Shown here: positions 1 through 64,000 of the stretch, piece after piece | How the letters are laid out: each line of letters opens with the position of its first letter | Numbering within the stretch: position 1 is the stretch's first letter | Source of the DNA: Streptomyces sp. NBC_01465 | GTDB lineage: Bacteria; Actinomycetota; Actinomycetes; Streptomycetales; Streptomycetaceae | Length of the DNA stretch: 64,000 nucleotides | NCBI RefSeq assembly: GCF_036227325.1 | Contig: NZ_CP109467.1 | Span: forward strand, 4,154,001 to 4,218,000 | Direction: 5' to 3' | Notes under the pieces: generated by a model | Databases searched by the model: none | What the model was told of the DNA's origin: nothing | What the model saw: the letters and a program-made list of their open reading frames with translations, nothing else | Made by a program: the position numbers and the translations under genes

Positions 1-679
1 TCTCGCCGGTCTTCGTGTTGCGCAGGGTCAGACCGGAGAGCTTCTGCTCGCCGTGGATCTCGGCGACCTCGCTGTCCCACGCGAACTTGATCTTCGGGTC
101 GGCGATGGCACGTTCCTGCATGGCCTTCGAGGCACGCAGGGTGTCGCGGCGGTGGACGATGGTGACGGACTTGGCGAAGCGCGAGAGGAAGGTTGCTTCT
201 TCCATCGCGGTGTCGCCACCGCCGATGACGGCGATGTCCTGGTCCTTGAAGAAGAACCCGTCGCAGGTGGCACACCAGGAGACGCCGCGGCCGGAGAGCA
301 CGTCCTCGTTCGGGAGGCCGAGCTTGCGGTGCTGCGATCCGGTCGTCACGATGACGGCCTTGGCGCGGTGGACGGTGCCCGCGGTGTCGGTGACGGTCTT
401 GATCTCACCGGTCAGGTCGACTGCGACGATGTCGTCGGGGACGAGCTCGGCGCCGAACCGCTCGGCCTGGGCACGCATGTTGTCCATCAGGTCCGGGCCC
501 ATGATGCCGTCGCGGAAGCCGGGGAAGTTCTCCACCTCGGTGGTGTTCATCAGCGCACCGCCTGCGGTGACGGCGCCTTCGAACACCAGCGGCTGCAGCG
601 ATGCACGCGCGGTGTAGAGCGCCGCGGTGTAACCGGCGGGCCCGGAGCCGATGATGATCACGTTACGGACGTCGCTCAC
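1..679 (-). CDS. trxB: Thioredoxin reductase, N-terminal part (cut by window edge)
   Basis: NADPH:thioredoxin oxidoreductase, a cytosolic flavoenzyme that keeps thioredoxin reduced. The reading starts at a GTG at 679 and opens with an FAD-binding GSGPAGYT loop. The redox-active CATCDG motif is encoded near 265-280. About 226 codons are visible; the C-terminal end lies left of base 1. The gene is downstream of, and on the same strand as, the sigM/anti-sigma pair, an arrangement also found in mycobacteria where trxA/trxC follows. Identification is firm from the motif pair and the neighbours. Confidence 0.95.
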
Positions 680-785
680 GGGTTTCTTCCTCGTCTCTGC
701 GGGCTGCCTGCTGCCTACTGGTGGCTGGTCCAGTGGACTCTCATCCCACCCAACGGATCCTACGGCGCTCGCATTCCCGAGATGG

Positions 786-1679
786 TCAGCGCCGGGCGTA
801 GGAGCGGGTCAGCAGCACCTTGCCCTTGGCCGGCGTATGGGCATCGACGCAGGTGGCATCGACGACGTACGCCTGGACGAGGCTTGGATCGGTGGGGTGC
901 GGAAGCACTACGAGGTAGGCCTTCGCGCCGTTGTACGTCCCTTGCTCCGAAGCCAGCGCATTGTCCCGTCCAATTCCTGCCTGGATGCACTGCGGCACGT
1001 TGACGATGGCCAGGTCCTTGGGGGAATTGGACTGGACGCCGAGGGAAGGCGTCGCCGGCTTTTCGTTCGGTGAGCGGTCCGACCCGGAACTGGAACCGGA
1101 ACCCGGGACGAGGAGCGAGTGCACCTTCTGCTCAAGCCCGGCTGCTGCGAAGGAATCGTCGGCCTTCTTCGCTGAAGCCGAACTGTCGCTTGCCGAAGGG
1201 TTCACCGCCGACTGCTGCAGCAGGAACACACCTGCCCCGATCACAGCAGCGCCGAAAGCCGCTCCGAGTACGGCGTTGCGACGGCGGCGCCGGGCCGGAT
1301 GGGAGCGACCCGGCCCGGTGGCCGCACTGGATCGTCCTGCGGGCCGGTCCGCCACCGGGGCGTCCGTCGGCTGAGAAGCGGGCGCTGTTTCACGTGAAAC
1401 ATGCGTTGCCTCAGCAGGAGCTGAGGCGTTCAGGAGTGCTTCGGCGGCCAGCGCGGCATCGATCCGGCCCGCGACGTCGTCCGGCATGCGCTGTGGCCCG
1501 GGCAGAGTGCCCAGCAGGCTGCGGATTTCGTCCAGGGAGACGCGTACCTCGGCGCAGAGCGTGCACTCGTCGAGGTGTCGCCGTACGTCGGCGGTCCGGG
1601 ACGGAGGCAGGAGGCCTTCGGTGAGATCGGAGATCTCCGAGACTTCCGGGTGCTGAGTCGTGTCGGCCGTAGATGTCAC
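786..1679 (-). CDS. rsmA: Membrane-anchored anti-sigma factor, partner of SigM
   Basis: Predicted anti-sigma factor that holds SigM at the membrane until an envelope or oxidative signal releases it. The 297-residue product has a zinc-anti-sigma-like HxxxCxxC motif (H35, C39, C42), a Pro/Ala-rich linker, one membrane segment near residues 135-155 and an extracytoplasmic tail. The upstream histidine of the full ZAS motif is not obvious, so zinc binding is uncertain. The GTG start overlaps the sigM stop by four bases (GTGA), which implies translational coupling. The linker codons for HVSRET are formed by a parS site (1387-1400). The symbol rests on the mycobacterial and S. coelicolor order. Confidence 0.85.
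1387..1400. other. parS site (ParB-binding), inside the anti-sigma gene
   Basis: Exact 14-bp palindrome GTTTCACGTGAAAC, the Streptomyces ParB-binding site used to build the segregation complex near oriC. It lies within coding sequence and is read as part of the anti-sigma linker, so it is tolerated in a low-constraint segment. Confidence 0.92.
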
Positions 1680-2383
1680 GCGCGCCCACCCCCGCCCTTC
1701 GCAGCTGCCGGATCGCTTGGTCCTGCGTCCCGTGGTCCCGATGCCGGTGGTGGGACGGATGTCCCTCGCGTCCGGTTCCTTCCCCCGTCGGTCCCGGGGG
1801 CATCCCCCGCATCTGTACGCAGATGGGTGAGCAGGGGCAGCAGTCTGGCTCTGCCGCGGGCGCAGCGGCTCTTCACGGTGCCTGTCGGTACGTCCAGCAT
1901 GCGAGCTGCCTCCGCCACGGGGTATCCCTGCATGTCGACCAGCACGAGTGCGGCTCTCTGCTCGGCGGGGAGGGTCCCCAGGGCCTCCAGCAACTCTCGA
2001 TGAAGGTCCTGGCGGACCGCGGGTGCCTCGGCGGACTCGTGGGGCTCCAGCAGCTGCTCGAGCCGCTCGGTGTCGTCCATGGGCGAGGTCTTGCGGGAGG
2101 CCGCTTTGCGGGCCCGGTCCAGACAGGCGTTCACGGTGATCCGGTGGAGCCAGGTGGTGACGGCCGACTGGCCCCGGAAGGTGTGGGCGGCACGGTAGGC
2201 GGAGACCAGGGCGTCCTGGACGGCGTCAGCGGCTTCCTCGCGGTCCCCCAGGGTCCGCAGCGCGACCGCCCAGAGGCGGTCGCGGTGGCGGCGTACGAGT
2301 TCACCGAAGGCGTCGGGGTCACCGGCGACATGGGCAGCCAGGAGCTCCTGGTCGCCTGTGGCGCCGAGCGCGGCGTCGTCCAA
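1676..2383 (-). CDS. sigM: ECF RNA polymerase sigma factor SigM
   Basis: Sigma-70 family ECF sigma factor of 235 residues. Region 2 reads from about residue 20 (FGELVRRHRDRLWAVALR) through DAVQDALVSAYR. Region 4 carries a helix-turn-helix around VAEAARMLDVPTGTVKSR, and the tail is Gly/Pro-rich. The best start is a TTG at 2383 preceded by a strong GGGGAGGGGG ribosome site; I see no ATG or GTG with better support. It sits directly downstream of the pseudokinase gene (28 bp) and overlaps its anti-sigma gene, the same sigM/rsmA/trxB order as in Mycobacterium. In actinobacteria SigM answers disulphide or envelope stress; its targets cannot be read here. Confidence 0.92.
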   Translation of the reverse strand: MDDAALGATGDQELLAAHVAGDPDAFGELVRRHRDRLWAVALRTLGDREEAADAVQDALVSAYRAAHTFRGQSAVTTWLHRITVNACLDRARKAASRKTSPMDDTERLEQLLEPHESAEAPAVRQDLHRELLEALGTLPAEQRAALVLVDMQGYPVAEAARMLDVPTGTVKSRCARGRARLLPLLTHLRTDAGDAPGTDGGRNRTRGTSVPPPASGPRDAGPSDPAAAKGGGGRA

Positions 2384-2411
2384 CGGTGAGCCCCCTCCCC
2401 TGACGGCTTGA

Positions 2412-4133
2412 TCAGCCGGTGAACTTCACATCCGTTATGGCCTGCTTGAATCCGGCGCCGCTGTACTGGTCGCCCGCCGAATACGGCATTGCTGTGATCC
2501 AGACCAGAACGTACTGGGTGGTGACCTTCTGGTTGGCCTTGAGCTGCGCGGTGGTCCCCGAGGTGTCGGTGGACGCGAACTTCTTCATCTTGTTCAGCGG
2601 AGCCGACGAGGAGAGCGAGTTCGCTGCGTACAGGGAGACCGTTGTGTGGTCGCCGCCGTAGTGGAGCTGTATCGACGCGGCCGTGACGTCCTTGGCCGAG
2701 CCGAGGTCGTAGACCACGCCGACGCCCTTCTTGAAGGGGGCCAGCTTGGGTCCGGCGTGGAAGGAGTAGGTGCGCCAGTACGTGGAGCTCTTTCCGTCGT
2801 ACGTCTTCGCGACGTCGCCGGGGTGCTGAGCCTTGCCGTCCGGGTAGTACTCCGCGGCGTCCTTCACGGTCAGCGGCTGGGTGTTCTTGTCGCCGTCGCT
2901 GCCGCTCCCGCCGCCGTTCGTGCGAGAGGTGCCCGGGTCGTCGGACTTCTTGCTTCGGTCCAGGAGCGTGTCCGCGAGCTGCCAGCTCCCCAGGCCGAGC
3001 GCGGCGATCAGAAGCGCCGACACGCCCCATTTGAGGGCCCTGCCGGTACGGCTCTGCAGAGGGGCGGGCGGGGCGGCCACGGCCTGTGTGACACCGGGGC
3101 CGGTCCCGGCCGCGGTGCGGCCGTACGTGCCCTGCTGGTACGTGGTGCGCTGGTACTCGGGGGGCGGGGTGAAGGTGGGCTCCGGCGGGCGGATGCGCGG
3201 CATCTCCCCGACGGCCTTGGCCAGCTCGTCGGGCGTGGTGCAGGGCGGTTCCTGGCGGGAGGCGGTGGCACCGTCGTTGGCCAGGGCACGCATGGCGAGC
3301 TCGGCAAGCCCGCGGTGGACTCCGGCCCGTACCTGGTCCGGCGGGATCAGGCCGACGCCCTTGGGCAGGCCGGAAAGACCGTAGGCGTCCGTCTCGTACG
3401 GCCAGCGCTGGGTCAGCGCGGCGTAGAGCAGGGCGCCGATGGCTTCGGTGTCGGTGCGCTGAGGGGTGTCGGAGCTGATGCCGCGCAGGGCGGCATTCAC
3501 CGCGAGCCCGCGGATGCGGTACTGGCCGGTGGATGTCCGCAGCACGGCGCTGGGCGTGAGCCGGAGGTGGGCCAGGCCCTCACGGTGCGCTGCGGCCATG
3601 GCCTGGGAGACCTGGCTGACGAGCTGGTACGCGTCGTGTGCTTCCAGCGCGCCGGCGGCGAGAACCGCGGTCAGTTCCGTGGCGTCCGGCATCCACTCGT
3701 GGACGACGTAGACGAGGTCGTTCTCCTCGACAGCGTCCAGGACCTGCACGAAGCGCGGGTCGCCGAGCAGTGCGGAGGAGCGGGCCGCTGCCAGGACGGA
3801 CCGGGCCCGCGGGTGGTCGGCGGGAAGAAGGTGTACTCCGACGGCACGGCGGAGTTTCTCGTCCACCGCACGCCAACTGCTGAAACCGTCCAGACGGGTG
3901 ACGCACTCCTCGAGCCGGTAGCGTCTGGCCAGCTTGTGGCCGCTGTGCAGCTCGGGCGTCGCGACCGAAGGCTCAGGGCTCTTCTGTTCGCTCTCGGTGT
4001 CCTGCGTGCTCTTGTCAGCCGTGTCGTGGGACTCCGCCAACCCGTCGGCCGTGGCCTTCTCCGCCTTGGCGGACAGCGGCTCATCGCCGCTGTTGTCGGC
4101 CACGTCGACGGCAGCTGTGCTTCGTTCCGCCAC
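2412..4133 (-). CDS. Membrane pseudokinase with extracellular C-terminal domain (MviN-partner type)
   Basis: Serine/threonine-kinase fold that appears catalytically dead. The kinase-like domain is residues 65-310: the VAIK lysine position reads VGVHLL, the HRD loop reads HLRLTPS, and the DFG position reads RGLAV, so nucleotide-binding and catalytic residues are missing. A Pro/Thr-rich linker leads to one membrane segment (about 369-390). The extracellular domain (400-573) looks discoidin-like (YWRTYSF segment). In M. tuberculosis this pseudokinase and sugar-binding-like region is fused to MviN/MurJ; here it is a separate gene between murJ and sigM. The GTG start at 4133 has a GGGGAGG upstream. 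The likely role is regulation of lipid II flipping. Confidence 0.85.
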   Translation of the reverse strand: MAERSTAAVDVADNSGDEPLSAKAEKATADGLAESHDTADKSTQDTESEQKSPEPSVATPELHSGHKLARRYRLEECVTRLDGFSSWRAVDEKLRRAVGVHLLPADHPRARSVLAAARSSALLGDPRFVQVLDAVEENDLVYVVHEWMPDATELTAVLAAGALEAHDAYQLVSQVSQAMAAAHREGLAHLRLTPSAVLRTSTGQYRIRGLAVNAALRGISSDTPQRTDTEAIGALLYAALTQRWPYETDAYGLSGLPKGVGLIPPDQVRAGVHRGLAELAMRALANDGATASRQEPPCTTPDELAKAVGEMPRIRPPEPTFTPPPEYQRTTYQQGTYGRTAAGTGPGVTQAVAAPPAPLQSRTGRALKWGVSALLIAALGLGSWQLADTLLDRSKKSDDPGTSRTNGGGSGSDGDKNTQPLTVKDAAEYYPDGKAQHPGDVAKTYDGKSSTYWRTYSFHAGPKLAPFKKGVGVVYDLGSAKDVTAASIQLHYGGDHTTVSLYAANSLSSSAPLNKMKKFASTDTSGTTAQLKANQKVTTQYVLVWITAMPYSAGDQYSGAGFKQAITDVKFTG

Positions 4134-4261
4134 CGTCGTTCCTGCCTCCCCATCCGTTGCGCGCTGTCAGCCAGTCTGCAAAGCCACGCCAATTGTGCCC
4201 ACAGTCCGGCGCTATGCACGACACACGGCGACGGACGATGGTTGTGCGCTTCTTCCCGGGA

Positions 4262-6472
4262 TCAGCGCCCGAGACGCCCGCGCACCATGGAGACCATGGA
4301 ATTCAGCTCCGCGATGCGCATGCGCTTGGCGGCGATGAAAAACACACCCAGGAGCACGATTCCGCCGACGATCAGCGCAGCCAGCGAGGCGAAAGCCCCG
4401 TGGCCCAGCGCCCGGGTGATGGCGAGGCCCACCGCGCCGCCGAGGAGCGCTGCCGGGATGGAGGCCAGGGAGAGGCGTGCGTAGGTCCGCAGGATGTGTG
4501 TGCCGTCCAGGTCGCCGCCGAGGCGCCTGCTGAGCCTGCGCCAGGCCACACCCACACCGACGGCGTAGGCGAGGCCGTACGAGGCGGCCATGCCGACGAC
4601 GGCCCACTGGGCCGGGAGGACGACGAAGCAGAGCGTGGAGGCTGCCGCGTTGACGGCGGCCACGATGACGGTGTTGTAGAAGGGCGTGCGAGTGTCCTCG
4701 TAGGCGTAGAAGCCGCGCAGGACGACGTACTGGACCGAGTACGGGATGAGGCCCAGGCCGAAGGCCATCAGGACGTAGCCCATCGACTGCGAGGCCTGTA
4801 CGCCGCTGGAGGAGAAGAGCAGGGTGCACATCGGGACGCCCAGGGCGAGGAACGCGAAGGAGACCGGGACGATCGCCACCGCGGAGTTCCGCAGGCCCTG
4901 GGAGATGTCGTCGCGGACCGCGCCCGGGTCGCCGTCGTGGGCAGCACGCGAGATGCGCGGCAGCAGGGCGGCCATGACGGAGACGGTGATGATCGCCTGG
5001 GGCATGCCCCAGATGAGCTGTGCGTTGGAGTACGCCATGATGCCGGCGCCGTCCCGGCCCGAGGCCTGACCGGCTGCGGTGGCGAGCTGGGTGACCACCA
5101 GGACGCCCGCCTGGTTGGCGAGGACGAACAGGACGGTCCACTTGGCGAGCTTCACCGCCTTGCCCAGGCCGTGGCCGCGCCAGTCGAAGCGGGGGCGGAA
5201 GCGGAAGCCTGCCTCGCGTAGGTACGGGATCATCGCCAGCGCCTGGACGACGAGGCCGAGCAGGGTGCCGATGCCCAGCAGCCGGATGCCGTCGGCCGGG
5301 ATGGTCTCCACGCCCATGCGGGACTCGGCGGAGGTGCCGTAGACCCAGATGAAGAGGCCGAAGGTGGAGATCATCACGATGTTGTTGAGGACCGGGGTCC
5401 ACATCATCGCGCCGAACTTGCCGCGGGCGTTGAGGATCTGGCCCATCACCACGTGCACACCCATGAAGAAGATGGTGGGCAGGCAGTAGCGGGCGAAGGT
5501 GACGGCGACGCTGTTGGCCGGCGGGTCGTTGGCGATCGTCGACGACATGAGGTGGATGAGCAGCGGCGCCGCGAAGACCGCCACGGCGACGATCACGCCG
5601 AGCGCGACCATGACGAGGGTGAGCAGGCGGTTGGCGTAGGCCTCGCCGCCGTCCTCGTCCTCCTTCATCGAGCGCACCAGCTGGGGTACGAACACGGAGT
5701 TGAGGCCGCCGCCGACGGTCAGGATGTAGATCATCGTCGGCAGGGTGTACGCCACGGTGAAGGCGTCACCGAGGGTCGCCGCACCGAGGGCGGCGGTGAT
5801 GACCATGGTGCGTACGAAGCCGGTGAGGCGGGAGACCAGCGTGCCCGCGGCCATCACCGCGCTCGACTTGAGCAGGCCCGACGCGCGGCCGCCGGACTTC
5901 GGCGGGGCGGGTGCGGCGGGCTCGGGTTCGGGGGTGGGGCCCGGGGTGGGCGCCGTGCCCTGCTGGTCGCGGAAGAGATAGGCGAAGGCGTCCTGCTCGT
6001 CCGGGCGTTCGGCGGCCTGGCTGACCAGGTCGTCCAGGCCCACGAACTGGGTCGTCGCGTCGTCGCCGTACGGGAGGTAGCGGGAGGGGCCCTCGGGCTC
6101 CGGGGGCGGGGTCTGCGCCCACACCTGGGGGTTCGGGGCGTACTGCGGTGCGGCCGGCTGCTGGTAGAGCTGCTGGGGCTCCGCCCAGGTGCCGGGGGGC
6201 GGCGGCGGGTGCGCGGCCTGGTCGTAGAGCGCCTCGGTCACCGGGTCCTGGGCGGTGAGGTCCTGGGACCGGTAGGGGTCGTGGTCGTACGCGTCCTGGA
6301 GATAGGGGTCCTGGGCGTACGCGTCCTGGGGATACGGGGGCTGCTGGGCGTACGGATCCTGGACGTACGGGGGCTGGGCGTACGGGTCCTGGGCAGGCGG
6401 CGGTGGAACCTGTCCCGCCGGATCTCCACCGCCGGCACCCTGGCCGCGGTCACCGTCGTACGGCGCGTTCAT
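4262..6472 (-). CDS. murJ: Lipid II flippase MurJ (MviN family) with long N-terminal tail
   Basis: MOP-superfamily integral membrane protein that flips lipid II to the outer face for peptidoglycan synthesis. Of 736 residues, the first 200 or so are a cytoplasmic low-complexity tail with repeated Tyr-Ala-Gln-Asp-Pro-Tyr-like units. The conserved core begins around SSAVMAAGTLVSRLTGFVRT and has about 14 hydrophobic helices. Starts at ATG 6472. It has the family core without the fused pseudokinase of mycobacterial MviN, which is the next gene downstream (128 bp gap). The repeat tail is encoded by imperfect GTACG-containing DNA repeats and may vary in length between strains. Confidence 0.95.
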   Translation of the reverse strand: MNAPYDGDRGQGAGGGDPAGQVPPPPAQDPYAQPPYVQDPYAQQPPYPQDAYAQDPYLQDAYDHDPYRSQDLTAQDPVTEALYDQAAHPPPPPGTWAEPQQLYQQPAAPQYAPNPQVWAQTPPPEPEGPSRYLPYGDDATTQFVGLDDLVSQAAERPDEQDAFAYLFRDQQGTAPTPGPTPEPEPAAPAPPKSGGRASGLLKSSAVMAAGTLVSRLTGFVRTMVITAALGAATLGDAFTVAYTLPTMIYILTVGGGLNSVFVPQLVRSMKEDEDGGEAYANRLLTLVMVALGVIVAVAVFAAPLLIHLMSSTIANDPPANSVAVTFARYCLPTIFFMGVHVVMGQILNARGKFGAMMWTPVLNNIVMISTFGLFIWVYGTSAESRMGVETIPADGIRLLGIGTLLGLVVQALAMIPYLREAGFRFRPRFDWRGHGLGKAVKLAKWTVLFVLANQAGVLVVTQLATAAGQASGRDGAGIMAYSNAQLIWGMPQAIITVSVMAALLPRISRAAHDGDPGAVRDDISQGLRNSAVAIVPVSFAFLALGVPMCTLLFSSSGVQASQSMGYVLMAFGLGLIPYSVQYVVLRGFYAYEDTRTPFYNTVIVAAVNAAASTLCFVVLPAQWAVVGMAASYGLAYAVGVGVAWRRLSRRLGGDLDGTHILRTYARLSLASIPAALLGGAVGLAITRALGHGAFASLAALIVGGIVLLGVFFIAAKRMRIAELNSMVSMVRGRLGR

Positions 6473-6521
6473 CGGTACCCCACCTCATCGTCCCCGGCCG
6501 ACCGGCCACGACATCGATCGC

Positions 6522-8810
6522 TCAACGGTCCACCTTCTCACTCGCGCCCGCGGGGTCCCCGCTTTCCGGACGGGTGTCCGGGGTCGGGTCACCCGGCTGC
6601 TCGGGGATGTCACCCTCGGCTGCTGCCCCACGGGCGGCGTTGCGCTTGCGCTGGGTGTACATCCGCACGCCTGCGAGGAGCAGCAGGAGTACGCCGCCGC
6701 CGATGACCAGCATGACGTTCGCGGGCATCTCGGAGACGTTGACGGTGAACGGCATCGCCTCGCCGTACGGCGTTCCGTCCTCGGTGTAGAGCTGTGCGTA
6801 GACCTTGATGGGGCCGTTCGCGTTGGCGGTGGTGGTGAATTTCACCGTCTGGCTGTGGCCGCCGTCGACATTCACCTGCTGTTCGACGAGGGCGTCCTTG
6901 GACTTCCCCACATGGAGTCGGGTCGGGTTCTCGGACGTCAGACGCAGCTTCAGATGACCGACGGGCTGGACGAGCTTGTTCTGGATGGTCACCGGGATGG
7001 TCGCGCTGCGCCCCGAGAGCGTCATGTCCGACTTCTGGACGAGCTGGACCTGACCGGTGAGGGTCGTCAGGAAGTTCTGCACCCCGGTGCGGTACGCGAT
7101 GCCGTCCTGGGCGCGGCCGCGCCAGGAGGTCGACAGTTCGCGGTTGATCGCGTTGCCGAAGGGAGTGATCACCCGGTCGGGCAGGGTGAGGACGACCTTG
7201 AAGCTGTCGAGGCCGGCCTGGGCGGCCCTGACGTCCTGGAACGCCTGCACCGGCAGTTCTTGGGAGCGCAGGGAGCGGGGGTACGCGGACGCGGCGGGCA
7301 CCCGCGTCGTGGCGTGGGCATCGGGCGTGGCCTTCGCCGCGGTGACGAGGTCGCTCGCCCGGGTCCAGCGCTCGGGGTCGAGGGAGTGCAGTGCTGCGGC
7401 CATCGACTGGGCCTGGGAGACCGAGGGCATCCGCTGCGGGGCGACGACGATGCTGCGCTGCTTCTCGGTGTCCTGAAGGGTGAGCGCCAGGGTCTGAGCG
7501 AGGAAGTTCTGCACGGCGAGCGTCGAGGTGTCGGCCTTCGACATGTCGCCCTGGAAGGCCGTGGAGAGCCTGGCGTCGGCCACTACGGCGGTGGTGCCGC
7601 TGCCGATCGGGCGGGCCGCCGTGGGCGTGTACGGGAGGCCGGCCGTCTCCTGAAGGCTGTCACTCCGCGCGATCACGTTGTGCGCACCGGCGGAGGTCGC
7701 CACGTCGATGATCGACGGGTCCACCGCACCGTTCACCGGCCAGGCGAAGTCGGTGGACGGCTTGACGTGCAGGACCGTCTCCACGGTCGAGGCGGCCAGC
7801 TCGGTGGCGCGCTGGAGGTGACTCAGCGAGCCGGGCACGTTCTTGCCTCGGTGGGCGAGCGAGGCGAGGTCCGGATCGGCGAAGGGCAGCGCGACGACCT
7901 TCTGGCCCTGCACGGCTGCTTCCAGGGCGCTCATCCACTTCTTGGCGATGGTCTGGTTCTTGCCCGCGACCGTCGTGTCACCGGACTTGATCTGGTAGGT
8001 CCTGGTCATGGCGTCGACGGTGGCGAGCAGGTTCGGGTCGATCACCCAGGTGACGGGCAGGGTGCTGCCCAGCGAGACCATCTGCTCCAGCCGCCCGCCG
8101 GGGGCGAGGTCGGCGGCCAGCTTGTCGTCGGAGAAGACCGGCGTCTGCTGCTCGTCGGAGCCCGTTTCGGCCGTGAGGTGGGTCGAGGCCGTCAGCGGCC
8201 AGAGATAGCTGAGCTGGGTCTTCTTGTCCTGGGCGTCGGGCTGCCAGGGGAGGAAGGTCCGCTGGATGCCGAGTACCTGTTCGTACTGGGCGTCGGCGGT
8301 CTCCCCGAAGAGGGTGACGCCGAGCTGATAGACCCCGTCCTCGCCGAGATCCAGCTTGCTGACCGGGACGGAGAGGGTGAAGTCCTGGCTGATGCCGCCG
8401 GCCAGTTTCGGGAACTTGACCGTGTACTTGCCGCCGATCTCCACCGGGTCGACGCCCGGTGTGTACCCGGTGCGCTTCGCGGCGTCGTCGAGCGCGGACC
8501 GGCTGGAGAGCCTGGGACCCACGCTGAGCCCGATGTGCGCCTCGGTGACGGCCTGCTTGCCCCTGTTGGTCACCGTGCCGGTGAAGGTGACCGTGTCGCC
8601 CGTCACGGGGGCACTGGGAGACAGGGAGCCGAGGGAGACGTCGACCGTGCTGGAACCGGACACGTCTTCCGCCGCCTGGGCTGGACCGGCGGAAGAACCG
8701 CAGATCAGGACCGCTGCGAGAGGGGCTCCGACAAGTGCCGCTGCCGTGCGCCTCAGCCACCGGCGGGCAGGTGAGGGAGCCGTCCCCTGGAAGTCTGCCG
8801 CCTCGGCCAC
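6522..8810 (-). CDS. Secreted membrane-anchored protein, DUF6049/Rv3909-like
   Basis: Large exported protein of unknown function, about 762 residues from the chosen GTG at 8810 (GAGGGACGG ribosome site). A twin-arginine-free signal segment (RRWLRRTAAALVGAPLAAVL, then an AQA-like cleavage site) leads into a long extracytoplasmic region of beta-rich repeats. One C-terminal membrane helix (VMLVIGGGVLLLLLAGV) precedes a charged cytoplasmic tail. A second in-frame GTG at 8861 is possible. Position between the CCA-adding enzyme and murJ matches Rv3909 in M. tuberculosis, supporting a shared envelope function. Its biochemical activity is unknown. Confidence 0.8.
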   Translation of the reverse strand: MAEAADFQGTAPSPARRWLRRTAAALVGAPLAAVLICGSSAGPAQAAEDVSGSSTVDVSLGSLSPSAPVTGDTVTFTGTVTNRGKQAVTEAHIGLSVGPRLSSRSALDDAAKRTGYTPGVDPVEIGGKYTVKFPKLAGGISQDFTLSVPVSKLDLGEDGVYQLGVTLFGETADAQYEQVLGIQRTFLPWQPDAQDKKTQLSYLWPLTASTHLTAETGSDEQQTPVFSDDKLAADLAPGGRLEQMVSLGSTLPVTWVIDPNLLATVDAMTRTYQIKSGDTTVAGKNQTIAKKWMSALEAAVQGQKVVALPFADPDLASLAHRGKNVPGSLSHLQRATELAASTVETVLHVKPSTDFAWPVNGAVDPSIIDVATSAGAHNVIARSDSLQETAGLPYTPTAARPIGSGTTAVVADARLSTAFQGDMSKADTSTLAVQNFLAQTLALTLQDTEKQRSIVVAPQRMPSVSQAQSMAAALHSLDPERWTRASDLVTAAKATPDAHATTRVPAASAYPRSLRSQELPVQAFQDVRAAQAGLDSFKVVLTLPDRVITPFGNAINRELSTSWRGRAQDGIAYRTGVQNFLTTLTGQVQLVQKSDMTLSGRSATIPVTIQNKLVQPVGHLKLRLTSENPTRLHVGKSKDALVEQQVNVDGGHSQTVKFTTTANANGPIKVYAQLYTEDGTPYGEAMPFTVNVSEMPANVMLVIGGGVLLLLLAGVRMYTQRKRNAARGAAAEGDIPEQPGDPTPDTRPESGDPAGASEKVDR

Positions 8811-8963
8811 GCGCTCGCCCGTCCCTCGTCGTCGTTCAGTGGTCGTCGGTTGTGCGTCCACGCATGGTAACGAGGCCCACTGTGGCGAAGTGCCGCGGAC
8901 TGTTCTACATGATCGGAAGAGTGACCGGGGCGGCACGGGAACTGGGACGCTTCGGCAGCTGGG

Positions 8964-8986
8964 GCCACGTACCCTTTTCTGTTGTG
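8964..8986 (+). promoter_or_regulatory. Candidate -10 element for a leaderless CCA-adding transcript
   Basis: The hexamer TACCCT (8970-8975) ends eight bases before the GTG start, and no purine-rich ribosome site precedes the GTG. That geometry fits a leaderless mRNA beginning at the start codon. No convincing -35 is visible, so this stays tentative. Confidence 0.35.
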
Positions 8987-10429
8987 CCGAATGCCAACGA
9001 AGACAATCCCAGTGCCCTGAGCCAGGTGCAGCACCGTGCGGTCAGTGAACTGCTGCGGGTGTCCCCGGTCGCCGACGACCTCGCCCGCCGTTTCCAGGAG
9101 GCCGGGTTCAGCCTCGCGCTGGTCGGTGGCTCGGTCAGGGACGCGCTGCTCGGCCGGCTCGGCAATGACCTGGACTTCACGACCGATGCGCGGCCCGAGG
9201 ACGTACTGAAGATCGTCCGGCCGTGGGCGGACTCGGTGTGGGAGGTCGGGATCGCCTTCGGGACGGTGGGCTGCCAGAAGCAGAGCTACCAGATCGAGGT
9301 CACGACGTACCGGTCCGAGGCGTACGACCGGACCTCGCGCAAGCCCGAGGTGTCCTACGGCGACTCCATCGAGGAAGACCTGGTCCGCCGGGACTTCACC
9401 GTCAACGCGATGGCTGTCGCGCTGCCGGAGAAGGAGTTCATCGATCCGCACAACGGGCTCGGGGACCTTGCCGGGAAGGTCTTGCGTACGCCGGGCACCC
9501 CGGAGGACTCGTTCTCCGACGACCCTCTGCGCATGATGCGGGCGGCACGCTTCGCCGCGCAGCTGGACTTCGAGGTGGCCCCCGAGGTCGTCGCCGCGAT
9601 GACGGCGATGGCCGACCGCATCGAGATCGTCTCGGCCGAGCGAGTGCGTGACGAGCTCAACAAGCTGCTGCTGTCGGAGAATCCGCGCAAGGGGCTCGCG
9701 CTGCTCGTCGACACGGGTCTTGCCGCGTACGTCCTGCCCGAGCTTCCCGAGCTCCGGCTGGAGAGTGACGAACACCACCGTCACAAGGACGTCTACGAGC
9801 ACTCCCTGACCGTGCTTGAGCAGGCCATCGACCTGGAGAAGGACGGGCCCGACCTGGTGCTGCGGCTGGCTGCGCTGCTGCATGACATCGGCAAGCCGAA
9901 GACCCGCCGCTTCGAGCAGGACGGCCGCGTCTCCTTCCACCACCACGAGGTGGTGGGGGCGAAGCTGACCAAGAAGCGCATGACCGCGCTCAAGTACTCC
10001 AACGACATGGTCAAGGACGTCACCAAGCTGGTCGAGCTGCACCTGCGGTTCCACGGCTACGGGACCGGGGAGTGGACCGATTCCGCCGTACGACGGTACG
10101 TGCGCGATGCGGGGCCGCTGCTGGAGCGGCTGCACAAGCTGACCCGCTCGGACTGCACCACGCGCAACAAGCGCAAGGCGAACGCCCTGTCGCGGGCGTA
10201 CGACGGGCTCGAGGAACGGATCGCGCAGCTGCAGGAGCAGGAGGAGCTGGACTCGATCCGGCCCGACCTGGACGGCAACCAGATCATGGAGATTCTGGGG
10301 GTCAGCCCCGGGCCTGTGATCGGCAACGCGTACAAGTTCCTGCTGGAGCTGCGGCTGGAGAACGGGCCGATGGAGCATGAGGCGGCGGTTGCGGCGCTCA
10401 AGGAGTGGTGGGCCGCGCAGCAGGGCTGA
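8984..10429 (+). CDS. cca: CCA tRNA nucleotidyltransferase with HD domain
   Basis: Adds or repairs the CCA end of tRNAs. The class II nucleotidyltransferase head is at residues 40-170 (LVGGSVRD, then DLDFTTDA with the metal-binding Asp pair). An RNA-binding neck follows, then an HD phosphohydrolase domain around HDIGKPKTRRF. At 481 residues it matches actinobacterial enzymes sometimes called PcnA. The GTG at 8984 gives the conserved MPNANEDNPSALSQVQ start; longer in-frame readings upstream lack family similarity. It is divergent from the DUF6049-like gene. The mutT4-type Nudix gene found at this junction in mycobacteria is absent. Confidence 0.95.
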   Translation: MPNANEDNPSALSQVQHRAVSELLRVSPVADDLARRFQEAGFSLALVGGSVRDALLGRLGNDLDFTTDARPEDVLKIVRPWADSVWEVGIAFGTVGCQKQSYQIEVTTYRSEAYDRTSRKPEVSYGDSIEEDLVRRDFTVNAMAVALPEKEFIDPHNGLGDLAGKVLRTPGTPEDSFSDDPLRMMRAARFAAQLDFEVAPEVVAAMTAMADRIEIVSAERVRDELNKLLLSENPRKGLALLVDTGLAAYVLPELPELRLESDEHHRHKDVYEHSLTVLEQAIDLEKDGPDLVLRLAALLHDIGKPKTRRFEQDGRVSFHHHEVVGAKLTKKRMTALKYSNDMVKDVTKLVELHLRFHGYGTGEWTDSAVRRYVRDAGPLLERLHKLTRSDCTTRNKRKANALSRAYDGLEERIAQLQEQEELDSIRPDLDGNQIMEILGVSPGPVIGNAYKFLLELRLENGPMEHEAAVAALKEWWAAQQG

Positions 10430-10434
10430 GTCAT

Positions 10435-10448
10435 GTTTCACGTGAAAC
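10435..10448. other. parS site 2
   Basis: Exact GTTTCACGTGAAAC five bases after the CCA-adding gene stop. It lies in the convergent intergenic space and is followed 32 bp later by a second copy, making a parS doublet. Confidence 0.95.
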
Positions 10449-10470
10449 ATGACCGGGCGACGGCATGCCG

Positions 10471-10504
10471 GAGGGGCGGTGTTTCACGTGAAACACCGCC
10501 CCTC
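10471..10504. terminator. Perfect 34-bp palindrome with parS site 3 at its centre
   Basis: Two 17-base arms pair without a mismatch; parS occupies the central 10481-10494. It lies between convergent genes ending at 10429 and 10517. The GC-rich outer arms could act as a bidirectional terminator, although there is no unpaired loop in the DNA palindrome and no U tract. Extension of parS beyond its 14-bp core is clear from sequence; the terminator role is inferred. Confidence 0.8.
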
Positions 10505-10516
10505 CGTGTGCGCGGA

Positions 10517-11008
10517 CTACTTCTTGTAGTCCGCGAGGCAGAGCGTGAAGGAGTCCTTGCCGCTCTCGCGGTACTGCGAGTACTTCGTGCGGTCGCAGTC
10601 CCCCGAGCCGTCCTTCTTCTCGGCAACCTTGTATTTGGCCTTGGCGTCGCCGCAGTCCACGACCTCAAGATCCGGGTCAGTGGCGCTGTCCGGGTTGCTG
10701 ATGCTCATGCAGTCGCCGACCTTGGCGGTGTCCGCGTCGTCGCGGCTCGCGACCCAGCCGACTATCGCCATGATCGCGACGATTACAACAAGGCCGATGG
10801 TCTTGAACCTCTTGAACGCGCTGGGTCGTGTCGGCGTACCCATGGGCGCCTGCGGAATCGGGCCACCCTGGTTCATGTAGGGCGACTGCTGCGGCGGGAC
10901 CCCCGGCTGCTGCTGGCCGTACGGGTTGCCGCCCTGGGGCTGCTGGCCGTATGGGTTGGCGGGCTGCTGCGCGTACGGGTTCTGGCCCTGCGGCGGCGGT
11001 GTGGACAT
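10517..11008 (-). CDS. Small membrane protein with Gly/Gln/Tyr-rich N-terminus (LppU/SCO3897-like)
   Basis: Product of 163 residues. Residues 1-60 are a Pro/Gln/Tyr/Gly-rich cytoplasmic tail with repeated NPYGQQ units. A single helix (TIGLVVIVAIMAIVGWVAS) follows, then an extracytoplasmic domain with three to four cysteines (VGDCMSI, VVDCGDAKAKY, SGDCDRTKY, TLCLADY), a spacing typical of the LppU-type secreted fold. ATG start at 11008. Function unknown; the cysteine pattern suggests disulphide bonds outside the cell. It converges on the CCA-adding gene across the parS doublet. Confidence 0.8.
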   Translation of the reverse strand: MSTPPPQGQNPYAQQPANPYGQQPQGGNPYGQQQPGVPPQQSPYMNQGGPIPQAPMGTPTRPSAFKRFKTIGLVVIVAIMAIVGWVASRDDADTAKVGDCMSISNPDSATDPDLEVVDCGDAKAKYKVAEKKDGSGDCDRTKYSQYRESGKDSFTLCLADYKK

Positions 11009-11120
11009 GGTGGAGGTCCCCCTAGGAAAGGCGCACTGGCGCGTCGTTGACGCCCGTAAGTTACCGGGCCCATTCGGGGTTACTGATACCTGGAGGGGCT
11101 CTGTGGCTTTGATGTGACAC

Positions 11121-12377
11121 TTACGCGCGGCGAAAGCGGGCCATAAGTGCAGCAACTGCCGCGTAGATGAAGGCAACTGTGACGACGAGCGGGACCGATT
11201 TCCCGTCGGGCGGGAGCATCAGTGCCGCCACCGCCGCTGCTCCCACGAAGGCGACGTTGAAGAGGACGTCGTAGAGGGAGAAGACGCGGCCCCGATAGGC
11301 GTCGTCGACCGAGGACTGGACCACCGTGTCCGTGGAGATCTTCGCGCCCTGGGTGACCAGGCCCAGGACGAACGCGGCGACCAGCATCGGCACGGGCTCG
11401 AAGGGCAGGCCGAGTGCCGGTTCCAGTACGGCCGCCGAACCCGCGCAGACCGCGATCCAGCCGTACGGGCCGAATCGGCCCACCGCCCAAGGGGTCACCA
11501 CCGCCGCGACGAAGAATCCCGCGCCCGAGATCCCGAGCGCGAGGCCGAGAAGCGCCAGGCCGTCGGACTCGTCCGTGGTCCACGCGTACCGGCACAGCAT
11601 CAGCACCATCACCGTCAGCGCTCCGTAGCAGAAGCGCATCAGCGTCATCGCGGCCAGCGCGCGGGACGCCGGGCGGCGTTCGGCGAGGTGGCGGACGCCG
11701 GCGGCCAGGCCCTGCGCCGTGGAGGCCAGAGCGGCGGCCAGGCGGGGCTGGAGCAACTCCTGGTCGGGGCCGAGGAGTTCGCGGGACATCCGGAGCGAGG
11801 ACAGCGCTGCACAGAGGTACAGGAGGGCGCCCAGCAGCACCACGGCGGCGTCGGAGTCCGCGGCCAGCACCCGTACGGCCAGGGCCAGTCCGCCGCCGAG
11901 GGTCGCGGCGAGGGTGCCCGCCGTAGGGGAGAGGGAGTTGGCGATGACGAGCCGGCCGGGATCGACGACGCGGGGCAGCGCGGCCGAAAGACCGGACAGG
12001 ACAAAGCGGTTGACCGCGGTGACGCTCAGGGCCGAGGCGTAGAAGAGCCAGTCGGGGGCGGAGGCGACGATCAGCAGGGCCGTGCCCGTCGCCATGGCGG
12101 CCCGCAGCAGATTTCCGTAGAGGAAGACCTGGCGGCGCTGCCAGCGGTCCAGGAGGACGCCGGCGAACGGGCCGATCAGGGAGTACGGGAGGAGCAGGAC
12201 CGCCATCGCGGAGGCGATGGCGGCGGGAGAGGTCTGCTTCTCGGGGGAGAAGACCACATAGGTGGCGAGCGCTACCTGGTAGACGCCGTCGGCCGACTGG
12301 GAGAGCAGCCGAAGCGCCAGCAGCCGCCGGAATCCGGACAGACGCAGCAGTACGCGCAGATCACGGACGACGGCCAT
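11121..12377 (-). CDS. MFS transporter
   Basis: Major facilitator superfamily protein of about 418 residues with twelve hydrophobic segments. The N-terminal half has the loop GPFAGVLLDRWQRRQVFLYGN between helices 2 and 3, typical of drug:H+ antiporter-type efflux carriers. The start is taken at ATG 12377 (MAVVRDLRVLLRLSGF); a GTG five codons upstream is an alternative, and neither has a strong ribosome site. The substrate is not predictable. It lies just downstream of the inositol synthase gene on the same strand, separated by 78 bp. Confidence 0.85.
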   Translation of the reverse strand: MAVVRDLRVLLRLSGFRRLLALRLLSQSADGVYQVALATYVVFSPEKQTSPAAIASAMAVLLLPYSLIGPFAGVLLDRWQRRQVFLYGNLLRAAMATGTALLIVASAPDWLFYASALSVTAVNRFVLSGLSAALPRVVDPGRLVIANSLSPTAGTLAATLGGGLALAVRVLAADSDAAVVLLGALLYLCAALSSLRMSRELLGPDQELLQPRLAAALASTAQGLAAGVRHLAERRPASRALAAMTLMRFCYGALTVMVLMLCRYAWTTDESDGLALLGLALGISGAGFFVAAVVTPWAVGRFGPYGWIAVCAGSAAVLEPALGLPFEPVPMLVAAFVLGLVTQGAKISTDTVVQSSVDDAYRGRVFSLYDVLFNVAFVGAAAVAALMLPPDGKSVPLVVTVAFIYAAVAALMARFRRA

Positions 12378-12455
12378 AGCCGCAAGGGTCACATACGGAG
12401 AGGGTCCCCGGGCGGATTGCCCGGGGACCCTCAACGATCAGTCGGTGGTGGAGCT

Positions 12456-13538
12456 TTAGCGCTCGACCTCGCCCTTGATGAACTTCTCGACGTTCTCGAA
12501 GGCCTCGTCGTCGAAGTACTGAACCGGCGGGGACTTCATGAAGTACGAGGACGCGGAGAGGATCGGGCCGCCGATGCCGCGGTCCTTGGCGATCTTCGCG
12601 GCGCGCACGGCGTCGATGATGACACCCGCGGAGTTCGGGGAGTCCCACACCTCGAGCTTGTACTCGAGGTTCAGCGGGACGTCGCCGAAGGCGCGGCCCT
12701 CGAGGCGGACGTACGCCCACTTGCGGTCGTCGAGCCAGGCCACGTAGTCCGACGGACCGATGTGGACGTTGTTCTCGCCCAGCTCGCGGTCGCGGATCTG
12801 CGAGGTGACGGCCTGCGTCTTCGAGATCTTCTTGGACTCGAGGCGGTCACGCTCGAGCATGTTCTTGAAGTCCATGTTGCCGCCGACGTTCAGCTGCATG
12901 GTGCGCTCGAGGCGGACACCGCGGTCTTCGAAGAGCTTGGCCATCACGCGGTGCGTGATGGTGGCGCCGACCTGCGACTTGATGTCGTCGCCGACGATCG
13001 GGACGCCCGCCTCGGTGAACTTGTCCGCCCACTCCTTGGTGCCGGCGATGAAGACCGGAAGCGCGTTGACGAAGGCGACCTTGGCGTCGATGGCGCACTG
13101 CGCGTAGAACTTCGCAGCGACCTCGGAACCGACGGGCAGGTAGCAGACGAGGACGTCGACCTGCTGGTCCTTGAGGACCTGGACGACGTCGACGGGGGCC
13201 TCGGAGGACTCCTCGATCGTCATGCGGTAGTACTTGCCGAGACCATCGTGCGTGTGACCGCGCTGGACCGTGATGCCCTTGTTCGGGACGTCACAGATCT
13301 TGATGGTGTTGTTCTCGCTGGCACCGATGGCGTCCGAGAGGTCGAGGCCGACCTTCTTCGCGTCGACATCGAAGGCGGCGACGAACTCGACGTCACCCAC
13401 GTGGTAGTCGCCGAACTGGACGTGCATCAGACCCGGCACCTTGGCCTTGGGGTCAGCGTCCTTGTAGTACTCGACGCCCTGGACCAGCGAGGCGGCGCAG
13501 TTGCCCACGCCGACGATGGCTACGCGAACCGAACCCAT
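12456..13538 (-). CDS. ino1: myo-Inositol-1-phosphate synthase
   Basis: Converts glucose-6-phosphate to inositol-3-phosphate using NAD, the first step towards phosphatidylinositol and mycothiol. The 360-residue protein starts at ATG 13538 with GGGAG upstream and opens with the Rossmann segment [18 protein letters not shown]. Later conserved parts are [34 protein letters not shown] and the catalytic region GGNMDFKNM. The length is that of the short prokaryotic form. A PadR regulator lies 58 bp upstream on the same strand, so co-transcription is possible. Confidence 0.95.
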
Positions 13539-13596
13539 TCCGGTGGCTCCCTGTGTGATTTCAGTGGATGAGGGCCTGCTGACTGCAGGGCCTCGC

Positions 13597-14274
13597 TTAC
13601 TTGGTGTCTTCGGACGGATCCGGCGGGGTGGCACCCCGGTGCCGGGGCAGGCCGCCCGCATCTCCTGATGTGTCCTGCTGAGCAGCGCCGGCGTCGGGGG
13701 ATCGTCGCTGATCCCGGCCCGCCCGCTCGCTCTCGATGAGCTCGTTCAGCCAGCGCACTTCGCGCTCCACGGACTCCATGCCGTGCCGCTGCAGCTCAAG
13801 TGTGTAGTCGTCCAGGCGCTCGCGAGTCCGGGTCAGAGAGGCGCGCATCTTCTCCAGGCGCTCCTCGAGACGGCTGCGACGGCCCTCGAGCACCCGCATC
13901 CGCACTTCACGCTCCGTCTGCCCGAAGAAGGCGAAACGGGCTGCGAAGTGCTCGTCTTCCCAGGTGTCGGGACCGGTGTGCGAGAGCAGCTCCTCGAAGT
14001 GCTCCTTGCCGTCGGCCGTCAACCTGTAGACGATCTTGGCGCGGCGCCCTGCGAGTGAAGCGGCGAGTGCGTCCTCAGGGGCACTTCCCGGTTCCTCGAT
14101 CAACCAGCCGTTGGCGACCAGCGTCTTGAGGCACGGGTAGAGGGTCCCGTAGCTGAAGGCCCTGAAGACCCCCAGCGAGGTGTTCAGCCGCTTGCGCAGC
14201 TCATAGCCGTGCATCGGGGACTCGCGGAGCAGGCCGAGTACGGCGAATTCGAGGATGCCTGAGCGTCTGCTCAT
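13597..14274 (-). CDS. PadR-family transcriptional regulator
   Basis: Winged-helix repressor of 225 residues. The N-terminal PadR domain (residues 1-100) begins [31 protein letters not shown] long coiled-coil dimerisation region with Arg/Glu-rich helices follows ([21 protein letters not shown]), then a disordered tail. ATG 14274 is preceded by GAGGG. A long perfect inverted repeat 48-78 bp upstream is the probable autoregulatory operator. The gene is divergent from the class A PBP gene, so it may also control it; ino1 downstream could be in the same transcript. The inducing signal is unknown. Confidence 0.9.
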
Positions 14275-14321
14275 CCCTCGCCCCCTCCGCCTGTCGCTGA
14301 ACGCATCGAAGTCTTTATGCC

Positions 14322-14352
14322 GTGCTGATGTATCGAGTCGATACATCAGCAC
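14322..14352. promoter_or_regulatory. PadR-type operator (15-base arms, 1-base centre)
   Basis: A perfect inverted repeat with 15-base arms around one central G. Its core contains ATGT and ACAT separated by eleven bases, the usual PadR arrangement (ATGT...ACAT). It sits between the divergent padR and PBP genes, closer to padR, and is the most striking palindrome of this intergenic region. Binding by the adjacent regulator is inferred. Confidence 0.75.
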
Positions 14353-14489
14353 GATAGAACGGCCTTCCGGCTGGGGCAAGGGGGGTCATCGTGAACGGCG
14401 TCACATCACCAATTCGCAGCAGGCAACTTGCCTGATTTGGGGTGAACATCGGCACTCGGCAGGTTTTGACCGTGCGTAGTGTGTGCGCC

Positions 14490-14615
14490 ATGCAGACCAC
14501 AGGGAACCGAGTGACGCCTGGGGGCGTCAGCTGTCTCGGAACCAAGAGGTCCGTATGTCGGGGGGACCGGAACTCAACTGCCGCTTCCAGGCGATCTCGC
14601 CTGCCCGAGGAGTAG
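14490..14615 (+). CDS. Possible upstream short ORF (41 codons) before the PBP gene
   Basis: Runs from ATG 14490 to TAG 14613-14615 and ends seven bases before the PBP ATG, in a different frame. Its last codons (GAG GAG) form the PBP ribosome site. TAGTGT ends seven bases before this ATG, the spacing expected for a leaderless start. The translation (MQTTGNRVTPGGVSC...) resembles nothing I know. It may be a leader peptide coupling translation, or chance. Confidence 0.25.
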   Translation: MQTTGNRVTPGGVSCLGTKRSVCRGDRNSTAASRRSRLPEE

Positions 14616-14622
14616 TCGTTCG

Positions 14623-17301
14623 ATGAGCGAGCACCGTCGCAAACCGCCACAGCCGCAGGGTGGCGGTCGCGCCGCGGACAGGCGGGCTGCGCCGCAGCCC
14701 TCCGGCCGCCGCGCGGCACCTACGAGGTCCGCCCCCACCGGGTCGCCCTCCGGTTCGTACGGCGAGGAGCGTCCGTACGGCGGCCGCGCCGAAGCCAGGC
14801 GTGCCGCCCAGCGGGGTGGAGGCGGCGGCAGCCGCAGGCGCGGCGCACCCGAGGGCGGTCCTCAGGGGCCGAACGGGCCCGGAGGCCGTGGTGGTGGCCG
14901 CCGTGGTGGCGGCGGTGGCGGGCGCGGGGACGGTTTCGACGGTCCCGCAGGGCGCGGGCGCCGTCCGTCCAAGAAGCGGATGATCGACTATCCGAGGGCC
15001 AACAAGTACGGCTGGCGGCGCTGGATGCCGTCCTGGAAGCTCGTGACGGGCACCTGCATCGGCTTCACCGGCGTGCTGCTGGGTGCGGCCACGATCGCGT
15101 ACGCCATGGTGAGCGTCCCGAACGTCGCGAAGACGGCCACCGCCCAGAACAACGTCTACTACTGGGCCGACGGCAGCCAGATGGTCGCGACCGGTGGCGA
15201 GGTCAACCGCCAGATCATTCCGTACGACCAGATTCCCAAGGAGATGCGGTTCGCCGTCATGTCCGCGGAGAACAAGACCTTCGAGACGGACAGCGGCATC
15301 GACCCGCAGGGCATCGCGCGCGCGCTTCTCAACATGGCCAAGGGGGGCGAGACCCAGGGCGGGTCGACGATCACCCAGCAGTACGTGAAGAACGCGCAGC
15401 TCGACGACCAGTCGCAGACGATCAGCCGCAAGTTCAAAGAGCTCTTCATCTCCATCAAGGTCGGGACGACCAGGGACAAGAAGGAGATCATGGCCGGGTA
15501 CCTGAACACCGCGTACTACGGTCGTGGTGCTTACGGGATCCAGGCCGCGGCGCGGACGTACTTCCACACGGACGCCAAGAAGCTGAACGTGAGCCAGTGC
15601 GCCTTCCTGTCCTCGCTGCTCAAGGGCGCCACGTACTACGACCCGGCGGGCAACCCCGGGATCGACACGGAGGCGTCCGCCGAGCACAACACGATCAGGG
15701 TCACGGCGCGATGGAAGTGGACCCTCGACGAGATGGTCAAGGACGAGCGCATCAGCGCCGAGGACCGGGCCAAATACAAGACGCTGCCGCACGTCGACGG
15801 GCTGAAGAAGAACGCGCAGCTCAGCGGGCAGACCGGCTACCTGGTCGACCTCGCCAAGTCGTACGTCCAGAAGACCACCAAGATCTCGGCCAACGACCTC
15901 AGCAAGGGCGGGTACCAGATCTACACGACCTTCGACAAGAAGAAGGTCGAAGACCTGGAGGCAGCGGTCAAGAAGGTCCGCAAGGAAAAGAGCGACCCCA
16001 AGCGCGCCGAGGACAAGTACGTCCAGTTCGGCGGTGCCTCGGTGGATGTGAAGTCCGGCGCGATCGTCGCGATCTACGGCGGCGAGAACGCCACCACGCA
16101 CTTCACCAACAACGCAGACGTGACCGGTGCTCAGGTCGGCTCGACCTTCAAGCCCTTCGTGCTCGCGGCTGCACTCCGGGACGGAAAGCGCGACCCGGAC
16201 GACGGCTCCAAGCGGACCATCGTGTCGACGAAGAGTCTCTACAGCGGCAAGAACGACCTGAAGATCAAGAACTACGACGGCAGCATCTGGGAGGACAAGG
16301 ACGGCAAGGAATGGCTGCAGGAGAACGACGACAAGCAGTCGGTCGGCAGGGCTCCTGACTACGCCATCGACCTGCGTGAGGCCATGCGGGAGTCGGTCAA
16401 CTCGGCTTTCGTACAGCTCGGCATGGACGTGGGAACCGACAAGGTGAAGCAGGCGGCCGTAGACGCCGGCCTGACGGACGACCGGACCACCATGGCCAGC
16501 GACAGCGTCCCGTCCTTCTCCATCGGTACGTCCAGCCCCAGCGCCATCCGCATGGCCGGTGCGTACAGCACCTTCGCCAACAACGGCCAGCAGAACGAGC
16601 CGTTCTCCGTCAAGAGGGTCGCCCAGGACGGAGTGGACGTCTACAACCACGAGACGAAGACGAAGTCCGCCTTCTCCTCCGCGATCGCCAGCAACGTCAC
16701 CGACGTACTGAAGACCGTGGTCGACAAGGGCACCGGCACCTCTGCCCAGCTTCCGGACGGCCGGGAGGTCGCAGGCAAGACCGGTACCACTGACGAGAAC
16801 AAGTCCGCCTGGTTCGTCGGCTACACCCCGCAGTTGTCGACCGCCATCGACATGTACCGGCTGGACGACACCCACAAGGTCTCCGGGTTCCAGAAGATGT
16901 ACGGCACCTTCGGCAAGGACAAGATCCACGGTGCCTCGTTCCCCGCGGAGATCTGGCACGACTACATGACGAAGGCGATGGCCGGCCAGCCGGAGCTTTC
17001 GTTCCCGTCGGCCGAGGATCTCGGTGAGGTCGTCTACGGCGGTGGCCTGTCGAGCCCCGAGCCGACGCCGACCATCGTCCCGACGCCCACCCCCTCGCCG
17101 ACGCCGTCGATCCCGACCCCGTCCTTCACGCCGACGCCGACGCCGACCCCCACCTCCAGCTGCAGCAAGTGGGATTGGACCTGCAACGGCAACAGCACCA
17201 CGCCCACGCCCTCGGCCACCACGAGCAGTCCGGGGAACAACGGCGGCAGCAACGGGAACGGCAACGGAGGAACCGGCGTCTTCGGTGGGACGACCGGCTA
17301 G
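14623..17301 (+). CDS. Class A (bifunctional) penicillin-binding protein
   Basis: Polymerises and cross-links peptidoglycan at the outer membrane face. Of 892 residues, 1-135 are an Arg/Pro/Gly-rich cytoplasmic tail and the membrane anchor is near 138-162. The GT51 transglycosylase domain follows (SAENKTFETDSGIDPQGI, GGSTITQQYVKN). The transpeptidase has SxxK at S507-K510 (STFK), SxN at 591 (SVN) and KTG at 719. The C-terminus is a long Pro/Thr repeat linker with a short two-cysteine segment (CSKWDWTC) and a Gly/Asn-rich end. All catalytic motifs are present. ATG 14623 has GAGGAG upstream. Confidence 0.95.
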   Translation: MSEHRRKPPQPQGGGRAADRRAAPQPSGRRAAPTRSAPTGSPSGSYGEERPYGGRAEARRAAQRGGGGGSRRRGAPEGGPQGPNGPGGRGGGRRGGGGGGRGDGFDGPAGRGRRPSKKRMIDYPRANKYGWRRWMPSWKLVTGTCIGFTGVLLGAATIAYAMVSVPNVAKTATAQNNVYYWADGSQMVATGGEVNRQIIPYDQIPKEMRFAVMSAENKTFETDSGIDPQGIARALLNMAKGGETQGGSTITQQYVKNAQLDDQSQTISRKFKELFISIKVGTTRDKKEIMAGYLNTAYYGRGAYGIQAAARTYFHTDAKKLNVSQCAFLSSLLKGATYYDPAGNPGIDTEASAEHNTIRVTARWKWTLDEMVKDERISAEDRAKYKTLPHVDGLKKNAQLSGQTGYLVDLAKSYVQKTTKISANDLSKGGYQIYTTFDKKKVEDLEAAVKKVRKEKSDPKRAEDKYVQFGGASVDVKSGAIVAIYGGENATTHFTNNADVTGAQVGSTFKPFVLAAALRDGKRDPDDGSKRTIVSTKSLYSGKNDLKIKNYDGSIWEDKDGKEWLQENDDKQSVGRAPDYAIDLREAMRESVNSAFVQLGMDVGTDKVKQAAVDAGLTDDRTTMASDSVPSFSIGTSSPSAIRMAGAYSTFANNGQQNEPFSVKRVAQDGVDVYNHETKTKSAFSSAIASNVTDVLKTVVDKGTGTSAQLPDGREVAGKTGTTDENKSAWFVGYTPQLSTAIDMYRLDDTHKVSGFQKMYGTFGKDKIHGASFPAEIWHDYMTKAMAGQPELSFPSAEDLGEVVYGGGLSSPEPTPTIVPTPTPSPTPSIPTPSFTPTPTPTPTSSCSKWDWTCNGNSTTPTPSATTSSPGNNGGSNGNGNGGTGVFGGTTG

Positions 17302-17321
17302 CAGCCGGTCACCCCGTCGCT

Positions 17322-17357
17322 CCAGGGCCGTCGCAGCAGCAGCTGCGACGGCCCTGG
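17322..17357 (+). terminator. Rho-independent-type hairpin after the PBP gene
   Basis: Perfect 16-base stem with an AGCA loop, starting 20 bases after the PBP stop. There is no U-run, as is common for Streptomyces terminators. It also means the next gene needs its own promoter or read-through. Confidence 0.75.
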
Positions 17358-17392
17358 CCGTTCCCACAGCGGCGTACGGCAGGATGTGGGCC

Positions 17393-18904
17393 ATGACGAG
17401 CGTGCAGAGAGACGTCGAGGACGCCCCCGGCCCCCAGGATGTCGTGCGGCCCACGCAGCAGGACGAGGTCGCGACGGCCGGCAGCGAGCTGATCGGCGGG
17501 CCCGTCGGCCGTTTCGCCCGGCTCGGGACCGGGCCCGGCTACGGCTGGCTGACGCCGGTGCGGGTCGTGGTGCTCGTGGCGCTCGGGATGTTCGCGCTCG
17601 GCATGGTGCAGAAGATGCCCTGCTACGACTGGGCCTGGTTCCAGGGCGCCACCTCCCAGTACACGCACGCCTGTTACTCCGACATCCCGCACCTCTATGT
17701 CGGGCGCGGCTTCGCCGACGACCTCGTCCCGTACTTCGACAGCTTCAACGGCGACATGCAGTACCTCGAATACCCCGTCCTGACCGGCCTGTTCATGGAG
17801 GTCGCCTCCTGGCTGACCCCGCACGGCGGCTCGATGCAGCACCGCGAGCAGGTCTACTGGATGGTCAACGCGGGGATGCTGATGATCTGTACGGCGGTCA
17901 TCGCCGCCTGCGTCGCCCGCACGCACCGACGCCGCCCCTGGGACGCTCTGCTGCTCGCCCTGGCGCCCGCCTTCGCGCTCACCTCCACCATCAACTGGGA
18001 CCTGTTCGCGGTCGCGCTGACGGCCGCGGCGATGCTGATGTGGTCGCGGAGCAGGCCCCTCGCCTTCGGGATTCTGATCGGCCTTGCGACCGCCGCGAAG
18101 CTCTACCCCGTACTGATCCTGGGGCCGGTTCTCCTGCTGTGCTGGCGGGCCAAGAAGTGGCGGGAGTTCCTGACCGCGCTGCTGGGCGCCGCAGCGGCCT
18201 GGCTGGTGGTGGACCTTCCGGTGATGTTCCTCGCCCCCGAGGGGTTCAAGAAGTTCTGGACCTTCAGCCACGACCGCGGGGTCGACTTCGGCTCGTTCTG
18301 GCTGATCATCCAGCAGCGCTGGGTCCCCAGCGGCCTCGACACCGACATGGTCAACGACGTCTCGATCCTGCTGATGCTGCTGGCCTGCGGTGGTTTGGCG
18401 GCGCTCGCCCTGATGGCGCCGCGACGTCCGCGCCTGGCCCAGCTCGCGTTCCTGGTCGTCGCGGCGTTCATCCTCACCAACAAGGTCTATTCACCGCAGT
18501 ACGTACTGTGGCTGATCCCCCTCGCCGCCCTCGCCCGGCCGCGCTGGCGGGACTTCCTGATCTGGCAGGCCTGCGAGTCGATGTACTTCCTGGGCATCTG
18601 GCTCTACCTGGCGTTCATCGGCAGCGGCGACAAGCCGAAGGGGCTGCCGCAGGACGGCTATCAGTGGGCGATCATCCTGCACCTGGTGGGGACGCTGTAC
18701 CTCTGCGCGGTGATCGTGCGGGACATCCTCATGCCGGAGCGCGACGTCGTACGCAAGGACGGATCGGACGACCCCTCGGGCGGTGTGCTGGACGGTGCGC
18801 CGGACGAGTTCGTCATGGGGGCCGCCGCGCATCCGCCGCGGCATGCCGCGCACCACTACGAGGACCAGGTCGTGGAGTGGGGCTCGGAGCACTGGAAACG
18901 GTAG
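17393..18904 (+). CDS. Integral membrane glycosyltransferase (GT87-like)
   Basis: Polytopic protein of 503 residues with about ten membrane helices, resembling polyprenyl-phosphate-dependent mannosyl/arabinosyl transferases of the GT87 family. Conserved-looking parts are YLEYPVLTGLFMEV, STINWDLFAVALTAAAM, ATAAKLYPVLILGPV and NKVYSPQYVLWLIPLAAL. The Asp in NWDL and the loop between helices 1 and 2 (YSDIPHLYVGRG) fit this family's sugar-transfer loop. The cytoplasmic C-terminus is charged. The start is ATG 17393; an in-frame ATG nine bases upstream is possible. Acceptor and sugar are unknown; the neighbours suggest an envelope glycan. Confidence 0.85.
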   Translation: MTSVQRDVEDAPGPQDVVRPTQQDEVATAGSELIGGPVGRFARLGTGPGYGWLTPVRVVVLVALGMFALGMVQKMPCYDWAWFQGATSQYTHACYSDIPHLYVGRGFADDLVPYFDSFNGDMQYLEYPVLTGLFMEVASWLTPHGGSMQHREQVYWMVNAGMLMICTAVIAACVARTHRRRPWDALLLALAPAFALTSTINWDLFAVALTAAAMLMWSRSRPLAFGILIGLATAAKLYPVLILGPVLLLCWRAKKWREFLTALLGAAAAWLVVDLPVMFLAPEGFKKFWTFSHDRGVDFGSFWLIIQQRWVPSGLDTDMVNDVSILLMLLACGGLAALALMAPRRPRLAQLAFLVVAAFILTNKVYSPQYVLWLIPLAALARPRWRDFLIWQACESMYFLGIWLYLAFIGSGDKPKGLPQDGYQWAIILHLVGTLYLCAVIVRDILMPERDVVRKDGSDDPSGGVLDGAPDEFVMGAAAHPPRHAAHHYEDQVVEWGSEHWKR

Positions 18905-18927
18905 CCGTACCAGCCGTACGCAGAGGA

Positions 18928-18962
18928 AAAGGGCTCCCCCGGACCAGCCGGAGGAGCCCTTT
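18928..18962. terminator. Bidirectional terminator between convergent genes
   Basis: 15-base stem with one internal mismatch. It is flanked by AAAA on the left and TTT on the right, so it can serve both converging genes (ends at 18904 and 18992). Confidence 0.8.
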
Positions 18963-18991
18963 CCGCGTATCGCTCAGCTACGTGCTGCTGC

Positions 18992-20023
18992 TCAGCGGTC
19001 GACGAGGCGGTCGAACTGCGTTGTCGTGTGGCGCAGATGGGCCACCAGCTCGTCCCCCACCCGCGGCTCCTGCGCGTCCGAGGGCACGAACAGGATCGAC
19101 ACCTGCATGTGCGGCGGCTCGGCGAACCAGCGCTGCTTGCCCGCCCATACGAACGGCGACAGATTGCGGTTCACGGTCGCCAGACCCGCCCGCGCCACAC
19201 CCTTGGCGCGCGGCATCATCCCGTGCAGCGCCTTCGGCGCCTCCAGGCCGACCCCGTGCGAGGTGCCGCCGGCGACGACGACCAGCCAGCCGTCCGATGC
19301 GGCCTTCTGCTGGCGGTAGCCGAAGCGGTCGCCCTTGGAGACGCGGGTGACGTCCAGGACGGCGCCCCGGTACTCCGTGGCCTCGTGGTCGCCCAGCCAG
19401 AGCCGGGTGCCGATCCGCGCACGGAAGCGGGTCTGCGGGAACTGCTGCTGCAGCCGGGCGAGTTCCTCGGCACGCAGATGGCTGACGAACATGGTGTGCA
19501 GCGGGAGGCGTGCGGACCGCAGCCGGTCCATCCAGCCGATGACCTCCTCGACGGCGTCGGAGCCGTCGGTGCGGTCGAGCGGCAGGTGCAGGGCGAAGCC
19601 CTCCAGCCGTACGTCATCGATCGCCGTCTGCAGCCGGCCGAGGTCCTCCTGGGCGACGCCGTGGCGCTTCATCGAGCTCATGCACTCGATGACGACGCGG
19701 GCGCCCACCAGGGCGTGCACGCCGTCGACGGAGGAGACCGAACGGATCACCCGGTCCGGCAGCGGAACGGGCTCCTCGCCCCGTCTGAAGGGCGTCAGGA
19801 CGAGCAGGTCGCCGCCGAACCAGTCCTTCATCCGGGCCGCTTCGTAGGTGGTGCCGACGGCGAGCATGTCGGATCCGAAGCGGGTCACCTCGTCGGCGAG
19901 CCGTTCGTGGCCGAAGCCGTATCCGTTGCCCTTGCAGACCGGCACTATGCCCGGGAACTGCTCGGTGACCGACTTCTGGTGCGCCCGCCAGCGCGCGGTG
20001 TCGACGTAGAGGGAGAGCGCCAT
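18992..20023 (-). CDS. Alanine-racemase-fold PLP protein, probably not a standard racemase
   Basis: 343-residue fold-type III PLP protein. The PLP lysine region is present (VPVCKGNGYGFGHERLA) and the second-domain barrel sequence VSKGDRFGYRQQ can be aligned. However, the segment that carries the second catalytic tyrosine in alanine racemases (GYxDGYPR) reads AGGTSHGVG, so one acid/base residue is missing. Start ATG 20023. It is 65 bp downstream of femX on the same strand, suggesting a role with peptidoglycan precursors or peptide-bridge amino acids. It could be a different PLP enzyme or a regulator; the substrate is unknown. Confidence 0.75.
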   Translation of the reverse strand: MALSLYVDTARWRAHQKSVTEQFPGIVPVCKGNGYGFGHERLADEVTRFGSDMLAVGTTYEAARMKDWFGGDLLVLTPFRRGEEPVPLPDRVIRSVSSVDGVHALVGARVVIECMSSMKRHGVAQEDLGRLQTAIDDVRLEGFALHLPLDRTDGSDAVEEVIGWMDRLRSARLPLHTMFVSHLRAEELARLQQQFPQTRFRARIGTRLWLGDHEATEYRGAVLDVTRVSKGDRFGYRQQKAASDGWLVVVAGGTSHGVGLEAPKALHGMMPRAKGVARAGLATVNRNLSPFVWAGKQRWFAEPPHMQVSILFVPSDAQEPRVGDELVAHLRHTTTQFDRLVDR

Positions 20024-20088
20024 GGCCGGGCCCGGAACCTTTCTGATGGCTGCGGTGTATGAGAGGTATGAACGGTCTTGGGGGAAGG

Positions 20089-21207
20089 TCAGCGACGCGA
20101 CATGTACATGTCGAGCGCCTTGTGGAGCAGCTTGTTCAGCGGGAAGTCCCACTCGCCGACGTACTCGACGGCCTCGCCGCCGGTGCCCACCTTGAACTGG
20201 ATCAGGCCGAAGAGGTGGTCGGTCTCGTCCAGCGAGTCGGAGATGCCGCGCAGGTCGTACACCGTGGCGCCCATCGCGTACGCGTCGCGCAGCATTCGCC
20301 ACTGCATCGCGTTCGAGGGCCGGACCTCGCGGCCGATGTTGTCGGAGGCACCGTAGGAGTACCAGACGTGGCCGCCGACGACGAGCATCGTCGCCGCGGA
20401 GAGGTTCACCCCGTTGTGGCGGGCGAAGTACAGGCGCATCCGGTTGGGGTCCTCGGAGTTGAGGACGGTCCACATGCGCTGGAAGTACGAGAGCGGGCGC
20501 GGGCGGAAGTGATCGCGCTCGGCCGTGATCTCGTACAGCCGCTGCCACTCGGCAAGGTCCTCGTAGCTGCCCTGGACGACCTCGACGCCGGCCTTCTCGG
20601 CCTTCTTGATGTTGCGCCGCCACAGTTGGTTGAAGCCCTTGAGGACGTCGTCGAGGGAGCGGCCCGCGAGCGGCACCTGGAAGACGTAGCGGGGCTGTAC
20701 GTCACCGAAGCCGGCGCCGCCGTCCTCGCCCTGCTGCCAGCCCATCTTCCGCAGCCGGTCGGCGACTTCGAAGGCGCGCGGCTCGATGTGGCTGGCCTCG
20801 ACGTCGCGCAGCCGCTTCACGTCCGGGTCCTGGATGCCCGACTTGATCGCGGTCGAGTTCCAGCGGCGGATGACGACGGGCGGGCCCATCTTCACCGAGA
20901 AGGCGCCCTGGTTCTTGAGGTGCGCCAGCATCGGCTGCAGCCAGTCGTCCAGGTTCGGGGCGTACCAGTTGATGACCGGGCCCTCGGGGAGGTACGCGAG
21001 ATAGCGCTTGATCTTGGGCAGCTGCCGGTAGAGCACCAGGCCGGCGCCCACGAGCTCACCGGACTTGTCGAACCAGCCCAGGCTCTCGGAGCGCCACTCG
21101 GTCTTGACGTCTGCCCATGCCGGGACCTGGCAGTGACTCGCCGACGGCAGACTCTGGATGTAGGCCAGATGCTGCTCTCGGCTGATGGTCCTCAGGGTCA
21201 GGCTCAT
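20089..21207 (-). CDS. femX: FemX-type peptidyltransferase (lipid II interpeptide bridge)
   Basis: FemABX family enzyme that transfers an amino acid, glycine in Streptomyces with LL-diaminopimelate, from charged tRNA to lipid II as the first cross-bridge residue. The 372-residue product has two GNAT-like FemAB domains: QVPAWADVKTEW and GPPVVIRRW in the first; RNIKKAEKAGVEV, the coiled helical arm and the C-terminal YDLRGISDSLDETDHLFGLIQFKVGTGG block in the second. ATG 21207 has AGGAG upstream. In S. coelicolor the equivalent locus (SCO3904, from memory) is the essential femX. Confidence 0.9.
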   Translation of the reverse strand: MSLTLRTISREQHLAYIQSLPSASHCQVPAWADVKTEWRSESLGWFDKSGELVGAGLVLYRQLPKIKRYLAYLPEGPVINWYAPNLDDWLQPMLAHLKNQGAFSVKMGPPVVIRRWNSTAIKSGIQDPDVKRLRDVEASHIEPRAFEVADRLRKMGWQQGEDGGAGFGDVQPRYVFQVPLAGRSLDDVLKGFNQLWRRNIKKAEKAGVEVVQGSYEDLAEWQRLYEITAERDHFRPRPLSYFQRMWTVLNSEDPNRMRLYFARHNGVNLSAATMLVVGGHVWYSYGASDNIGREVRPSNAMQWRMLRDAYAMGATVYDLRGISDSLDETDHLFGLIQFKVGTGGEAVEYVGEWDFPLNKLLHKALDMYMSRR

Positions 21208-21306
21208 ACGGGGCGCTCCTCGGCAGGCGTGTCTCGCGCCGAAGCCTACTGCGCCGGGGTTGCGCCCCGTCTGGCCGCAGGGGGAGTGAAGGGACCGCGG
21301 GCGCCG

Positions 21307-21624
21307 CTAGCCGCCCACCACCCCGCCGAAGAGGCCGCCGTGGGCCATGGCGATGAAGAAGCCGACGGCGGCGGCGCCGAGGCCGAGGATCACCAGGAAC
21401 CTCTCGCGGGTCGTGACCGAGACGAACATCCCGTACGCACCGGTGAGGATCCCCACCAGGCCCGCCCAGGAGCTCAGCAGATGCAGGTTGTGGAAGAACG
21501 AGGTGGCGAAGGCCACCGCACCGAGGACCACGGTCAGCGCGACCAGGGTGTCCTGCAGCGGATGGGGCTTGCCGTCCGTGGCGAAGAGGGAGGCGGCGGG
21601 GTTGGGTCGTACTGCCTGTGCCAT
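21307..21624 (-). CDS. Small membrane protein (about 105 aa, three to four helices)
   Basis: Integral membrane protein with three to four hydrophobic helices separated by short loops (LVALTVVLGAVAFATSFF, WAGLVGILTGAYGMFVSV, FLVILGLGAAAVGFFIAM). A perfect GGAGG lies seven bases before ATG 21624. No catalytic residue stands out. It is conserved at this place in streptomycetes and divergent from the rpsF operon. Function unknown. Confidence 0.75.
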   Translation of the reverse strand: MAQAVRPNPAASLFATDGKPHPLQDTLVALTVVLGAVAFATSFFHNLHLLSSWAGLVGILTGAYGMFVSVTTRERFLVILGLGAAAVGFFIAMAHGGLFGGVVGG

Positions 21625-21843
21625 GAGGCACCTCCTGGCATAAGGCGGCGCAGAGTAGCGCCGCACACACCCGATGTGTACAGAGTGGCTCCCCCGACGG
21701 CCGGATTTCAACCGGAAGCCCGTGTGCGGGTACTCTGTACGGTCTGCACCGGTGTCTGCCCTCGCTGCACGGCAAGCCACCTCCTCAGGGAGATGAATTG
21801 TCAGTGGCGGCCGATACCGTTGCATACGCATCACGACCCTCCT

Positions 21844-21862
21844 GCCACGGAACGACCGTGGC
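21844..21862 (+). ncRNA. Hairpin in the rpsF leader, possible S6:S18 autoregulatory site
   Basis: A seven-base stem (GCCACGG / CCGTGGC) with an AACGA loop lies 14 bases upstream of the AAAGGAGG ribosome site of rpsF. Many bacteria regulate rpsF-rpsR by binding S6:S18 to a leader RNA hairpin containing a conserved CCG. The location and CCG fit, but I cannot confirm the published secondary structure. Confidence 0.3.
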
Positions 21863-21890
21863 CGCTGAGTCCAAAGGAGGTGGGTTCTAC

Positions 21891-22181
21891 ATGCGTCACT
21901 ACGAAATGATGGTCATCCTCGACCCCGATCTCGAGGAGCGCGCTGTCTCCCCGCTGATCGAGAACTTCCTCTCCGTCGTCCGCGAGGGCAACGGAAAGGT
22001 TGAGAAGGTCGACACCTGGGGCCGTCGTCGTCTCGCTTACGAGATCAAGAAGAAGCCCGAGGGCATCTACTCGGTCATCGACCTGCAGGCCGAGCCTGCG
22101 GTCGTCAAGGAGCTCGACCGCCAGATGAACCTGAACGAGTCGGTCCTCCGGACCAAGGTCCTCCGTCCCGAGACCCACTGA
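21891..22181 (+). CDS. rpsF: 30S ribosomal protein S6
   Basis: 96-residue S6 beginning [16 protein letters not shown] with the [10 protein letters not shown] motif. It sits at the platform of the 30S subunit as a dimer with S18. ATG 21891 follows an excellent AAAGGAGG, which rules out longer upstream in-frame starts. First gene of the rpsF-ssb-rpsR-rplI operon. Confidence 0.97.
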
Positions 22182-22255
22182 GCTTCTAGCTCAGAGGTCA
22201 TCGGGTCCGAGTAGCAACAAGCAGCCAGAAGCAATCCCCGCCGAGAGGTTCACCC

Positions 22256-22870
22256 ATGGCAGGCGAGACCGTCATCACGGTCGTCGGCAATCTCGTCGAC
22301 GACCCCGAGCTGCGCTTCACCCCGTCCGGTGCGGCGGTCGCGAAGTTCCGTGTCGCGTCCACTCCCCGCATCTTCGACCGGCAGACCAATGAGTGGAAGG
22401 ACGGCGAAGGCCTGTTCCTCACCTGCTCGGTCTGGCGTCAGGCGGCGGAGAACGTCGCGGAGTCGCTTACGCGAGGCATGCGCGTCATCGTGCAGGGCCG
22501 GCTGAAGCAGCGGTCGTACGACGACCGCGAGGGCGTCAAGCGCACGGTCTACGAGCTGGACGTCGAGGAAGTCGGCCCCAGCCTCAAGAGCGCCACGGCC
22601 AAGGTCACCAAGACCAGTGGTCGCGGTGGTCAGGGCGGCCAGGGTGGCGGCTACGGCGGCGGAGGCGGCCAGCAGGGCGGCGGCAACTGGGGCGGAGCCC
22701 CCAGCGGAGGCCAGCAGGGCGGTGGCGGTGCACCCGCCGACGACCCGTGGGCCACCAGCGCGCCGGCCGGTGGCGGCCAGCAGCAGGGCGGCGGCAGCTG
22801 GGGCTCGAGCTCCGGCGGTGCCGGTGCCGGCAACTCTGGCGGCGGCTACTCGGACGAGCCGCCCTTCTAG
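22256..22870 (+). CDS. ssb: Single-stranded DNA-binding protein
   Basis: Protects ssDNA in replication and recruits partners through its C-terminal tip. Of 204 residues, 1-115 form the OB fold ([44 protein letters not shown]). A long Gly/Gln-rich linker follows, ending in the acidic tip DEPPF. ATG 22256. Placement between rpsF and rpsR identifies it as the main, replicative SSB (in S. coelicolor the second paralogue is elsewhere and linked to sporulation). Confidence 0.97.
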
Positions 22871-22911
22871 GGCAGTTCGTTCCCACTTCTTGATCACACA
22901 GGAGAAACACC

Positions 22912-23148
22912 ATGGCGAAGCCGCCTGTGCGCAAGCCTAAGAAGAAGGTCTGCGCTTTCTGCAAGGACAAGACCGTTTACGTGGACTACAAGGACACGAA
23001 CATGCTGCGGAAGTTCATTTCCGACCGCGGCAAGATCCGTGCCCGCCGCGTGACCGGCAACTGCACGCAGCACCAGCGTGACGTCGCAACGGCTGTGAAG
23101 AACAGCCGTGAGATGGCGCTGCTGCCCTACACGTCGACCGCGCGATAA
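22912..23148 (+). CDS. rpsR: 30S ribosomal protein S18, zinc-ribbon (C+) form
   Basis: 78 residues. CAFC plus a third cysteine in TGNC mark the cysteine-containing, zinc-binding version. Streptomycetes usually also carry a cysteine-free paralogue induced by zinc starvation, which is not in this window. ATG 22912 has AGGAGA upstream. Confidence 0.97.
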
Positions 23149-23166
23149 GGGAAGGGTGACCGAAAA

Positions 23167-23613
23167 ATGAAGATCATCCTCACCCACGAGGTCGCTGGCC
23201 TCGGTTCCGCCGGTGACGTCGTTGACGTCAAGGACGGTTACGCCCGCAACTACCTGGTCCCGCGTGGTTTCGCGATCCGCTGGACCAAGGGTGGCGAGCA
23301 GGACGTGGCGCAGATTCGCCGCGCCCGCAAGATCCACGAGATCGCGACGATCGAGCAGGCCAACGAGGTCAAGGCCAAGCTCGAGAGCGTGAAGGTCCGT
23401 CTGGCTGTTCGCTCCGGCGACGCCGGCCGTCTCTTCGGCTCCGTCACCCCGGCGGACATCGCCGCGGCGATCAAGACCGCCGGTGGCCCGGTTGTCGACA
23501 AGCGCCGTGTCGAGCTCGGTTCGCCGATCAAGACCCTGGGCTCCCACGAGGTCTCCGTGCGTCTGCACGCCGACGTCGCTGCGAAGCTCGGCGTCGAGGT
23601 CGTTGCTGCCTGA
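23167..23613 (+). CDS. rplI: 50S ribosomal protein L9
   Basis: 148 residues beginning [38 protein letters not shown], the typical L9 N-terminal domain, followed by the long connecting helix and a C-terminal domain. Last gene of the operon, 18 bp after rpsR; a strong terminator follows. Confidence 0.97.
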
Positions 23614-23639
23614 TCGCAGCAATCGCTCGTAGAGCAGTA

Positions 23640-23673
23640 GAGAGGGCCGCACCCCACGGGGTGCGGCCCTCTC
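23640..23673 (+). terminator. Terminator of the rpsF-ssb-rpsR-rplI operon
   Basis: Sixteen-base perfect stem with a minimal AC centre, beginning 27 bases after the rplI stop. Confidence 0.85.
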
Positions 23674-23674
23674 G

Positions 23675-23708
23675 CTGTTTGCCTGTTTCACGTGAAACAG
23701 GCAAACAG
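23675..23708. other. Perfect 34-bp palindrome with parS site 4 at its centre
   Basis: parS (23685-23698) sits at the exact centre of 17-base perfect arms. This is the second extended parS in the window, with outer-arm bases different from those at 10471-10504. It lies between the rplI terminator and the convergent MATE gene end, so it could also end the leftward MATE transcript. Confidence 0.9.
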
Positions 23709-23718
23709 GGAATCAGCG

Positions 23719-25062
23719 TCAGCGGGTGGCGCCGGTGACGAGCCAGCGGCCCGAGCGGGCGCGAAGCCAGAGCGTCGCCAGGCGGACCACCATCATCAGC
23801 GTCATGGCCCACCACAGGGCGGTCAGACCGCCGCCCAGCGCGGGGACCAGCAGCGCGGCCGGGGTGAAGACGGCCAGCGTGACGAGCATGGCCCAGGCCA
23901 GATAGGGGCCGTCGCCCGCGCCCATCAGTACGCCGTCGAGGACGAAGACGATCCCTGCGACGGGCTGCGCGACCGCCACCACCAGCAGAGTGGGGAGCAG
24001 GGCGTTCTGGACCGACGGGTCGCTGGTGAACAGCGGGATGAACAGGGGGCGGGCGACGGCGACCAGGATGCCGAGAACTGTTCCTGAGGCGACTCCCCAC
24101 TGGACCATGCGCCGGCAGGCCTCCTGGGCGCCCTTGGTGTCACCGGCGCCCAGATAGCGGCCGATGATGGCCTGGCCCGCGATGGCGATGGCGTCGAGCG
24201 CGAAGGACAGCAGGCTCCACAGGGAGAGGACGATCTGATGGGCCGCGATCTCCGCGTCGCCCATACGGGCCGCGACGGCTGTGGCGATCATGAGGACGGC
24301 ACGCAGCGAGAGCGTACGGACGAGAAGGGGCACCCCGGCCTGGGCGCAGGCCCGGATCCCGGCGGCGTCGGGGCGCAGTGAGGCTCCGTGGCGCCGGGCT
24401 CCCCGTACGACCACGATCAGATAGGCGGCCACCATGCCGAACTGGGCGATCACCGTGCCCCAGGCGGAGCCCGCGATGCCGAGCCCGGCGCCGTACACGA
24501 GACCGGCGTTGAGCGCCGCGTTGGCGGAGAAGCCGCCCACGGCGACGTACAGGGGCGTCCTGGTGTTCTGGAGGCCGCGGAGCACGCCTGTGGCGGCCAG
24601 GACGACCAGCATGGCGGGGATGCCGAGGCTGGAGATCCGGAGATACGTGACCGCGTAGGGGGACGCGGTGTCGGAGGTGCCGAAGAGGGAGACCAGCCAG
24701 GGGGCCGTGGGCAGTACGACGGCGATGACGGCGGCGCCGAGCAGCAGGGCCAGCCAGATGCCGTCCATGCCCTGGCGGATGGCCGACTGGAGATCTCCGG
24801 CGCCGACCCGGCGGGCGACGGCGGCGGTGGTGGCGTAGGCGAGGAAGACGAAGATGCTCACCGCGGTGGTGAGCAGAGCCGCGGCGACTCCGAGACCGGC
24901 CAGTTGCGGGGTGCCGAGATGGCCGACGACGGCACTGTCGACCATGACGAAGAGCGGCTCGGCGACGAGCGCGCCGAAGGCGGGGACGGCGAGAGAGACG
25001 ATCTCCCGGTCGTGGAGTCTTCGACTGCGTTTCGGTGGAGCGGGGGCCTGTGCCATGGGCAT
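23719..25062 (-). CDS. MATE family efflux transporter (DinF-like)
   Basis: Multidrug/toxic-compound extrusion protein of 447 residues with twelve helices, of the DinF subfamily. Conserved parts are the helix-1 segment SLAVPAFGALVAEPLFVMVDSAVVGHLGT and VATAVAARMGDAEIAAHQIVLSLW-like sequence in the second half. ATG 25062 has GGAAGA nine bases upstream; a TTG one codon earlier and an ATG two codons later are less likely. Exports cationic or organic compounds using Na+ or H+; substrate unknown. Divergent from dnaB. Confidence 0.9.
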   Translation of the reverse strand: MPMAQAPAPPKRSRRLHDREIVSLAVPAFGALVAEPLFVMVDSAVVGHLGTPQLAGLGVAAALLTTAVSIFVFLAYATTAAVARRVGAGDLQSAIRQGMDGIWLALLLGAAVIAVVLPTAPWLVSLFGTSDTASPYAVTYLRISSLGIPAMLVVLAATGVLRGLQNTRTPLYVAVGGFSANAALNAGLVYGAGLGIAGSAWGTVIAQFGMVAAYLIVVVRGARRHGASLRPDAAGIRACAQAGVPLLVRTLSLRAVLMIATAVAARMGDAEIAAHQIVLSLWSLLSFALDAIAIAGQAIIGRYLGAGDTKGAQEACRRMVQWGVASGTVLGILVAVARPLFIPLFTSDPSVQNALLPTLLVVAVAQPVAGIVFVLDGVLMGAGDGPYLAWAMLVTLAVFTPAALLVPALGGGLTALWWAMTLMMVVRLATLWLRARSGRWLVTGATR

Positions 25063-25480
25063 CAATCTAATCTTCCACAGGTAAGAGATGCAATGCCTAT
25101 TCGATCCTTACCTGGCGGTTCGTTTCCGCTTCGGCTGCGTGCCGTTTGTCGCGATCTTGGTCCGGTCGGGAAAGTTTTTCTCCCCCACAGCCGGTGGATG
25201 ACGAAAGTGCAGGTCAAGTGAGGTGTCGGGGTGTGAGGAAATTGTTGTCCACAGCGCTGTCCCCCGGGTCGTGCACAGGTTTTGGCGACTTCTCCACAGC
25301 AACGGGTCCGTCACCCACAGGGCCTGTGGATAACCAGATTGGCTGACGTCGGCGACAGGCCTACCGTGGACCGTCGCCCGACGCGCCGGAATCGGAGCCG
25401 GGCGTCTCATTTGTCAGAGCCGTGCCGTAAGAAAGAGTGGCACGGCGAGGTCCGCGGAGCGGACGGGAGGAGGCGGCCCG
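25063..25480. other. Intergenic region upstream of dnaB with DnaA-box cluster
   Basis: 418 bp without a gene. It contains three good DnaA boxes within 90 bp (25245-25253, 25290-25298, 25325-25333) and further degenerate CCACA motifs near 25072, 25185 and 25315. Local GC is lower than in flanking genes. The dnaB ribosome site (GGGAGGAGG) lies at its right end. Confidence 0.75.
25245..25333. promoter_or_regulatory. Three DnaA boxes upstream of dnaB
   Basis: TTGTCCACA at 25245-25253 (the Streptomyces consensus), TTCTCCACA at 25290-25298, and TTATCCACA read on the minus strand at 25325-25333 (the E. coli consensus). The last is about 150 bp before the dnaB start. Suggests DnaA control of helicase expression or a DnaA-titration site; too few boxes for oriC. 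Confidence 0.65.
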
Positions 25481-26962
25481 GTGAGCATTTCCGAGCCCTT
25501 GGACGACCCCTGGGCCGACAGCGGTCCTGGTGACCGTCTGCCCGCCCGTAGGAAGCGCGGCGAAGGCAACGGCGGCGGCCGCGAGCAGCACGACCGGGGT
25601 GGCGAGGGCGGTGGCTGGGACGGCGGGGGACCCTCCGCCTTCGAGCGGGTCCCCCCGCAGGACATCGATGCGGAGCAGTCCGTACTCGGCGGCATGCTGC
25701 TCTCCAAGGACGCCATCGCGGACGTGGTGGAGGTCCTCAAGGGCAACGACTTCTACCGTCCCGCCCACGAGACCGTCTACCTGGCGATCCTCGACCTCTA
25801 CGCCAAGGGCGAGCCGGCCGACCCGATCACCGTCGCCGCGGAGCTGGTCAAGCGCGGTGAGATCACCAAGGTCGGCGGGGCGCCGTACCTGCACACGCTC
25901 GTCCAGTCGGTGCCGACGGCCGCCAACGCCGTGTACTACGCGGAGATCGTCCACGAGCGGGCGGTGCTGCGTCGTCTCGTCGAGGCCGGCACGAAGATCA
26001 CGCAGATGGGATACGCCGCCGACGGCGACGTCGACGACATCGTCAACTCGGCCCAGGCCGCGATCTATGCGGTCACCGAGCAGCGCACCACCGAGGACTA
26101 TCTGCCGCTCGGCGACATCATGGAAGGCGCGCTCGACGAGATCGAGGCGATCGGTTCGCGCAGCGGCGAGATGACCGGTGTGCCCACGGGCTTCACCGAC
26201 CTCGACCAGCTCACCAACGGTCTGCACCCGGGCCAGATGATCATCATCGCCGCCCGTCCCGCCATGGGTAAGTCGACGCTGGCGCTGGACTTCGCCCGTG
26301 CCTGCTCGATCCAGCACAACCTGCCGAGCGTGATCTTCTCGCTCGAAATGGGGCGCAACGAGATCGCGATGCGACTGCTCTCGGCCGAGGCCCGGGTCGC
26401 GCTGCACCACATGCGTTCCGGAACCATGACCGACGAGGACTGGACCCGGCTGGCCCGCCGTATGCCAGATGTCACCCAGGCGCCGCTCTACATCGACGAC
26501 TCCCCGAACCTGTCGATGATGGAGATCCGCGCCAAGTGCCGCCGGCTGAAGCAGCGCGCGGGCATCAAACTCGTGGTCATCGACTATCTGCAGCTGATGC
26601 AGGCGGGCGGATCCAAGCGGTCCGAGAGCCGCCAGCAGGAAGTCTCCGACATGTCGCGAAACCTCAAGCTCCTCGCCAAGGAGCTCGAGGTGCCGGTCAT
26701 CGCGCTCTCGCAGCTGAACCGTGGCCCCGAGCAGCGGACCGACAAGAAGCCGATGGTCTCCGACCTGCGTGAATCCGGATCGATCGAGCAGGACGCGGAC
26801 ATGGTGATCCTGCTCCACCGCGAGGATGCGTACGAGAAGGAGTCGCCGCGCGCGGGCGAGGCGGACATCATCGTGGGCAAGCACCGTAATGGTCCGACGG
26901 CGACGATCACGGTCGCCTTCCAGGGCCACTACTCGCGCTTCGTGGACATGGCGCAGACCTAG
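25481..26962 (+). CDS. dnaB: Replicative DNA helicase DnaB
   Basis: Hexameric 5'-3' helicase at the replication fork. Of 493 residues, the Gly/Arg-rich N-terminal extension (about 1-55) is followed by the DnaB N-domain (PPQDIDAEQSVLGGMLLSKDAI) and the RecA-like motor with Walker A ARPAMGKST, LVVIDYLQLMQ (Walker B) and SQLNRGPEQR. No intein insertion is visible. GTG 25481 is preceded by GGGAGGAGG. Confidence 0.97.
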   Translation: MSISEPLDDPWADSGPGDRLPARRKRGEGNGGGREQHDRGGEGGGWDGGGPSAFERVPPQDIDAEQSVLGGMLLSKDAIADVVEVLKGNDFYRPAHETVYLAILDLYAKGEPADPITVAAELVKRGEITKVGGAPYLHTLVQSVPTAANAVYYAEIVHERAVLRRLVEAGTKITQMGYAADGDVDDIVNSAQAAIYAVTEQRTTEDYLPLGDIMEGALDEIEAIGSRSGEMTGVPTGFTDLDQLTNGLHPGQMIIIAARPAMGKSTLALDFARACSIQHNLPSVIFSLEMGRNEIAMRLLSAEARVALHHMRSGTMTDEDWTRLARRMPDVTQAPLYIDDSPNLSMMEIRAKCRRLKQRAGIKLVVIDYLQLMQAGGSKRSESRQQEVSDMSRNLKLLAKELEVPVIALSQLNRGPEQRTDKKPMVSDLRESGSIEQDADMVILLHREDAYEKESPRAGEADIIVGKHRNGPTATITVAFQGHYSRFVDMAQT

Positions 26963-27639
26963 ACCGGCCGTGCGGTGAGCGAGGCGGCCAGCGCTCTGAC
27001 GACCTCGGAGGCCATCACCGCCTGGCCCGCCGTGGCGAAGTGGATGCCGTCGGCGCTGAGCAGGCCGGGCCGGGAGTTCACCGGGTGGTCCCACATGTCG
27101 ACGAGTACGGCGCCGTGTTCGGCGGCCAGTCGGCGAGTGAGGTCGTTGAGCCGGCGGACCCGCTCCTGCCAGTCCGGGAAGTGCGGGAGCTGGAAGGCGC
27201 TGCCCAGGGTGAAGACCGTCAGGCGGGCGCCGGTGCCTGTGGCGAGTTCGTACACGCACCGGAGCGTCCGCTCGATCTGCGGGAAGTCGGGGTCGGGACG
27301 GAACAGGTCGTTCGCGCCGCTCGGCAGGTGGATCAGGTCGGGGCGGTACGTGATTACCCGGTCGGTCTGTGTCCTCAGCGCCCTGACGGTCGTCGCTCCG
27401 ACCTCGGCGGTGTTGAGGTAGGCCAGGCCGGGATGGATGCGGCGCAGGATGTCCGCGAGGCGGTCGGGCCAGCCCAGGTTCGCGTAGCCGGGGCTCGGGT
27501 CGCCGGTGCCTGCCGAGAGGCTGTCGCCGAGGACGGCGAACCGGTGCCAGGGGGCGTCGTGGAGAAGCTCGGCGGCGCTCGCGGGCGACAGGCAGTAGGG
27601 GTCGGTCTCTTCGGTGAGGGAGGGCGCTGTTGCTGTCAT
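26959..27639 (-). CDS. SGNH/GDSL-family hydrolase
   Basis: Esterase/lipase-type serine hydrolase, 226 residues, without signal peptide. Block I is FAVLGDSLSAGTGDP (catalytic Ser), block III is LPSGANDLF and block V is DGIHFATAG (Asp/His). ATG 27639 has no ribosome site; the neighbouring TTG is not better. It overlaps the dnaB stop tail-to-tail by four bases. Divergent from a TetR regulator across a 55-bp gap that contains a perfect palindrome, so the TetR protein probably represses it. Substrate unknown. Confidence 0.88.
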   Translation of the reverse strand: MTATAPSLTEETDPYCLSPASAAELLHDAPWHRFAVLGDSLSAGTGDPSPGYANLGWPDRLADILRRIHPGLAYLNTAEVGATTVRALRTQTDRVITYRPDLIHLPSGANDLFRPDPDFPQIERTLRCVYELATGTGARLTVFTLGSAFQLPHFPDWQERVRRLNDLTRRLAAEHGAVLVDMWDHPVNSRPGLLSADGIHFATAGQAVMASEVVRALAASLTARPV

Positions 27640-27648
27640 AAACAAAAC

Positions 27649-27664
27649 GTACGACCGGTCGTAC
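27649..27664. promoter_or_regulatory. TetR-type operator palindrome
   Basis: Perfect 16-bp palindrome GTACGACCGGTCGTAC in the 55-bp gap between the divergent SGNH hydrolase and TetR genes, overlapping where both promoters must lie. The match of GACCGGTC-centred palindromes with TetR regulators and the position make it the likely operator. Confidence 0.8.
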
Positions 27665-27694
27665 TTCTATGGCAAGGCATGGCAGGATGGGGAC

Positions 27695-28309
27695 ATGACC
27701 GAGCTGGGGACAACCGACCGGCGCCTGCTGCGCGGTGCGCAGACCAGGCAGACGATCGCCCGTCACGCCGCCGACGTGGCCTCCGCCGAGGGACTGGCCG
27801 GGCTCAGCATCGGCCGCCTCGCCACCGATCTCGGGCTCAGCAAGAGCGGGGTGCAGACCCTCTTCGGTACGAAGGAGAAGCTGCAGATCGCCGCCGCCGG
27901 AGCCGCTCGCGAGGCATTTCTGGAGGCTGTCGTGCGCCCCGCGGCCGCCGCCCCGCGCGGCGCCGCAGGACTGCGCGCGCTGACCGAGCGCTGGATCGCG
28001 TACGCCGAGACACCCCTCTTCCCCGGCGGTTGCTTCTGGGTGGCCAATCTCGCCGACTTCGACAGCCGGCCGGGGGAGGTCCGTGACGTGCTCTTCGGTC
28101 ACCACCGCGACTGGCTCGCGGCCATCGCGGGCGAGCTGCGCGAGGCTGTCCGTACGGGCGAGATCGCCGAGCTCGACGTCGACCTCGCGGCCTTCCAGAT
28201 CGACGCGGTGCTCTCCGCGGCGAACATCGCCCTGCGCACCGGCGACAGCGGTGCCACGGACAGGGTGCGTCGGGTGGTCGAAGCGTTCCTCGCCGGGGGC
28301 CCGGCTTAA
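27695..28309 (+). CDS. TetR-family transcriptional regulator
   Basis: 204 residues. N-terminal TetR helix-turn-helix (about 15-65: TRQTIARHAADVASAEGLAGLSIGRLATDLGLSKSGVQTLFG), then an all-helical ligand/dimerisation domain with LFPGGCFWVANLADFDSRPG. That motif is found in the TetR_C subgroup near esterase or efflux genes. ATG 27695 is chosen for the best N-terminus. The divergent palindrome at 27649-27664 is the presumed operator; inducer unknown. Confidence 0.9.
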   Translation: MTELGTTDRRLLRGAQTRQTIARHAADVASAEGLAGLSIGRLATDLGLSKSGVQTLFGTKEKLQIAAAGAAREAFLEAVVRPAAAAPRGAAGLRALTERWIAYAETPLFPGGCFWVANLADFDSRPGEVRDVLFGHHRDWLAAIAGELREAVRTGEIAELDVDLAAFQIDAVLSAANIALRTGDSGATDRVRRVVEAFLAGGPA

Positions 28310-28348
28310 TCGGTCGACGGCTGAGGGCTGTTGGGGTACCTCTCGACC

Positions 28349-29737
28349 ATGACTTCTTCCGCGATTCCCGAACTCCTTCCCTCCACCCGGCGGGCCCTGC
28401 TGCACCGCATCGCCGTCGGACAGACCGAGGGGCGCGCCCCTTCGCTGGTCGGGGCGGTGATGAGGGACGGGCAGATGGTGTGGTCCGGGGCCCGCAGCTG
28501 TGTGGAGGGGCACGATCCGGATGCGGACACGCAGTATCGGATCGGGTCGATCACCAAGACCTTCACGGCGGTTGTGGTGATGCGGCTGCGCGACGAGGGG
28601 CTCCTCGACCTCGGGGATCAGCTGGAGAAGCATCTGCCGGGCACGGGTGTCGGGGACGTGACGATCGCTCAGCTGCTCGCCCACACGGCCGGGATGCCGG
28701 CGGAGACCCCGGGCGAGTGGTGGGAGCGGACGCCGGGCACGGACCGCCCGGAGCTCGCCGATGTGCTGGGCGAGCGGCCGGGAATGCACCCGGTGGGACG
28801 GCTCCACCACTACTCCAACCCCGGTTACACGCTGCTGGGTTCCCTGATCGAGGCGGTGCGCGGCGAGCCGTGGGCCGATGTGGTGCGGCGGGAGGTCTGT
28901 CTGCCGCTGGGCATGGAGCGTACGAGCGCACAGCCCGAGGCGCCGGCCGCGGGCGGCTGGGCCGTGCACCCCTGGGCCGATGTGATGCTGCCGGAGCCCA
29001 CCGAGGACCTGGGGCTGATGGCGCCTGCGGGACAACTGTGGTCCACAGCGGGCGACTTGTGCCGCTTTGGTGCATTTCTGGCCGCGGGCGACGAGCAGGT
29101 GCTGAGCGCCGATTCCGTACGGGAGATGCGGACGCCCGCGGCGCCCCCCGGCGACGGGGAGTGGGACGGCGGCTACGGGCTCGGGGTGCAGCTGTCGCGG
29201 CGCGACGGGCGCTCGCTGGCGGGGCACACAGGGTCGCTGCCGGGGTTCGTCGCCACGCTCTGGGTGAGCGTGGACGACGGGGTGGCGGCCGTGGCGCTGG
29301 CCAATGCGACGTCGGGGGCGGCGGTCGGCGCGGTGGCGGCGGATCTGCTGCGGATCACCGCTGACGCGGAGCCGAGGATTCCGGAGCCGTGGCGGCCGCT
29401 GCCGGAGATCGACCCGAAGCTCCTGGAGCTGGCCGGCCCCTGGTACTGGGGGACTCACTCCTACGCGCTGCGCGTGGCGGCGGACGGCGGGGTCGAGCTC
29501 GGACCGCTGCGCGGCACCGGGCGGAGCTCGCGCTTCCGGGCGGAGGCGGACGGGACGTGGACCGGGCTCGACGGTTACTACCTGGGGGAGACGCTGCGGG
29601 CCGTGCGGCGCGAGGACGGCTCGGTGAGCCATCTGGATCTGGGCTCGTTCGTCTACGTACGCGAGCCGTACGAGGCCGGGGGCGCGGTCCCCGGCGGCGG
29701 CGTGGACCAGGCCGGCTGGCGCGGCCTACCCCGCTGA
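28349..29737 (+). CDS. Serine hydrolase of the beta-lactamase/DD-peptidase (class C) family
   Basis: 462 residues. SxxK is at SITKTF, YxN is HYSNPG, and the third element is GHTGSLPG in the place of KTG. A C-terminal beta-barrel-like domain (about 350-460) follows. No signal peptide, so it is probably a cytosolic esterase-like homologue of the Beta-lactamase (PF00144) family. ATG 28349 is used; a TTG six codons upstream lacks support. The last 12 bases overlap the convergent gene that ends at 29726. Confidence 0.85.
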   Translation: MTSSAIPELLPSTRRALLHRIAVGQTEGRAPSLVGAVMRDGQMVWSGARSCVEGHDPDADTQYRIGSITKTFTAVVVMRLRDEGLLDLGDQLEKHLPGTGVGDVTIAQLLAHTAGMPAETPGEWWERTPGTDRPELADVLGERPGMHPVGRLHHYSNPGYTLLGSLIEAVRGEPWADVVRREVCLPLGMERTSAQPEAPAAGGWAVHPWADVMLPEPTEDLGLMAPAGQLWSTAGDLCRFGAFLAAGDEQVLSADSVREMRTPAAPPGDGEWDGGYGLGVQLSRRDGRSLAGHTGSLPGFVATLWVSVDDGVAAVALANATSGAAVGAVAADLLRITADAEPRIPEPWRPLPEIDPKLLELAGPWYWGTHSYALRVAADGGVELGPLRGTGRSSRFRAEADGTWTGLDGYYLGETLRAVRREDGSVSHLDLGSFVYVREPYEAGGAVPGGGVDQAGWRGLPR

Positions 29738-30892
29738 GAGTTCGCGCTCCAGCGGCGTACGGAACCGGGGCGTGATCCGGGCCTCGCCCACCCACCCCGA
29801 CAGGCGCGCCGCCTCGGCTTCGACCGCCCGGGCGGCCGCCTTGCCGGGGTCCTTGAGCAGCCTCCAGACGATCTCGCCGTCCGCGCGCTGGGCCCAGCCG
29901 CCGACGATCTCGCCGTTCCACCACACGGTCGGGCCGATGTTGCCCGAGCGGTCGAAGAGGGCGGGGCGGTGGTCCGCGGCGAGATGGAAGGAACGGTCCG
30001 CCCAGCCCATCGCGCTGGGGTCCAGGCCGGGCAGCAGCGCGGCCCAGGGCTCCGGCGCGGGGTCGGGGGCGGTGTCGCCGGGGGCCACGACCCCCCGGCT
30101 GCCGTCGTCGAGTTGGACCTCTTCGGCGCCGGTGGCCGCGAGGGCCTTCCGTACGTCCGTGAGCGTCCAGCCCGTCCACCACTTGAGGTCGGCCTCGGTG
30201 GCGGGACCGTAGCTCCGCAGATAGCTCTGGGCGAGCTCCGCCCTCGCCTCGGCGGCGGGCGTCACCGGCCACGGCTCGCTCGCCGTCCAGCGGAACTGGC
30301 TGGAGGTCCACGAGCCGCGCGGCCGGTCGCGGCGGATGCGGCCCTCAGCGGCCAGGACGCGCAGGACGCGGGAGGCGACGCCCTGTTCGGTCTCCCACTT
30401 CTTGCCGGGGAAGACCGTGATCTTCGTACGGAGTGCGGGGACGGCGGCGGAGAGTTCACTTCCGGTCGCGTGCGTACGGGAGGAGAGCTCGGCCAGCGTG
30501 GCGTCCTCCGCGGCGGCCAGCCAGTCGGCGTCGAGGCCGCCCGGGTCCTCCGCGAAGTGCTTGAGGAGGGTCTTGCGCTCCTTGGCGGCGATGGCGCGGG
30601 CGGTGGACGCGTCGACGGCGGGGGCGAGTTCGCGGGAGACGACGAAGAGGGTGTTGCGCAGCGAGAGCGCCCGGACCAGCGTGACGTCCTCGTACAGCGC
30701 CTGCTCGACGGCCGCGACGCTCGCGTCGGTCAGGCGCGCGCAGGCGGAGAGGAAGACGGTCGCCGCGTCGGTGGCGTGCAGGGCGACGACCGCGTCGGCG
30801 GCCTCGACCGCGGTGGCGGCCCGGGTGGAGGGGGCCAGGAGGTGGCGGCGGCCGAGGCGGGCACGGCGCTGTTCGTCGCTGATCCGGTGCAC
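29726..30892 (-). CDS. Winged-helix DNA-binding domain-containing protein (HTH_42/AlkZ-like)
   Basis: 388 residues, homologous to the winged-helix family that includes AlkZ/YcaQ-type DNA glycosylases. The motif SLRNTLFVVSRELAPAV, the PWPVTPAAEARAEL block, YGPATEADLKWWTGW and the C-terminal NGEIVGGWAQRADGEIVWRLL fit that family. Whether it excises bases is unknown: AlkZ catalysis uses a QxQ-type motif that I do not see. GTG 30892 has AAGGA upstream and lies 20 bp after the GNAT gene, in the same direction. Confidence 0.8.
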   Translation of the reverse strand: MHRISDEQRRARLGRRHLLAPSTRAATAVEAADAVVALHATDAATVFLSACARLTDASVAAVEQALYEDVTLVRALSLRNTLFVVSRELAPAVDASTARAIAAKERKTLLKHFAEDPGGLDADWLAAAEDATLAELSSRTHATGSELSAAVPALRTKITVFPGKKWETEQGVASRVLRVLAAEGRIRRDRPRGSWTSSQFRWTASEPWPVTPAAEARAELAQSYLRSYGPATEADLKWWTGWTLTDVRKALAATGAEEVQLDDGSRGVVAPGDTAPDPAPEPWAALLPGLDPSAMGWADRSFHLAADHRPALFDRSGNIGPTVWWNGEIVGGWAQRADGEIVWRLLKDPGKAAARAVEAEAARLSGWVGEARITPRFRTPLERELSAG

Positions 30893-30912
30893 GTCAACGT
30901 CCTTCGGTCGCG

Positions 30913-31365
30913 TCAGAGTTGGAGCTTGAACCCCAGGTGGGAGGCGGTGAAGCCGAGCCGCTCGTAGAAGCGGTGGGCATCGGTGCGGGTGGCGTCGGAG
31001 GTCAGCTGGACCAACTGGCAGCCCTGGAGCCGGGATTCGGCGACGGCCCACTCGATGAGCTGGGTGCCGAGGCCGCTGCCGCGTTCGTCGGCGTGGATGC
31101 GTACGCCCTCGATGACCGAGCGGGTGGAGCCGCGGCGCGAGAGGCCGGGGATCACGGTCAGCTGGAGGGTGCCGACGACCTTGGTGTCGCGTACGGCGAC
31201 GACCACGTGCTGGTTCGGGTCCGCGGCGAGGCGCGCGAAGGCCGTCTCGTACGGGTCGAGGTCGTCGGGGGACTCCCGCTGGGCGCCCAGCGGGTCGTCG
31301 GCGAGCATCGCCACGATCGCCGGGAGGTCGTCGGGGGCGGCGGGGCGTATCTCCAGATCGCTCAT
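30913..31365 (-). CDS. GNAT-family N-acetyltransferase
   Basis: 150 residues. Acetyl-CoA binding motif A is VRIHADERGSGLGTQLIEWAVAESR, with the usual C-terminal CQLVQLTSDATRTDAHRFYERLGF. A single GNAT domain with no other region. ATG 31365. Likely co-transcribed with the winged-helix gene downstream and the MarR gene's end is 10 bp away upstream. Substrate unknown. Confidence 0.9.
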   Translation of the reverse strand: MSDLEIRPAAPDDLPAIVAMLADDPLGAQRESPDDLDPYETAFARLAADPNQHVVVAVRDTKVVGTLQLTVIPGLSRRGSTRSVIEGVRIHADERGSGLGTQLIEWAVAESRLQGCQLVQLTSDATRTDAHRFYERLGFTASHLGFKLQL

Positions 31366-31375
31366 GATCTGGAGG

Positions 31376-31843
31376 TTATACGGCCGGGACCGGGGCCTTC
31401 AGGTCTTCGACCGCGCGCACCAGCGGTGCCAGCTCCGGGTTCGTCGCGGCCTCGTCGAGGGCCTCGCGCAGCGCCCTGTCATTGGTGGGGCGGGCCCGGT
31501 CGAGCAGGGCGAGGCCGGCCTCGGTGACGTCGGTGTAGATGCCCCGGCGGTCGGTGTCGCACAGGTAGCGGGTCAGCAGGTGGCGGTCCTCCAGGCGCGT
31601 GACCAGGCGGGTCGTGGCGCTCTGGCTGAGGACGACGGCGTCGGCGACCTGCTTCATCTGCAGGTGACCGCCGGGGCCGCTGTGCTGCCGGCTCAGGACG
31701 TCGAGGAGGGAGTACTCGCGCACGCTCAGCCCGTGTCCGGACTGGAGGGCCTTCTCGATGTGGGCGTCGATGCGGCCGTGCAGCAGGGAGAGGGCGCACC
31801 AGCCCTGGGAGAGGGCGGTGAGTGCGGGGTCGGTGGCTGTCAT
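31376..31843 (-). CDS. MarR-family transcriptional regulator
   Basis: 155 residues. Winged-helix MarR domain (LSVREYSLLDVLSRQ, then MKQVADAVVLSQSATTRLVTRLEDRHLLTRYLCDTDRRGIYTDVTEAGLALL). ATG 31843 has AGAGGA upstream. Divergent from an MFS transporter with 150 bp between, a classical repressor/exporter arrangement. The intergenic region has four TGCA elements at 15-17 bp spacing that could be the binding region. Ligand unknown. Confidence 0.92.
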   Translation of the reverse strand: MTATDPALTALSQGWCALSLLHGRIDAHIEKALQSGHGLSVREYSLLDVLSRQHSGPGGHLQMKQVADAVVLSQSATTRLVTRLEDRHLLTRYLCDTDRRGIYTDVTEAGLALLDRARPTNDRALREALDEAATNPELAPLVRAVEDLKAPVPAV

Positions 31844-31913
31844 GAGGTCCTCTTCTCCTCCTCCGTGCCGGAGCGGCTGGGATCCAGGATAGGGCACGGG
31901 CGCAATAGCCAGC

Positions 31914-31971
31914 GTTTGCAATTAATCGGCGTCTGCAAGTATTGTCTCTGCATGTAAGGCGCTCGTGCAAT
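31914..31971. promoter_or_regulatory. Four spaced TGCA elements between divergent marR and MFS genes
   Basis: TGCA cores at 31917, 31934, 31949 and 31966, i.e. spaced 17, 15 and 17 bp, in contexts such as TTTGCAATT and TCTGCAAGT, in the AT-richest part of the gap. Reads as a multiple-site operator for the MarR protein; exact half-sites are unclear. Confidence 0.45.
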
Positions 31972-31993
31972 CTTTCCGGGAAGGTGAAACCCC

Positions 31994-33211
31994 ATGCCCC
32001 TCGCGCTCCTCGCCCTCGCCATCGGGGCGTTCGGTATCGGAACCACCGAGTTCGTGATCATGGGCCTGATGCCGCAGATCGCGGACACCTTCCAGGTCTC
32101 GATCCCCACGGCCGGCTTCCTCGTCACCGGTTACGCCCTCGGGGTCGTCGCCGGTGCCCCGCTGATGACCGCCCTCGGCACCCGCATCGCACGCAAGAGG
32201 ATGCTGATGCTGCTGATGGGGCTCTTCATCGTCGGCAATGTCGTCTCGGCGCTCGCGCCCGTCTTCGGCGTCATGCTCGCCGGGCGGATCGTCGCCTCCC
32301 TGGCCCACGGTGCCTTCTTCGGCATCGGCTCGGTGGTCGCGGCCGATCTCGTCGCCCCCGAGAAGAAGGCCGGGGCGATCGCCACGATGTTCACCGGACT
32401 GACCCTGGCCAATGTCATCGGCGTACCGCTGGGCACGCTCATCGGGCAGGACATCGGCTGGCGCCTGACGTTCCTGATCGTCGCCTTCCTCGGGGTCCTC
32501 GGCCTCTTCGGCGTCGCCAAGCTCGTCCCCGAGCAGCCCAGGACCGAAGGCGTACGGCTGCGCCACGAGATCGCCGCCTTCCGCAATGTGCAGGTGCTGC
32601 TCGCCATGGCGATGACGGTGCTGGGCTTCGGCGGGGTCTTCGCCGCGATCACGTACATCTCGCCGATGATGACCTCGGTCGCCGGCTTCTCGGAGTCCTC
32701 CGTCACCTGGCTGCTCGTCCTCTTCGGACTCGGCATGGTCGCGGGCAACCTCATCGGCGGGAAGTTCGCCGACCGGGCGCTGATGCCGCTGCTGTACGTC
32801 TCCCTGGGCGGCCTCGCCCTGGTGCTCGCCCTCTTCACGGTCACCGCGCACCACCAGATCGCGGCGGCCGTCACGATCTTCCTGATCGGCGGACTCGGGT
32901 TCGCGACCGTACCGCCGCTGCAGAAGCGCGTACTCGACCAGGCCGCCGGTGCGCCGACCCTGGCCTCCGCCGTGAACATCGGCGCCTTCAACCTGGGCAA
33001 CGCGCTCTCCGCCTGGCTCGGCGGGATCGTCATCGCGGCCGGGCTCGGCTACACCGCGCCCAACTGGGTCGGGGCGGTCCTCGCGGGCTCGGCCCTGGTA
33101 CTGGCGGTCGTCTCCAGCGGCCTGGAGCGGCGGAGCGGGTCCCGGAGCCGGATCGTCGCCGGTGCGCCGGCGGTCGGGACGGAGCGGGCCGCCGTGCCCG
33201 CCGAGCGCTGA
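31994..33211 (+). CDS. MFS transporter (AraJ/Cmx-like drug exporter)
   Basis: 405 residues, twelve helices. The N-terminus MPLALLALAIGAFGIGTTEFVIMGLMPQIAD is the signature of the AraJ/chloramphenicol-exporter type of MFS permease, and the A-motif is represented by GTRIARKRMLMLLMG. ATG 31994 with GGGAAGG upstream. Divergent from the MarR regulator, which probably represses it. Substrate not predictable. Confidence 0.92.
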   Translation: MPLALLALAIGAFGIGTTEFVIMGLMPQIADTFQVSIPTAGFLVTGYALGVVAGAPLMTALGTRIARKRMLMLLMGLFIVGNVVSALAPVFGVMLAGRIVASLAHGAFFGIGSVVAADLVAPEKKAGAIATMFTGLTLANVIGVPLGTLIGQDIGWRLTFLIVAFLGVLGLFGVAKLVPEQPRTEGVRLRHEIAAFRNVQVLLAMAMTVLGFGGVFAAITYISPMMTSVAGFSESSVTWLLVLFGLGMVAGNLIGGKFADRALMPLLYVSLGGLALVLALFTVTAHHQIAAAVTIFLIGGLGFATVPPLQKRVLDQAAGAPTLASAVNIGAFNLGNALSAWLGGIVIAAGLGYTAPNWVGAVLAGSALVLAVVSSGLERRSGSRSRIVAGAPAVGTERAAVPAER

Positions 33212-33224
33212 GGCGCGGACGCCG

Positions 33225-34079
33225 TCAGCCGGCCGCGACCGTCAGAGGCGTGAAGCGGCGGGTCCAGTCGCCTGGCAGGGCGGGGATTCCGTAGGTCATC
33301 ACCGCGTTGAAGGAGACCGGCTCCAGGCCGTTCTCCTTCAGCCAGTTGAGGAGCTCCTCGTGGCGTACGTCGACATCCGTACGGAACGGGCGGTCGGTGC
33401 CCTCCGCCAGGGAGGAGACCAGCGCCTTCGCGGTCTCCGTGTCGCGGGCGATCAGCGGGCCGATGACGTGGGTGTCCATATTGGGCCAGGCCGCCGCGTA
33501 GCCGGTGATGCCGTTCGCGTCCTGGGCGACGCGGAGCTGGTCGGCGAAGGCCGGGAGGCGCGCGAGGACATGGGTGCGGTCGGCGCCGAACACCTCGGCG
33601 TCCAGGCGCAGGATCGCGGGCAGATCGTCCGCCGTGGCCGGGCGGGTGGCGACGGTGGGCGCCGGGCCCGACGGGCGGAAGTGGCCCCGGACCATCTCGG
33701 CCCGGCCCGTCGTCCCGAAGCCGAGCTCCTCGTAGAGCGGGCGGCCGTACGGGGTGGCGTGGAGGGTGAGGGGAGTGCCGGAGAACTCGGCGAGCACATG
33801 CTTCATCAGCCGGCGCCCGATCCCCTGGCGGGCATGGCGCTCGGCCACCAACACCATGCCGATGGCGGCCAGTTCGGGACCGTACGACGTGACCACACAG
33901 GCGGTGGCCAGGCCCTTGCCCGACGGGTCGTCGATGCCGTACCCGGTGCCTGCCGCGAGCAGCAGCCCCCACTTGTACTCCTCGCGCGGCCAGCCGCGGT
34001 CTTCGGAGAGGTCGGCGCAGGAGATGAGGTCGCCGGGGGTGAGCCGGCGAATGGGGAGCTCGGCGAGCGGTGAGGGCAT
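33225..34079 (-). CDS. Double GNAT-domain N-acetyltransferase
   Basis: 284 residues with two GNAT folds: the first near 10-130 (VAERHARQGIGRRLMKHVL gives motif A), the second near 140-280, weaker in motif A and perhaps non-catalytic. ATG 34079 has no clear ribosome site and lies five bases after the stop of the upstream membrane-protein gene, so it is probably translated by coupling. Converges on the MFS gene with 13 bp between. Substrate unknown. Confidence 0.85.
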   Translation of the reverse strand: MPSPLAELPIRRLTPGDLISCADLSEDRGWPREEYKWGLLLAAGTGYGIDDPSGKGLATACVVTSYGPELAAIGMVLVAERHARQGIGRRLMKHVLAEFSGTPLTLHATPYGRPLYEELGFGTTGRAEMVRGHFRPSGPAPTVATRPATADDLPAILRLDAEVFGADRTHVLARLPAFADQLRVAQDANGITGYAAAWPNMDTHVIGPLIARDTETAKALVSSLAEGTDRPFRTDVDVRHEELLNWLKENGLEPVSFNAVMTYGIPALPGDWTRRFTPLTVAAG

Positions 34080-34084
34080 GGGGA

Positions 34085-34615
34085 TCAGGCTGACGGATGC
34101 GGCGGTACGGCGTCCACCGCTTTCCGTGAGGCCGAGCGGTGGATTCGGCCGCGCTTCGTCAGCCCCCAGGGTTTGAGCACGGAGAGGGCCGTCATGAAGA
34201 AGTACGCGGTGGACGCGACGACCGGCGCGGCGACCAGGCTGCTGTCGGGGAGGCCGCTCGCCGCGGCGTCGTTGATGCCGGGCCGGAGCGCGAAGGCCGA
34301 GGCGGCGAGCGTGACGAGGGTGAGCCAGAACTTCGTCCGGACCCAGTGGTACCGGGCCAGACCCCAGGGCGTACGGAGGGAGAGCACCACCCCGGTGCCG
34401 AGGGTCAGCACGGCGACCGGGACGACCAGCCAGTCGCCGAAGACCTTCATCGAGCGGTACGTGGCGCGCGTGATGTCGGGGCTGCCCGAGGTCCAGGCGG
34501 TGATGCCCAGCGCGAGCAGCCCGACCGTGAGGCCCAACCAGCTCACGGAGACGGCGACATGGGCGACGAGGAGGGCCCGGCGGGCGGGTCGGGTCAGCGG
34601 TTTCACGTGAAACAT
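34085..34615 (-). CDS. Membrane protein (DUF2269-like) starting inside parS
   Basis: 176 residues, four hydrophobic helices (ALLVAHVAVSVSWLGLTVGLLAL, WLVVPVAVLTLGTGVVLSL, WLTLVTLAASAFAL, VAAPVVASTAYFFMTALSV). The N-terminus MFHVKP is encoded by the parS palindrome, directly after the ATG at 34615. No catalytic motif seen. Upstream of and coupled to the GNAT gene; divergent from a HAD hydrolase. Confidence 0.85.
   Translation of the reverse strand: MFHVKPLTRPARRALLVAHVAVSVSWLGLTVGLLALGITAWTSGSPDITRATYRSMKVFGDWLVVPVAVLTLGTGVVLSLRTPWGLARYHWVRTKFWLTLVTLAASAFALRPGINDAAASGLPDSSLVAAPVVASTAYFFMTALSVLKPWGLTKRGRIHRSASRKAVDAVPPHPSA
34600..34613. other. parS site 5
   Basis: Exact GTTTCACGTGAAAC at codons 2-6 of the DUF2269-like gene (minus strand). 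It encodes the Phe-His-Val-Lys N-terminus and places ParB at the start codon. Confidence 0.95.
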
Positions 34616-34683
34616 CGTGTCTGGGGCGAGGGGGCGGGGGAGTCTTCCCCAGGGAGTAAGCCTCTGTACTAGCGTCGGCGTAC

Positions 34684-35319
34684 ATGGCGCGACTTCACCT
34701 CTTCGACCTGGACGGCACGCTGATACGGGGATCGGCGGCCCCGGTGGAGATATCCCGGCAGCTGGGGCTCCTCGAGGAGATCGGGGTGCTGGAACGCGAG
34801 CTCGTCACCGGCCTCATAGCTCCCACGGACTACGCGCTGCGGGCGCATGCGCTCTGGACCGACCTCACCGTGGCGCACGTGGCCGCCGCCTTCGAGACGG
34901 CGCCATGGCTCGCCGGAATCCAGGAGGTGTGGCGGGAGATACGCGAGCGCGGCGACTACTGCGCCGTCATCTCGCTCTCCCCGTCGTTCTTCGTGGAGCG
35001 GCTCCTCGGCTGGGGCGCCCACGCCGCGCACGGCTCCCGCTTCCCCGACGTGCCGTTCACCCGTCCCATCGATCTGGCGGGCATCCTCAGCCCGGCCGCG
35101 AAGGTGCTGGTGGCGGACCGGCTCTGTACGGAGTTCGGAGTCGGCCGGGACGACTGTGTCGCGTACGGGGACTCGATGTCGGACGTGGAACTCTTCGGCG
35201 CCGTACCGGTGTCGGTGGCGGTCAACGCCGACCACCATGTTGCGGGACTGGCCACGTACACCTATGCGGGCGGTGATCTGCGTGAGGCCTACGCGCTGAC
35301 ACAGGGCACTGGAGCCTAA
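34684..35319 (+). CDS. HAD-family hydrolase (SerB/HAD-IB type phosphatase)
   Basis: 211 residues. Motif I is FDLDGTL (nucleophile Asp), motif II is VISLSPS, and motif IV is VAYGDSMSDVELF; a small helical cap follows motif I. ATG 34684. A TACTAG -10-like element at 34668-34673 would put the transcript start within a few bases of the ATG. Resembles phosphoserine phosphatase relatives; the substrate is not determined by sequence. Divergent from the parS-containing membrane gene. Confidence 0.85.
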   Translation: MARLHLFDLDGTLIRGSAAPVEISRQLGLLEEIGVLERELVTGLIAPTDYALRAHALWTDLTVAHVAAAFETAPWLAGIQEVWREIRERGDYCAVISLSPSFFVERLLGWGAHAAHGSRFPDVPFTRPIDLAGILSPAAKVLVADRLCTEFGVGRDDCVAYGDSMSDVELFGAVPVSVAVNADHHVAGLATYTYAGGDLREAYALTQGTGA

Positions 35320-35433
35320 CCGCAAAGCGACCGTCACCACCCGGACTTCCGGCTCTTTGTCCGAAGAGGTCCGGATGCCTGAGACCCTCCGACGACGGGA
35401 ACGGCGGCCGAGGTTCTGAGGCGAGGCACGGGT

Positions 35434-36663
35434 ATGGACGCTCCGACCACCACGTCGGCCGATGGCGGCTGGTTCACGGGGCCGGACCCCGTGCCCCGGC
35501 CCGATCCCGCCCCTGCAGAGCCGGATCCCGGCCCCGAGCCGGACCCGCTCGGCGCCTCGCGGGACGCCCTGCTCATCCGCCGCACGCTGGCGGAGGTCGC
35601 GCCCGTCGCGGACAAGGTCACCTCGTACTTCTACGCGCTGCTGTTCCTCGCTCACCCGGAGATCAGGGCGCTCTTCCCGGCGGCCATGGACTCCCAGCGC
35701 GACCGATTACTGAAGGCCCTGCTGACCGCGGCAGAGCACCTCGACGACTCCGACATCCTGGTCGCGTATCTGCGGAACCTGGGCCGCGGGCACCGGAAGT
35801 ACGGCACCAGGCCCGAGCAGTACCCGGCCGTCGGCGAGGCCCTGATCGGGGCGCTGAGCCGGTACGCGGAGAGATCCTGGGACGCCGAGACCCAGGGCGC
35901 CTGGGTCCGTGCGTACACGACGATGTCCCAGGTGATGATCGACGCGGCCGCCGAGAGTGAACTCACCGCCCCGCCCTGGTGGTTGGCCGAGGTCGTGTCG
36001 CACGATCTGCGGACGCCCGACATAGCGGTCGTCACCGTACGGCCCGACCAGCCGTACCCCTTTCTGGCCGGCCAGTACACCACCCTGGAGACCCCCTGGT
36101 GGCCGCGGATCTGGCGGCACTACTCCTTCGCCTCCGCGCCCCGCGGCGACGGGCTGCTCTCCTTCCACATCAAGGCGGTCCCGGCCGGCTGGGTCTCGGG
36201 CGCCCTGGTCCACCGCGCCCGCCCCGGCGACGTCATACGGCTCGGCCCGCCCGCCGGCTCGATGACCGTCGACCACACCACCGACGACGGGATGCTCTGC
36301 CTGGGCGGCGGCACCGGTATCGCACCCATCAAGGCGCTCGTCGAGGACGTCGCGGAGCACGGCGAGCGCCGCCCGGTCGAGGTGTTCTACGGAGCGCGCA
36401 GTGACCACGACCTCTACGACATCGACACCATGCGCAGGCTCCAGCAGGCGCACGCCTGGCTGAAGGTGCGCACGGTGGTGGACAGCGGCACCCAACTGCC
36501 GGACATCGTGCGGGAGTACGGGCCGTGGACCTCCTACGACGCGTTCCTGTCAGGACCGCCCGGCATGATCCGCAGCAGTCTCGACGCGCTGAAGAACGTC
36601 GGCGTCCCCTCCGAGCGGATACGGCACGACGCCGTGGAGGAATTGGTCGCGACAGGCGACTAG
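35434..36663 (+). CDS. Flavohaemoprotein (globin plus FAD/NAD reductase) with TTA codon
   Basis: 409 residues. After a 40-residue Pro-rich leader, a globin domain (45-185) has the proximal-His segment LGRGHRKYGTRPEQYPAVG. The FNR-like reductase half follows: the FAD-binding RHYSFAS motif and the NAD-binding GGGTGIAPIKALVEDV. Known for NO dioxygenation (NO to nitrate) using NAD(P)H; O2-linked roles are also possible. Codon 92 is TTA (35707-35709), so translation depends on the bldA tRNA in Streptomyces. ATG 35434. It converges on the Nudix gene with a four-base gap. Confidence 0.92.
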   Translation: MDAPTTTSADGGWFTGPDPVPRPDPAPAEPDPGPEPDPLGASRDALLIRRTLAEVAPVADKVTSYFYALLFLAHPEIRALFPAAMDSQRDRLLKALLTAAEHLDDSDILVAYLRNLGRGHRKYGTRPEQYPAVGEALIGALSRYAERSWDAETQGAWVRAYTTMSQVMIDAAAESELTAPPWWLAEVVSHDLRTPDIAVVTVRPDQPYPFLAGQYTTLETPWWPRIWRHYSFASAPRGDGLLSFHIKAVPAGWVSGALVHRARPGDVIRLGPPAGSMTVDHTTDDGMLCLGGGTGIAPIKALVEDVAEHGERRPVEVFYGARSDHDLYDIDTMRRLQQAHAWLKVRTVVDSGTQLPDIVREYGPWTSYDAFLSGPPGMIRSSLDALKNVGVPSERIRHDAVEELVATGD

Positions 36664-36667
36664 AAGG

Positions 36668-37150
36668 TCACCCCAGGTCCGGCGCGTGCATCGCCCGTAC
36701 GCCCTCGATGTTCCCGTCCAGGTAGTGCCGCAGCGACAGCGGTACGAGATGGACGGCGGCGATCCCGACCCGGCTGAAGGGCACCCGTACGATCTCGTAC
36801 TCCCCGCACGGCTCGTCGATCTCGGGCCCGTGCCGGCGCGAGGGGTCCATCGACTCCAGGCGGCAGACGAAGAAGTGCTGCACCTTCACGCCCGTCGGGC
36901 CCCCGCCCTCGGGGATGTGCTCGACGGTGTCGACGAAGCAGGGCACCACATCGGTGATCTTCGCGCCGAGCTCCTCGTCCACCTCGCGGTGCAGGGCTTC
37001 GACGACGGTGGCGTCCTCGGGCTCGACCCCGCCGCCGGGCGTCAGCCAGTACGGGTCGACTCCGGGCTTGGTCCGCTTGATGAGGATGAGGTCGGCGCCG
37101 TCGAGCAGGACGGCGCGCGCGGTGCGCTTGACCACAGGGCGTTCGGTCAT
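36668..37150 (-). CDS. Nudix hydrolase
   Basis: 160 residues. The Nudix box is intact: GGGVEPEDATVVEAL then REVDEELG, with all required Gly/Glu/Arg positions. Hydrolyses a nucleoside diphosphate linked to another moiety; substrate unknown. ATG 37150, weak ribosome site. Not at the CCA-adding locus where mycobacteria keep mutT4, so not an obvious orthologue. Confidence 0.9.
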   Translation of the reverse strand: MTERPVVKRTARAVLLDGADLILIKRTKPGVDPYWLTPGGGVEPEDATVVEALHREVDEELGAKITDVVPCFVDTVEHIPEGGGPTGVKVQHFFVCRLESMDPSRRHGPEIDEPCGEYEIVRVPFSRVGIAAVHLVPLSLRHYLDGNIEGVRAMHAPDLG

Positions 37151-37209
37151 GGCAAGAGAGTGGCCCGCGCGGCCCCTTCCGAAACTCCCCGGGCCCGGTC
37201 GAACAGCAG

Positions 37210-38106
37210 TCAGGACCAGTCGGCGGCAGCGCGCAGCAGCCAATCCTGCGCCCGCGCGATGTGCGGCAGGGAGAGCGTGCCGGTGCGTACGGCGAGGAAG
37301 TAGGTGCGCAGCGGTGGCACCGGCGGGTCGAGGAGCGCGACCACTTCCCCGCGCTCCAGGGCCGACTCGCACAGATACCGCGGCAGTACGGCAAGACCCG
37401 CGCCCGCCACCACTGCCTGCAGCACCGCCCGCAGATCGGGCGCCACGACCGTGCCCGCCGCGGCCGGCCGGGCGTCGAAGACGGCGGACCAGTAGCGGGA
37501 GACCAGCGGCAGCGACTCGTGGACCTCCACCACCGGCAGATCGCGCAGTACGGAAGGACCTTGATGGCGGAGCACCCCGGGGCCGATCCGGGCGGCCCAG
37601 CGCGGCGAGGCGACCAGGACGTGCTCCTCGTCGCAGAGGGCGACCGCGGTGAGCAGCCCGCCGCGCGGCCGTGCCGTGGTGATGGCCAGATCGTGGTGTC
37701 CTGCGGCCAGCCCCTCCAGGGTCTCCTCGGCGTTCCCGAAGGTGGCGCGCAGGGCGAGGCCCTGCGGGACGAGGGCGGTGAGCGCGGGCAGGGCGCGTAC
37801 GGAGGTGAACTCGGGCGGCCCCGCCAGATGCAGGGTGCGTGATCCTGCCTCGTCGGCGACGCCCGTCTCGGTGATCTCGACCAGGGCGTCCAGATGTGGG
37901 GCCGCCCGGTGCGCGAGCTCGTCGCCGATGGTGGTCGGGGTGACGCCGCGGGCCTGGCGCAGGAAGAGGGGACGCCCCAACTGCCGCTCCAGCGTGCGGA
38001 TCTGACTGGTCACCGCGGGCTGCGAAAGCCCCAGGAGGGCGGCGGCGCGGGTGAAGGAACCGGCCCGGTGCACGGTGACGAAAGTGCGGAGCAGGGCGAG
38101 GTCCAT
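37210..38106 (-). CDS. LysR-family transcriptional regulator
   Basis: 298 residues. N-terminal HTH (MDLALLRTFVTVHRAGSFTRAAALLGLSQPAVTSQIRTLE), then an effector-binding domain. ATG 38106 has a GGGAGGGCAGGG ribosome site. A CTAT-N10-ATAG motif with T-N11-A character lies 64-81 bp upstream, typical for LysR autoregulation; no divergent gene shares it. The target genes are not clear: neighbours on the same strand are a Nudix and a PLP enzyme. Confidence 0.92.
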   Translation of the reverse strand: MDLALLRTFVTVHRAGSFTRAAALLGLSQPAVTSQIRTLERQLGRPLFLRQARGVTPTTIGDELAHRAAPHLDALVEITETGVADEAGSRTLHLAGPPEFTSVRALPALTALVPQGLALRATFGNAEETLEGLAAGHHDLAITTARPRGGLLTAVALCDEEHVLVASPRWAARIGPGVLRHQGPSVLRDLPVVEVHESLPLVSRYWSAVFDARPAAAGTVVAPDLRAVLQAVVAGAGLAVLPRYLCESALERGEVVALLDPPVPPLRTYFLAVRTGTLSLPHIARAQDWLLRAAADWS

Positions 38107-38169
38107 GTCCCTGCCCTCCCGTCGAGTTCGCTGCGAAGACGTCTCCGGATGTCTCCCCGGAGCTGCCAA

Positions 38170-38187
38170 CTATAAATATGTCGATAG
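38170..38187. promoter_or_regulatory. LysR-type T-N11-A box
   Basis: CTAT and ATAG arms with ten bases between, the interrupted palindrome expected for LysR regulators, in an AT-rich patch upstream of the lysR start. Confidence 0.5.
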
Positions 38188-38265
38188 GTCTCTGTCGCTA
38201 CCGTGATTGGACACTGACGCAGAGTCAACTAGCCTTGATGGGGCGGTTCTTCGCGCGTGGAACCG

Positions 38266-38304
38266 GGACGGTCCGAGCCATGAGGGGGGAGGCTCGGACC
38301 GTCC
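38266..38304 (-). terminator. Terminator after the PLP-enzyme gene
   Basis: Perfect 14-base stem with an eleven-base purine-rich loop, starting 17 bases past the stop at 38321 in the leftward direction. Separates the ptpA-PLP-enzyme transcript from lysR. Confidence 0.75.
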
Positions 38305-38320
38305 GTTGTACGTAGGGGTG

Positions 38321-39457
38321 TTACCTGTGTGCCGCCTCGTCCAGCGCCCGGAGCACATCAGCCACCAGGTCACCGGTGTCCTCCACCCCCGCCGAGAAGC
38401 GGATGAAACCTTCCGGCACCGCGTCCCCGCCCCACCGACCTCGCCGCTCGGCCGTGGACCGTACGCCGCCGAAGCTCGTCGCGTCGTCGACCAGACGCAG
38501 CGCGGCCAGGAAGCGTTCCGCCCGGTCCCGGTCGGGCAGCACGAAGGAGACCACGCAGCCGAAGCGCCGCATCTGGGCCGCGGCGGTCGCGTGCGAGGGG
38601 TCGCCCGGCCGCCCGGGATGGCGCAGCCCGCTGACCTCGGGCCGCCCGGCCAGTGCTTCGGCCAGTGCCAGGGCGTTGGCCGACTGGCGGTCGGCGCGCA
38701 GCTGGAGGGTGGCCAGCGAGCGGTGCGCGAGCCAGGCCTCCATCGGTCCGGGGATCGCTCCGACGACCTTGCGCCACTTCCGTACGCGGGCCGCCAACTC
38801 GGCGTCCCTGCACGTCACATAGCCGAGCAGGATGTCCCCGTGCCCGGTGAGCCCCTTGGTCCCGCTGGCCACCGCGAAGTCGGCGCCCAGCTCCAGCGGG
38901 CGCTGCCCGAGCGGGGTGGCGAGAGTGTTGTCGACGGCGACGAGCGCCCCGCCGGCGTGCGCCGCGGCAGCCAGCCGCCGTACATCGCACACGTCGAGCC
39001 CCGGATTGGACGGCGTCTCGATCCACAGGAGCCCGGCGCCCTCCAGTACGGACAGCTGCGCGTCCCCCGCCGTCGGCGCGGTCCGCACCTCCACTCCGTA
39101 CGCCGCCAACTGCTCGCGCACCAGCGGCAGTGCCTGGTACCCGTCGTCGGGAAGGACCACTGCGTCGCCCGCGCGCACCTGCGAGAGCAGCACCGCGGAG
39201 ACCGCCGCCATCCCGGAGGCGAAGGTGACGGTCTCGGCCGGCTCCCCCGGTGACTCCAGCTCACTGATCGCCGCTTCGAGGTGCGTCCAGGTCGGGTTGG
39301 TGTCCCGGCCGTAGGTGTACGGGCCGGTCGGCTCGCCCGACAGGTGGTAGTGGGCGGCGAAGACCGGCCCGGGCAGGGCGGGTTCGTACTGCACCGGTGC
39401 GGGCAGCCCGGCCCGGACCGCCCGTGTTCCGTCCCCCACGCCCCCTGAGTCACTCAC
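38321..39457 (-). CDS. Cys/Met-metabolism PLP-dependent enzyme (cystathionine gamma-lyase-like)
   Basis: 378 residues, fold-type I PLP enzyme. The Schiff-base lysine lies in SGTKGLTGHGDIL, with YTYGRDTNPTWTHLEAAI and FASGMAAVSAVLL near the N-terminus, the pattern of cystathionine gamma-lyase/synthase relatives. Which of these reactions it performs cannot be told from sequence. The GTG start at 39457 overlaps the ptpA stop by four bases (GTGA), so translation is coupled to ptpA. Confidence 0.88.
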   Translation of the reverse strand: MSDSGGVGDGTRAVRAGLPAPVQYEPALPGPVFAAHYHLSGEPTGPYTYGRDTNPTWTHLEAAISELESPGEPAETVTFASGMAAVSAVLLSQVRAGDAVVLPDDGYQALPLVREQLAAYGVEVRTAPTAGDAQLSVLEGAGLLWIETPSNPGLDVCDVRRLAAAAHAGGALVAVDNTLATPLGQRPLELGADFAVASGTKGLTGHGDILLGYVTCRDAELAARVRKWRKVVGAIPGPMEAWLAHRSLATLQLRADRQSANALALAEALAGRPEVSGLRHPGRPGDPSHATAAAQMRRFGCVVSFVLPDRDRAERFLAALRLVDDATSFGGVRSTAERRGRWGGDAVPEGFIRFSAGVEDTGDLVADVLRALDEAAHR

Positions 39458-39945
39458 GCCGCACGCTCCACATCGGCGCGTACGGCGTCGAGCAGCCCGT
39501 CGCTCGCCGCCTCCACCATCTCCAGACACTCCTCGAAGCCGCTCAGGGAGCCGTAGTACGGATCCGGGACGTCGAGCGAGCCGGGTCCTGCCCCGGGGTC
39601 GTAGGACCGCAGGAGCCGTACCTTCGCCGCATCGGTCCCGGTCGGTGCGAGCGCCCGAAGGTCCCGCAGATGCCCCGCGTCCAGCGCGATCACGAGATCG
39701 AGCCGGGCGAACCAGGACGCCTCGAACTGCCGCGCGCGGTGGCCGGACCCGTACCCGGCCGCCTCGAGTACGGAGACGGTGCGCGGGTCCGCGCCGTCCC
39801 CCTCGTGCCAGCCCCCGGTCCCGGCGCTGTCCACCTCGACCAGCCCCTGCAGGCCCGCGTCCTCGACGCGGGCCCGGAAGACCGACTCGGCCATCGGCGA
39901 GCGGCAGATGTTTCCCGTACAGACGAAGCACACGCGATAGCTCAT
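39454..39945 (-). CDS. ptpA: Low-molecular-weight protein tyrosine phosphatase
   Basis: 163 residues. P-loop CTGNICRS at residues 9-16 (V/C-x5-R-S signature) and the general-acid loop DPYYG near residue 127. Corresponds to PtpA of S. coelicolor (SCO3921 by memory), which acts on phosphotyrosine proteins and stimulates secondary metabolism when overexpressed. ATG 39945; overlaps the downstream PLP enzyme. Confidence 0.93.
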   Translation of the reverse strand: MSYRVCFVCTGNICRSPMAESVFRARVEDAGLQGLVEVDSAGTGGWHEGDGADPRTVSVLEAAGYGSGHRARQFEASWFARLDLVIALDAGHLRDLRALAPTGTDAAKVRLLRSYDPGAGPGSLDVPDPYYGSLSGFEECLEMVEAASDGLLDAVRADVERAA

Positions 39946-39958
39946 GCGGGCGCCGCGC

Positions 39959-40339
39959 TCAGTCGTTGTCGTCGGGCAGGACGATGTGCATCGCCCACGA
40001 CACGATCGCGATGATCAGGCCGCCGACCACGGCGGACCAGAAGTTGTCGACGTGGAACTCGAGATTGAACTGGTCGGCCAGCCACGACGTCAGTTGCAGC
40101 ATCAGGGCGTTGACCACCAGCGTGATCAGCCCCAGGGTGAGGATGAACAGCGGCAGCGTGAGCAGCTTCACGACGGGCTTGACCAGGAAGTTCACCAGCC
40201 CGAAGACGAGCGCCACGATGACCAGGGTCAGGGCCTTGTCGCCGGTGGAGTCGCCGGTCAGTGTGATGCCGCTGACCACCCAGACGGCGACCAGCAGAGC
40301 GGCCGCGTTGGCGATCGTCTTGACTACGAAATTCTTCAT
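39959..40339 (-). CDS. Phage-holin-family-4-like membrane protein
   Basis: 126 residues, four hydrophobic helices (IANAAALLVAVWVVSGI, LTLVIVALVFGLVNFLV, LPLFILTLGLITLVVNALML, FWSAVVGGLIIAIVSWAMHIVL), matching the Phage_holin_4_2 (YkrP-like) family. This family is common in bacterial genomes with no phage nearby, and nothing phage-like surrounds it here. ATG 40339. Upstream of and in line with ptpA, 13 bp apart. Function unknown. Confidence 0.85.
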   Translation of the reverse strand: MKNFVVKTIANAAALLVAVWVVSGITLTGDSTGDKALTLVIVALVFGLVNFLVKPVVKLLTLPLFILTLGLITLVVNALMLQLTSWLADQFNLEFHVDNFWSAVVGGLIIAIVSWAMHIVLPDDND

Positions 40340-40389
40340 GTGTCTGATCGTGGCAGAAGTGATCGGTACAAGTGCAGGGGCGGACGACC

Positions 40390-40707
40390 ATGAAGGCATT
40401 CCGGCTGGACGAACTGGAGGCGGAGCGCGCCGCCAACGACGGTGCGTATCTGCAGTTCCTTCGCGAGAGGAACATGTCGGTCGGGCTGTACGCCCTCGAC
40501 GCGGGCGACAGCGACCCTCAGCAGCCGCATGCCCAGGACGAGGTGTACTTCGTGGCCAGCGGCCGCGCCTCGATCACGGTCGGGATGGAGACGACGCAGG
40601 TCGCGCGGGGTTCGGTGGTGTACGTACCGGCCGGGGTGGCCCACAAGTTCCACCACATCTCCGAGGATCTGAGGGTCCTGGTGGTCTTCTCTCCGCCGGA
40701 GGGCTGA
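40390..40707 (+). CDS. Cupin-domain protein
   Basis: 105 residues, one cupin barrel. Motif 1 lies in DPQQPHAQDEVYFVASGRA (HxH-like and Glu) and motif 2 in VYVPAGVAHKFHHI. Metal ligands are plausible; enzymatic role unknown (isomerase, oxygenase or storage-like). ATG 40390, 50 bp divergent from the holin-like gene. A small palindrome follows the stop. Confidence 0.9.
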   Translation: MKAFRLDELEAERAANDGAYLQFLRERNMSVGLYALDAGDSDPQQPHAQDEVYFVASGRASITVGMETTQVARGSVVYVPAGVAHKFHHISEDLRVLVVFSPPEG

Positions 40708-40710
40708 CGG

Positions 40711-40728
40711 CGGGACCCCCGGGTCCCG
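40711..40728 (+). terminator. Short hairpin after the cupin gene
   Basis: Eight-base palindrome arms (CGGGACCC / GGGTCCCG) with a CC centre, four bases past the cupin stop. Small for a terminator. Confidence 0.45.
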
Positions 40729-40843
40729 TAGGGGTCGGTTCAGGGGAGTTCAAGGGCTGCGGGGGCCCCGCTCCCACCCCTCGCGCCTCTAGCATCGAGA
40801 GCACAGGCCAAGAGGCCACGGACATCAGGAAGAGGTAAGGACG

Positions 40844-41065
40844 ATGGCGGTTCGGGAGATATTCGCAGGGATGCCGTGGTGGGTGAAGTGGGTCGCGGTG
40901 CCCGTCATCGCCCTGGTCGTCTTCGGTTCTCTGATCACCTGGGTGATCGGTGTCGTGGTGGCCCTGCTCTTCAAGGCGCTGATCTTCGTCGCTCTGGTCG
41001 GCGGACTGATCTACGTCGTACGGAAGTTCATGTCCTCCTCGTCGGACTCGCGCAGCGACTGGTAG
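40844..41065 (+). CDS. Small membrane protein, DUF5326-like
   Basis: 73 residues, two hydrophobic helices (WWVKWVAVPVIALVVFGSLITWVIGVVVALLFKALIFVALVGGLIYVV as one or two spans) and a Ser/Asp-rich C-terminus. ATG 40844 with AGGAAGAGG upstream. Conserved in streptomycetes at this place; function unknown. Precedes ssgR by 160 bp. Confidence 0.8.
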   Translation: MAVREIFAGMPWWVKWVAVPVIALVVFGSLITWVIGVVVALLFKALIFVALVGGLIYVVRKFMSSSSDSRSDW

Positions 41066-41225
41066 CCCGTACGGCCGTTAGCCCGGGTGAGGGAACGCGA
41101 TCCGCTTTCCCCCTCGCCCGTAACGGCGCTCCGGATAGAGTGGCAAGCCTCTGCTGCCCCCTGGGAACCAAGCCCCGGAACCGCGTTGACCTGCGGTTTA
41201 CGGGTGGCGGTGTCCACGCCTGGGG

Positions 41226-42011
41226 GTGAAGAAGTTGGCCACGACGCCAACGCCTCAAGCCGCGGTACCCACTCTGATCGGGTCGGTGCAACGGGCTCTG
41301 AGACTGCTGGAGGCCGTGGGCTCCCACCGGGACGGAGCCCCCGCCAAACAGCTCGCACGCGAGGCGGGGCTTCCCCTGCCGACCGCGTACCACCTGCTGC
41401 GCACCCTCACCCACGAGGGCTATCTGCGCCGTGAGAACGGTGTCTTCGTGTACGGGCCCGCCGCCGAGCGGCTTGGCTGCGGCGGAGTGACGCAGAATCG
41501 TCGCACCACGATCGTCGAGTCGCTCTCGCACTGGCGTGACGTCATCGGCGTCCCCGTCTACTTCGGCATCTACCGCGAGGGCGAGATCGAGCTCGTCGCG
41601 GTCTCCGACACCCCTGACGCACCCGCCGTCGAGGAGTGGGCGGACTTCCGCGAGACGGGTCACGCGCATGCGATCGGGCAGTGTCTGCTGAGCCAGCTCG
41701 ACGAGACGGCCCGCAAGGACCACCTGGACCGCCACCCGGTGCAGCCGGTGACCCGCAATTCCGTACGGGACCGGCCCACGCTCCTGGAGCGGCTGGCCTC
41801 CATGGAGCGCATGCAACCCGTCGTGGAACGGGAGCAGTACGCCCTGGGCACGGTCTGTGCCGCGATCCCGATCACGGCCGGATCCGGCGCCGCGACCATG
41901 GCCATTTCTCTCCCAGCGCACCAGGCGAATCAACTCCGCCCCGCAGTCGAACGACTACGCTCCGAAGTGGGAACACTCCTGGAGACCCTGGCGTTCTCTA
42001 TCAGTATCTGA
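41226..42011 (+). CDS. ssgR: IclR-family regulator SsgR
   Basis: 261 residues. N-terminal IclR winged helix (IGSVQRALRLLEAVGSHRDGAPAKQLAREAGLPLPTAYHLLRTL) and a C-terminal ligand-binding domain. Activates ssgA in S. coelicolor. GTG 41226 is the best start; no strong ribosome site is visible. Directly upstream of ssgA in the same orientation (119 bp), as in other streptomycetes. Confidence 0.9.
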   Translation: MKKLATTPTPQAAVPTLIGSVQRALRLLEAVGSHRDGAPAKQLAREAGLPLPTAYHLLRTLTHEGYLRRENGVFVYGPAAERLGCGGVTQNRRTTIVESLSHWRDVIGVPVYFGIYREGEIELVAVSDTPDAPAVEEWADFRETGHAHAIGQCLLSQLDETARKDHLDRHPVQPVTRNSVRDRPTLLERLASMERMQPVVEREQYALGTVCAAIPITAGSGAATMAISLPAHQANQLRPAVERLRSEVGTLLETLAFSISI

Positions 42012-42130
42012 AATATCACTCCTTGTGATCTGCTAGCGCTTACAGCACGATTGCGTCAAGAGGGCCATGGGGGAAGATTCCCGGCCAATCCTTCTGGTTC
42101 AACACGGCATCCACTGCGGGGTAGAGGCAC

Positions 42131-42565
42131 ATGCGCGATTCGGTTCAGGCAGAGGTCATGATGAGCTTTCTCGTCTCGGAGGAGCTCTCGTTCCGGATCC
42201 CGGTGGAGCTCCGGTACGAGGCGCCAGACCCCTACGCGATCCGGATGACCTTCCATCTGCCCGGCGACGCCCCTGTGACCTGGGCCTTCGGGCGTGAGCT
42301 GCTGCTCGACGGCATCAACGCACCGACCGGGGACGGCGATGTGCACATCGCGCCGACCGACCCCGAATCGCTGGCCGACGTCCACATCCGGCTCCAGGTG
42401 GGCGAGGACCGCGCCCTGTTCAAGGCGGGCACGGCGCCGCTGATCGCCTTCCTCGACCGTACGGACAAGCTGGTGCCGCTCGGCCAGGAGCGCACGCTGG
42501 GTGACTTCGAAGGCAATCTGGAAGAGGCGCTGGGGCGGATTCTCGCGGAGGAGAACGCGGGCTAG
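42131..42565 (+). CDS. ssgA: Sporulation/septation protein SsgA
   Basis: 144-residue SsgA-like protein (MRDSVQAEVMMSFLVSEELSFRIPVELRYE...). SsgA controls septum-site selection and branching in streptomycetes, through localisation of SsgB and FtsZ. Sequence is very close to what I recall of S. coelicolor SsgA (136 aa there). ATG 42131 with GAGG just upstream. Downstream of its activator ssgR. Confidence 0.95.
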   Translation: MRDSVQAEVMMSFLVSEELSFRIPVELRYEAPDPYAIRMTFHLPGDAPVTWAFGRELLLDGINAPTGDGDVHIAPTDPESLADVHIRLQVGEDRALFKAGTAPLIAFLDRTDKLVPLGQERTLGDFEGNLEEALGRILAEENAG

Positions 42566-42597
42566 CGGTACGGGGTTTGAGCTGTTCCGCGTCCGGT

Positions 42598-43920
42598 TCA
42601 GCGCTTGCGGCGGCGACCCCCGCCGCCCTTCGTGCTGCGTACGGGAGCCGGAGCGGCCCCCGATCCCGTACGGTCCGCGGAGACCACCAGCGCCGCGAGC
42701 GCCGTCGTCACCGGAACCGAGGCGACCAGACCGATCGAGCCGACCAGGGTCCGCACGATCTCCTCGGCGACCAGCTCGCTGTTGGCCACGAGTCCCACGC
42801 TGCTCTGCGCGATGGAGAAGAGCAGCAGCAGGGGCAGAGCCGCGCCCGCATAGGCGAGTACGAGGGTGTTGACGACCGAGGCGATGTGGTCGCGGCCGAT
42901 GCGGATGCCCGCGCGGTACAGGGCCCGCGGGCCCATCTCCGGGTCGGCCTGGTGGAGTTCCCAGACGGCCGAGGTCTGGGTGACCGTCACATCGTCGAGC
43001 ACGCCGAGCGATCCGATGATGACGCCCGCGAGCAGCAGACCGCTCATGTCCAGCTCGGGGTAAAGGCCGTGGATCAGGCAGGTGTTGTCGTCGGTGTTGC
43101 CGGTCAGGTACGCCCAGCCGATGAAGAGCGAGCCGAGCAGCCCGATCAGCAGCAGTGAGATCAGGGTGCCGATGACCGCGACCGAGGTGCGGGCGCTCAG
43201 GCCGTGACACATGTAGAGCGCGATCAGCATGATGGCGCTCGCCCCGACCACCGCCACGAGCAGCGGGTTCGAGCCGTGCAGGATCGCGGGGAGGATGAAG
43301 AGCGAGAGGATCGCGAAGGAGACGGCCAGCGCGATCAGGGCCATCACGCCGCGCATCCTGCCGACCACGACGACGGCGAGCGCGAAGATTCCGGCCAGCA
43401 GTGCCATGGGGAGTTTGCGGTCGACGTCGGTCACCGAGTACTGCAGGTCGTGCGGTGCGTCGGGGGCGTACGCGACGACGACCTTCTGCCCCTCGTGCAA
43501 CTGCCGCGGTGAGTCCGGCTGGACGATGGTGGTGAAGGTGCGGCCCTTGTCGTCACCGGTGGTGACCTCGACGGTCGCCTTCTCGCAGGTGCCGGACGCT
43601 TCGGACGAGGTCGTCGAAGACGAGGCGGTCGACGACGAGGCGGAAGACGACTGGTTCTGCGCCGCGTTGACGTCCTTGCAGTCGACCTTCTCCACCTTCG
43701 TGACCTTGGCCTGCTGGGTCTGCTGGTCGAAGCCGACACCGGTCCGGGCGTGCGACGGCGCACCGCCGGGCCACAGCACCACCAGACCGACGACCACGGC
43801 CGCGGCGAAGGGGATCAACACCGCCGCGATGACCTTGCGCAGGTGCCGGGAGACGGGCGCCGCGGGCCCATGGCTGTGGGTGTGGCCGTGCGACTCGTGC
43901 GTGTCGTGGGGAGAAGTCAC
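42598..43920 (-). CDS. YibE/F-like multipass membrane protein with His-rich N-terminus
   Basis: 440 residues. The start has a His-rich stretch (HDTHESHGHTHSHG, possible metal binding) and one membrane helix, followed by a Ser/Thr-rich extracytoplasmic region and then about seven helices of the YibE/F family (LAGVIIGSLGVLDDVTVTQTSAVWEL, a conserved motif). C-terminus is basic (GGGGRRRKR). GTG 43920. Transport function unknown. Divergent from the thiC riboswitch. Confidence 0.85.
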   Translation of the reverse strand: MTSPHDTHESHGHTHSHGPAAPVSRHLRKVIAAVLIPFAAAVVVGLVVLWPGGAPSHARTGVGFDQQTQQAKVTKVEKVDCKDVNAAQNQSSSASSSTASSSTTSSEASGTCEKATVEVTTGDDKGRTFTTIVQPDSPRQLHEGQKVVVAYAPDAPHDLQYSVTDVDRKLPMALLAGIFALAVVVVGRMRGVMALIALAVSFAILSLFILPAILHGSNPLLVAVVGASAIMLIALYMCHGLSARTSVAVIGTLISLLLIGLLGSLFIGWAYLTGNTDDNTCLIHGLYPELDMSGLLLAGVIIGSLGVLDDVTVTQTSAVWELHQADPEMGPRALYRAGIRIGRDHIASVVNTLVLAYAGAALPLLLLFSIAQSSVGLVANSELVAEEIVRTLVGSIGLVASVPVTTALAALVVSADRTGSGAAPAPVRSTKGGGGRRRKR

Positions 43921-43999
43921 CGCCCGATCATCGCAAGAACGGGAGGGGCCCTCTGTTCACCGCGCCAGACATGACGCTAGCGTGGGGTCACCTTTGCAC

Positions 44000-45867
<1,868 letters not shown>

Positions 45868-45951
45868 CGCGCGCGGATGGGCGCTGCTCCGGAGGTGCCG
45901 AGCGTCTTCGGAGCAGTACCGTTGTGCGTTGAGGGGCCATATGCTCGGCCG

Positions 45952-46470
45952 GTGACGCTCTACTCCGACCCCGTGGCACACCTTGGCAGGGACCGCGAGG
46001 CGTTCCGCGGCCGCTGGGAGGACCGGCTCTGGCTCAACGTTCCGGGACCCTTCTACGGTGGCGAGACCGACACGTGCCGGACGGGTCGGCTCTCCGCGCC
46101 CCAGCACGTTCTCTACGGCGGCGAGTATCTGACCGAGTACGTCTACCGCCAGCCCGGGACGCCGGCCGAGACCGCCAGGCTGGTCGAGGCCGCCGACTGC
46201 GATCCGTTCCTGGGCTACGGATGCGACGGAGACGCTCGATGGACCCCCGGAACCGTCCGGGCGTGGTGGGGTGATCGCAGCCGGATCACTCAGTATCTGT
46301 CCGGCCACGACTGGGACGACATCGACTGGGCGGAGCAAGGCTTGGCCGCAGCCGTCCGTGACTTCGCTTCCTACCTCGCCGGACAGTTGGCGGCGGACTT
46401 GCGGATCTATCTCTACTGGCTCGAAGAGAGACGATCCCCCATGCCCGGCGACCGACTTCCCGAGCTGTAG
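45952..46470 (+). CDS. Hypothetical protein, unrecognised family
   Basis: 172 residues from GTG 45952; the same frame also has an ATG at 45877. Sequence is rich in Trp, Tyr and Asp with the segment DTCRTGRLSAPQHVLYGGEYLTEYVYRQP; C-terminal helix RIYLYWLEERRSP. No membrane helix or signal peptide. I do not recognise the family. Codon use is normal for the window, so a real gene is likely. It follows thiC with 84 bp, and it converges on a membrane-protein gene with 24 bp. Confidence 0.6.
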   Translation: MTLYSDPVAHLGRDREAFRGRWEDRLWLNVPGPFYGGETDTCRTGRLSAPQHVLYGGEYLTEYVYRQPGTPAETARLVEAADCDPFLGYGCDGDARWTPGTVRAWWGDRSRITQYLSGHDWDDIDWAEQGLAAAVRDFASYLAGQLAADLRIYLYWLEERRSPMPGDRLPEL

Positions 46471-46494
46471 CTCTCGCCGCGGCCCGGTCCCCGG

Positions 46495-47322
46495 TCACTC
46501 CGGCTGGTGCTCGGGGCCGCCGAAGTCCGGGCTGGTGAAGTCCGGGCTCGTGAAGCTGGGGTGCTGGCCCGAGGAGCCCTCGTCGGGGCTGGCGAAGTCC
46601 GGGCGGCTGTAGCCGAGGTTGGGGATGCGGCCCGCCGGGCGGTAGGGGGCGGGGGCCGTCGGGTCGACGCTCGGGTCGGCCAGGGCGTCGCGCAGGAAGG
46701 GGAGTATGCCGCGCTCGAGCAGGGCGTGGCGCCAGGCGTCCCGGGCGCGGGCCACTTCCTCGGAGAGTTCGTCGCCCTCTTCCTCCTCGTCGGGGTGCAC
46801 CTCCGTCGCGCCGTTGCGGAGGGCTGTGAGGAGGAGCCCGCCGGCCGCCACCAGGATGGCCAGCGCGGTGAGGGCCCCGAAGAACCAGCCTGCGGTGATC
46901 ATGGTGTCGGCGAAGGCGGGCGGCGGGCTGATCAGTTTGAGGATGTAGCCGACCAGCAGGAAGATCAGGGCCGCGGTGCCCGCGAGGACCGGTGCCAGGA
47001 CGGCCACGACGGCCCCGAGGCCCGCGCCCTCCCCTGCGACCTCGCCGAGGGCGGGGGCGAGCACGGAGCCGCGTATGGAGGGACTTTCGGGCGCGCGCAG
47101 CTCCTGGCGCACCTTGACGAAGTGCTCGTACTCGGCGGACGCCGCCTGGGTCACTATCGATCCGGCGTCCAGGACCATGGTGCGCAGCTGTTCGGTGTTG
47201 AGCCGTCGGCCGACCTCTTCGAGACCGGGCCGTTCGTGCGCGGTGCGCAGTGCCTCGTCGAGTATCCGCTCGAACGCCGGGCGGTCCTCGGTGAGCAGGT
47301 GCGGAGCGCTGTTCATGTGCAT
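46495..47322 (-). CDS. Two-helix membrane protein with FTSPDF repeats
   Basis: 275 residues. N-terminal soluble helices (1-100), two hydrophobic helices (about 103-130 and 143-165), an acidic loop (DEEEEGDEL) and a helical region; the tail has repeats of Ser-Pro-Asp-Phe (FTSPDFTSPDF). The repeats are also visible at DNA level. ATG 47322 with GGAG upstream; an ATG two codons later is as likely. No function recognised. Confidence 0.75.
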   Translation of the reverse strand: MHMNSAPHLLTEDRPAFERILDEALRTAHERPGLEEVGRRLNTEQLRTMVLDAGSIVTQAASAEYEHFVKVRQELRAPESPSIRGSVLAPALGEVAGEGAGLGAVVAVLAPVLAGTAALIFLLVGYILKLISPPPAFADTMITAGWFFGALTALAILVAAGGLLLTALRNGATEVHPDEEEEGDELSEEVARARDAWRHALLERGILPFLRDALADPSVDPTAPAPYRPAGRIPNLGYSRPDFASPDEGSSGQHPSFTSPDFTSPDFGGPEHQPE

Positions 47323-47504
47323 CCCCCGATGCTCCGTAGGGCCGGGCGCCCGCCTGGTGACGGGCAGTTGGGCGGAAGCGGAGGAGAGCCTGCTACGGAT
47401 AAGCCGATGGTAGAGCGGTTACGGCACGGGGTGACAGGGGGTTTCCGTAAATCACTCTCTCCGCGCCTGCCCGGCGCCTCCCTACGCGCCTTCCCCGTCA
47501 GCGA

Positions 47505-48545
47505 TCAGTTATGCAGGGGGAGTTGGACGACCAGCAGTTTTCCGGCCATGGTCACTCCGCCGTCCATGGCGATGGCGAGCCCGTCGGCGTACAGATGAGG
47601 ACCCTCGACGGACGGGCGGGACTCCTCCTCGCCGTCCTCGGTGCCGACCTGGCCGAGCAGGTACGGGATGGGGCTGTGGCCGTGGACGACGCGGCGGCCG
47701 CCGTACGCGCCGAGCAGTTCCTGGACGGCGTCGGGACCCGACTCGTCGTCGCGGAAGGCGAAGCGCTTGGTGAGCTTGCGGAAGAGGTCCCAGCACTCGT
47801 CGGCGTCATTGCGGGTGAGGGTCTCGCGGATGGTGTCGTTGACGGCCTCGATCGAGTCGCCGTAGTCGAGGTAGGCGGTGGTGTCGGAGTGCATCAGGAG
47901 GTGGTCGTCCTCCAGCTCCATGGCGTCGAGCCGCGCCATCCACTGCAGGTGTACGTCCTGGAGGCGGTCCATGTCGGCCTTCTGGCCGCCGTTGAGCAGC
48001 CAGGCGGCCTGGAAGGTGGCCGTGCCCGCACCGGAGTGGACGGGGGTGTCGCCGAAGCGCTTGGCGCCCAGGAGGAGGAGCTCGTGGTTGCCCATGAGCG
48101 CCTTGCAGTAGCCGCCCGCGGCCGCCGCTTCCGCGGAGAGGCGCATCACGAGGTCGATGACGCCGATGCCGTCGGGGCCGCGGTCGGTGAAGTCGCCGAG
48201 GAACCAGAGGCGGGCGTTTCCGGCCGACCAGTTGCCCTCGGCGTCGATCAGCCCCTGTTCCTGAAGGGCGGCGATCAGCTCGTCGAGATAGCCGTGGACG
48301 TCGCCGACGACGAAGAGCGGGCCGCCCTCGCCGTCCGCACTCGACGCTTCGGTGACGGCCGGGATCGGCACGGTGTCACCGGGGCCGCCCTCGCGGCTGA
48401 TGACCGGCAGATCGCGCTGGGTCGGGGTGTAGCCCTCGGGCTCCTCGCCCTCGTACCCATAGGCGTGCGCGTATGCGGGCGGTACGGAGTAGTCGGGCTC
48501 CGCAGCCGTCCGCATCGTGGGTTCCAGACCGGCCCCCTGAGTCAT
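47505..48545 (-). CDS. Calcineurin-like metallophosphoesterase
   Basis: 346 residues. Metallophosphatase motifs in order: GDVHGYLDEL, GDFTDRGPDG, GNHELLLLGAKRFG, and a C-terminal VVHGHSPI (with the last metal His). A 75-residue N-terminal extension, Pro/Tyr-rich, has no fold. ATG 48545 follows GGAGGGG. Belongs to the serine/threonine-protein-phosphatase/bis-nucleotide-phosphatase type of the family; physiological target unknown. Confidence 0.9.
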   Translation of the reverse strand: MTQGAGLEPTMRTAAEPDYSVPPAYAHAYGYEGEEPEGYTPTQRDLPVISREGGPGDTVPIPAVTEASSADGEGGPLFVVGDVHGYLDELIAALQEQGLIDAEGNWSAGNARLWFLGDFTDRGPDGIGVIDLVMRLSAEAAAAGGYCKALMGNHELLLLGAKRFGDTPVHSGAGTATFQAAWLLNGGQKADMDRLQDVHLQWMARLDAMELEDDHLLMHSDTTAYLDYGDSIEAVNDTIRETLTRNDADECWDLFRKLTKRFAFRDDESGPDAVQELLGAYGGRRVVHGHSPIPYLLGQVGTEDGEEESRPSVEGPHLYADGLAIAMDGGVTMAGKLLVVQLPLHN

Positions 48546-48728
48546 CGACCCCTCCACCACCGTCGCGCCGCCGTGCACCGGTCGGACCTTCCAGGTCGGG
48601 GTCGTCCGCGGTGTCGTGCGCCCATCATAGGAATGAGGTCCGTGCTGTGTGACGCACCAGGGGTGCTGAATCCGGGTGCGCCCACAGTTGACAGGTTGAT
48701 TCGGTGTGATTTTTCCTGAATGGCCTGA

Positions 48729-49853
48729 TCAGTTGTCCGGCGCGGGGGAGCGCGGCGGACTGACGGTGGTGCGTGGCGGGCGTCGCTGGGACGACGTCCG
48801 GACGATGAGTTCGGTCGGTATCACCTGCTCGACCGGCCGGTCGTGCTCGATCCCCTCGATGGCGTCGATGAGGAGCTGGATGACGGCCGTGCCGATCCGG
48901 CGGGGCTTGAGTGAGAGCGTGGTGATGGGCGGCTCGGTGTTGGCGTACACCGTGGACTCGCTGCAGCAGACCAGCAGGAGATCCTCGGGGACGCGCAGAC
49001 CGTAGCGGCGGGCCGCGGCGAGCAGATCGGTGCCGTTGGGGTCGAAGAGCCCGTAGACGGCGTCGGGGCGGTCGGGGCGGGCGAGCAGCCGGTCGGCGGC
49101 GACCGCCCCGGCGCAGGGGTCGTGGGCCGGGTAGGACTCGTACACAGGGTCCTGTCCGACGCGCTCGCACCAGCGTAAGTACGCCTGTGTCGAGAGGCGG
49201 GTGTAGGTGTCGGTGGTGGTTCCGGTGAGCAGCCCGATACGGCGGGCCCCGGCGGCGGCGAGATGGTCGAGGAGGTCGAGCACGGCGGCCTCGTGGTCGT
49301 TGTCGACCCATGCCGTGACGGGCAGGGTGCCCGCCGGGCGGCCGTCGGAGACGACGGGAAGGCCCTGGCGTACGAGTTCGGTGACGACCGGGTCGTGGTC
49401 GGACGGGTCGATCACGACGGTGCCGTCGAGAGCGACGTTCGACCAGACGTCGACGGCGCTGTGGCGTGAGGTGGCGGGCAGGATGACGAGGGCGTAGCCG
49501 CGGGCGAGCGCGGCCGAGGTGGCGGCTCTGGCCATCTCTGCGAAGTACGCGAATTCGGTGAAGGTGAAAGGTTCATCCCCGTATGTGGTCACGGTCAGGC
49601 CGATCAGGCCGGACTTGCCGGTACGGAGCGTGCGGGCCGCCGCGGACGGGCGGTAGCCCAGTCTCTCTGCGACCTCGCGGACATGGCGGCGGGTGGCGTC
49701 CGGGAGCCGCCCCTTGCCGTTGAGCGCGTCGGAGACGGTCGTGATGGAGACACCGGCCGCGGCGGCCACGTCCCTGATGCCCGCTCGCCCTTGCCGGCCG
49801 GCCCTGCGGGGAGTCTCCGCCCGGCTCACCTGGTGCTTCCCTGCTGCTGTCAT
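48729..49853 (-). CDS. LacI-family transcriptional regulator with TTA codon
   Basis: 374 residues. Helix-turn-helix near 25-75 (IRDVAAAAGVSITTVSDALNGKGRLPDATRRHVREVAERLGYRPS), then a periplasmic-binding-like effector domain; start ATG 49853. It contains a TTA leucine codon (49176-49178), rare in Streptomyces, so its translation requires bldA tRNA. A 14-bp palindrome of LacI type lies at 50101-50114, 248 bp upstream of its start. No sugar-transport gene is near; the target is unknown. Confidence 0.9.
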   Translation of the reverse strand: MTAAGKHQVSRAETPRRAGRQGRAGIRDVAAAAGVSITTVSDALNGKGRLPDATRRHVREVAERLGYRPSAAARTLRTGKSGLIGLTVTTYGDEPFTFTEFAYFAEMARAATSAALARGYALVILPATSRHSAVDVWSNVALDGTVVIDPSDHDPVVTELVRQGLPVVSDGRPAGTLPVTAWVDNDHEAAVLDLLDHLAAAGARRIGLLTGTTTDTYTRLSTQAYLRWCERVGQDPVYESYPAHDPCAGAVAADRLLARPDRPDAVYGLFDPNGTDLLAAARRYGLRVPEDLLLVCCSESTVYANTEPPITTLSLKPRRIGTAVIQLLIDAIEGIEHDRPVEQVIPTELIVRTSSQRRPPRTTVSPPRSPAPDN

Positions 49854-50202
49854 GGCAGGCCGATAGTAGGGCGATGTGGGCCGTTGGGTCTGGGCGCATA
49901 TGCACCCACGGGGAGGCACGTTTCTGCATGGTCGTTAGCGGCCAAGTTCCTTGGAAGGCAAGGGGGTTGTGGGATGTGAGGGTGGAGTGGCACCCGTCGA
50001 CCCGTATGGGCCTGCCCCATGGTCGATGTTTCGATGAGGTCTCAACTCACCTCTACGGGGGACGCGCGCCACGGCGTGAGCCACCGGCGTGCGCCAGGGT
50101 GGGGAGCGCTCCCCCCATTCCGTGCGCCCGCCGCCCCCGGCTCTTCGCAGCTCCGGCGAATCCTCATAGGGTGAGCAGTATTCGAGCCGAGGAGAACCCG
50201 CT
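49854..50202. other. Divergent intergenic region between lacI-like and aminotransferase genes
   Basis: 349 bp without a gene. It holds the palindrome GGGGAGCGCTCCCC (50101-50114) and the ribosome site GAGGAGAA for the aminotransferase. Otherwise I see nothing defined. Confidence 0.55.
50101..50114. promoter_or_regulatory. LacI-type palindrome GGGGAGCGCTCCCC
   Basis: Perfect palindrome with the GGGAGCGCTCCC core found in Streptomyces operators of LacI-family repressors (the CebR site is TGGGAGCGCTCCCA). It lies 89 bp upstream of the aminotransferase and near the divergent LacI regulator. Cross-binding by CebR or the local regulator is inferred. Confidence 0.5.
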
Positions 50203-51282
50203 GTGAGCGAGAAGAGCCCCAAGCTGCGCGCCGCACTGGACGGAGTGCCCGCATATGTCCCGGGAAAGCCTGCTGCCGCGGGCGGTCCGGTCGCGTTCAA
50301 GCTGTCGTCGAACGAGAACCCCTATCCGCCGCTGCCCGGTGTGATGGAGAGTGCGCTCGCCGCGGCCGGGACCTTCAACCGCTACCCGGACATGGCGTGC
50401 ACGGGGCTGATGAACGAGCTGGCCGAGCGCTTCGGCGTACCGGTCTCGCATCTGGCGACCGGCACTGGCTCGGTGGGCGTCGCGCAGTCGCTGCTGCAGG
50501 CGACCTCGGGCCCCGGCGACGAGGTCATCTACGCCTGGCGGTCCTTCGAGGCGTACCCGATCATCACCCAGATCAGCGGGGCGACCTCGGTGAAGGTGCC
50601 GCTGGACGCGGACGAGAAGCACGACCTGGACGCGATGTACGACGCGATCACCGACCGGACGCGGCTGATCTTCGTCTGCAACCCGAACAACCCGACCGGC
50701 ACGGTGGTGCGCAGGGCGGAGCTGGAGCGCTTCCTGGACCGGGTGCCGGGCGACGTTCTGGTCGTACTGGACGAGGCGTACCGGGAGTTCAACCGGGACG
50801 CCGAGGTGCCCGACGGCATCGAGCTCTACCGGGACCGGCCCAATGTGGCGGTGCTGCGCACCTTCTCCAAGGCGTACGGACTGGCCGGCCTGCGCGTCGG
50901 TTTCGCCGTCGCGCACGAGCCGGTGGCGGCGGCGCTCCGCAAGACGGCGGTGCCCTTCGGTGTGAGCCAGCTCGCCCAGGACGCGGCGGTCGCCTCGCTG
51001 CGCGCCGAGGACGAACTCATGGGTCGCGTCGGCTCGTTGGTGACCGAGCGCACCAGGGTGGCCGAGACGCTGACCGCCCAGGGCTGGACGGTGCCCGAGA
51101 CCCAGGCCAACTTCGTCTGGCTGCGGCTGGGGGAGCGTACGGCCGACTTCGCCGCCGCGTGCGAGAAGGCCGGTGTCGTGGTGCGGCCCTTCGCGGGTGA
51201 GGGGACGCGGGTGACGATCGGCGAGACGGAGGCCAACGACCTCTTCCTCAGGACGGCGGAAGCTTTCTTCAAGGAGCTGTAG
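50203..51282 (+). CDS. Histidinol-phosphate-type aminotransferase
   Basis: 359 residues, class I/II PLP aminotransferase of the HisC group. Motifs: [25 protein letters not shown], and the PLP lysine in [14 protein letters not shown]. Streptomycetes have another hisC in the histidine operon, so this copy may serve phenylalanine or tyrosine (the Pat-like group), which sequence cannot decide. GTG 50203 with GAGGAGAA upstream. Confidence 0.9.
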
Positions 51283-51307
51283 ACCGCTTCTGCGGACGCG
51301 TGACCGG

Positions 51308-51334
51308 GGCGGGGTTCCTTAAGGGGACCCCGCC
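51308..51334 (+). terminator. Terminator after the aminotransferase gene
   Basis: GC-rich stem (about ten pairs with one G-U) and an TTAAG-containing loop, 25 bases after the stop. Confidence 0.6.
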
Positions 51335-51365
51335 TTCGTCGTACCGAAAGTGTGTGCGCCATAAT
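51335..51365 (+). promoter_or_regulatory. Candidate cyd promoter
   Basis: TTCGTC (51335-51340) and CATAAT (51360-51365), about 19 bp apart, immediately before the Rex operator. The spacing to the Rex site puts the operator just after the predicted transcript start. Confidence 0.35.
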
Positions 51366-51374
51366 GCTTGTGAA

Positions 51375-51390
51375 TGTGAACGCGTTCACA
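51375..51390. promoter_or_regulatory. Rex operator (ROP) upstream of cydABDC
   Basis: TGTGAACGCGTTCACA, an exact match to the published S. coelicolor Rex operator sequence. Rex leaves DNA when the NADH/NAD ratio rises under low oxygen, so cydABDC is induced. 85 bp upstream of cydA. Confidence 0.95.
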
Positions 51391-51475
51391 AGCGTGTCCC
51401 GTTTCCTCCCGTGATGCATGGGATCAAAGGGGCAAACTGCCGCTGATACCACGGCGACAAAAGGAGACTGACGAC

Positions 51476-53038
51476 GTGGACCTAGCTCTGGCGCCGGAGA
51501 CCCTGGCGCGATGGCAGTTCGGCATCACCACCGTCTACCACTTCCTGTTCGTACCTCTGACGATCTCGCTCGCCGCCCTCACGGCCGGGCTCGAGACCGC
51601 GTGGGTGCGGACCGGCAAGGAGAAGTACTTCCACGCCACCAAGTTCTGGGGAAAGCTCTTCCTCATCAACATCGCGATCGGCGTGGCGACCGGTCTGGTG
51701 CAGGAGTTCCAGTTCGGCATGAACTGGTCGGACTACTCGAAGTTCGTCGGTGACGTCTTCGGTGCTCCGCTCGCGATGGAGGCGCTCATCGCCTTCTTCT
51801 TCGAGTCGACCTTCATCGGACTGTGGATCTTCGGCTGGGACAAGCTGCCCAAGAAGATCCACTGCGCCTGCATCTGGCTGGTGGCGATCGGCACGATGGC
51901 CTCGGCGTTCTTCATCCTGGCGGCCAACTCCTGGATGCAGCACCCCGTCGGCTACGAGATCGACAAGGTCACCGGCCAGGCCCGTCTCAACGATGTCTTC
52001 CACGTCCTCTTCCAGGACACCTCGATCTGGCAGTTCGCACACACCATCTCCTCGGCCTTCCTGACCGGCGGCGCCTTCATGATCGGCGTCTCCAGCTATC
52101 TGCTGTGGAAGATCAAGAAGCGCAAGGACGCGGGCGAAGAGGTCGACCGGAAGCGGACCGTGACCCTGCGCACCTCGCTCAGGCTCGGACTGGTCGTCGC
52201 GATGATCGCGGGCGTGCTCGTCGCGCTCTCCGGCGACTCCCTGGCCAAGGTGATGTTCAAGCAGCAGCCGATGAAGATGGCCGCGGCCGAGGCGCTGTGG
52301 GAGACCGAGTGCCCCGCCCCGTTCTCGATCTTCGCGGTCGGCAACGTCAGCGAGGGACACAACTCCGTTGAAATAGAGCTTCCGGGCCTGCTGTCCTTCC
52401 TGGCCGACAGCAACTTCCACAGCTGCGTGCCCGGTATCAACGAGACCGCCGCGGCCGAGGCCGAGAAGTTCGGTGGCAGCCCCTCGGACTACATCCCCAA
52501 CATCTTCGTCACCTTCTGGGGATTCCGGCTGATGATCGGCATCGGTCTCACCGCGGCCGTTGCGGCGGGCGCCGGATTCTGGCTGACCCGGAAGAAGAAG
52601 TGGCTGCTGCCCGAACACCGGACGGCCGAGGACGAGCTCCCGAAGCTGATGCTCACCAACAAGCGGGAGCTCGGCCCGACGATGACCAAGTGGGGCTGGA
52701 GGGTCGGGATGTTCTCGCTGTACTTCCCGTTCATCGCCAACTCCATCGGCTGGATCTTCACCGAGATGGGACGTCAGCCCTGGGCGGTCTTCGGGCTCAT
52801 CAGGACCGCGGACTCGGTCTCCCCCGGTGTCAGCCAGACCGAGATGGCCATCTCGCTCTCCGCGCTGACCGCCCTGTACGCGGTGCTGTTCTGGATCAAC
52901 GTACGGCTGATGCGGAAGTACATCCTCAAGGGTCCCGACACCGACGAACAGCCGCCGGCGAAGGACCCGACGCTGCGCGGCCCCTCGGGCGGTGGCGACG
53001 ACGCCGACGCCGACAAGCCCCTGACCTTCGCGTACTGA
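51476..53038 (+). CDS. cydA: Cytochrome bd ubiquinol oxidase subunit I
   Basis: 520 residues. Quinol-oxidising, haem b/d-containing subunit of cytochrome bd oxidase (here menaquinol). H22 in TTVYHFLF corresponds to the axial haem ligand near the N-terminus, H189 in QFAHTISS is another, and MEALIAFFFEST carries the conserved glutamates. The quinol loop is of the short (non-E. coli) type. GTG 51476 with AAGGAG upstream. First gene of the Rex-controlled operon. Confidence 0.95.
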   Translation: MDLALAPETLARWQFGITTVYHFLFVPLTISLAALTAGLETAWVRTGKEKYFHATKFWGKLFLINIAIGVATGLVQEFQFGMNWSDYSKFVGDVFGAPLAMEALIAFFFESTFIGLWIFGWDKLPKKIHCACIWLVAIGTMASAFFILAANSWMQHPVGYEIDKVTGQARLNDVFHVLFQDTSIWQFAHTISSAFLTGGAFMIGVSSYLLWKIKKRKDAGEEVDRKRTVTLRTSLRLGLVVAMIAGVLVALSGDSLAKVMFKQQPMKMAAAEALWETECPAPFSIFAVGNVSEGHNSVEIELPGLLSFLADSNFHSCVPGINETAAAEAEKFGGSPSDYIPNIFVTFWGFRLMIGIGLTAAVAAGAGFWLTRKKKWLLPEHRTAEDELPKLMLTNKRELGPTMTKWGWRVGMFSLYFPFIANSIGWIFTEMGRQPWAVFGLIRTADSVSPGVSQTEMAISLSALTALYAVLFWINVRLMRKYILKGPDTDEQPPAKDPTLRGPSGGGDDADADKPLTFAY

Positions 53039-53051
53039 GAGGAGATACGAC

Positions 53052-54056
53052 ATGGGCCTCAACGACTTCTGGTTCCTTCTGATCGCCGTTCTGTGGACCG
53101 GTTACTTCTTCCTCGAAGGCTTCGACTTCGGGGTCGGCATCCTCACCCGGCTGCTCGCGCGCGACCGCGCCGAGCGGCGCGTACTGATCAACATCATCGG
53201 TCCCGTCTGGGACGGCAACGAGGTGTGGCTGCTGACCGCGGCGGGCGCGATGTTCGCCGCCTTCCCGGTCTGGTACGCCACGTTCTTCAGCGGCTTCTAC
53301 CTGCTGCTCGTCCTGGCGCTGCTGCTGTTGATCGTGCGCGTGCTCTCCTTCGAGTACCGCCACCAGCGGCCGCAGGAGAGCTGGCAGCGCAACTGGGAGC
53401 TGGTGCTCTTCGTCAGTTCGCTGCTGCTGCCCTTCCTGTGGGGCGCGATGTTCGCCAACATGCTGCACGGGGTGCCGATCAACTCCGATCAGGACTACGC
53501 CGGTTCGTTCAGCGATCTCGTCAACTGGTACGCCCTTCTCGGTGGGCTGGCCTTCGTGGCGCTGTGCACGCTGCACGGAGCGGTGTTCACGGCGCTGAAG
53601 ACGGTCGGCGACATCCGGGTGCGGGCACGGGCGCTCGCCATCAAGGCCGGCATCGTCACGCTGCTGCTGGGAGCCGGCTTCCTGATCTGGCTGCAGAGCG
53701 AGCGCGGTACGGGCGCCACCCTGGCGACACTGATCGTCGTGGTGGTGGCCCTCGTGGGCGCTCTGCTGATGACCGTCAGGGCCCGCGAAGGCTGGGCGTT
53801 CGCTCTCACCGGGGTCGCCATCGCGGCCGTGGTGGCGACGATCTTCCTGGCGCTCGCACCCGACGTCATGCCGTCCTCGCTCAACGAGGAGTGGAACCTG
53901 ACGATCGACAACACCGCCTCGGGTCCGTACACGCTGAAGGTGATGACCTGGGTCGCGGGCATCATGACGCCGCTCGTGCTGCTCTACCAGGGCTGGACCT
54001 ACTGGGTGTTCCGCAAGCGGATCGGCACGCAGCACATCGCCGACGTCGCGCACTAG
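53052..54056 (+). CDS. cydB: Cytochrome bd ubiquinol oxidase subunit II
   Basis: 334 residues, nine predicted helices, starting MGLNDFWFLLIAVLWTGYFFLEGFDFG, a standard CydB beginning. ATG 53052, 13 bp after cydA with AGAGGAGA upstream. Full length for the family. Confidence 0.95.
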   Translation: MGLNDFWFLLIAVLWTGYFFLEGFDFGVGILTRLLARDRAERRVLINIIGPVWDGNEVWLLTAAGAMFAAFPVWYATFFSGFYLLLVLALLLLIVRVLSFEYRHQRPQESWQRNWELVLFVSSLLLPFLWGAMFANMLHGVPINSDQDYAGSFSDLVNWYALLGGLAFVALCTLHGAVFTALKTVGDIRVRARALAIKAGIVTLLLGAGFLIWLQSERGTGATLATLIVVVVALVGALLMTVRAREGWAFALTGVAIAAVVATIFLALAPDVMPSSLNEEWNLTIDNTASGPYTLKVMTWVAGIMTPLVLLYQGWTYWVFRKRIGTQHIADVAH

Positions 54057-54093
54057 CTGCACTAGCTGCACCAGCTGTCCTAGCTGTCCTAGC
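54051..54093 (+). repeat. 9-bp tandem repeat between cydB and cydDC
   Basis: Four to five copies of a 9-bp unit close to CACTAGCTG, drifting to TCCTAGCTG. The first copy includes the cydB stop codon (TAG). A small VNTR-type array in the cydB-cydDC spacer, next to the parS. Confidence 0.85.
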
Positions 54094-54098
54094 GAGGG

Positions 54099-57000
54099 AT
54101 GTTTCACGTGAAACCGATCGACCCGCGCCTGCTCCGGTACGCCCGCGCCACCCGTCTCTTCCTTGGGGCGGTGGTGGTGCTGGGCGTCGCCGGAGCAGGG
54201 CTGGTCGTCGCGCAGGCGATGCTGATCGCCGATGTGGTGGTGGGGGCGTTCCAGCACGGGGACGATCCCGCCGCACTGCGCACATCCCTGTTGCTGCTGG
54301 CGGCAGTTGCGGCCGGCCGGGGCCTGGTGGCCTGGCTGACCGAGCTCGCCGCCCACCGTGCCAGCGCCGCGGTCAAGTCTGAGCTGAGGGGGCGGCTCCT
54401 TGATCGGGCCGCCGCCCTCGGGCCCGGCTGGCTGGGGACGCAGCGGACGGGGTCGCTGACCGCGCTCGCCACCCGTGGCGTGGACGCGCTCGACGACTAC
54501 TTCTCGCGCTATCTGCCGCAGTTGGGGCTCGCGGTGGTGGTGCCGGTGGCGGTGCTGGCCCGGATCGTCACCGAGGACTGGGTGTCCGCGGCGATCATCG
54601 TCGGGACGCTGCCCCTGATCCCGATCTTCATGATGCTGATCGGCTGGGCCACCCAGTCCCGGATGGACCGTCAGTGGCGGCTGCTGTCCCGGCTGTCGGG
54701 GCACTTCCTGGACGTGGTCGCGGGGCTGCCGACGCTGAAGGTTTTCGGGCGGGCGAAGGCGCAGGCCGCGTCGATCCGGGCCATCACCTCGGAGTACCGG
54801 CTGGCGACGCTCAGGACGCTGCGGATCGCGTTTCTCTCCTCGTTCGCACTGGAGCTGCTGGCCACCCTGTCGGTGGCGCTGGTCGCGGTCTCCATCGGGA
54901 TGCGGCTGGTCAAGGGGGAGTTGGACCTCTACACGGGCCTGGTGATCCTGGTCCTCGCCCCGGAGGCCTATCTGCCGCTGCGGCAGGTGGGGGCGCAGTA
55001 CCACGCGGCCGCCGAGGGGCTCTCGGCGGCGGAGGAGATCTTCGCCGTACTGGAAGAGCCGCTGCCGGCGGGCGGCGCGGGCGACGTACCCGGCTCGCTA
55101 CGGCTGGAACTGGAGGGTGTGACGGTCCGGCACGAGGGCCGTACGCAGCCCTCGCTGGACTCGCTCTCGCTGGTGGTCGAACCCGGGGAGACGGTGGCGA
55201 TCACCGGTCCGAGCGGCGTCGGCAAGACGACGCTGCTCAATGTGCTTCTGGGGTTCGCGACGCCGGAGGCCGGCGGGCGGGTGTGCGTGGGCGGCGTCGA
55301 TCTCGCCTCCCTCTCCCCCGAGCGCTGGCGCGAGCAGATCGCCTGGGTGCCGCAGCGGCCCTATCTCTTCGCGGGCACGATCGCGGAGAACGTACGACTT
55401 GCCAGGCCCGACGCCGACGACACCGCGATGCTCGCCGCTCTGCGGGACGCGGGCGCGTACGACTTCGTGACCGCACTCCCCCAGGGCGCGGACACCGTCC
55501 TCGGCGAGGACGGCGCGGGGCTCTCGGCCGGACAGCGCCAACGCCTGGCGCTGGCGCGGGCGTTCCTCGCCGACCGGCCGCTGCTGCTCCTCGACGAGCC
55601 GACCGCGGCGCTCGACGGCGAGACCGAGGCGGGCATCGTCGAGGCGGTACGGCGGCTGGCCGCGGGCCGCACCGTCCTGCTGGTCGTTCACCGTCCGGCG
55701 CTGCTCGCGGTGGCCGACCGGGTGGTGGAGCTGTCGTACGAAGCTGCCGCCGCGGTGCCCAGGCCCACGGCCACGTACGAGAACGTACGGACCGCCGCCG
55801 CATCTGCGCCGGTGCACGAGGCGCCGTCGGAGCGCGAACAGCCTTCGCCCGGCGGCGGGACGCGGTCCGTACTCGCCTGGGTGCGCGACGGAGCCCAAGG
55901 CGTGCGCGGGCGGCTCGCGTTTGCGCTGGTCCTCGGCGGGCTCGCGCTGGGAAGTGCCGTGGGGCTCATGGCCACTTCGGGGTGGCTCATCTCGAGGGCC
56001 TCGCAGCACCCGCCGGTGCTCTATCTGATGGTGGCGGTCACCGCGACCAGGGCCTTCGGGATCGGGCGGGCCATCTTCCGTTACGCGGAGCGGCTCGTCT
56101 CGCACGACGCCGTGCTGCGGATGCTCGCCGAGCTCCGGGTCTCCGTCTACCGCAGGCTGGAGCGCATCGCCCCCGCCGGACTGCGCAAGGCTCGGCGCGG
56201 GGATCTGCTGTCGCGCCTCGTGGCCGATGTGGACGCGCTGCAGGACTACTGGCTGCGCTGGGTGCTTCCCGCGGGCGCCGCCGTGGTGGTGGGCGTGGGC
56301 ACCTGTGGGTTCGTGGCGTGGCTGCTGCCCGCCGCGGGCGCGGTGCTGGCCTGCGGGCTGCTCGTCGCGGGGGTCGGGGTGCCGCTGGTGACCGGCGCCT
56401 TCGCGCGCCGGGCCGAGCGTCAACTGGCGCCCGCACGGGGGCTGCTCGCGACGCGGGTGGTCGATCTCCTCACCGGCAACGCAGAGTTGACCGTGGCCGG
56501 GGCCCTGCCCGCGCGGGTGCGCGGGACCCGGGACGCCGACCGGGGGCTGACCCGGATCGCCTCGCGGGGCGCTGCCGCCACCGCGCTCGGGGGCGGGCTG
56601 ATCGCGCTGCTGTGCGGGCTGACCGTGGCGGGGGCCGCGCTCGTCGGCGTACAGGCGGTGCGGGAGGGGCGGCTGGCCGGGGTGGAGCTCGCGGTGGTGG
56701 TGCTGACGCCGCTGGCCGCGTTCGAGGCGGTCACCGGGCTGCCGCTGGCCGTGCAGTACCGGCAGCGGGTCCGCAAGAGCGCGGAGCGGGTCATGGAGGT
56801 CCTTGACGCGCCGCTTCCCGTACGCGAGCCGGAGCAGCCCGCCGCGGCGCCGGCCTCGCCCTTCCCGCTGGAGCTGCACGGGCTGAGCGCCCGGTATCCC
56901 GGCCAGGACCGTGCCGCGCTGAGCGGATTCGACCTGCGCCTCGACGCGGGGAAGCGGGTCGCCGTCGTCGGGACCTCGGGGGCGGGCAAGACCACGCTCG

Positions 57001-57647
57001 CCCAGGTGCTGCTGCGCTTCCTCGATGCGGAAGCCGGGACGTACACGCTCGGCGGTACGGACGCCTTCTCGCTCGACGGGGACACCGCACGCGGGTTCGT
57101 CGGGCTGTGCGCGCAGGACGCGCACCTCTTCGACAGTTCCGTACGGGAGAACCTCCGCCTCGCCAGGACCGGCGCCACCGACGAGGAACTGCGCGACGCG
57201 CTGGACCGCGCACGGCTCGGGGAGTGGGCCGAAGGGCTGCCCGATGGGCTCGACACCCTCGTCGGCGAGCACGGCGCGCGTCTCTCCGGCGGCCAGCGGC
57301 AGCGGCTCGCGCTGGCCCGTGCGCTGCTGGCCGACTTCCCCGTTCTCGTACTGGACGAGCCGGCCGAGCACCTCGACCTGGCGACCGCGGACGCGCTGAC
57401 GGCCGATCTGCTGGACGCCACCCGGGGGCGTACGACCGTGATCATCACGCACCGGCTGCAGGGCCTGGAGAGCGTGGACGAGGTGATCGTCCTGGACGGC
57501 GGGCGGGCCGTGCAGCGCGGGAGCTACGAGGAGCTGGCGGGGGCCGAGGGGCCGCTGCGGCGGATGCTCGACCGTGAGCGGGAGGGCGATCTGGTCGGTA
57601 CCCGACTTTCCTCTGGCCGACTTTCCTCAACAAATGGGACTAACTAG
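54099..57647 (+). CDS. cydCD: Fused CydDC-type ABC exporter for thiol reductants
   Basis: 1182 residues; one polypeptide joins two half-transporters, each with six helices and one ATPase. CydD-like half: Walker A GPSGVGKTT near residue 370, signature LSAGQRQRLALARA. CydC-like half: Walker A GTSGAGKTT near 958, signature LSGGQRQRLALARA. Needed for cytochrome bd assembly (exports cysteine/glutathione-like reductants in E. coli; the exact cargo in mycothiol-containing actinobacteria is unknown). ATG 54099 is followed at once by parS. Third gene of the cyd operon. Confidence 0.93.
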   Translation: MFHVKPIDPRLLRYARATRLFLGAVVVLGVAGAGLVVAQAMLIADVVVGAFQHGDDPAALRTSLLLLAAVAAGRGLVAWLTELAAHRASAAVKSELRGRLLDRAAALGPGWLGTQRTGSLTALATRGVDALDDYFSRYLPQLGLAVVVPVAVLARIVTEDWVSAAIIVGTLPLIPIFMMLIGWATQSRMDRQWRLLSRLSGHFLDVVAGLPTLKVFGRAKAQAASIRAITSEYRLATLRTLRIAFLSSFALELLATLSVALVAVSIGMRLVKGELDLYTGLVILVLAPEAYLPLRQVGAQYHAAAEGLSAAEEIFAVLEEPLPAGGAGDVPGSLRLELEGVTVRHEGRTQPSLDSLSLVVEPGETVAITGPSGVGKTTLLNVLLGFATPEAGGRVCVGGVDLASLSPERWREQIAWVPQRPYLFAGTIAENVRLARPDADDTAMLAALRDAGAYDFVTALPQGADTVLGEDGAGLSAGQRQRLALARAFLADRPLLLLDEPTAALDGETEAGIVEAVRRLAAGRTVLLVVHRPALLAVADRVVELSYEAAAAVPRPTATYENVRTAAASAPVHEAPSEREQPSPGGGTRSVLAWVRDGAQGVRGRLAFALVLGGLALGSAVGLMATSGWLISRASQHPPVLYLMVAVTATRAFGIGRAIFRYAERLVSHDAVLRMLAELRVSVYRRLERIAPAGLRKARRGDLLSRLVADVDALQDYWLRWVLPAGAAVVVGVGTCGFVAWLLPAAGAVLACGLLVAGVGVPLVTGAFARRAERQLAPARGLLATRVVDLLTGNAELTVAGALPARVRGTRDADRGLTRIASRGAAATALGGGLIALLCGLTVAGAALVGVQAVREGRLAGVELAVVVLTPLAAFEAVTGLPLAVQYRQRVRKSAERVMEVLDAPLPVREPEQPAAAPASPFPLELHGLSARYPGQDRAALSGFDLRLDAGKRVAVVGTSGAGKTTLAQVLLRFLDAEAGTYTLGGTDAFSLDGDTARGFVGLCAQDAHLFDSSVRENLRLARTGATDEELRDALDRARLGEWAEGLPDGLDTLVGEHGARLSGGQRQRLALARALLADFPVLVLDEPAEHLDLATADALTADLLDATRGRTTVIITHRLQGLESVDEVIVLDGGRAVQRGSYEELAGAEGPLRRMLDREREGDLVGTRLSSGRLSSTNGTN
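54101..54114. other. parS site 6
   Basis: Exact GTTTCACGTGAAAC at codons 2-6 of cydDC, just after the ATG at 54099; gives the MFHVKP N-terminus. ParB would sit at the start of this gene in the middle of the cyd operon. Confidence 0.95.
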
Positions 57648-57657
57648 TCTCAAGGGC

Positions 57658-59373
57658 ATGTCAGCGCCGGATCCCAGGGATCCTCTCGAAGCCGCCACCC
57701 GGGCGACCCGCAGCCTCCAGGGGCTCTCCACCGAGCTCACCGCCCGGGTGCCGCAGCTGCTCGAAGCGATGCGCTCGGTCGGGACCGGTCTTGAGCTGCA
57801 CTCCACGCTGGACCGGATCTGCGAGACGGCGGCCGAGCTCGCGGACGCCCGCTACGCGGCCATCGGGGTCGTCGACGAGGAGTCCACCGGGCTCGCCGAC
57901 TTCGTCACGTACGGCGTCACCGCCGAGCAGGCCGCGGTGATCGGGCGGCGGCCCGACGGGCACAAGGGGCTGCTCGGCGCGCTGATCCACGAACCCGACA
58001 CCGTACGGCTCGCGGATCTGACCACCGACCCGCGCTCGGCCGGATTCCCGCCGGGCCATCCGCCGATGCGGACCTTCCTGGGCGTTCCGATCCGGGTCCA
58101 GGGGGAGATCTTCGGCAATCTCTACCTCACCGAGAAGAACGGCGGCGGCGAGTTCAACGACTACGACCTGCACATGGTGCGGGTCCTCGCCACCGAGGCC
58201 GGGATCGCGATCGGCAATGCGCGGCTGTACGAGGCCGCGCGCCAGCGGGAGCGGTGGATCGACGGGTCGGTGGCCGTCACCACCGCGCTGCTCGCCGGCG
58301 GAGACACGGACGACGCCCTGGCCGTCGTAGCGGAACAGGCCCGCCATCTCGCCGCCTCGGACGCCGGGGTGGTGCTGCTGCCCGCGGACTCCGAGGAGGG
58401 CGGCCTGGAGATCGTCGCCATCTCCTCGGACCGGCCCGGATCCGCGCTGGGCGCGATCATCCCGCAGGACAGCCCGGTCGTGGAGACGCTGCTGGCCGGG
58501 GACCCGGTGTTCGTCGAGGACGCCGCGACCGATCCCCGGATGGTCACCAGCCTCGCGCAGACGTACGGACCGAGCATGATGCTGCCGCTGCACAGCGGGG
58601 GCCGGGTGCTGGGCGCGCTCGCCACCCCACGGGTGCGCGGCGCACGGCCGTTCAGCGAGGCGGAGCGGAACCTCGCCACCCAGTTCGCCTCGCAGGCCGC
58701 GCTCGCGCTGATGATGGCCGAGGCGCAGCGCGACCGGGAGCGGCTCGCGGTCTTCGAGGACCGGGACCGGATCGCCCGCGATCTGCACGACCTCGTCATC
58801 CAGCGGCTCTTCGCCACCGGGATGATGCTGGAGAGCGCCCAGCGCAAGTCCGTGGTGCCCGAGGTGCAGACCGGGGTCGGCAAGGCCGTGGACGAACTCG
58901 ACGTGACCATCCAGGAGATCCGCACCGCCATCTTCGCGCTCCAGCAGGGGCCCGCGGAGGCACCCTCGGGACTGCGCACCCGCGTGCTGCGGGAGATCAA
59001 CATGGCGGCCGTACCGCTCGGCTTCAAGCCCGCGCACCGCTTCCTCGGCCCGGTCGACACCCTGGTCGGCGAACTGACCGGGAAGAACCTGATCGCGGCG
59101 CTGCGCGAGGCGCTGTCCAACGCGTTCCGGCACGCGGAGGCGAGCCGGATCGAGGTCGTCGTCGATGTCACCGCGCAGCTCGCGGACGGGCGCGAGGCGG
59201 TACGGCTGACGGTCGCCGACGACGGGGTGGGCATCCCGGACGGCGGGCGACGCAGCGGGCTGCGCAACCTCAACCGGCGCGCCGAGTCGCTGGGCGGATC
59301 GAGCTGGCACGGCCCCGGTCTGGAAGGCGGCGGAGGGCCGGGCGCGACCGTCGTGTGGGAAGTGCCGCTGTAG
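57658..59373 (+). CDS. GAF-domain sensor histidine kinase, DevS/DosS-like
   Basis: 571 residues. First GAF domain about 50-195, second GAF about 205-355, HisKA_3 phospho-acceptor with H377 (IARDLHDLVIQRLF), HATPase near 460-570. GAF-A has GFPPGHPPMRTFLGVPIR with H134, and Y156 22 residues later. In M. tuberculosis DevS the haem-proximal His149 and Tyr171 have that same spacing. So it is likely a haem-based redox/oxygen sensor. No response regulator adjacent. ATG 57658 follows the cydCD stop by ten bases, suggesting the same operon. Confidence 0.88.
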   Translation: MSAPDPRDPLEAATRATRSLQGLSTELTARVPQLLEAMRSVGTGLELHSTLDRICETAAELADARYAAIGVVDEESTGLADFVTYGVTAEQAAVIGRRPDGHKGLLGALIHEPDTVRLADLTTDPRSAGFPPGHPPMRTFLGVPIRVQGEIFGNLYLTEKNGGGEFNDYDLHMVRVLATEAGIAIGNARLYEAARQRERWIDGSVAVTTALLAGGDTDDALAVVAEQARHLAASDAGVVLLPADSEEGGLEIVAISSDRPGSALGAIIPQDSPVVETLLAGDPVFVEDAATDPRMVTSLAQTYGPSMMLPLHSGGRVLGALATPRVRGARPFSEAERNLATQFASQAALALMMAEAQRDRERLAVFEDRDRIARDLHDLVIQRLFATGMMLESAQRKSVVPEVQTGVGKAVDELDVTIQEIRTAIFALQQGPAEAPSGLRTRVLREINMAAVPLGFKPAHRFLGPVDTLVGELTGKNLIAALREALSNAFRHAEASRIEVVVDVTAQLADGREAVRLTVADDGVGIPDGGRRSGLRNLNRRAESLGGSSWHGPGLEGGGGPGATVVWEVPL

Positions 59374-59438
59374 GCCAAGTGGCGCTGATCCGGCCGTAAA
59401 TACGCAGAATTGTCCTGATATCGGGTCACGATCCGTGG

Positions 59439-60470
59439 ATGCGCTACCGACTCACCCGCAGGCTGCTCGTCCCGGTGCTGTGCGTGCTCCCGGCCCTGCC
59501 CGCTGCCGCCGCGTCGGCCTCGGACGGTCCCGGTACGGGGGCCGAGGTGGCGCGGTTGTACGACCAGGCGGCGAAGGCCACGGCGACGTACGAACGCGGC
59601 AGGCACGCGGCCGACAGGGAGCGCGCCAGGGCCCGGCGGGCGGAGCGGCAGCTGGCCGGGAAACGGCGTGAACTCGCGGTGTTCCACGACCAGATGGGCC
59701 TCGTCGCCCGGGCCGAGTACCGCAGCGGGTCGGGTGCGATCGCGTACCCCGTGCAGCTGATGATGGCCGACGACCCCGAGGACATGCTGCGCGGCATGGA
59801 GCTCGCCGAGCAGGCCGACGCGGCGTTCTCGCGGATGATGGAGCGGGCGCAGCTGGCCGAGGACAACTACGTACGGGCCGAGAAGGCGGCGCAGGAGGCC
59901 TGGGAAGTGCTCTCCGTACGGCAGAAGCGGCTCGCGGAGATCAAGGAGTCCGTCGAGGCGAAGCTGCTGGACGCGCGGCAGCGGCTGCAGTCCGAGGCGG
60001 AGAAGAGCGTGGCGGCCGGCCGGTGCGCGGGGCCCGTCCGGATGGACACCAGGGGGTCTTCACGGCCGTGGGTGACGCCTGTGGTGAGTTACGGGCTGTC
60101 CGCCGGCTTCGACAGCGCGGGCTCCCACTGGGCGCACCGGCACACCGGGCAGGACTTCGCCGTGGACCTGGGCACTCCGGTACGGGCGGCCGGTGCGGGG
60201 CGGGTGGCGTCGGTGAGCTGCGGCGGCGGCTTCGGCGTGGAGATCGTGATCCAGCACCTCAACGGCTACTTCACGCAGTACGCGCATCTGTCGGCGACCG
60301 CCGTCGACCAGGGCGAGAAGGTCCGGGCCGGTCAGTGGATCGGGCAGTCGGGATCGACGGGCAACTCGACCGGGCCGCACCTGCACTTCGAGGTGCGGCT
60401 CACTCCGTATCTGGGGTCGGGGGTCGACCCGGTGCCGTGGCTGCGCGAGCACGGCGTCAGGGTGCGCTAG
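59439..60470 (+). CDS. LytM-type (M23) peptidase with coiled-coil domain
   Basis: 343 residues. Signal peptide (RRLLVPVLCVLPALPAAAAS), a long alpha-helical coiled-coil region (about 35-200), then an M23 domain with HTGQDFAVDLG and HLHFEVR (zinc ligands, all present). ATG 59439. Predicted secreted peptidoglycan hydrolase or, if catalytically used elsewhere, a regulator of one. Follows the sensor kinase by 65 bp. Confidence 0.9.
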   Translation: MRYRLTRRLLVPVLCVLPALPAAAASASDGPGTGAEVARLYDQAAKATATYERGRHAADRERARARRAERQLAGKRRELAVFHDQMGLVARAEYRSGSGAIAYPVQLMMADDPEDMLRGMELAEQADAAFSRMMERAQLAEDNYVRAEKAAQEAWEVLSVRQKRLAEIKESVEAKLLDARQRLQSEAEKSVAAGRCAGPVRMDTRGSSRPWVTPVVSYGLSAGFDSAGSHWAHRHTGQDFAVDLGTPVRAAGAGRVASVSCGGGFGVEIVIQHLNGYFTQYAHLSATAVDQGEKVRAGQWIGQSGSTGNSTGPHLHFEVRLTPYLGSGVDPVPWLREHGVRVR

Positions 60471-60478
60471 AGCGTCCC

Positions 60479-61342
60479 TCAGAGGCTCTGCAGGATCTGT
60501 TCGATGACCACCGCGACGCCGTCCTCGTTGTTGGCGACGGTGCGGCCCGACGCGGCGGCCAGCACGTCCGGGTGCGCGTTGCCCATGGCGTACGAGGTGC
60601 CCGCCCAGGTCAGCATCTCGATGTCGTTGGGCATGTCCCCGAAGGCGACGACCTCGGCGGGCGCGATGCCGCGCTCGGCGCAGCACAGCTCCAGCGTCGA
60701 GGCCTTGGAGACGCCGGGGCCGCTGACCTCCAGGAGGGCGGTCGGCGAGGAGCGGGTGACCGAGGCGCGGTCGCCGACGGCGGTACGGGCCAGGGCCAGG
60801 AAGGCGTCGGGGGACAGCTCGGGGTGGTACGCGAGGATCTTCAGTACGGGCTGCTCGGCGGTGTCCGCGTCCTCGGCGAGGAGCTTCTCGGCGGGCGCGA
60901 TGCCGGAGGCCGGGTCCAGGTGCATGGGCGGATAGGCCAGCTCGTGGTGTATCCCGCCGGTCCGCTCGACGGCGAAGGACGTGCCGGGGGCCGCGGCGCG
61001 CAGGATGTCGACTACCGCGAGGGCGGTGAGCCGCTCCAGCGGGCGGACCTCGACGAAACGGTGCTCTCCGGGGCCGCCGTGCAGATCGACGACCGCGGCA
61101 CCGTTTCCGCAGATCGCAAGACCGTGGCCGTGGACGTGGTCGCTGACGACGTCCATCCAGCGGGCCGGTCTGCCAGTGACGAAGAAGACCTCGATCCCGG
61201 CCTTCTCTGCGGCGGAGAGCGCGGCGACCGTACGGGCGGAGACCGATTTGTCGTCGCGGAGCAGGGTGCCGTCGAGGTCGGTGGCGATCAACCGGGGCGG
61301 TACGGGGAAGGCGGCGGGGGCAGGGCCGGTAGCTGAGGTCAC
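60479..61342 (-). CDS. Cof-type HAD-IIB phosphatase
   Basis: 287 residues. Motif I is ATDLDGTLLRDDKSVS, motif II is VFFVTGRPARWM, motif IV is VAFGDMPNDIEML; the alpha/beta cap (IIB) lies between. Typical sugar-phosphate phosphatase family; substrate unknown. GTG 61342 with GGGAG upstream; longer frames exist but lack ribosome site. Converges on the peptidase gene with eight bases between. Confidence 0.9.
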   Translation of the reverse strand: MTSATGPAPAAFPVPPRLIATDLDGTLLRDDKSVSARTVAALSAAEKAGIEVFFVTGRPARWMDVVSDHVHGHGLAICGNGAAVVDLHGGPGEHRFVEVRPLERLTALAVVDILRAAAPGTSFAVERTGGIHHELAYPPMHLDPASGIAPAEKLLAEDADTAEQPVLKILAYHPELSPDAFLALARTAVGDRASVTRSSPTALLEVSGPGVSKASTLELCCAERGIAPAEVVAFGDMPNDIEMLTWAGTSYAMGNAHPDVLAAASGRTVANNEDGVAVVIEQILQSL

Positions 61343-61472
61343 AGATCCATTCTCCCGCACGATGCGCACGGGCGTGCGAGGAGGCGCACATATGAGTGCG
61401 GTGCGGGCCGGAGTTGGCCGAAGATCGCCGCCGCGGAAATCCCCATGGGCATTGTCAGTGCCCGGTCCTACG

Positions 61473-61598
61473 ATGGCTCCCAACTACCGTGTCCTGCCCG
61501 CCTCGTGGCGCCGCAGGGACGGGCCGTTCGCGATGCGTGAGGGGGGACCCCGCGATCGCCCGACCCCGCGCATGAGCACGCGAGGTGACCTCCTGTGA
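61473..61598 (+). CDS. Possible upstream short ORF (41 codons) before the Hsp90-like gene
   Basis: Opens at ATG 61473 and ends at TGA 61596-61598, overlapping the GTG start of the Hsp90-family gene in a GTGA. It reads MAPNYRVLPASWRRR... with no known family. Position suggests a coupled leader peptide; chance cannot be excluded. The rest of the gap between 61343 and 61594 shows nothing else definite. Confidence 0.25.
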   Translation: MAPNYRVLPASWRRRDGPFAMREGGPRDRPTPRMSTRGDLL

Positions 61599-63451
61599 CG
61601 TCTTCCCGTACGCCCGAAATCCCGTCCGATCCCGCCGTCAACACCTTCCAGGTCGATCTGCGGGGGCTCGTCGACCTGCTCTCCCACCACCTCTACTCCA
61701 GCCCGCGCGTCTACGTCCGCGAGCTGCTGCAGAACGCCGTGGACGCCTCCACCGCCCGGCTCGCCCAGGACGCCGCCGCCCCGGTCCGCATCCGGATCTC
61801 GGTGACGGCCGCGGGGGCGGTGACCATCGAGGACTCCGGGATCGGCCTCACCACCGACGAGGTGCACACGCTGCTCGCCACGATCGGGCGCTCCTCGAAG
61901 CGGGACGGACTGGAGAGCGCCCGGCAGGAGTTCCTCGGCCAGTTCGGCATCGGGCTGCTGGCCTGCTTCGTGGTGGCCCGGCAGATACGGGTGGTCTCGC
62001 GCTCCGCCCGTACGCCAGAACTTCCGCCCGTGGAATGGCTGGCGACCGACGACGGCTCGTACACCGTGCGCACGCTCCCCGACGAGGCGCGCCCCGAGCC
62101 CGGGACCACCGTCTATCTGGAGGCGAGGCCCGGCGCCGAGGAGTGGACAACTCCCCGGCGTGTCGAGGAACTTGCGCGGGACTTCGGTTCGTTGCTCCCG
62201 TACGAGGTGACCTTCACCGGACCGGACGGCGCGACCCGCCCCGTCACCGACCGGCCCGCCGTGTGGGACCGCCCGTACCCGACCCCGGTCGCCCGCCGGG
62301 TCGCCCTCGCCGGGCACTGCACCCAGGTCTTCGGCTTCACCCCGCTGGACACCGTCGACCTGGACCTCCCCGTCGCCGGGGTGCGCGGCGTCGCCTATGT
62401 GCTCCCCTCCGCCATCAGCCCCGCCCACCAGGCCGGCCACCGCGTCTATCTGAAGGGAATGCTGCTCACCGACCGGGCCGACAACCTGCTCCCCGACTGG
62501 GCGTTCTTCGTCCGCGTCGTCCTGGACACCGACACCCTGCGGCCCACCGCGTCCCGCGAGAGCCTGTACGACGACGACACCCTCGCCGCCGTACGGGACG
62601 CGCTCGGCGGGCGCATCAGGGAGTGGCTGACGCAGCTCGCCGCGGGGGACCCCGACCGGCTCGCCGCCTTCCTCACCGTGCACCACCTGGGCGTGAAGTC
62701 CCTCGCCCGGTACGACAGGGACCTGCTGGAACTGATGCTGCCCTGGCTGCCGTTCGAGACCAGCGACGGGCGGGTGACGCTCGACGAGTTCGTACGGGCC
62801 CACCCCCAGGTGCACTACACGCGCACGGTCGAGGAGTTCCGCCAGGTCGCCCCGATCGCCGCCGCCCACGGGCTCGGCGTGATCAACGGCGGATACACGT
62901 ACGACGCCGAGCTCGTCGCGATGCTGCCGCAGATCAGGGACGGGGTGAGCGTCGCCGAGCTGGACGCCGGGGCGGTCACCGCCCACCTCGACCCGGTGGC
63001 GCCGCAGCAGGAGCTGGCGCTCTCCTCCTTCCTGGCCACCGCCCGCACCACGCTCGACCCGCTCGGCTGCGACGTCGCCCTGCGCGCCTTCCAGCCGGTG
63101 ACGGTCCCCGCCCTCTTCCTCGACGACCGCCAGGCCCGCCACGAGCGCGACCGCGCGGCCGCCGAGGCCGACGCCGACGCGCTGTGGACCGACATCCTCG
63201 GCGCGCTGCGCGGCTCCGCACCCCGGGCCAGGCTCGTCCTCAACCACAACAACCCGCTGGTCCGCCGTATCGCCGCCATCCCCGACACCGAACTGGCCGG
63301 TACGGCAGTGGAATCGCTGTACGGGCAGGCGCTGCTCATGGCCCAGCGCCCGCTGCGCCCCATCGACGCCTCCCTGCTCAACCGGTCCTTCCTCGGGCTC
63401 CTGGAGTGGGCCACCCACCCGATCGCCACGAGCCAGGAGGAGCAGAGTTGA
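61595..63451 (+). CDS. Hsp90-family ATPase
   Basis: 618 residues with the GHKL ATPase domain of HtpG: ELLQNAVDA (E43, N47), DSGIGL (D80), and GQFGIGLLACFVV (lid and G-box). The middle domain has the conserved arginine (R321 in TASRES). It is highly divergent from HtpG beyond these motifs; the C-terminal dimerisation region is not recognisable. GTG 61595 near AGGTGA. Coupled to the next gene by overlap (TTGA). Likely a specialised actinobacterial Hsp90-type protein; client unknown. Confidence 0.88.
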   Translation: MTSSRTPEIPSDPAVNTFQVDLRGLVDLLSHHLYSSPRVYVRELLQNAVDASTARLAQDAAAPVRIRISVTAAGAVTIEDSGIGLTTDEVHTLLATIGRSSKRDGLESARQEFLGQFGIGLLACFVVARQIRVVSRSARTPELPPVEWLATDDGSYTVRTLPDEARPEPGTTVYLEARPGAEEWTTPRRVEELARDFGSLLPYEVTFTGPDGATRPVTDRPAVWDRPYPTPVARRVALAGHCTQVFGFTPLDTVDLDLPVAGVRGVAYVLPSAISPAHQAGHRVYLKGMLLTDRADNLLPDWAFFVRVVLDTDTLRPTASRESLYDDDTLAAVRDALGGRIREWLTQLAAGDPDRLAAFLTVHHLGVKSLARYDRDLLELMLPWLPFETSDGRVTLDEFVRAHPQVHYTRTVEEFRQVAPIAAAHGLGVINGGYTYDAELVAMLPQIRDGVSVAELDAGAVTAHLDPVAPQQELALSSFLATARTTLDPLGCDVALRAFQPVTVPALFLDDRQARHERDRAAAEADADALWTDILGALRGSAPRARLVLNHNNPLVRRIAAIPDTELAGTAVESLYGQALLMAQRPLRPIDASLLNRSFLGLLEWATHPIATSQEEQS

Positions 63452-64000
63452 GCACCCCGACCCCCACCGAGATCCGTCAGGCCGTCTGGGAGAACGAGAA
63501 CGCGCCCAACGGTCTGCTGCGCAACGCCCGCGCCGAGGAGCTGGTCGCCGCGGCCGAGCAGGCGGGGGACCGCGGTGTGCTGCGGACCGCGCTCTTCGGT
63601 CTGATCAAGGCGTACGAGTACAGCACCGAGCGCGGCAAGATGCTGGTGCCGTTCGCCCGGCTGATGAAGGAGTGGGACCAGGATCCGTCCGCCTTCGACT
63701 CCATGGACACCTACTACTTCCACTGGATGTTCAAGTGGGTCACCTCGGGCATGCTCTCGCTGCCCGAGGTCCCCCTGGCCGCCATGGAGGGGTGGCTGGT
63801 GGAGATGGAGCGGCGCTACCGGCTGGCCGGATTCACCGAACGTGCCGTACGGCAGGCCGAGTTCGACCTCGCCGACGAGACCGGTGACCGGGAGCGTGCC
63901 GACCGCGCCTTCGCGGCCTGGACCGCGGCCGAGCGCGACCGGATGGCCAACTGCCACGCCTGCGAGCTCAACGACCAGGGGCACCACTGGTACGAGCGGG
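63448..64000 (+). CDS. Partner of the Hsp90-like protein, helical/TPR-like (cut by window edge)
   Basis: Starts at TTG 63448 with AGGAGG seven bases upstream; the start overlaps the TGA of the Hsp90-like gene. 184 codons visible. Mostly alpha-helical with an ALFGLIKAYEYSTERG-type repeat pattern, plus a CxxC (NCHAC) and nearby His (DQGHH) that may bind zinc. TPR-like repeat assignment is a guess; no catalytic motif. The C-terminus is beyond base 64000. Confidence 0.7.
   Translation, partial: MSTPTPTEIRQAVWENENAPNGLLRNARAEELVAAAEQAGDRGVLRTALFGLIKAYEYSTERGKMLVPFARLMKEWDQDPSAFDSMDTYYFHWMFKWVTSGMLSLPEVPLAAMEGWLVEMERRYRLAGFTERAVRQAEFDLADETGDRERADRAFAAWTAAERDRMANCHACELNDQGHHWYER

Follow-up and report, generated by a model that had tools for sequence, protein, structure and literature searches.

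Two adjacent genes at the 3′ end of the window, the whole 64,000-nucleotide stretch of DNA analysed here, encode an Hsp90 and a helical-repeat protein which are kept together across genomes. In 151 genomes of the genus the same gene follows this Hsp90 in 112 of 112 cases, thus the pairing is more than chance. We suggest that the two genes encode a dedicated Hsp90-TPR chaperone machine, with the partner docking on the Hsp90 and bringing the clients, a reading that we hold with belief and doubt in about equal measure. The original prediction had already raised the idea of a dedicated two-gene chaperone system, and the pairing, joint duplication and co-evolution of the two genes lend support to it. 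The window corresponds to G000:C1:4154001-4218000 of a genome that consists of a single contig of 9.1 Mb. Streptomyces is the named source of the closest relatives of the locus among the database matches listed. The features are collected in Table 1.

Table 1. Features at the 3′ end of the window, in window positions.
Feature	Position	Strand	Remark
41-codon ORF of the original prediction	61473..61598	+	rejected as a gene
Conserved DNA ahead of the Hsp90 gene, shared by type A Streptomyces loci	61529..61594	+	blastn and alignment, 16 upstream stretches
Type A Hsp90 gene (618 aa, NF010683 family)	61595..63451	+	GTG start
Partner gene, first 184 codons	63448..64000	+	958 aa in all
TTGA, Hsp90 stop overlapped by the partner's start	63448..63451	+	direct reading
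Partner CxxC (C169-H-A-C172)	63952..63963	+	part of the conserved N-terminal module

The partner's start codon is the TTG at 63448-63450 and the Hsp90 stop codon the TGA at 63449-63451, so the overlap of the two genes that had been proposed can be read directly from the DNA. Beyond position 64000 the partner gene continues for another 2,324 bases (stop at L008:7324), and two of the residues discussed below, C204 and H232, are also encoded outside the window. The complete protein (P0001) has the same length, 958 residues, in the protein database (P0004, 100% over the compared part). The earlier description of the second gene as coding for a helical protein with a CxxC motif is thus borne out by the motif itself and by the helical model, but the gene does not end at 64000.

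The Hsp90 reaches 833 bits against the NCBIfam model NF010683 ('HSP90 family protein', cut-off 455) and a second Hsp90 of the same genome, which we call type B, reaches 812.7 bits. With the HtpG equivalog model NF003555 both remain below the cut-off of 371 (180.2 bits for type A, 183.8 for type B). For the sequence comparisons we used sets of chosen sequences (n = 72 and n = 47, the latter for the residue alignment of the Hsp90s). The profile of the 47 chosen relatives spans residues 9-609 of E. coli HtpG with the same three-domain layout, and the ATPase residues are the same as in HtpG. E43, N47, D80 and R321 are invariant columns among the 47; when HMMER aligns them with E. coli HtpG (2iop), counting along the aligned rows places E43 on E34, N47 on N38 and R321 on R336. 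The predicted model (pLDDT 88.4, with low confidence at 101-110) matches full-length TRAP1 and cytosolic Hsp90s in a Foldseek search, the best E-value of 1.7e-33 being that of TRAP1. The protein thus has the N-terminal ATPase residues, the middle-domain arginine and the N-M-C layout of the Hsp90 superfamily. Both the family assignment and the intact ATPase motifs of the original prediction therefore hold. In the tree 35 NF010683-type Hsp90s are separated from nine actinobacterial HtpG-like sequences with a support of 100, at a point where long branches meet. From these sequence data the protein is best read as an ATP-driven chaperone whose clade is separate from that of HtpG.

In a family search of the window genome the only full-length Hsp90s found were those of the two NF010683 genes; the one other match was an ORF in which just the ATPase domain is recognised. 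An HtpG-like gene would have shown up, since this model gives such genes from sister genomes about 175-196 bits. The ATPase-domain match (G000:C1:4693501-4693779, L012) lies in an open frame of 1111 codons and has 27.5 bits; similar matches are present in 11 of the 12 genomes that represent the genus in the phylum sample.

The original prediction had called this the least described unit of the window. This does not hold for the Hsp90, which has an NCBI equivalog model (NF010683 / PRK14083) and is a member of it; that model covers the Hsp90 alone and not the linked partner. For the partner the statement fits, as it is named without a function among the records listed, either 'tetratricopeptide repeat protein' or 'hypothetical protein'. 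Two HtpG genes of different groups, one of them of 615 aa, are described for Streptomyces coelicolor in the available part of Chen et al. 2006 (PMC1525184). The window Hsp90 may correspond to the 615-aa protein; the partner gene is unmentioned in that part of the paper. The literature searched, which covers few subscription-journal papers, holds no description of the Hsp90-partner pair. In short, the Hsp90 family is known by annotation, and its genetically near-obligate TPR partner is undescribed in this literature.

The partner belongs to the helical-repeat (TPR) proteins and consists of a conserved N-terminal module of about 375 aa followed by a variable TPR tail. The TPR solenoid is a fold used in protein binding. 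The predicted model is helical (pLDDT 93.7), and fold and profile support TPR-like helical repeats of the LGN/kinesin-light-chain kind. With Pfam PF13424 as a single-sequence search P0001 scores 28.3 against a gathering score of 30.1, and the partner of the second pair of the genome (P0003) is below it too, at 21.5. Accordingly no NCBIfam or Pfam model is over its cut-off for the partner; a Pfam TPR gathering score is passed by the Listeria partner and by the G270 protein discussed below. No solved relative of the module's first 375 residues is found among the listed matches, a weak test which says nothing on the novelty of the fold.

The N-terminal module bears the pattern CxxC...C...H, that is, C169, C172, C204 and H232. 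The three cysteines are present in 95 and the histidine in 91 of 97 aligned rows. On this conservation, a metal may staple the helical solenoid of the module, with zinc as the likeliest candidate. H232 is absent from the Listeria, Paenibacillus and Dermabacter rows and from one Corynebacterium row, and in the partner from Murinocardiopsis flavida (L127) all four residues are lost together. A metal can therefore not be essential in L127. The combination of TPR and CxxC is also found in CnoX/YbbN, described in the available part of one paper (PMC10490939) as a bacterial thioredoxin-TPR chaperone. However, the partner has no thioredoxin match in Pfam and its CxxC sits in the helical solenoid.

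How firmly the two genes are linked was assessed in a genus sample of 151 genomes and a phylum sample of 296 genomes, counting each Hsp90 over the NF010683 cut-off. The 112 Hsp90s of the genus sample come from 96 genomes, 16 of which have two copies. Each has the partner module just downstream on the same strand, with 6-110 bases between the profile edges. Rare co-occurrence had been named as the outcome that would speak against the original prediction, and this is not what we find. We left uncounted a fragment at a contig end in G320 (230 bits over 138 profile positions), possibly a further Hsp90, which has no partner match. In the phylum sample there are 15 Hsp90s over the cut-off in 12 genomes, and the module is present for 14 of them. 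We further collected 95 Hsp90 loci, consisting of the best 80 database relatives (rich in Microbacterium and Streptomyces), 13 fetched loci and two of our own. In 90 of these the module lies in an ORF starting at most 400 bases past the Hsp90 stop. As to the other five, in L086 it is found behind a frame-broken Hsp90, in L090 (Dermabacter) one further gene lies between Hsp90 and partner, L087 ends too early to read the neighbour, and L054 and L113 are described below.

Overlapping and antisense frames aside, the loci share no third gene beside the pair. The largest other ORF clusters comprise four of 36 loci; one, from four Microbacteriaceae loci, is an aldehyde-dehydrogenase-like ORF, and another occurs in L008, L047, L088 and L135. 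With no cluster beyond the pair in more than four of the 36 loci, a broader operon is unsupported.

One could argue that the two proteins do not touch at all and are two separate quality-control proteins made together from a shared operon in a common stress programme. Coupled translation and common regulation would by themselves hold the genes together, and in L090 the neighbour is not contiguous. Yet the pairing in 112 of 112 cases, the joint duplication and the paralogue-specific co-evolution described below exceed the needs of shared regulation, and we regard this explanation as hardly probable.

More weight has to be given to the idea that the partner is an effector and at the same time the sole or main client of the Hsp90. 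The Hsp90 would then be a private chaperone for the folding or activation of this large TPR protein, and the partner would have its task elsewhere, perhaps as a scaffold or regulator. The asymmetry of the pairing fits this idea, as in the genus sample the Hsp90 is not seen without the partner (112/112) while three of the 115 module matches are without an Hsp90 of this family. Two of these are from related genomes (G162:C1:474850-476004, L138, and G418:C58:17340-18494) and a partial one is from G368; such lone partners are possibly undercounted, at most 13 first-look candidates having been scored per genus genome. A tblastn search of the 15 kb surrounding the G162 gene found no Hsp90 remnant. 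Of 16 module matches in the phylum sample two are unpaired, the one in G162 and one in G192 (L139:5957-7609). In the latter a fusion joins the module with a YbjN domain (PF10722, 61.5 bits against 22) and there is no Hsp90 within the surrounding 15 kb, thus the module can serve another context. A pure co-chaperone is not expected to outlive its Hsp90. The lone partners (G162, G418, the partial one in G368 and G192) therefore count against this role and in favour of an effector or client.

On the other hand, the fifteenth Hsp90 of the phylum sample (G270, L054) has in the partner's place an ATGA-overlapping protein of 297 aa without clear similarity to the module. It is a TPR protein over the Pfam cut-off (PF07719, 27.8 against 27). 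That an unrelated-looking TPR protein can take the place suggests that it is the slot that is preserved and not a particular client. Moreover, the partners from Bacillota are short, about 320-353 aa, and unlikely to need an Hsp90 of their own, and that one genome keeps two copies independently is also at odds with a private chaperone. On balance we consider the effector-client explanation rather unlikely.

The second pair of the window genome is found in L009 (Hsp90 10330-12162, partner 12165-15095). Between the two pairs of the genome, identity is 60% for the Hsp90s (602 columns) and 38% for the partners (537 columns). Types A and B each form one clade, with a support of 93 and 100 in the Hsp90 tree and of 97 and 100 in the partner tree, both trees being quick builds with long-branch warnings. 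As the types split alike in both trees, the pair is duplicated as a unit. The distances among Hsp90s and among partners correlate with r = 0.92 over 87 of the 90 loci (L080, L134 and L094 left out), a value reached in none of 2000 permutations. Since shared species history adds to such a correlation, we compared cognate with swapped pairs within genomes. In all three two-copy genomes the cognate pairs correlate with 0.94-0.97, the swapped pairs of the same genome with 0.51-0.62. Co-evolution of cognate proteins fits a private client equally well, and the branches of the partner tree, which are longer than those of the Hsp90 tree, also agree with a client.

Upstream of type B pairs we observed a gene for a protein of 328 aa (L009:9297-10283), which is present in five of five loci of the genome samples and in the plasmid records L137 and L141. 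It has no Pfam or NCBIfam match.

Returning to the chaperone machine that we prefer, we suggest that it could work in these steps. The conserved N-terminal module of the partner would dock on its cognate Hsp90. The client would then be selected by the variable TPR tail or, where the partner consists of the module only (about 320-380 aa), by a third protein. Finally, ATP cycling of the Hsp90 would fold, hold or release the client. That the Hsp90 has not been seen without a TPR partner wherever its context is readable implies that its task needs one. Because the slot can be filled by the G270 TPR protein, the tail varies and the partner tracks its own Hsp90 paralogue, we favour a docking and client-selecting subunit.

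Combinations of an Hsp90 with a TPR protein are likewise found in eukaryotes, where Hop/Sti1, Cpr6 and FKBP51/52 serve as co-chaperones whose TPR domain attaches to the C-terminal MEEVD of Hsp90. For Cpr6 this is stated in the available part of one paper (PMC4428384). In contrast, none of the 23 bacterial Hsp90 tails inspected ends in EEVD, and the TPRs of the partner are LGN/kinesin-light-chain-like. Since the tails examined are without MEEVD, docking cannot follow the eukaryotic TPR clamp. For E. coli HtpG it is stated in the available part of the same paper that no co-chaperone has been found so far. HtpG does cooperate with the DnaK system and, in M. tuberculosis, with DnaJ2, as far as the available part of a further paper goes (PMC10269695).

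ATPases of the GHKL type also invite a search for an anti-phage or other conflict system. The models for TmtA and type II restriction enzymes in PADLOC match the ATPase domain (best E-value 6.9e-9), family Hsp90s occur in three Streptomyces plasmid records (NZ_CP081497.1, NZ_CP108841.1, NZ_CP030864.1) and the distribution within the genus is patchy (96/151 genomes). However, the PADLOC matches span residues 17-137 of the Hsp90 only, a domain common to GHKL ATPases, no defence gene was seen recurring beside the pair, and the actinobacterial relatives branch largely by taxonomy. With PADLOC 2.0.0 at an E-value of 0.01 there is no match for P0001, P0003 or the type B upstream protein. A known anti-phage system is thus unsupported, and a conflict function of any sort appears highly improbable to us.

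The original prediction further included a coupled ORF of 41 codons ahead of the Hsp90 gene. An open frame exists there; it is the tail of a frame of 205 codons (60981-61598) running antisense to the neighbouring minus-strand gene. Its translation matches only itself among 15 loci, and the DNA aligned from 16 upstream stretches has indels. Over all loci examined the next-best match has an E-value of 0.019 and is far from any Hsp90 start. The frame thus has no convincing protein relative in these loci, and we rejected it as a gene. What is conserved at this place is DNA. A stretch at about 61529-61600 can be aligned with the sequence ahead of other type A Hsp90 genes, with indels of one base, and this points to a leader or regulatory element. 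The conserved upstream stretch of Table 1 is therefore probably a leader or regulatory sequence. There were no matches to HAIR and CIRCE operators, and a scan for sigma-70-type promoters and terminators found none. The Rfam scan of the window gave a single match, away from the pair, which is the small RNA Scr3920 at 38183-38307 on the plus strand (134.8 bits, gathering score 88).

Complete pairs are also found outside Actinomycetota, namely in Paenibacillus and Listeria of the Bacillota. In one Listeria record (L136:5803-7771) a single Hsp90 gene is followed by the short partner twice in tandem. The Listeria Hsp90 adjoins fri and is probably lmo0942. In the available parts of two papers lmo0942 is listed among heat-shock genes (PMC10393277) and mentioned as a neighbour of fri (PMC3534079). 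Planctomycete and acidobacterial records are among the named sources of NF010683-type Hsp90s. In a planctomycete MAG (L113) the contig ends 55 codons into an ORF which overlaps the Hsp90 by ATGA; this partial ORF scores 26.6 bits with the module profile, the best of 200 shuffles 2.5. The module is also found in a Hyalangium protein.

Tentatively, and with doubt somewhat outweighing belief, we propose that bacteria may possess an Hsp90 co-chaperone machine of their own. In it an Hsp90 clade other than HtpG would be kept only alongside a TPR partner dedicated to it, as complete pairs in at least two phyla and as a begun one in a third. A metal-stapled docking module would replace the MEEVD-TPR clamp, and variable TPR tails would set the choice of clients for each paralogous pair. 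An Hsp90 with one constant TPR partner is a ready two-component system for asking when and how Hsp90s gained TPR helpers, and it lets one ask how clients are specified. The two paralogous pairs within one cell are a natural test of specificity, and the L127 partner is a natural variant for the supposed metal site.
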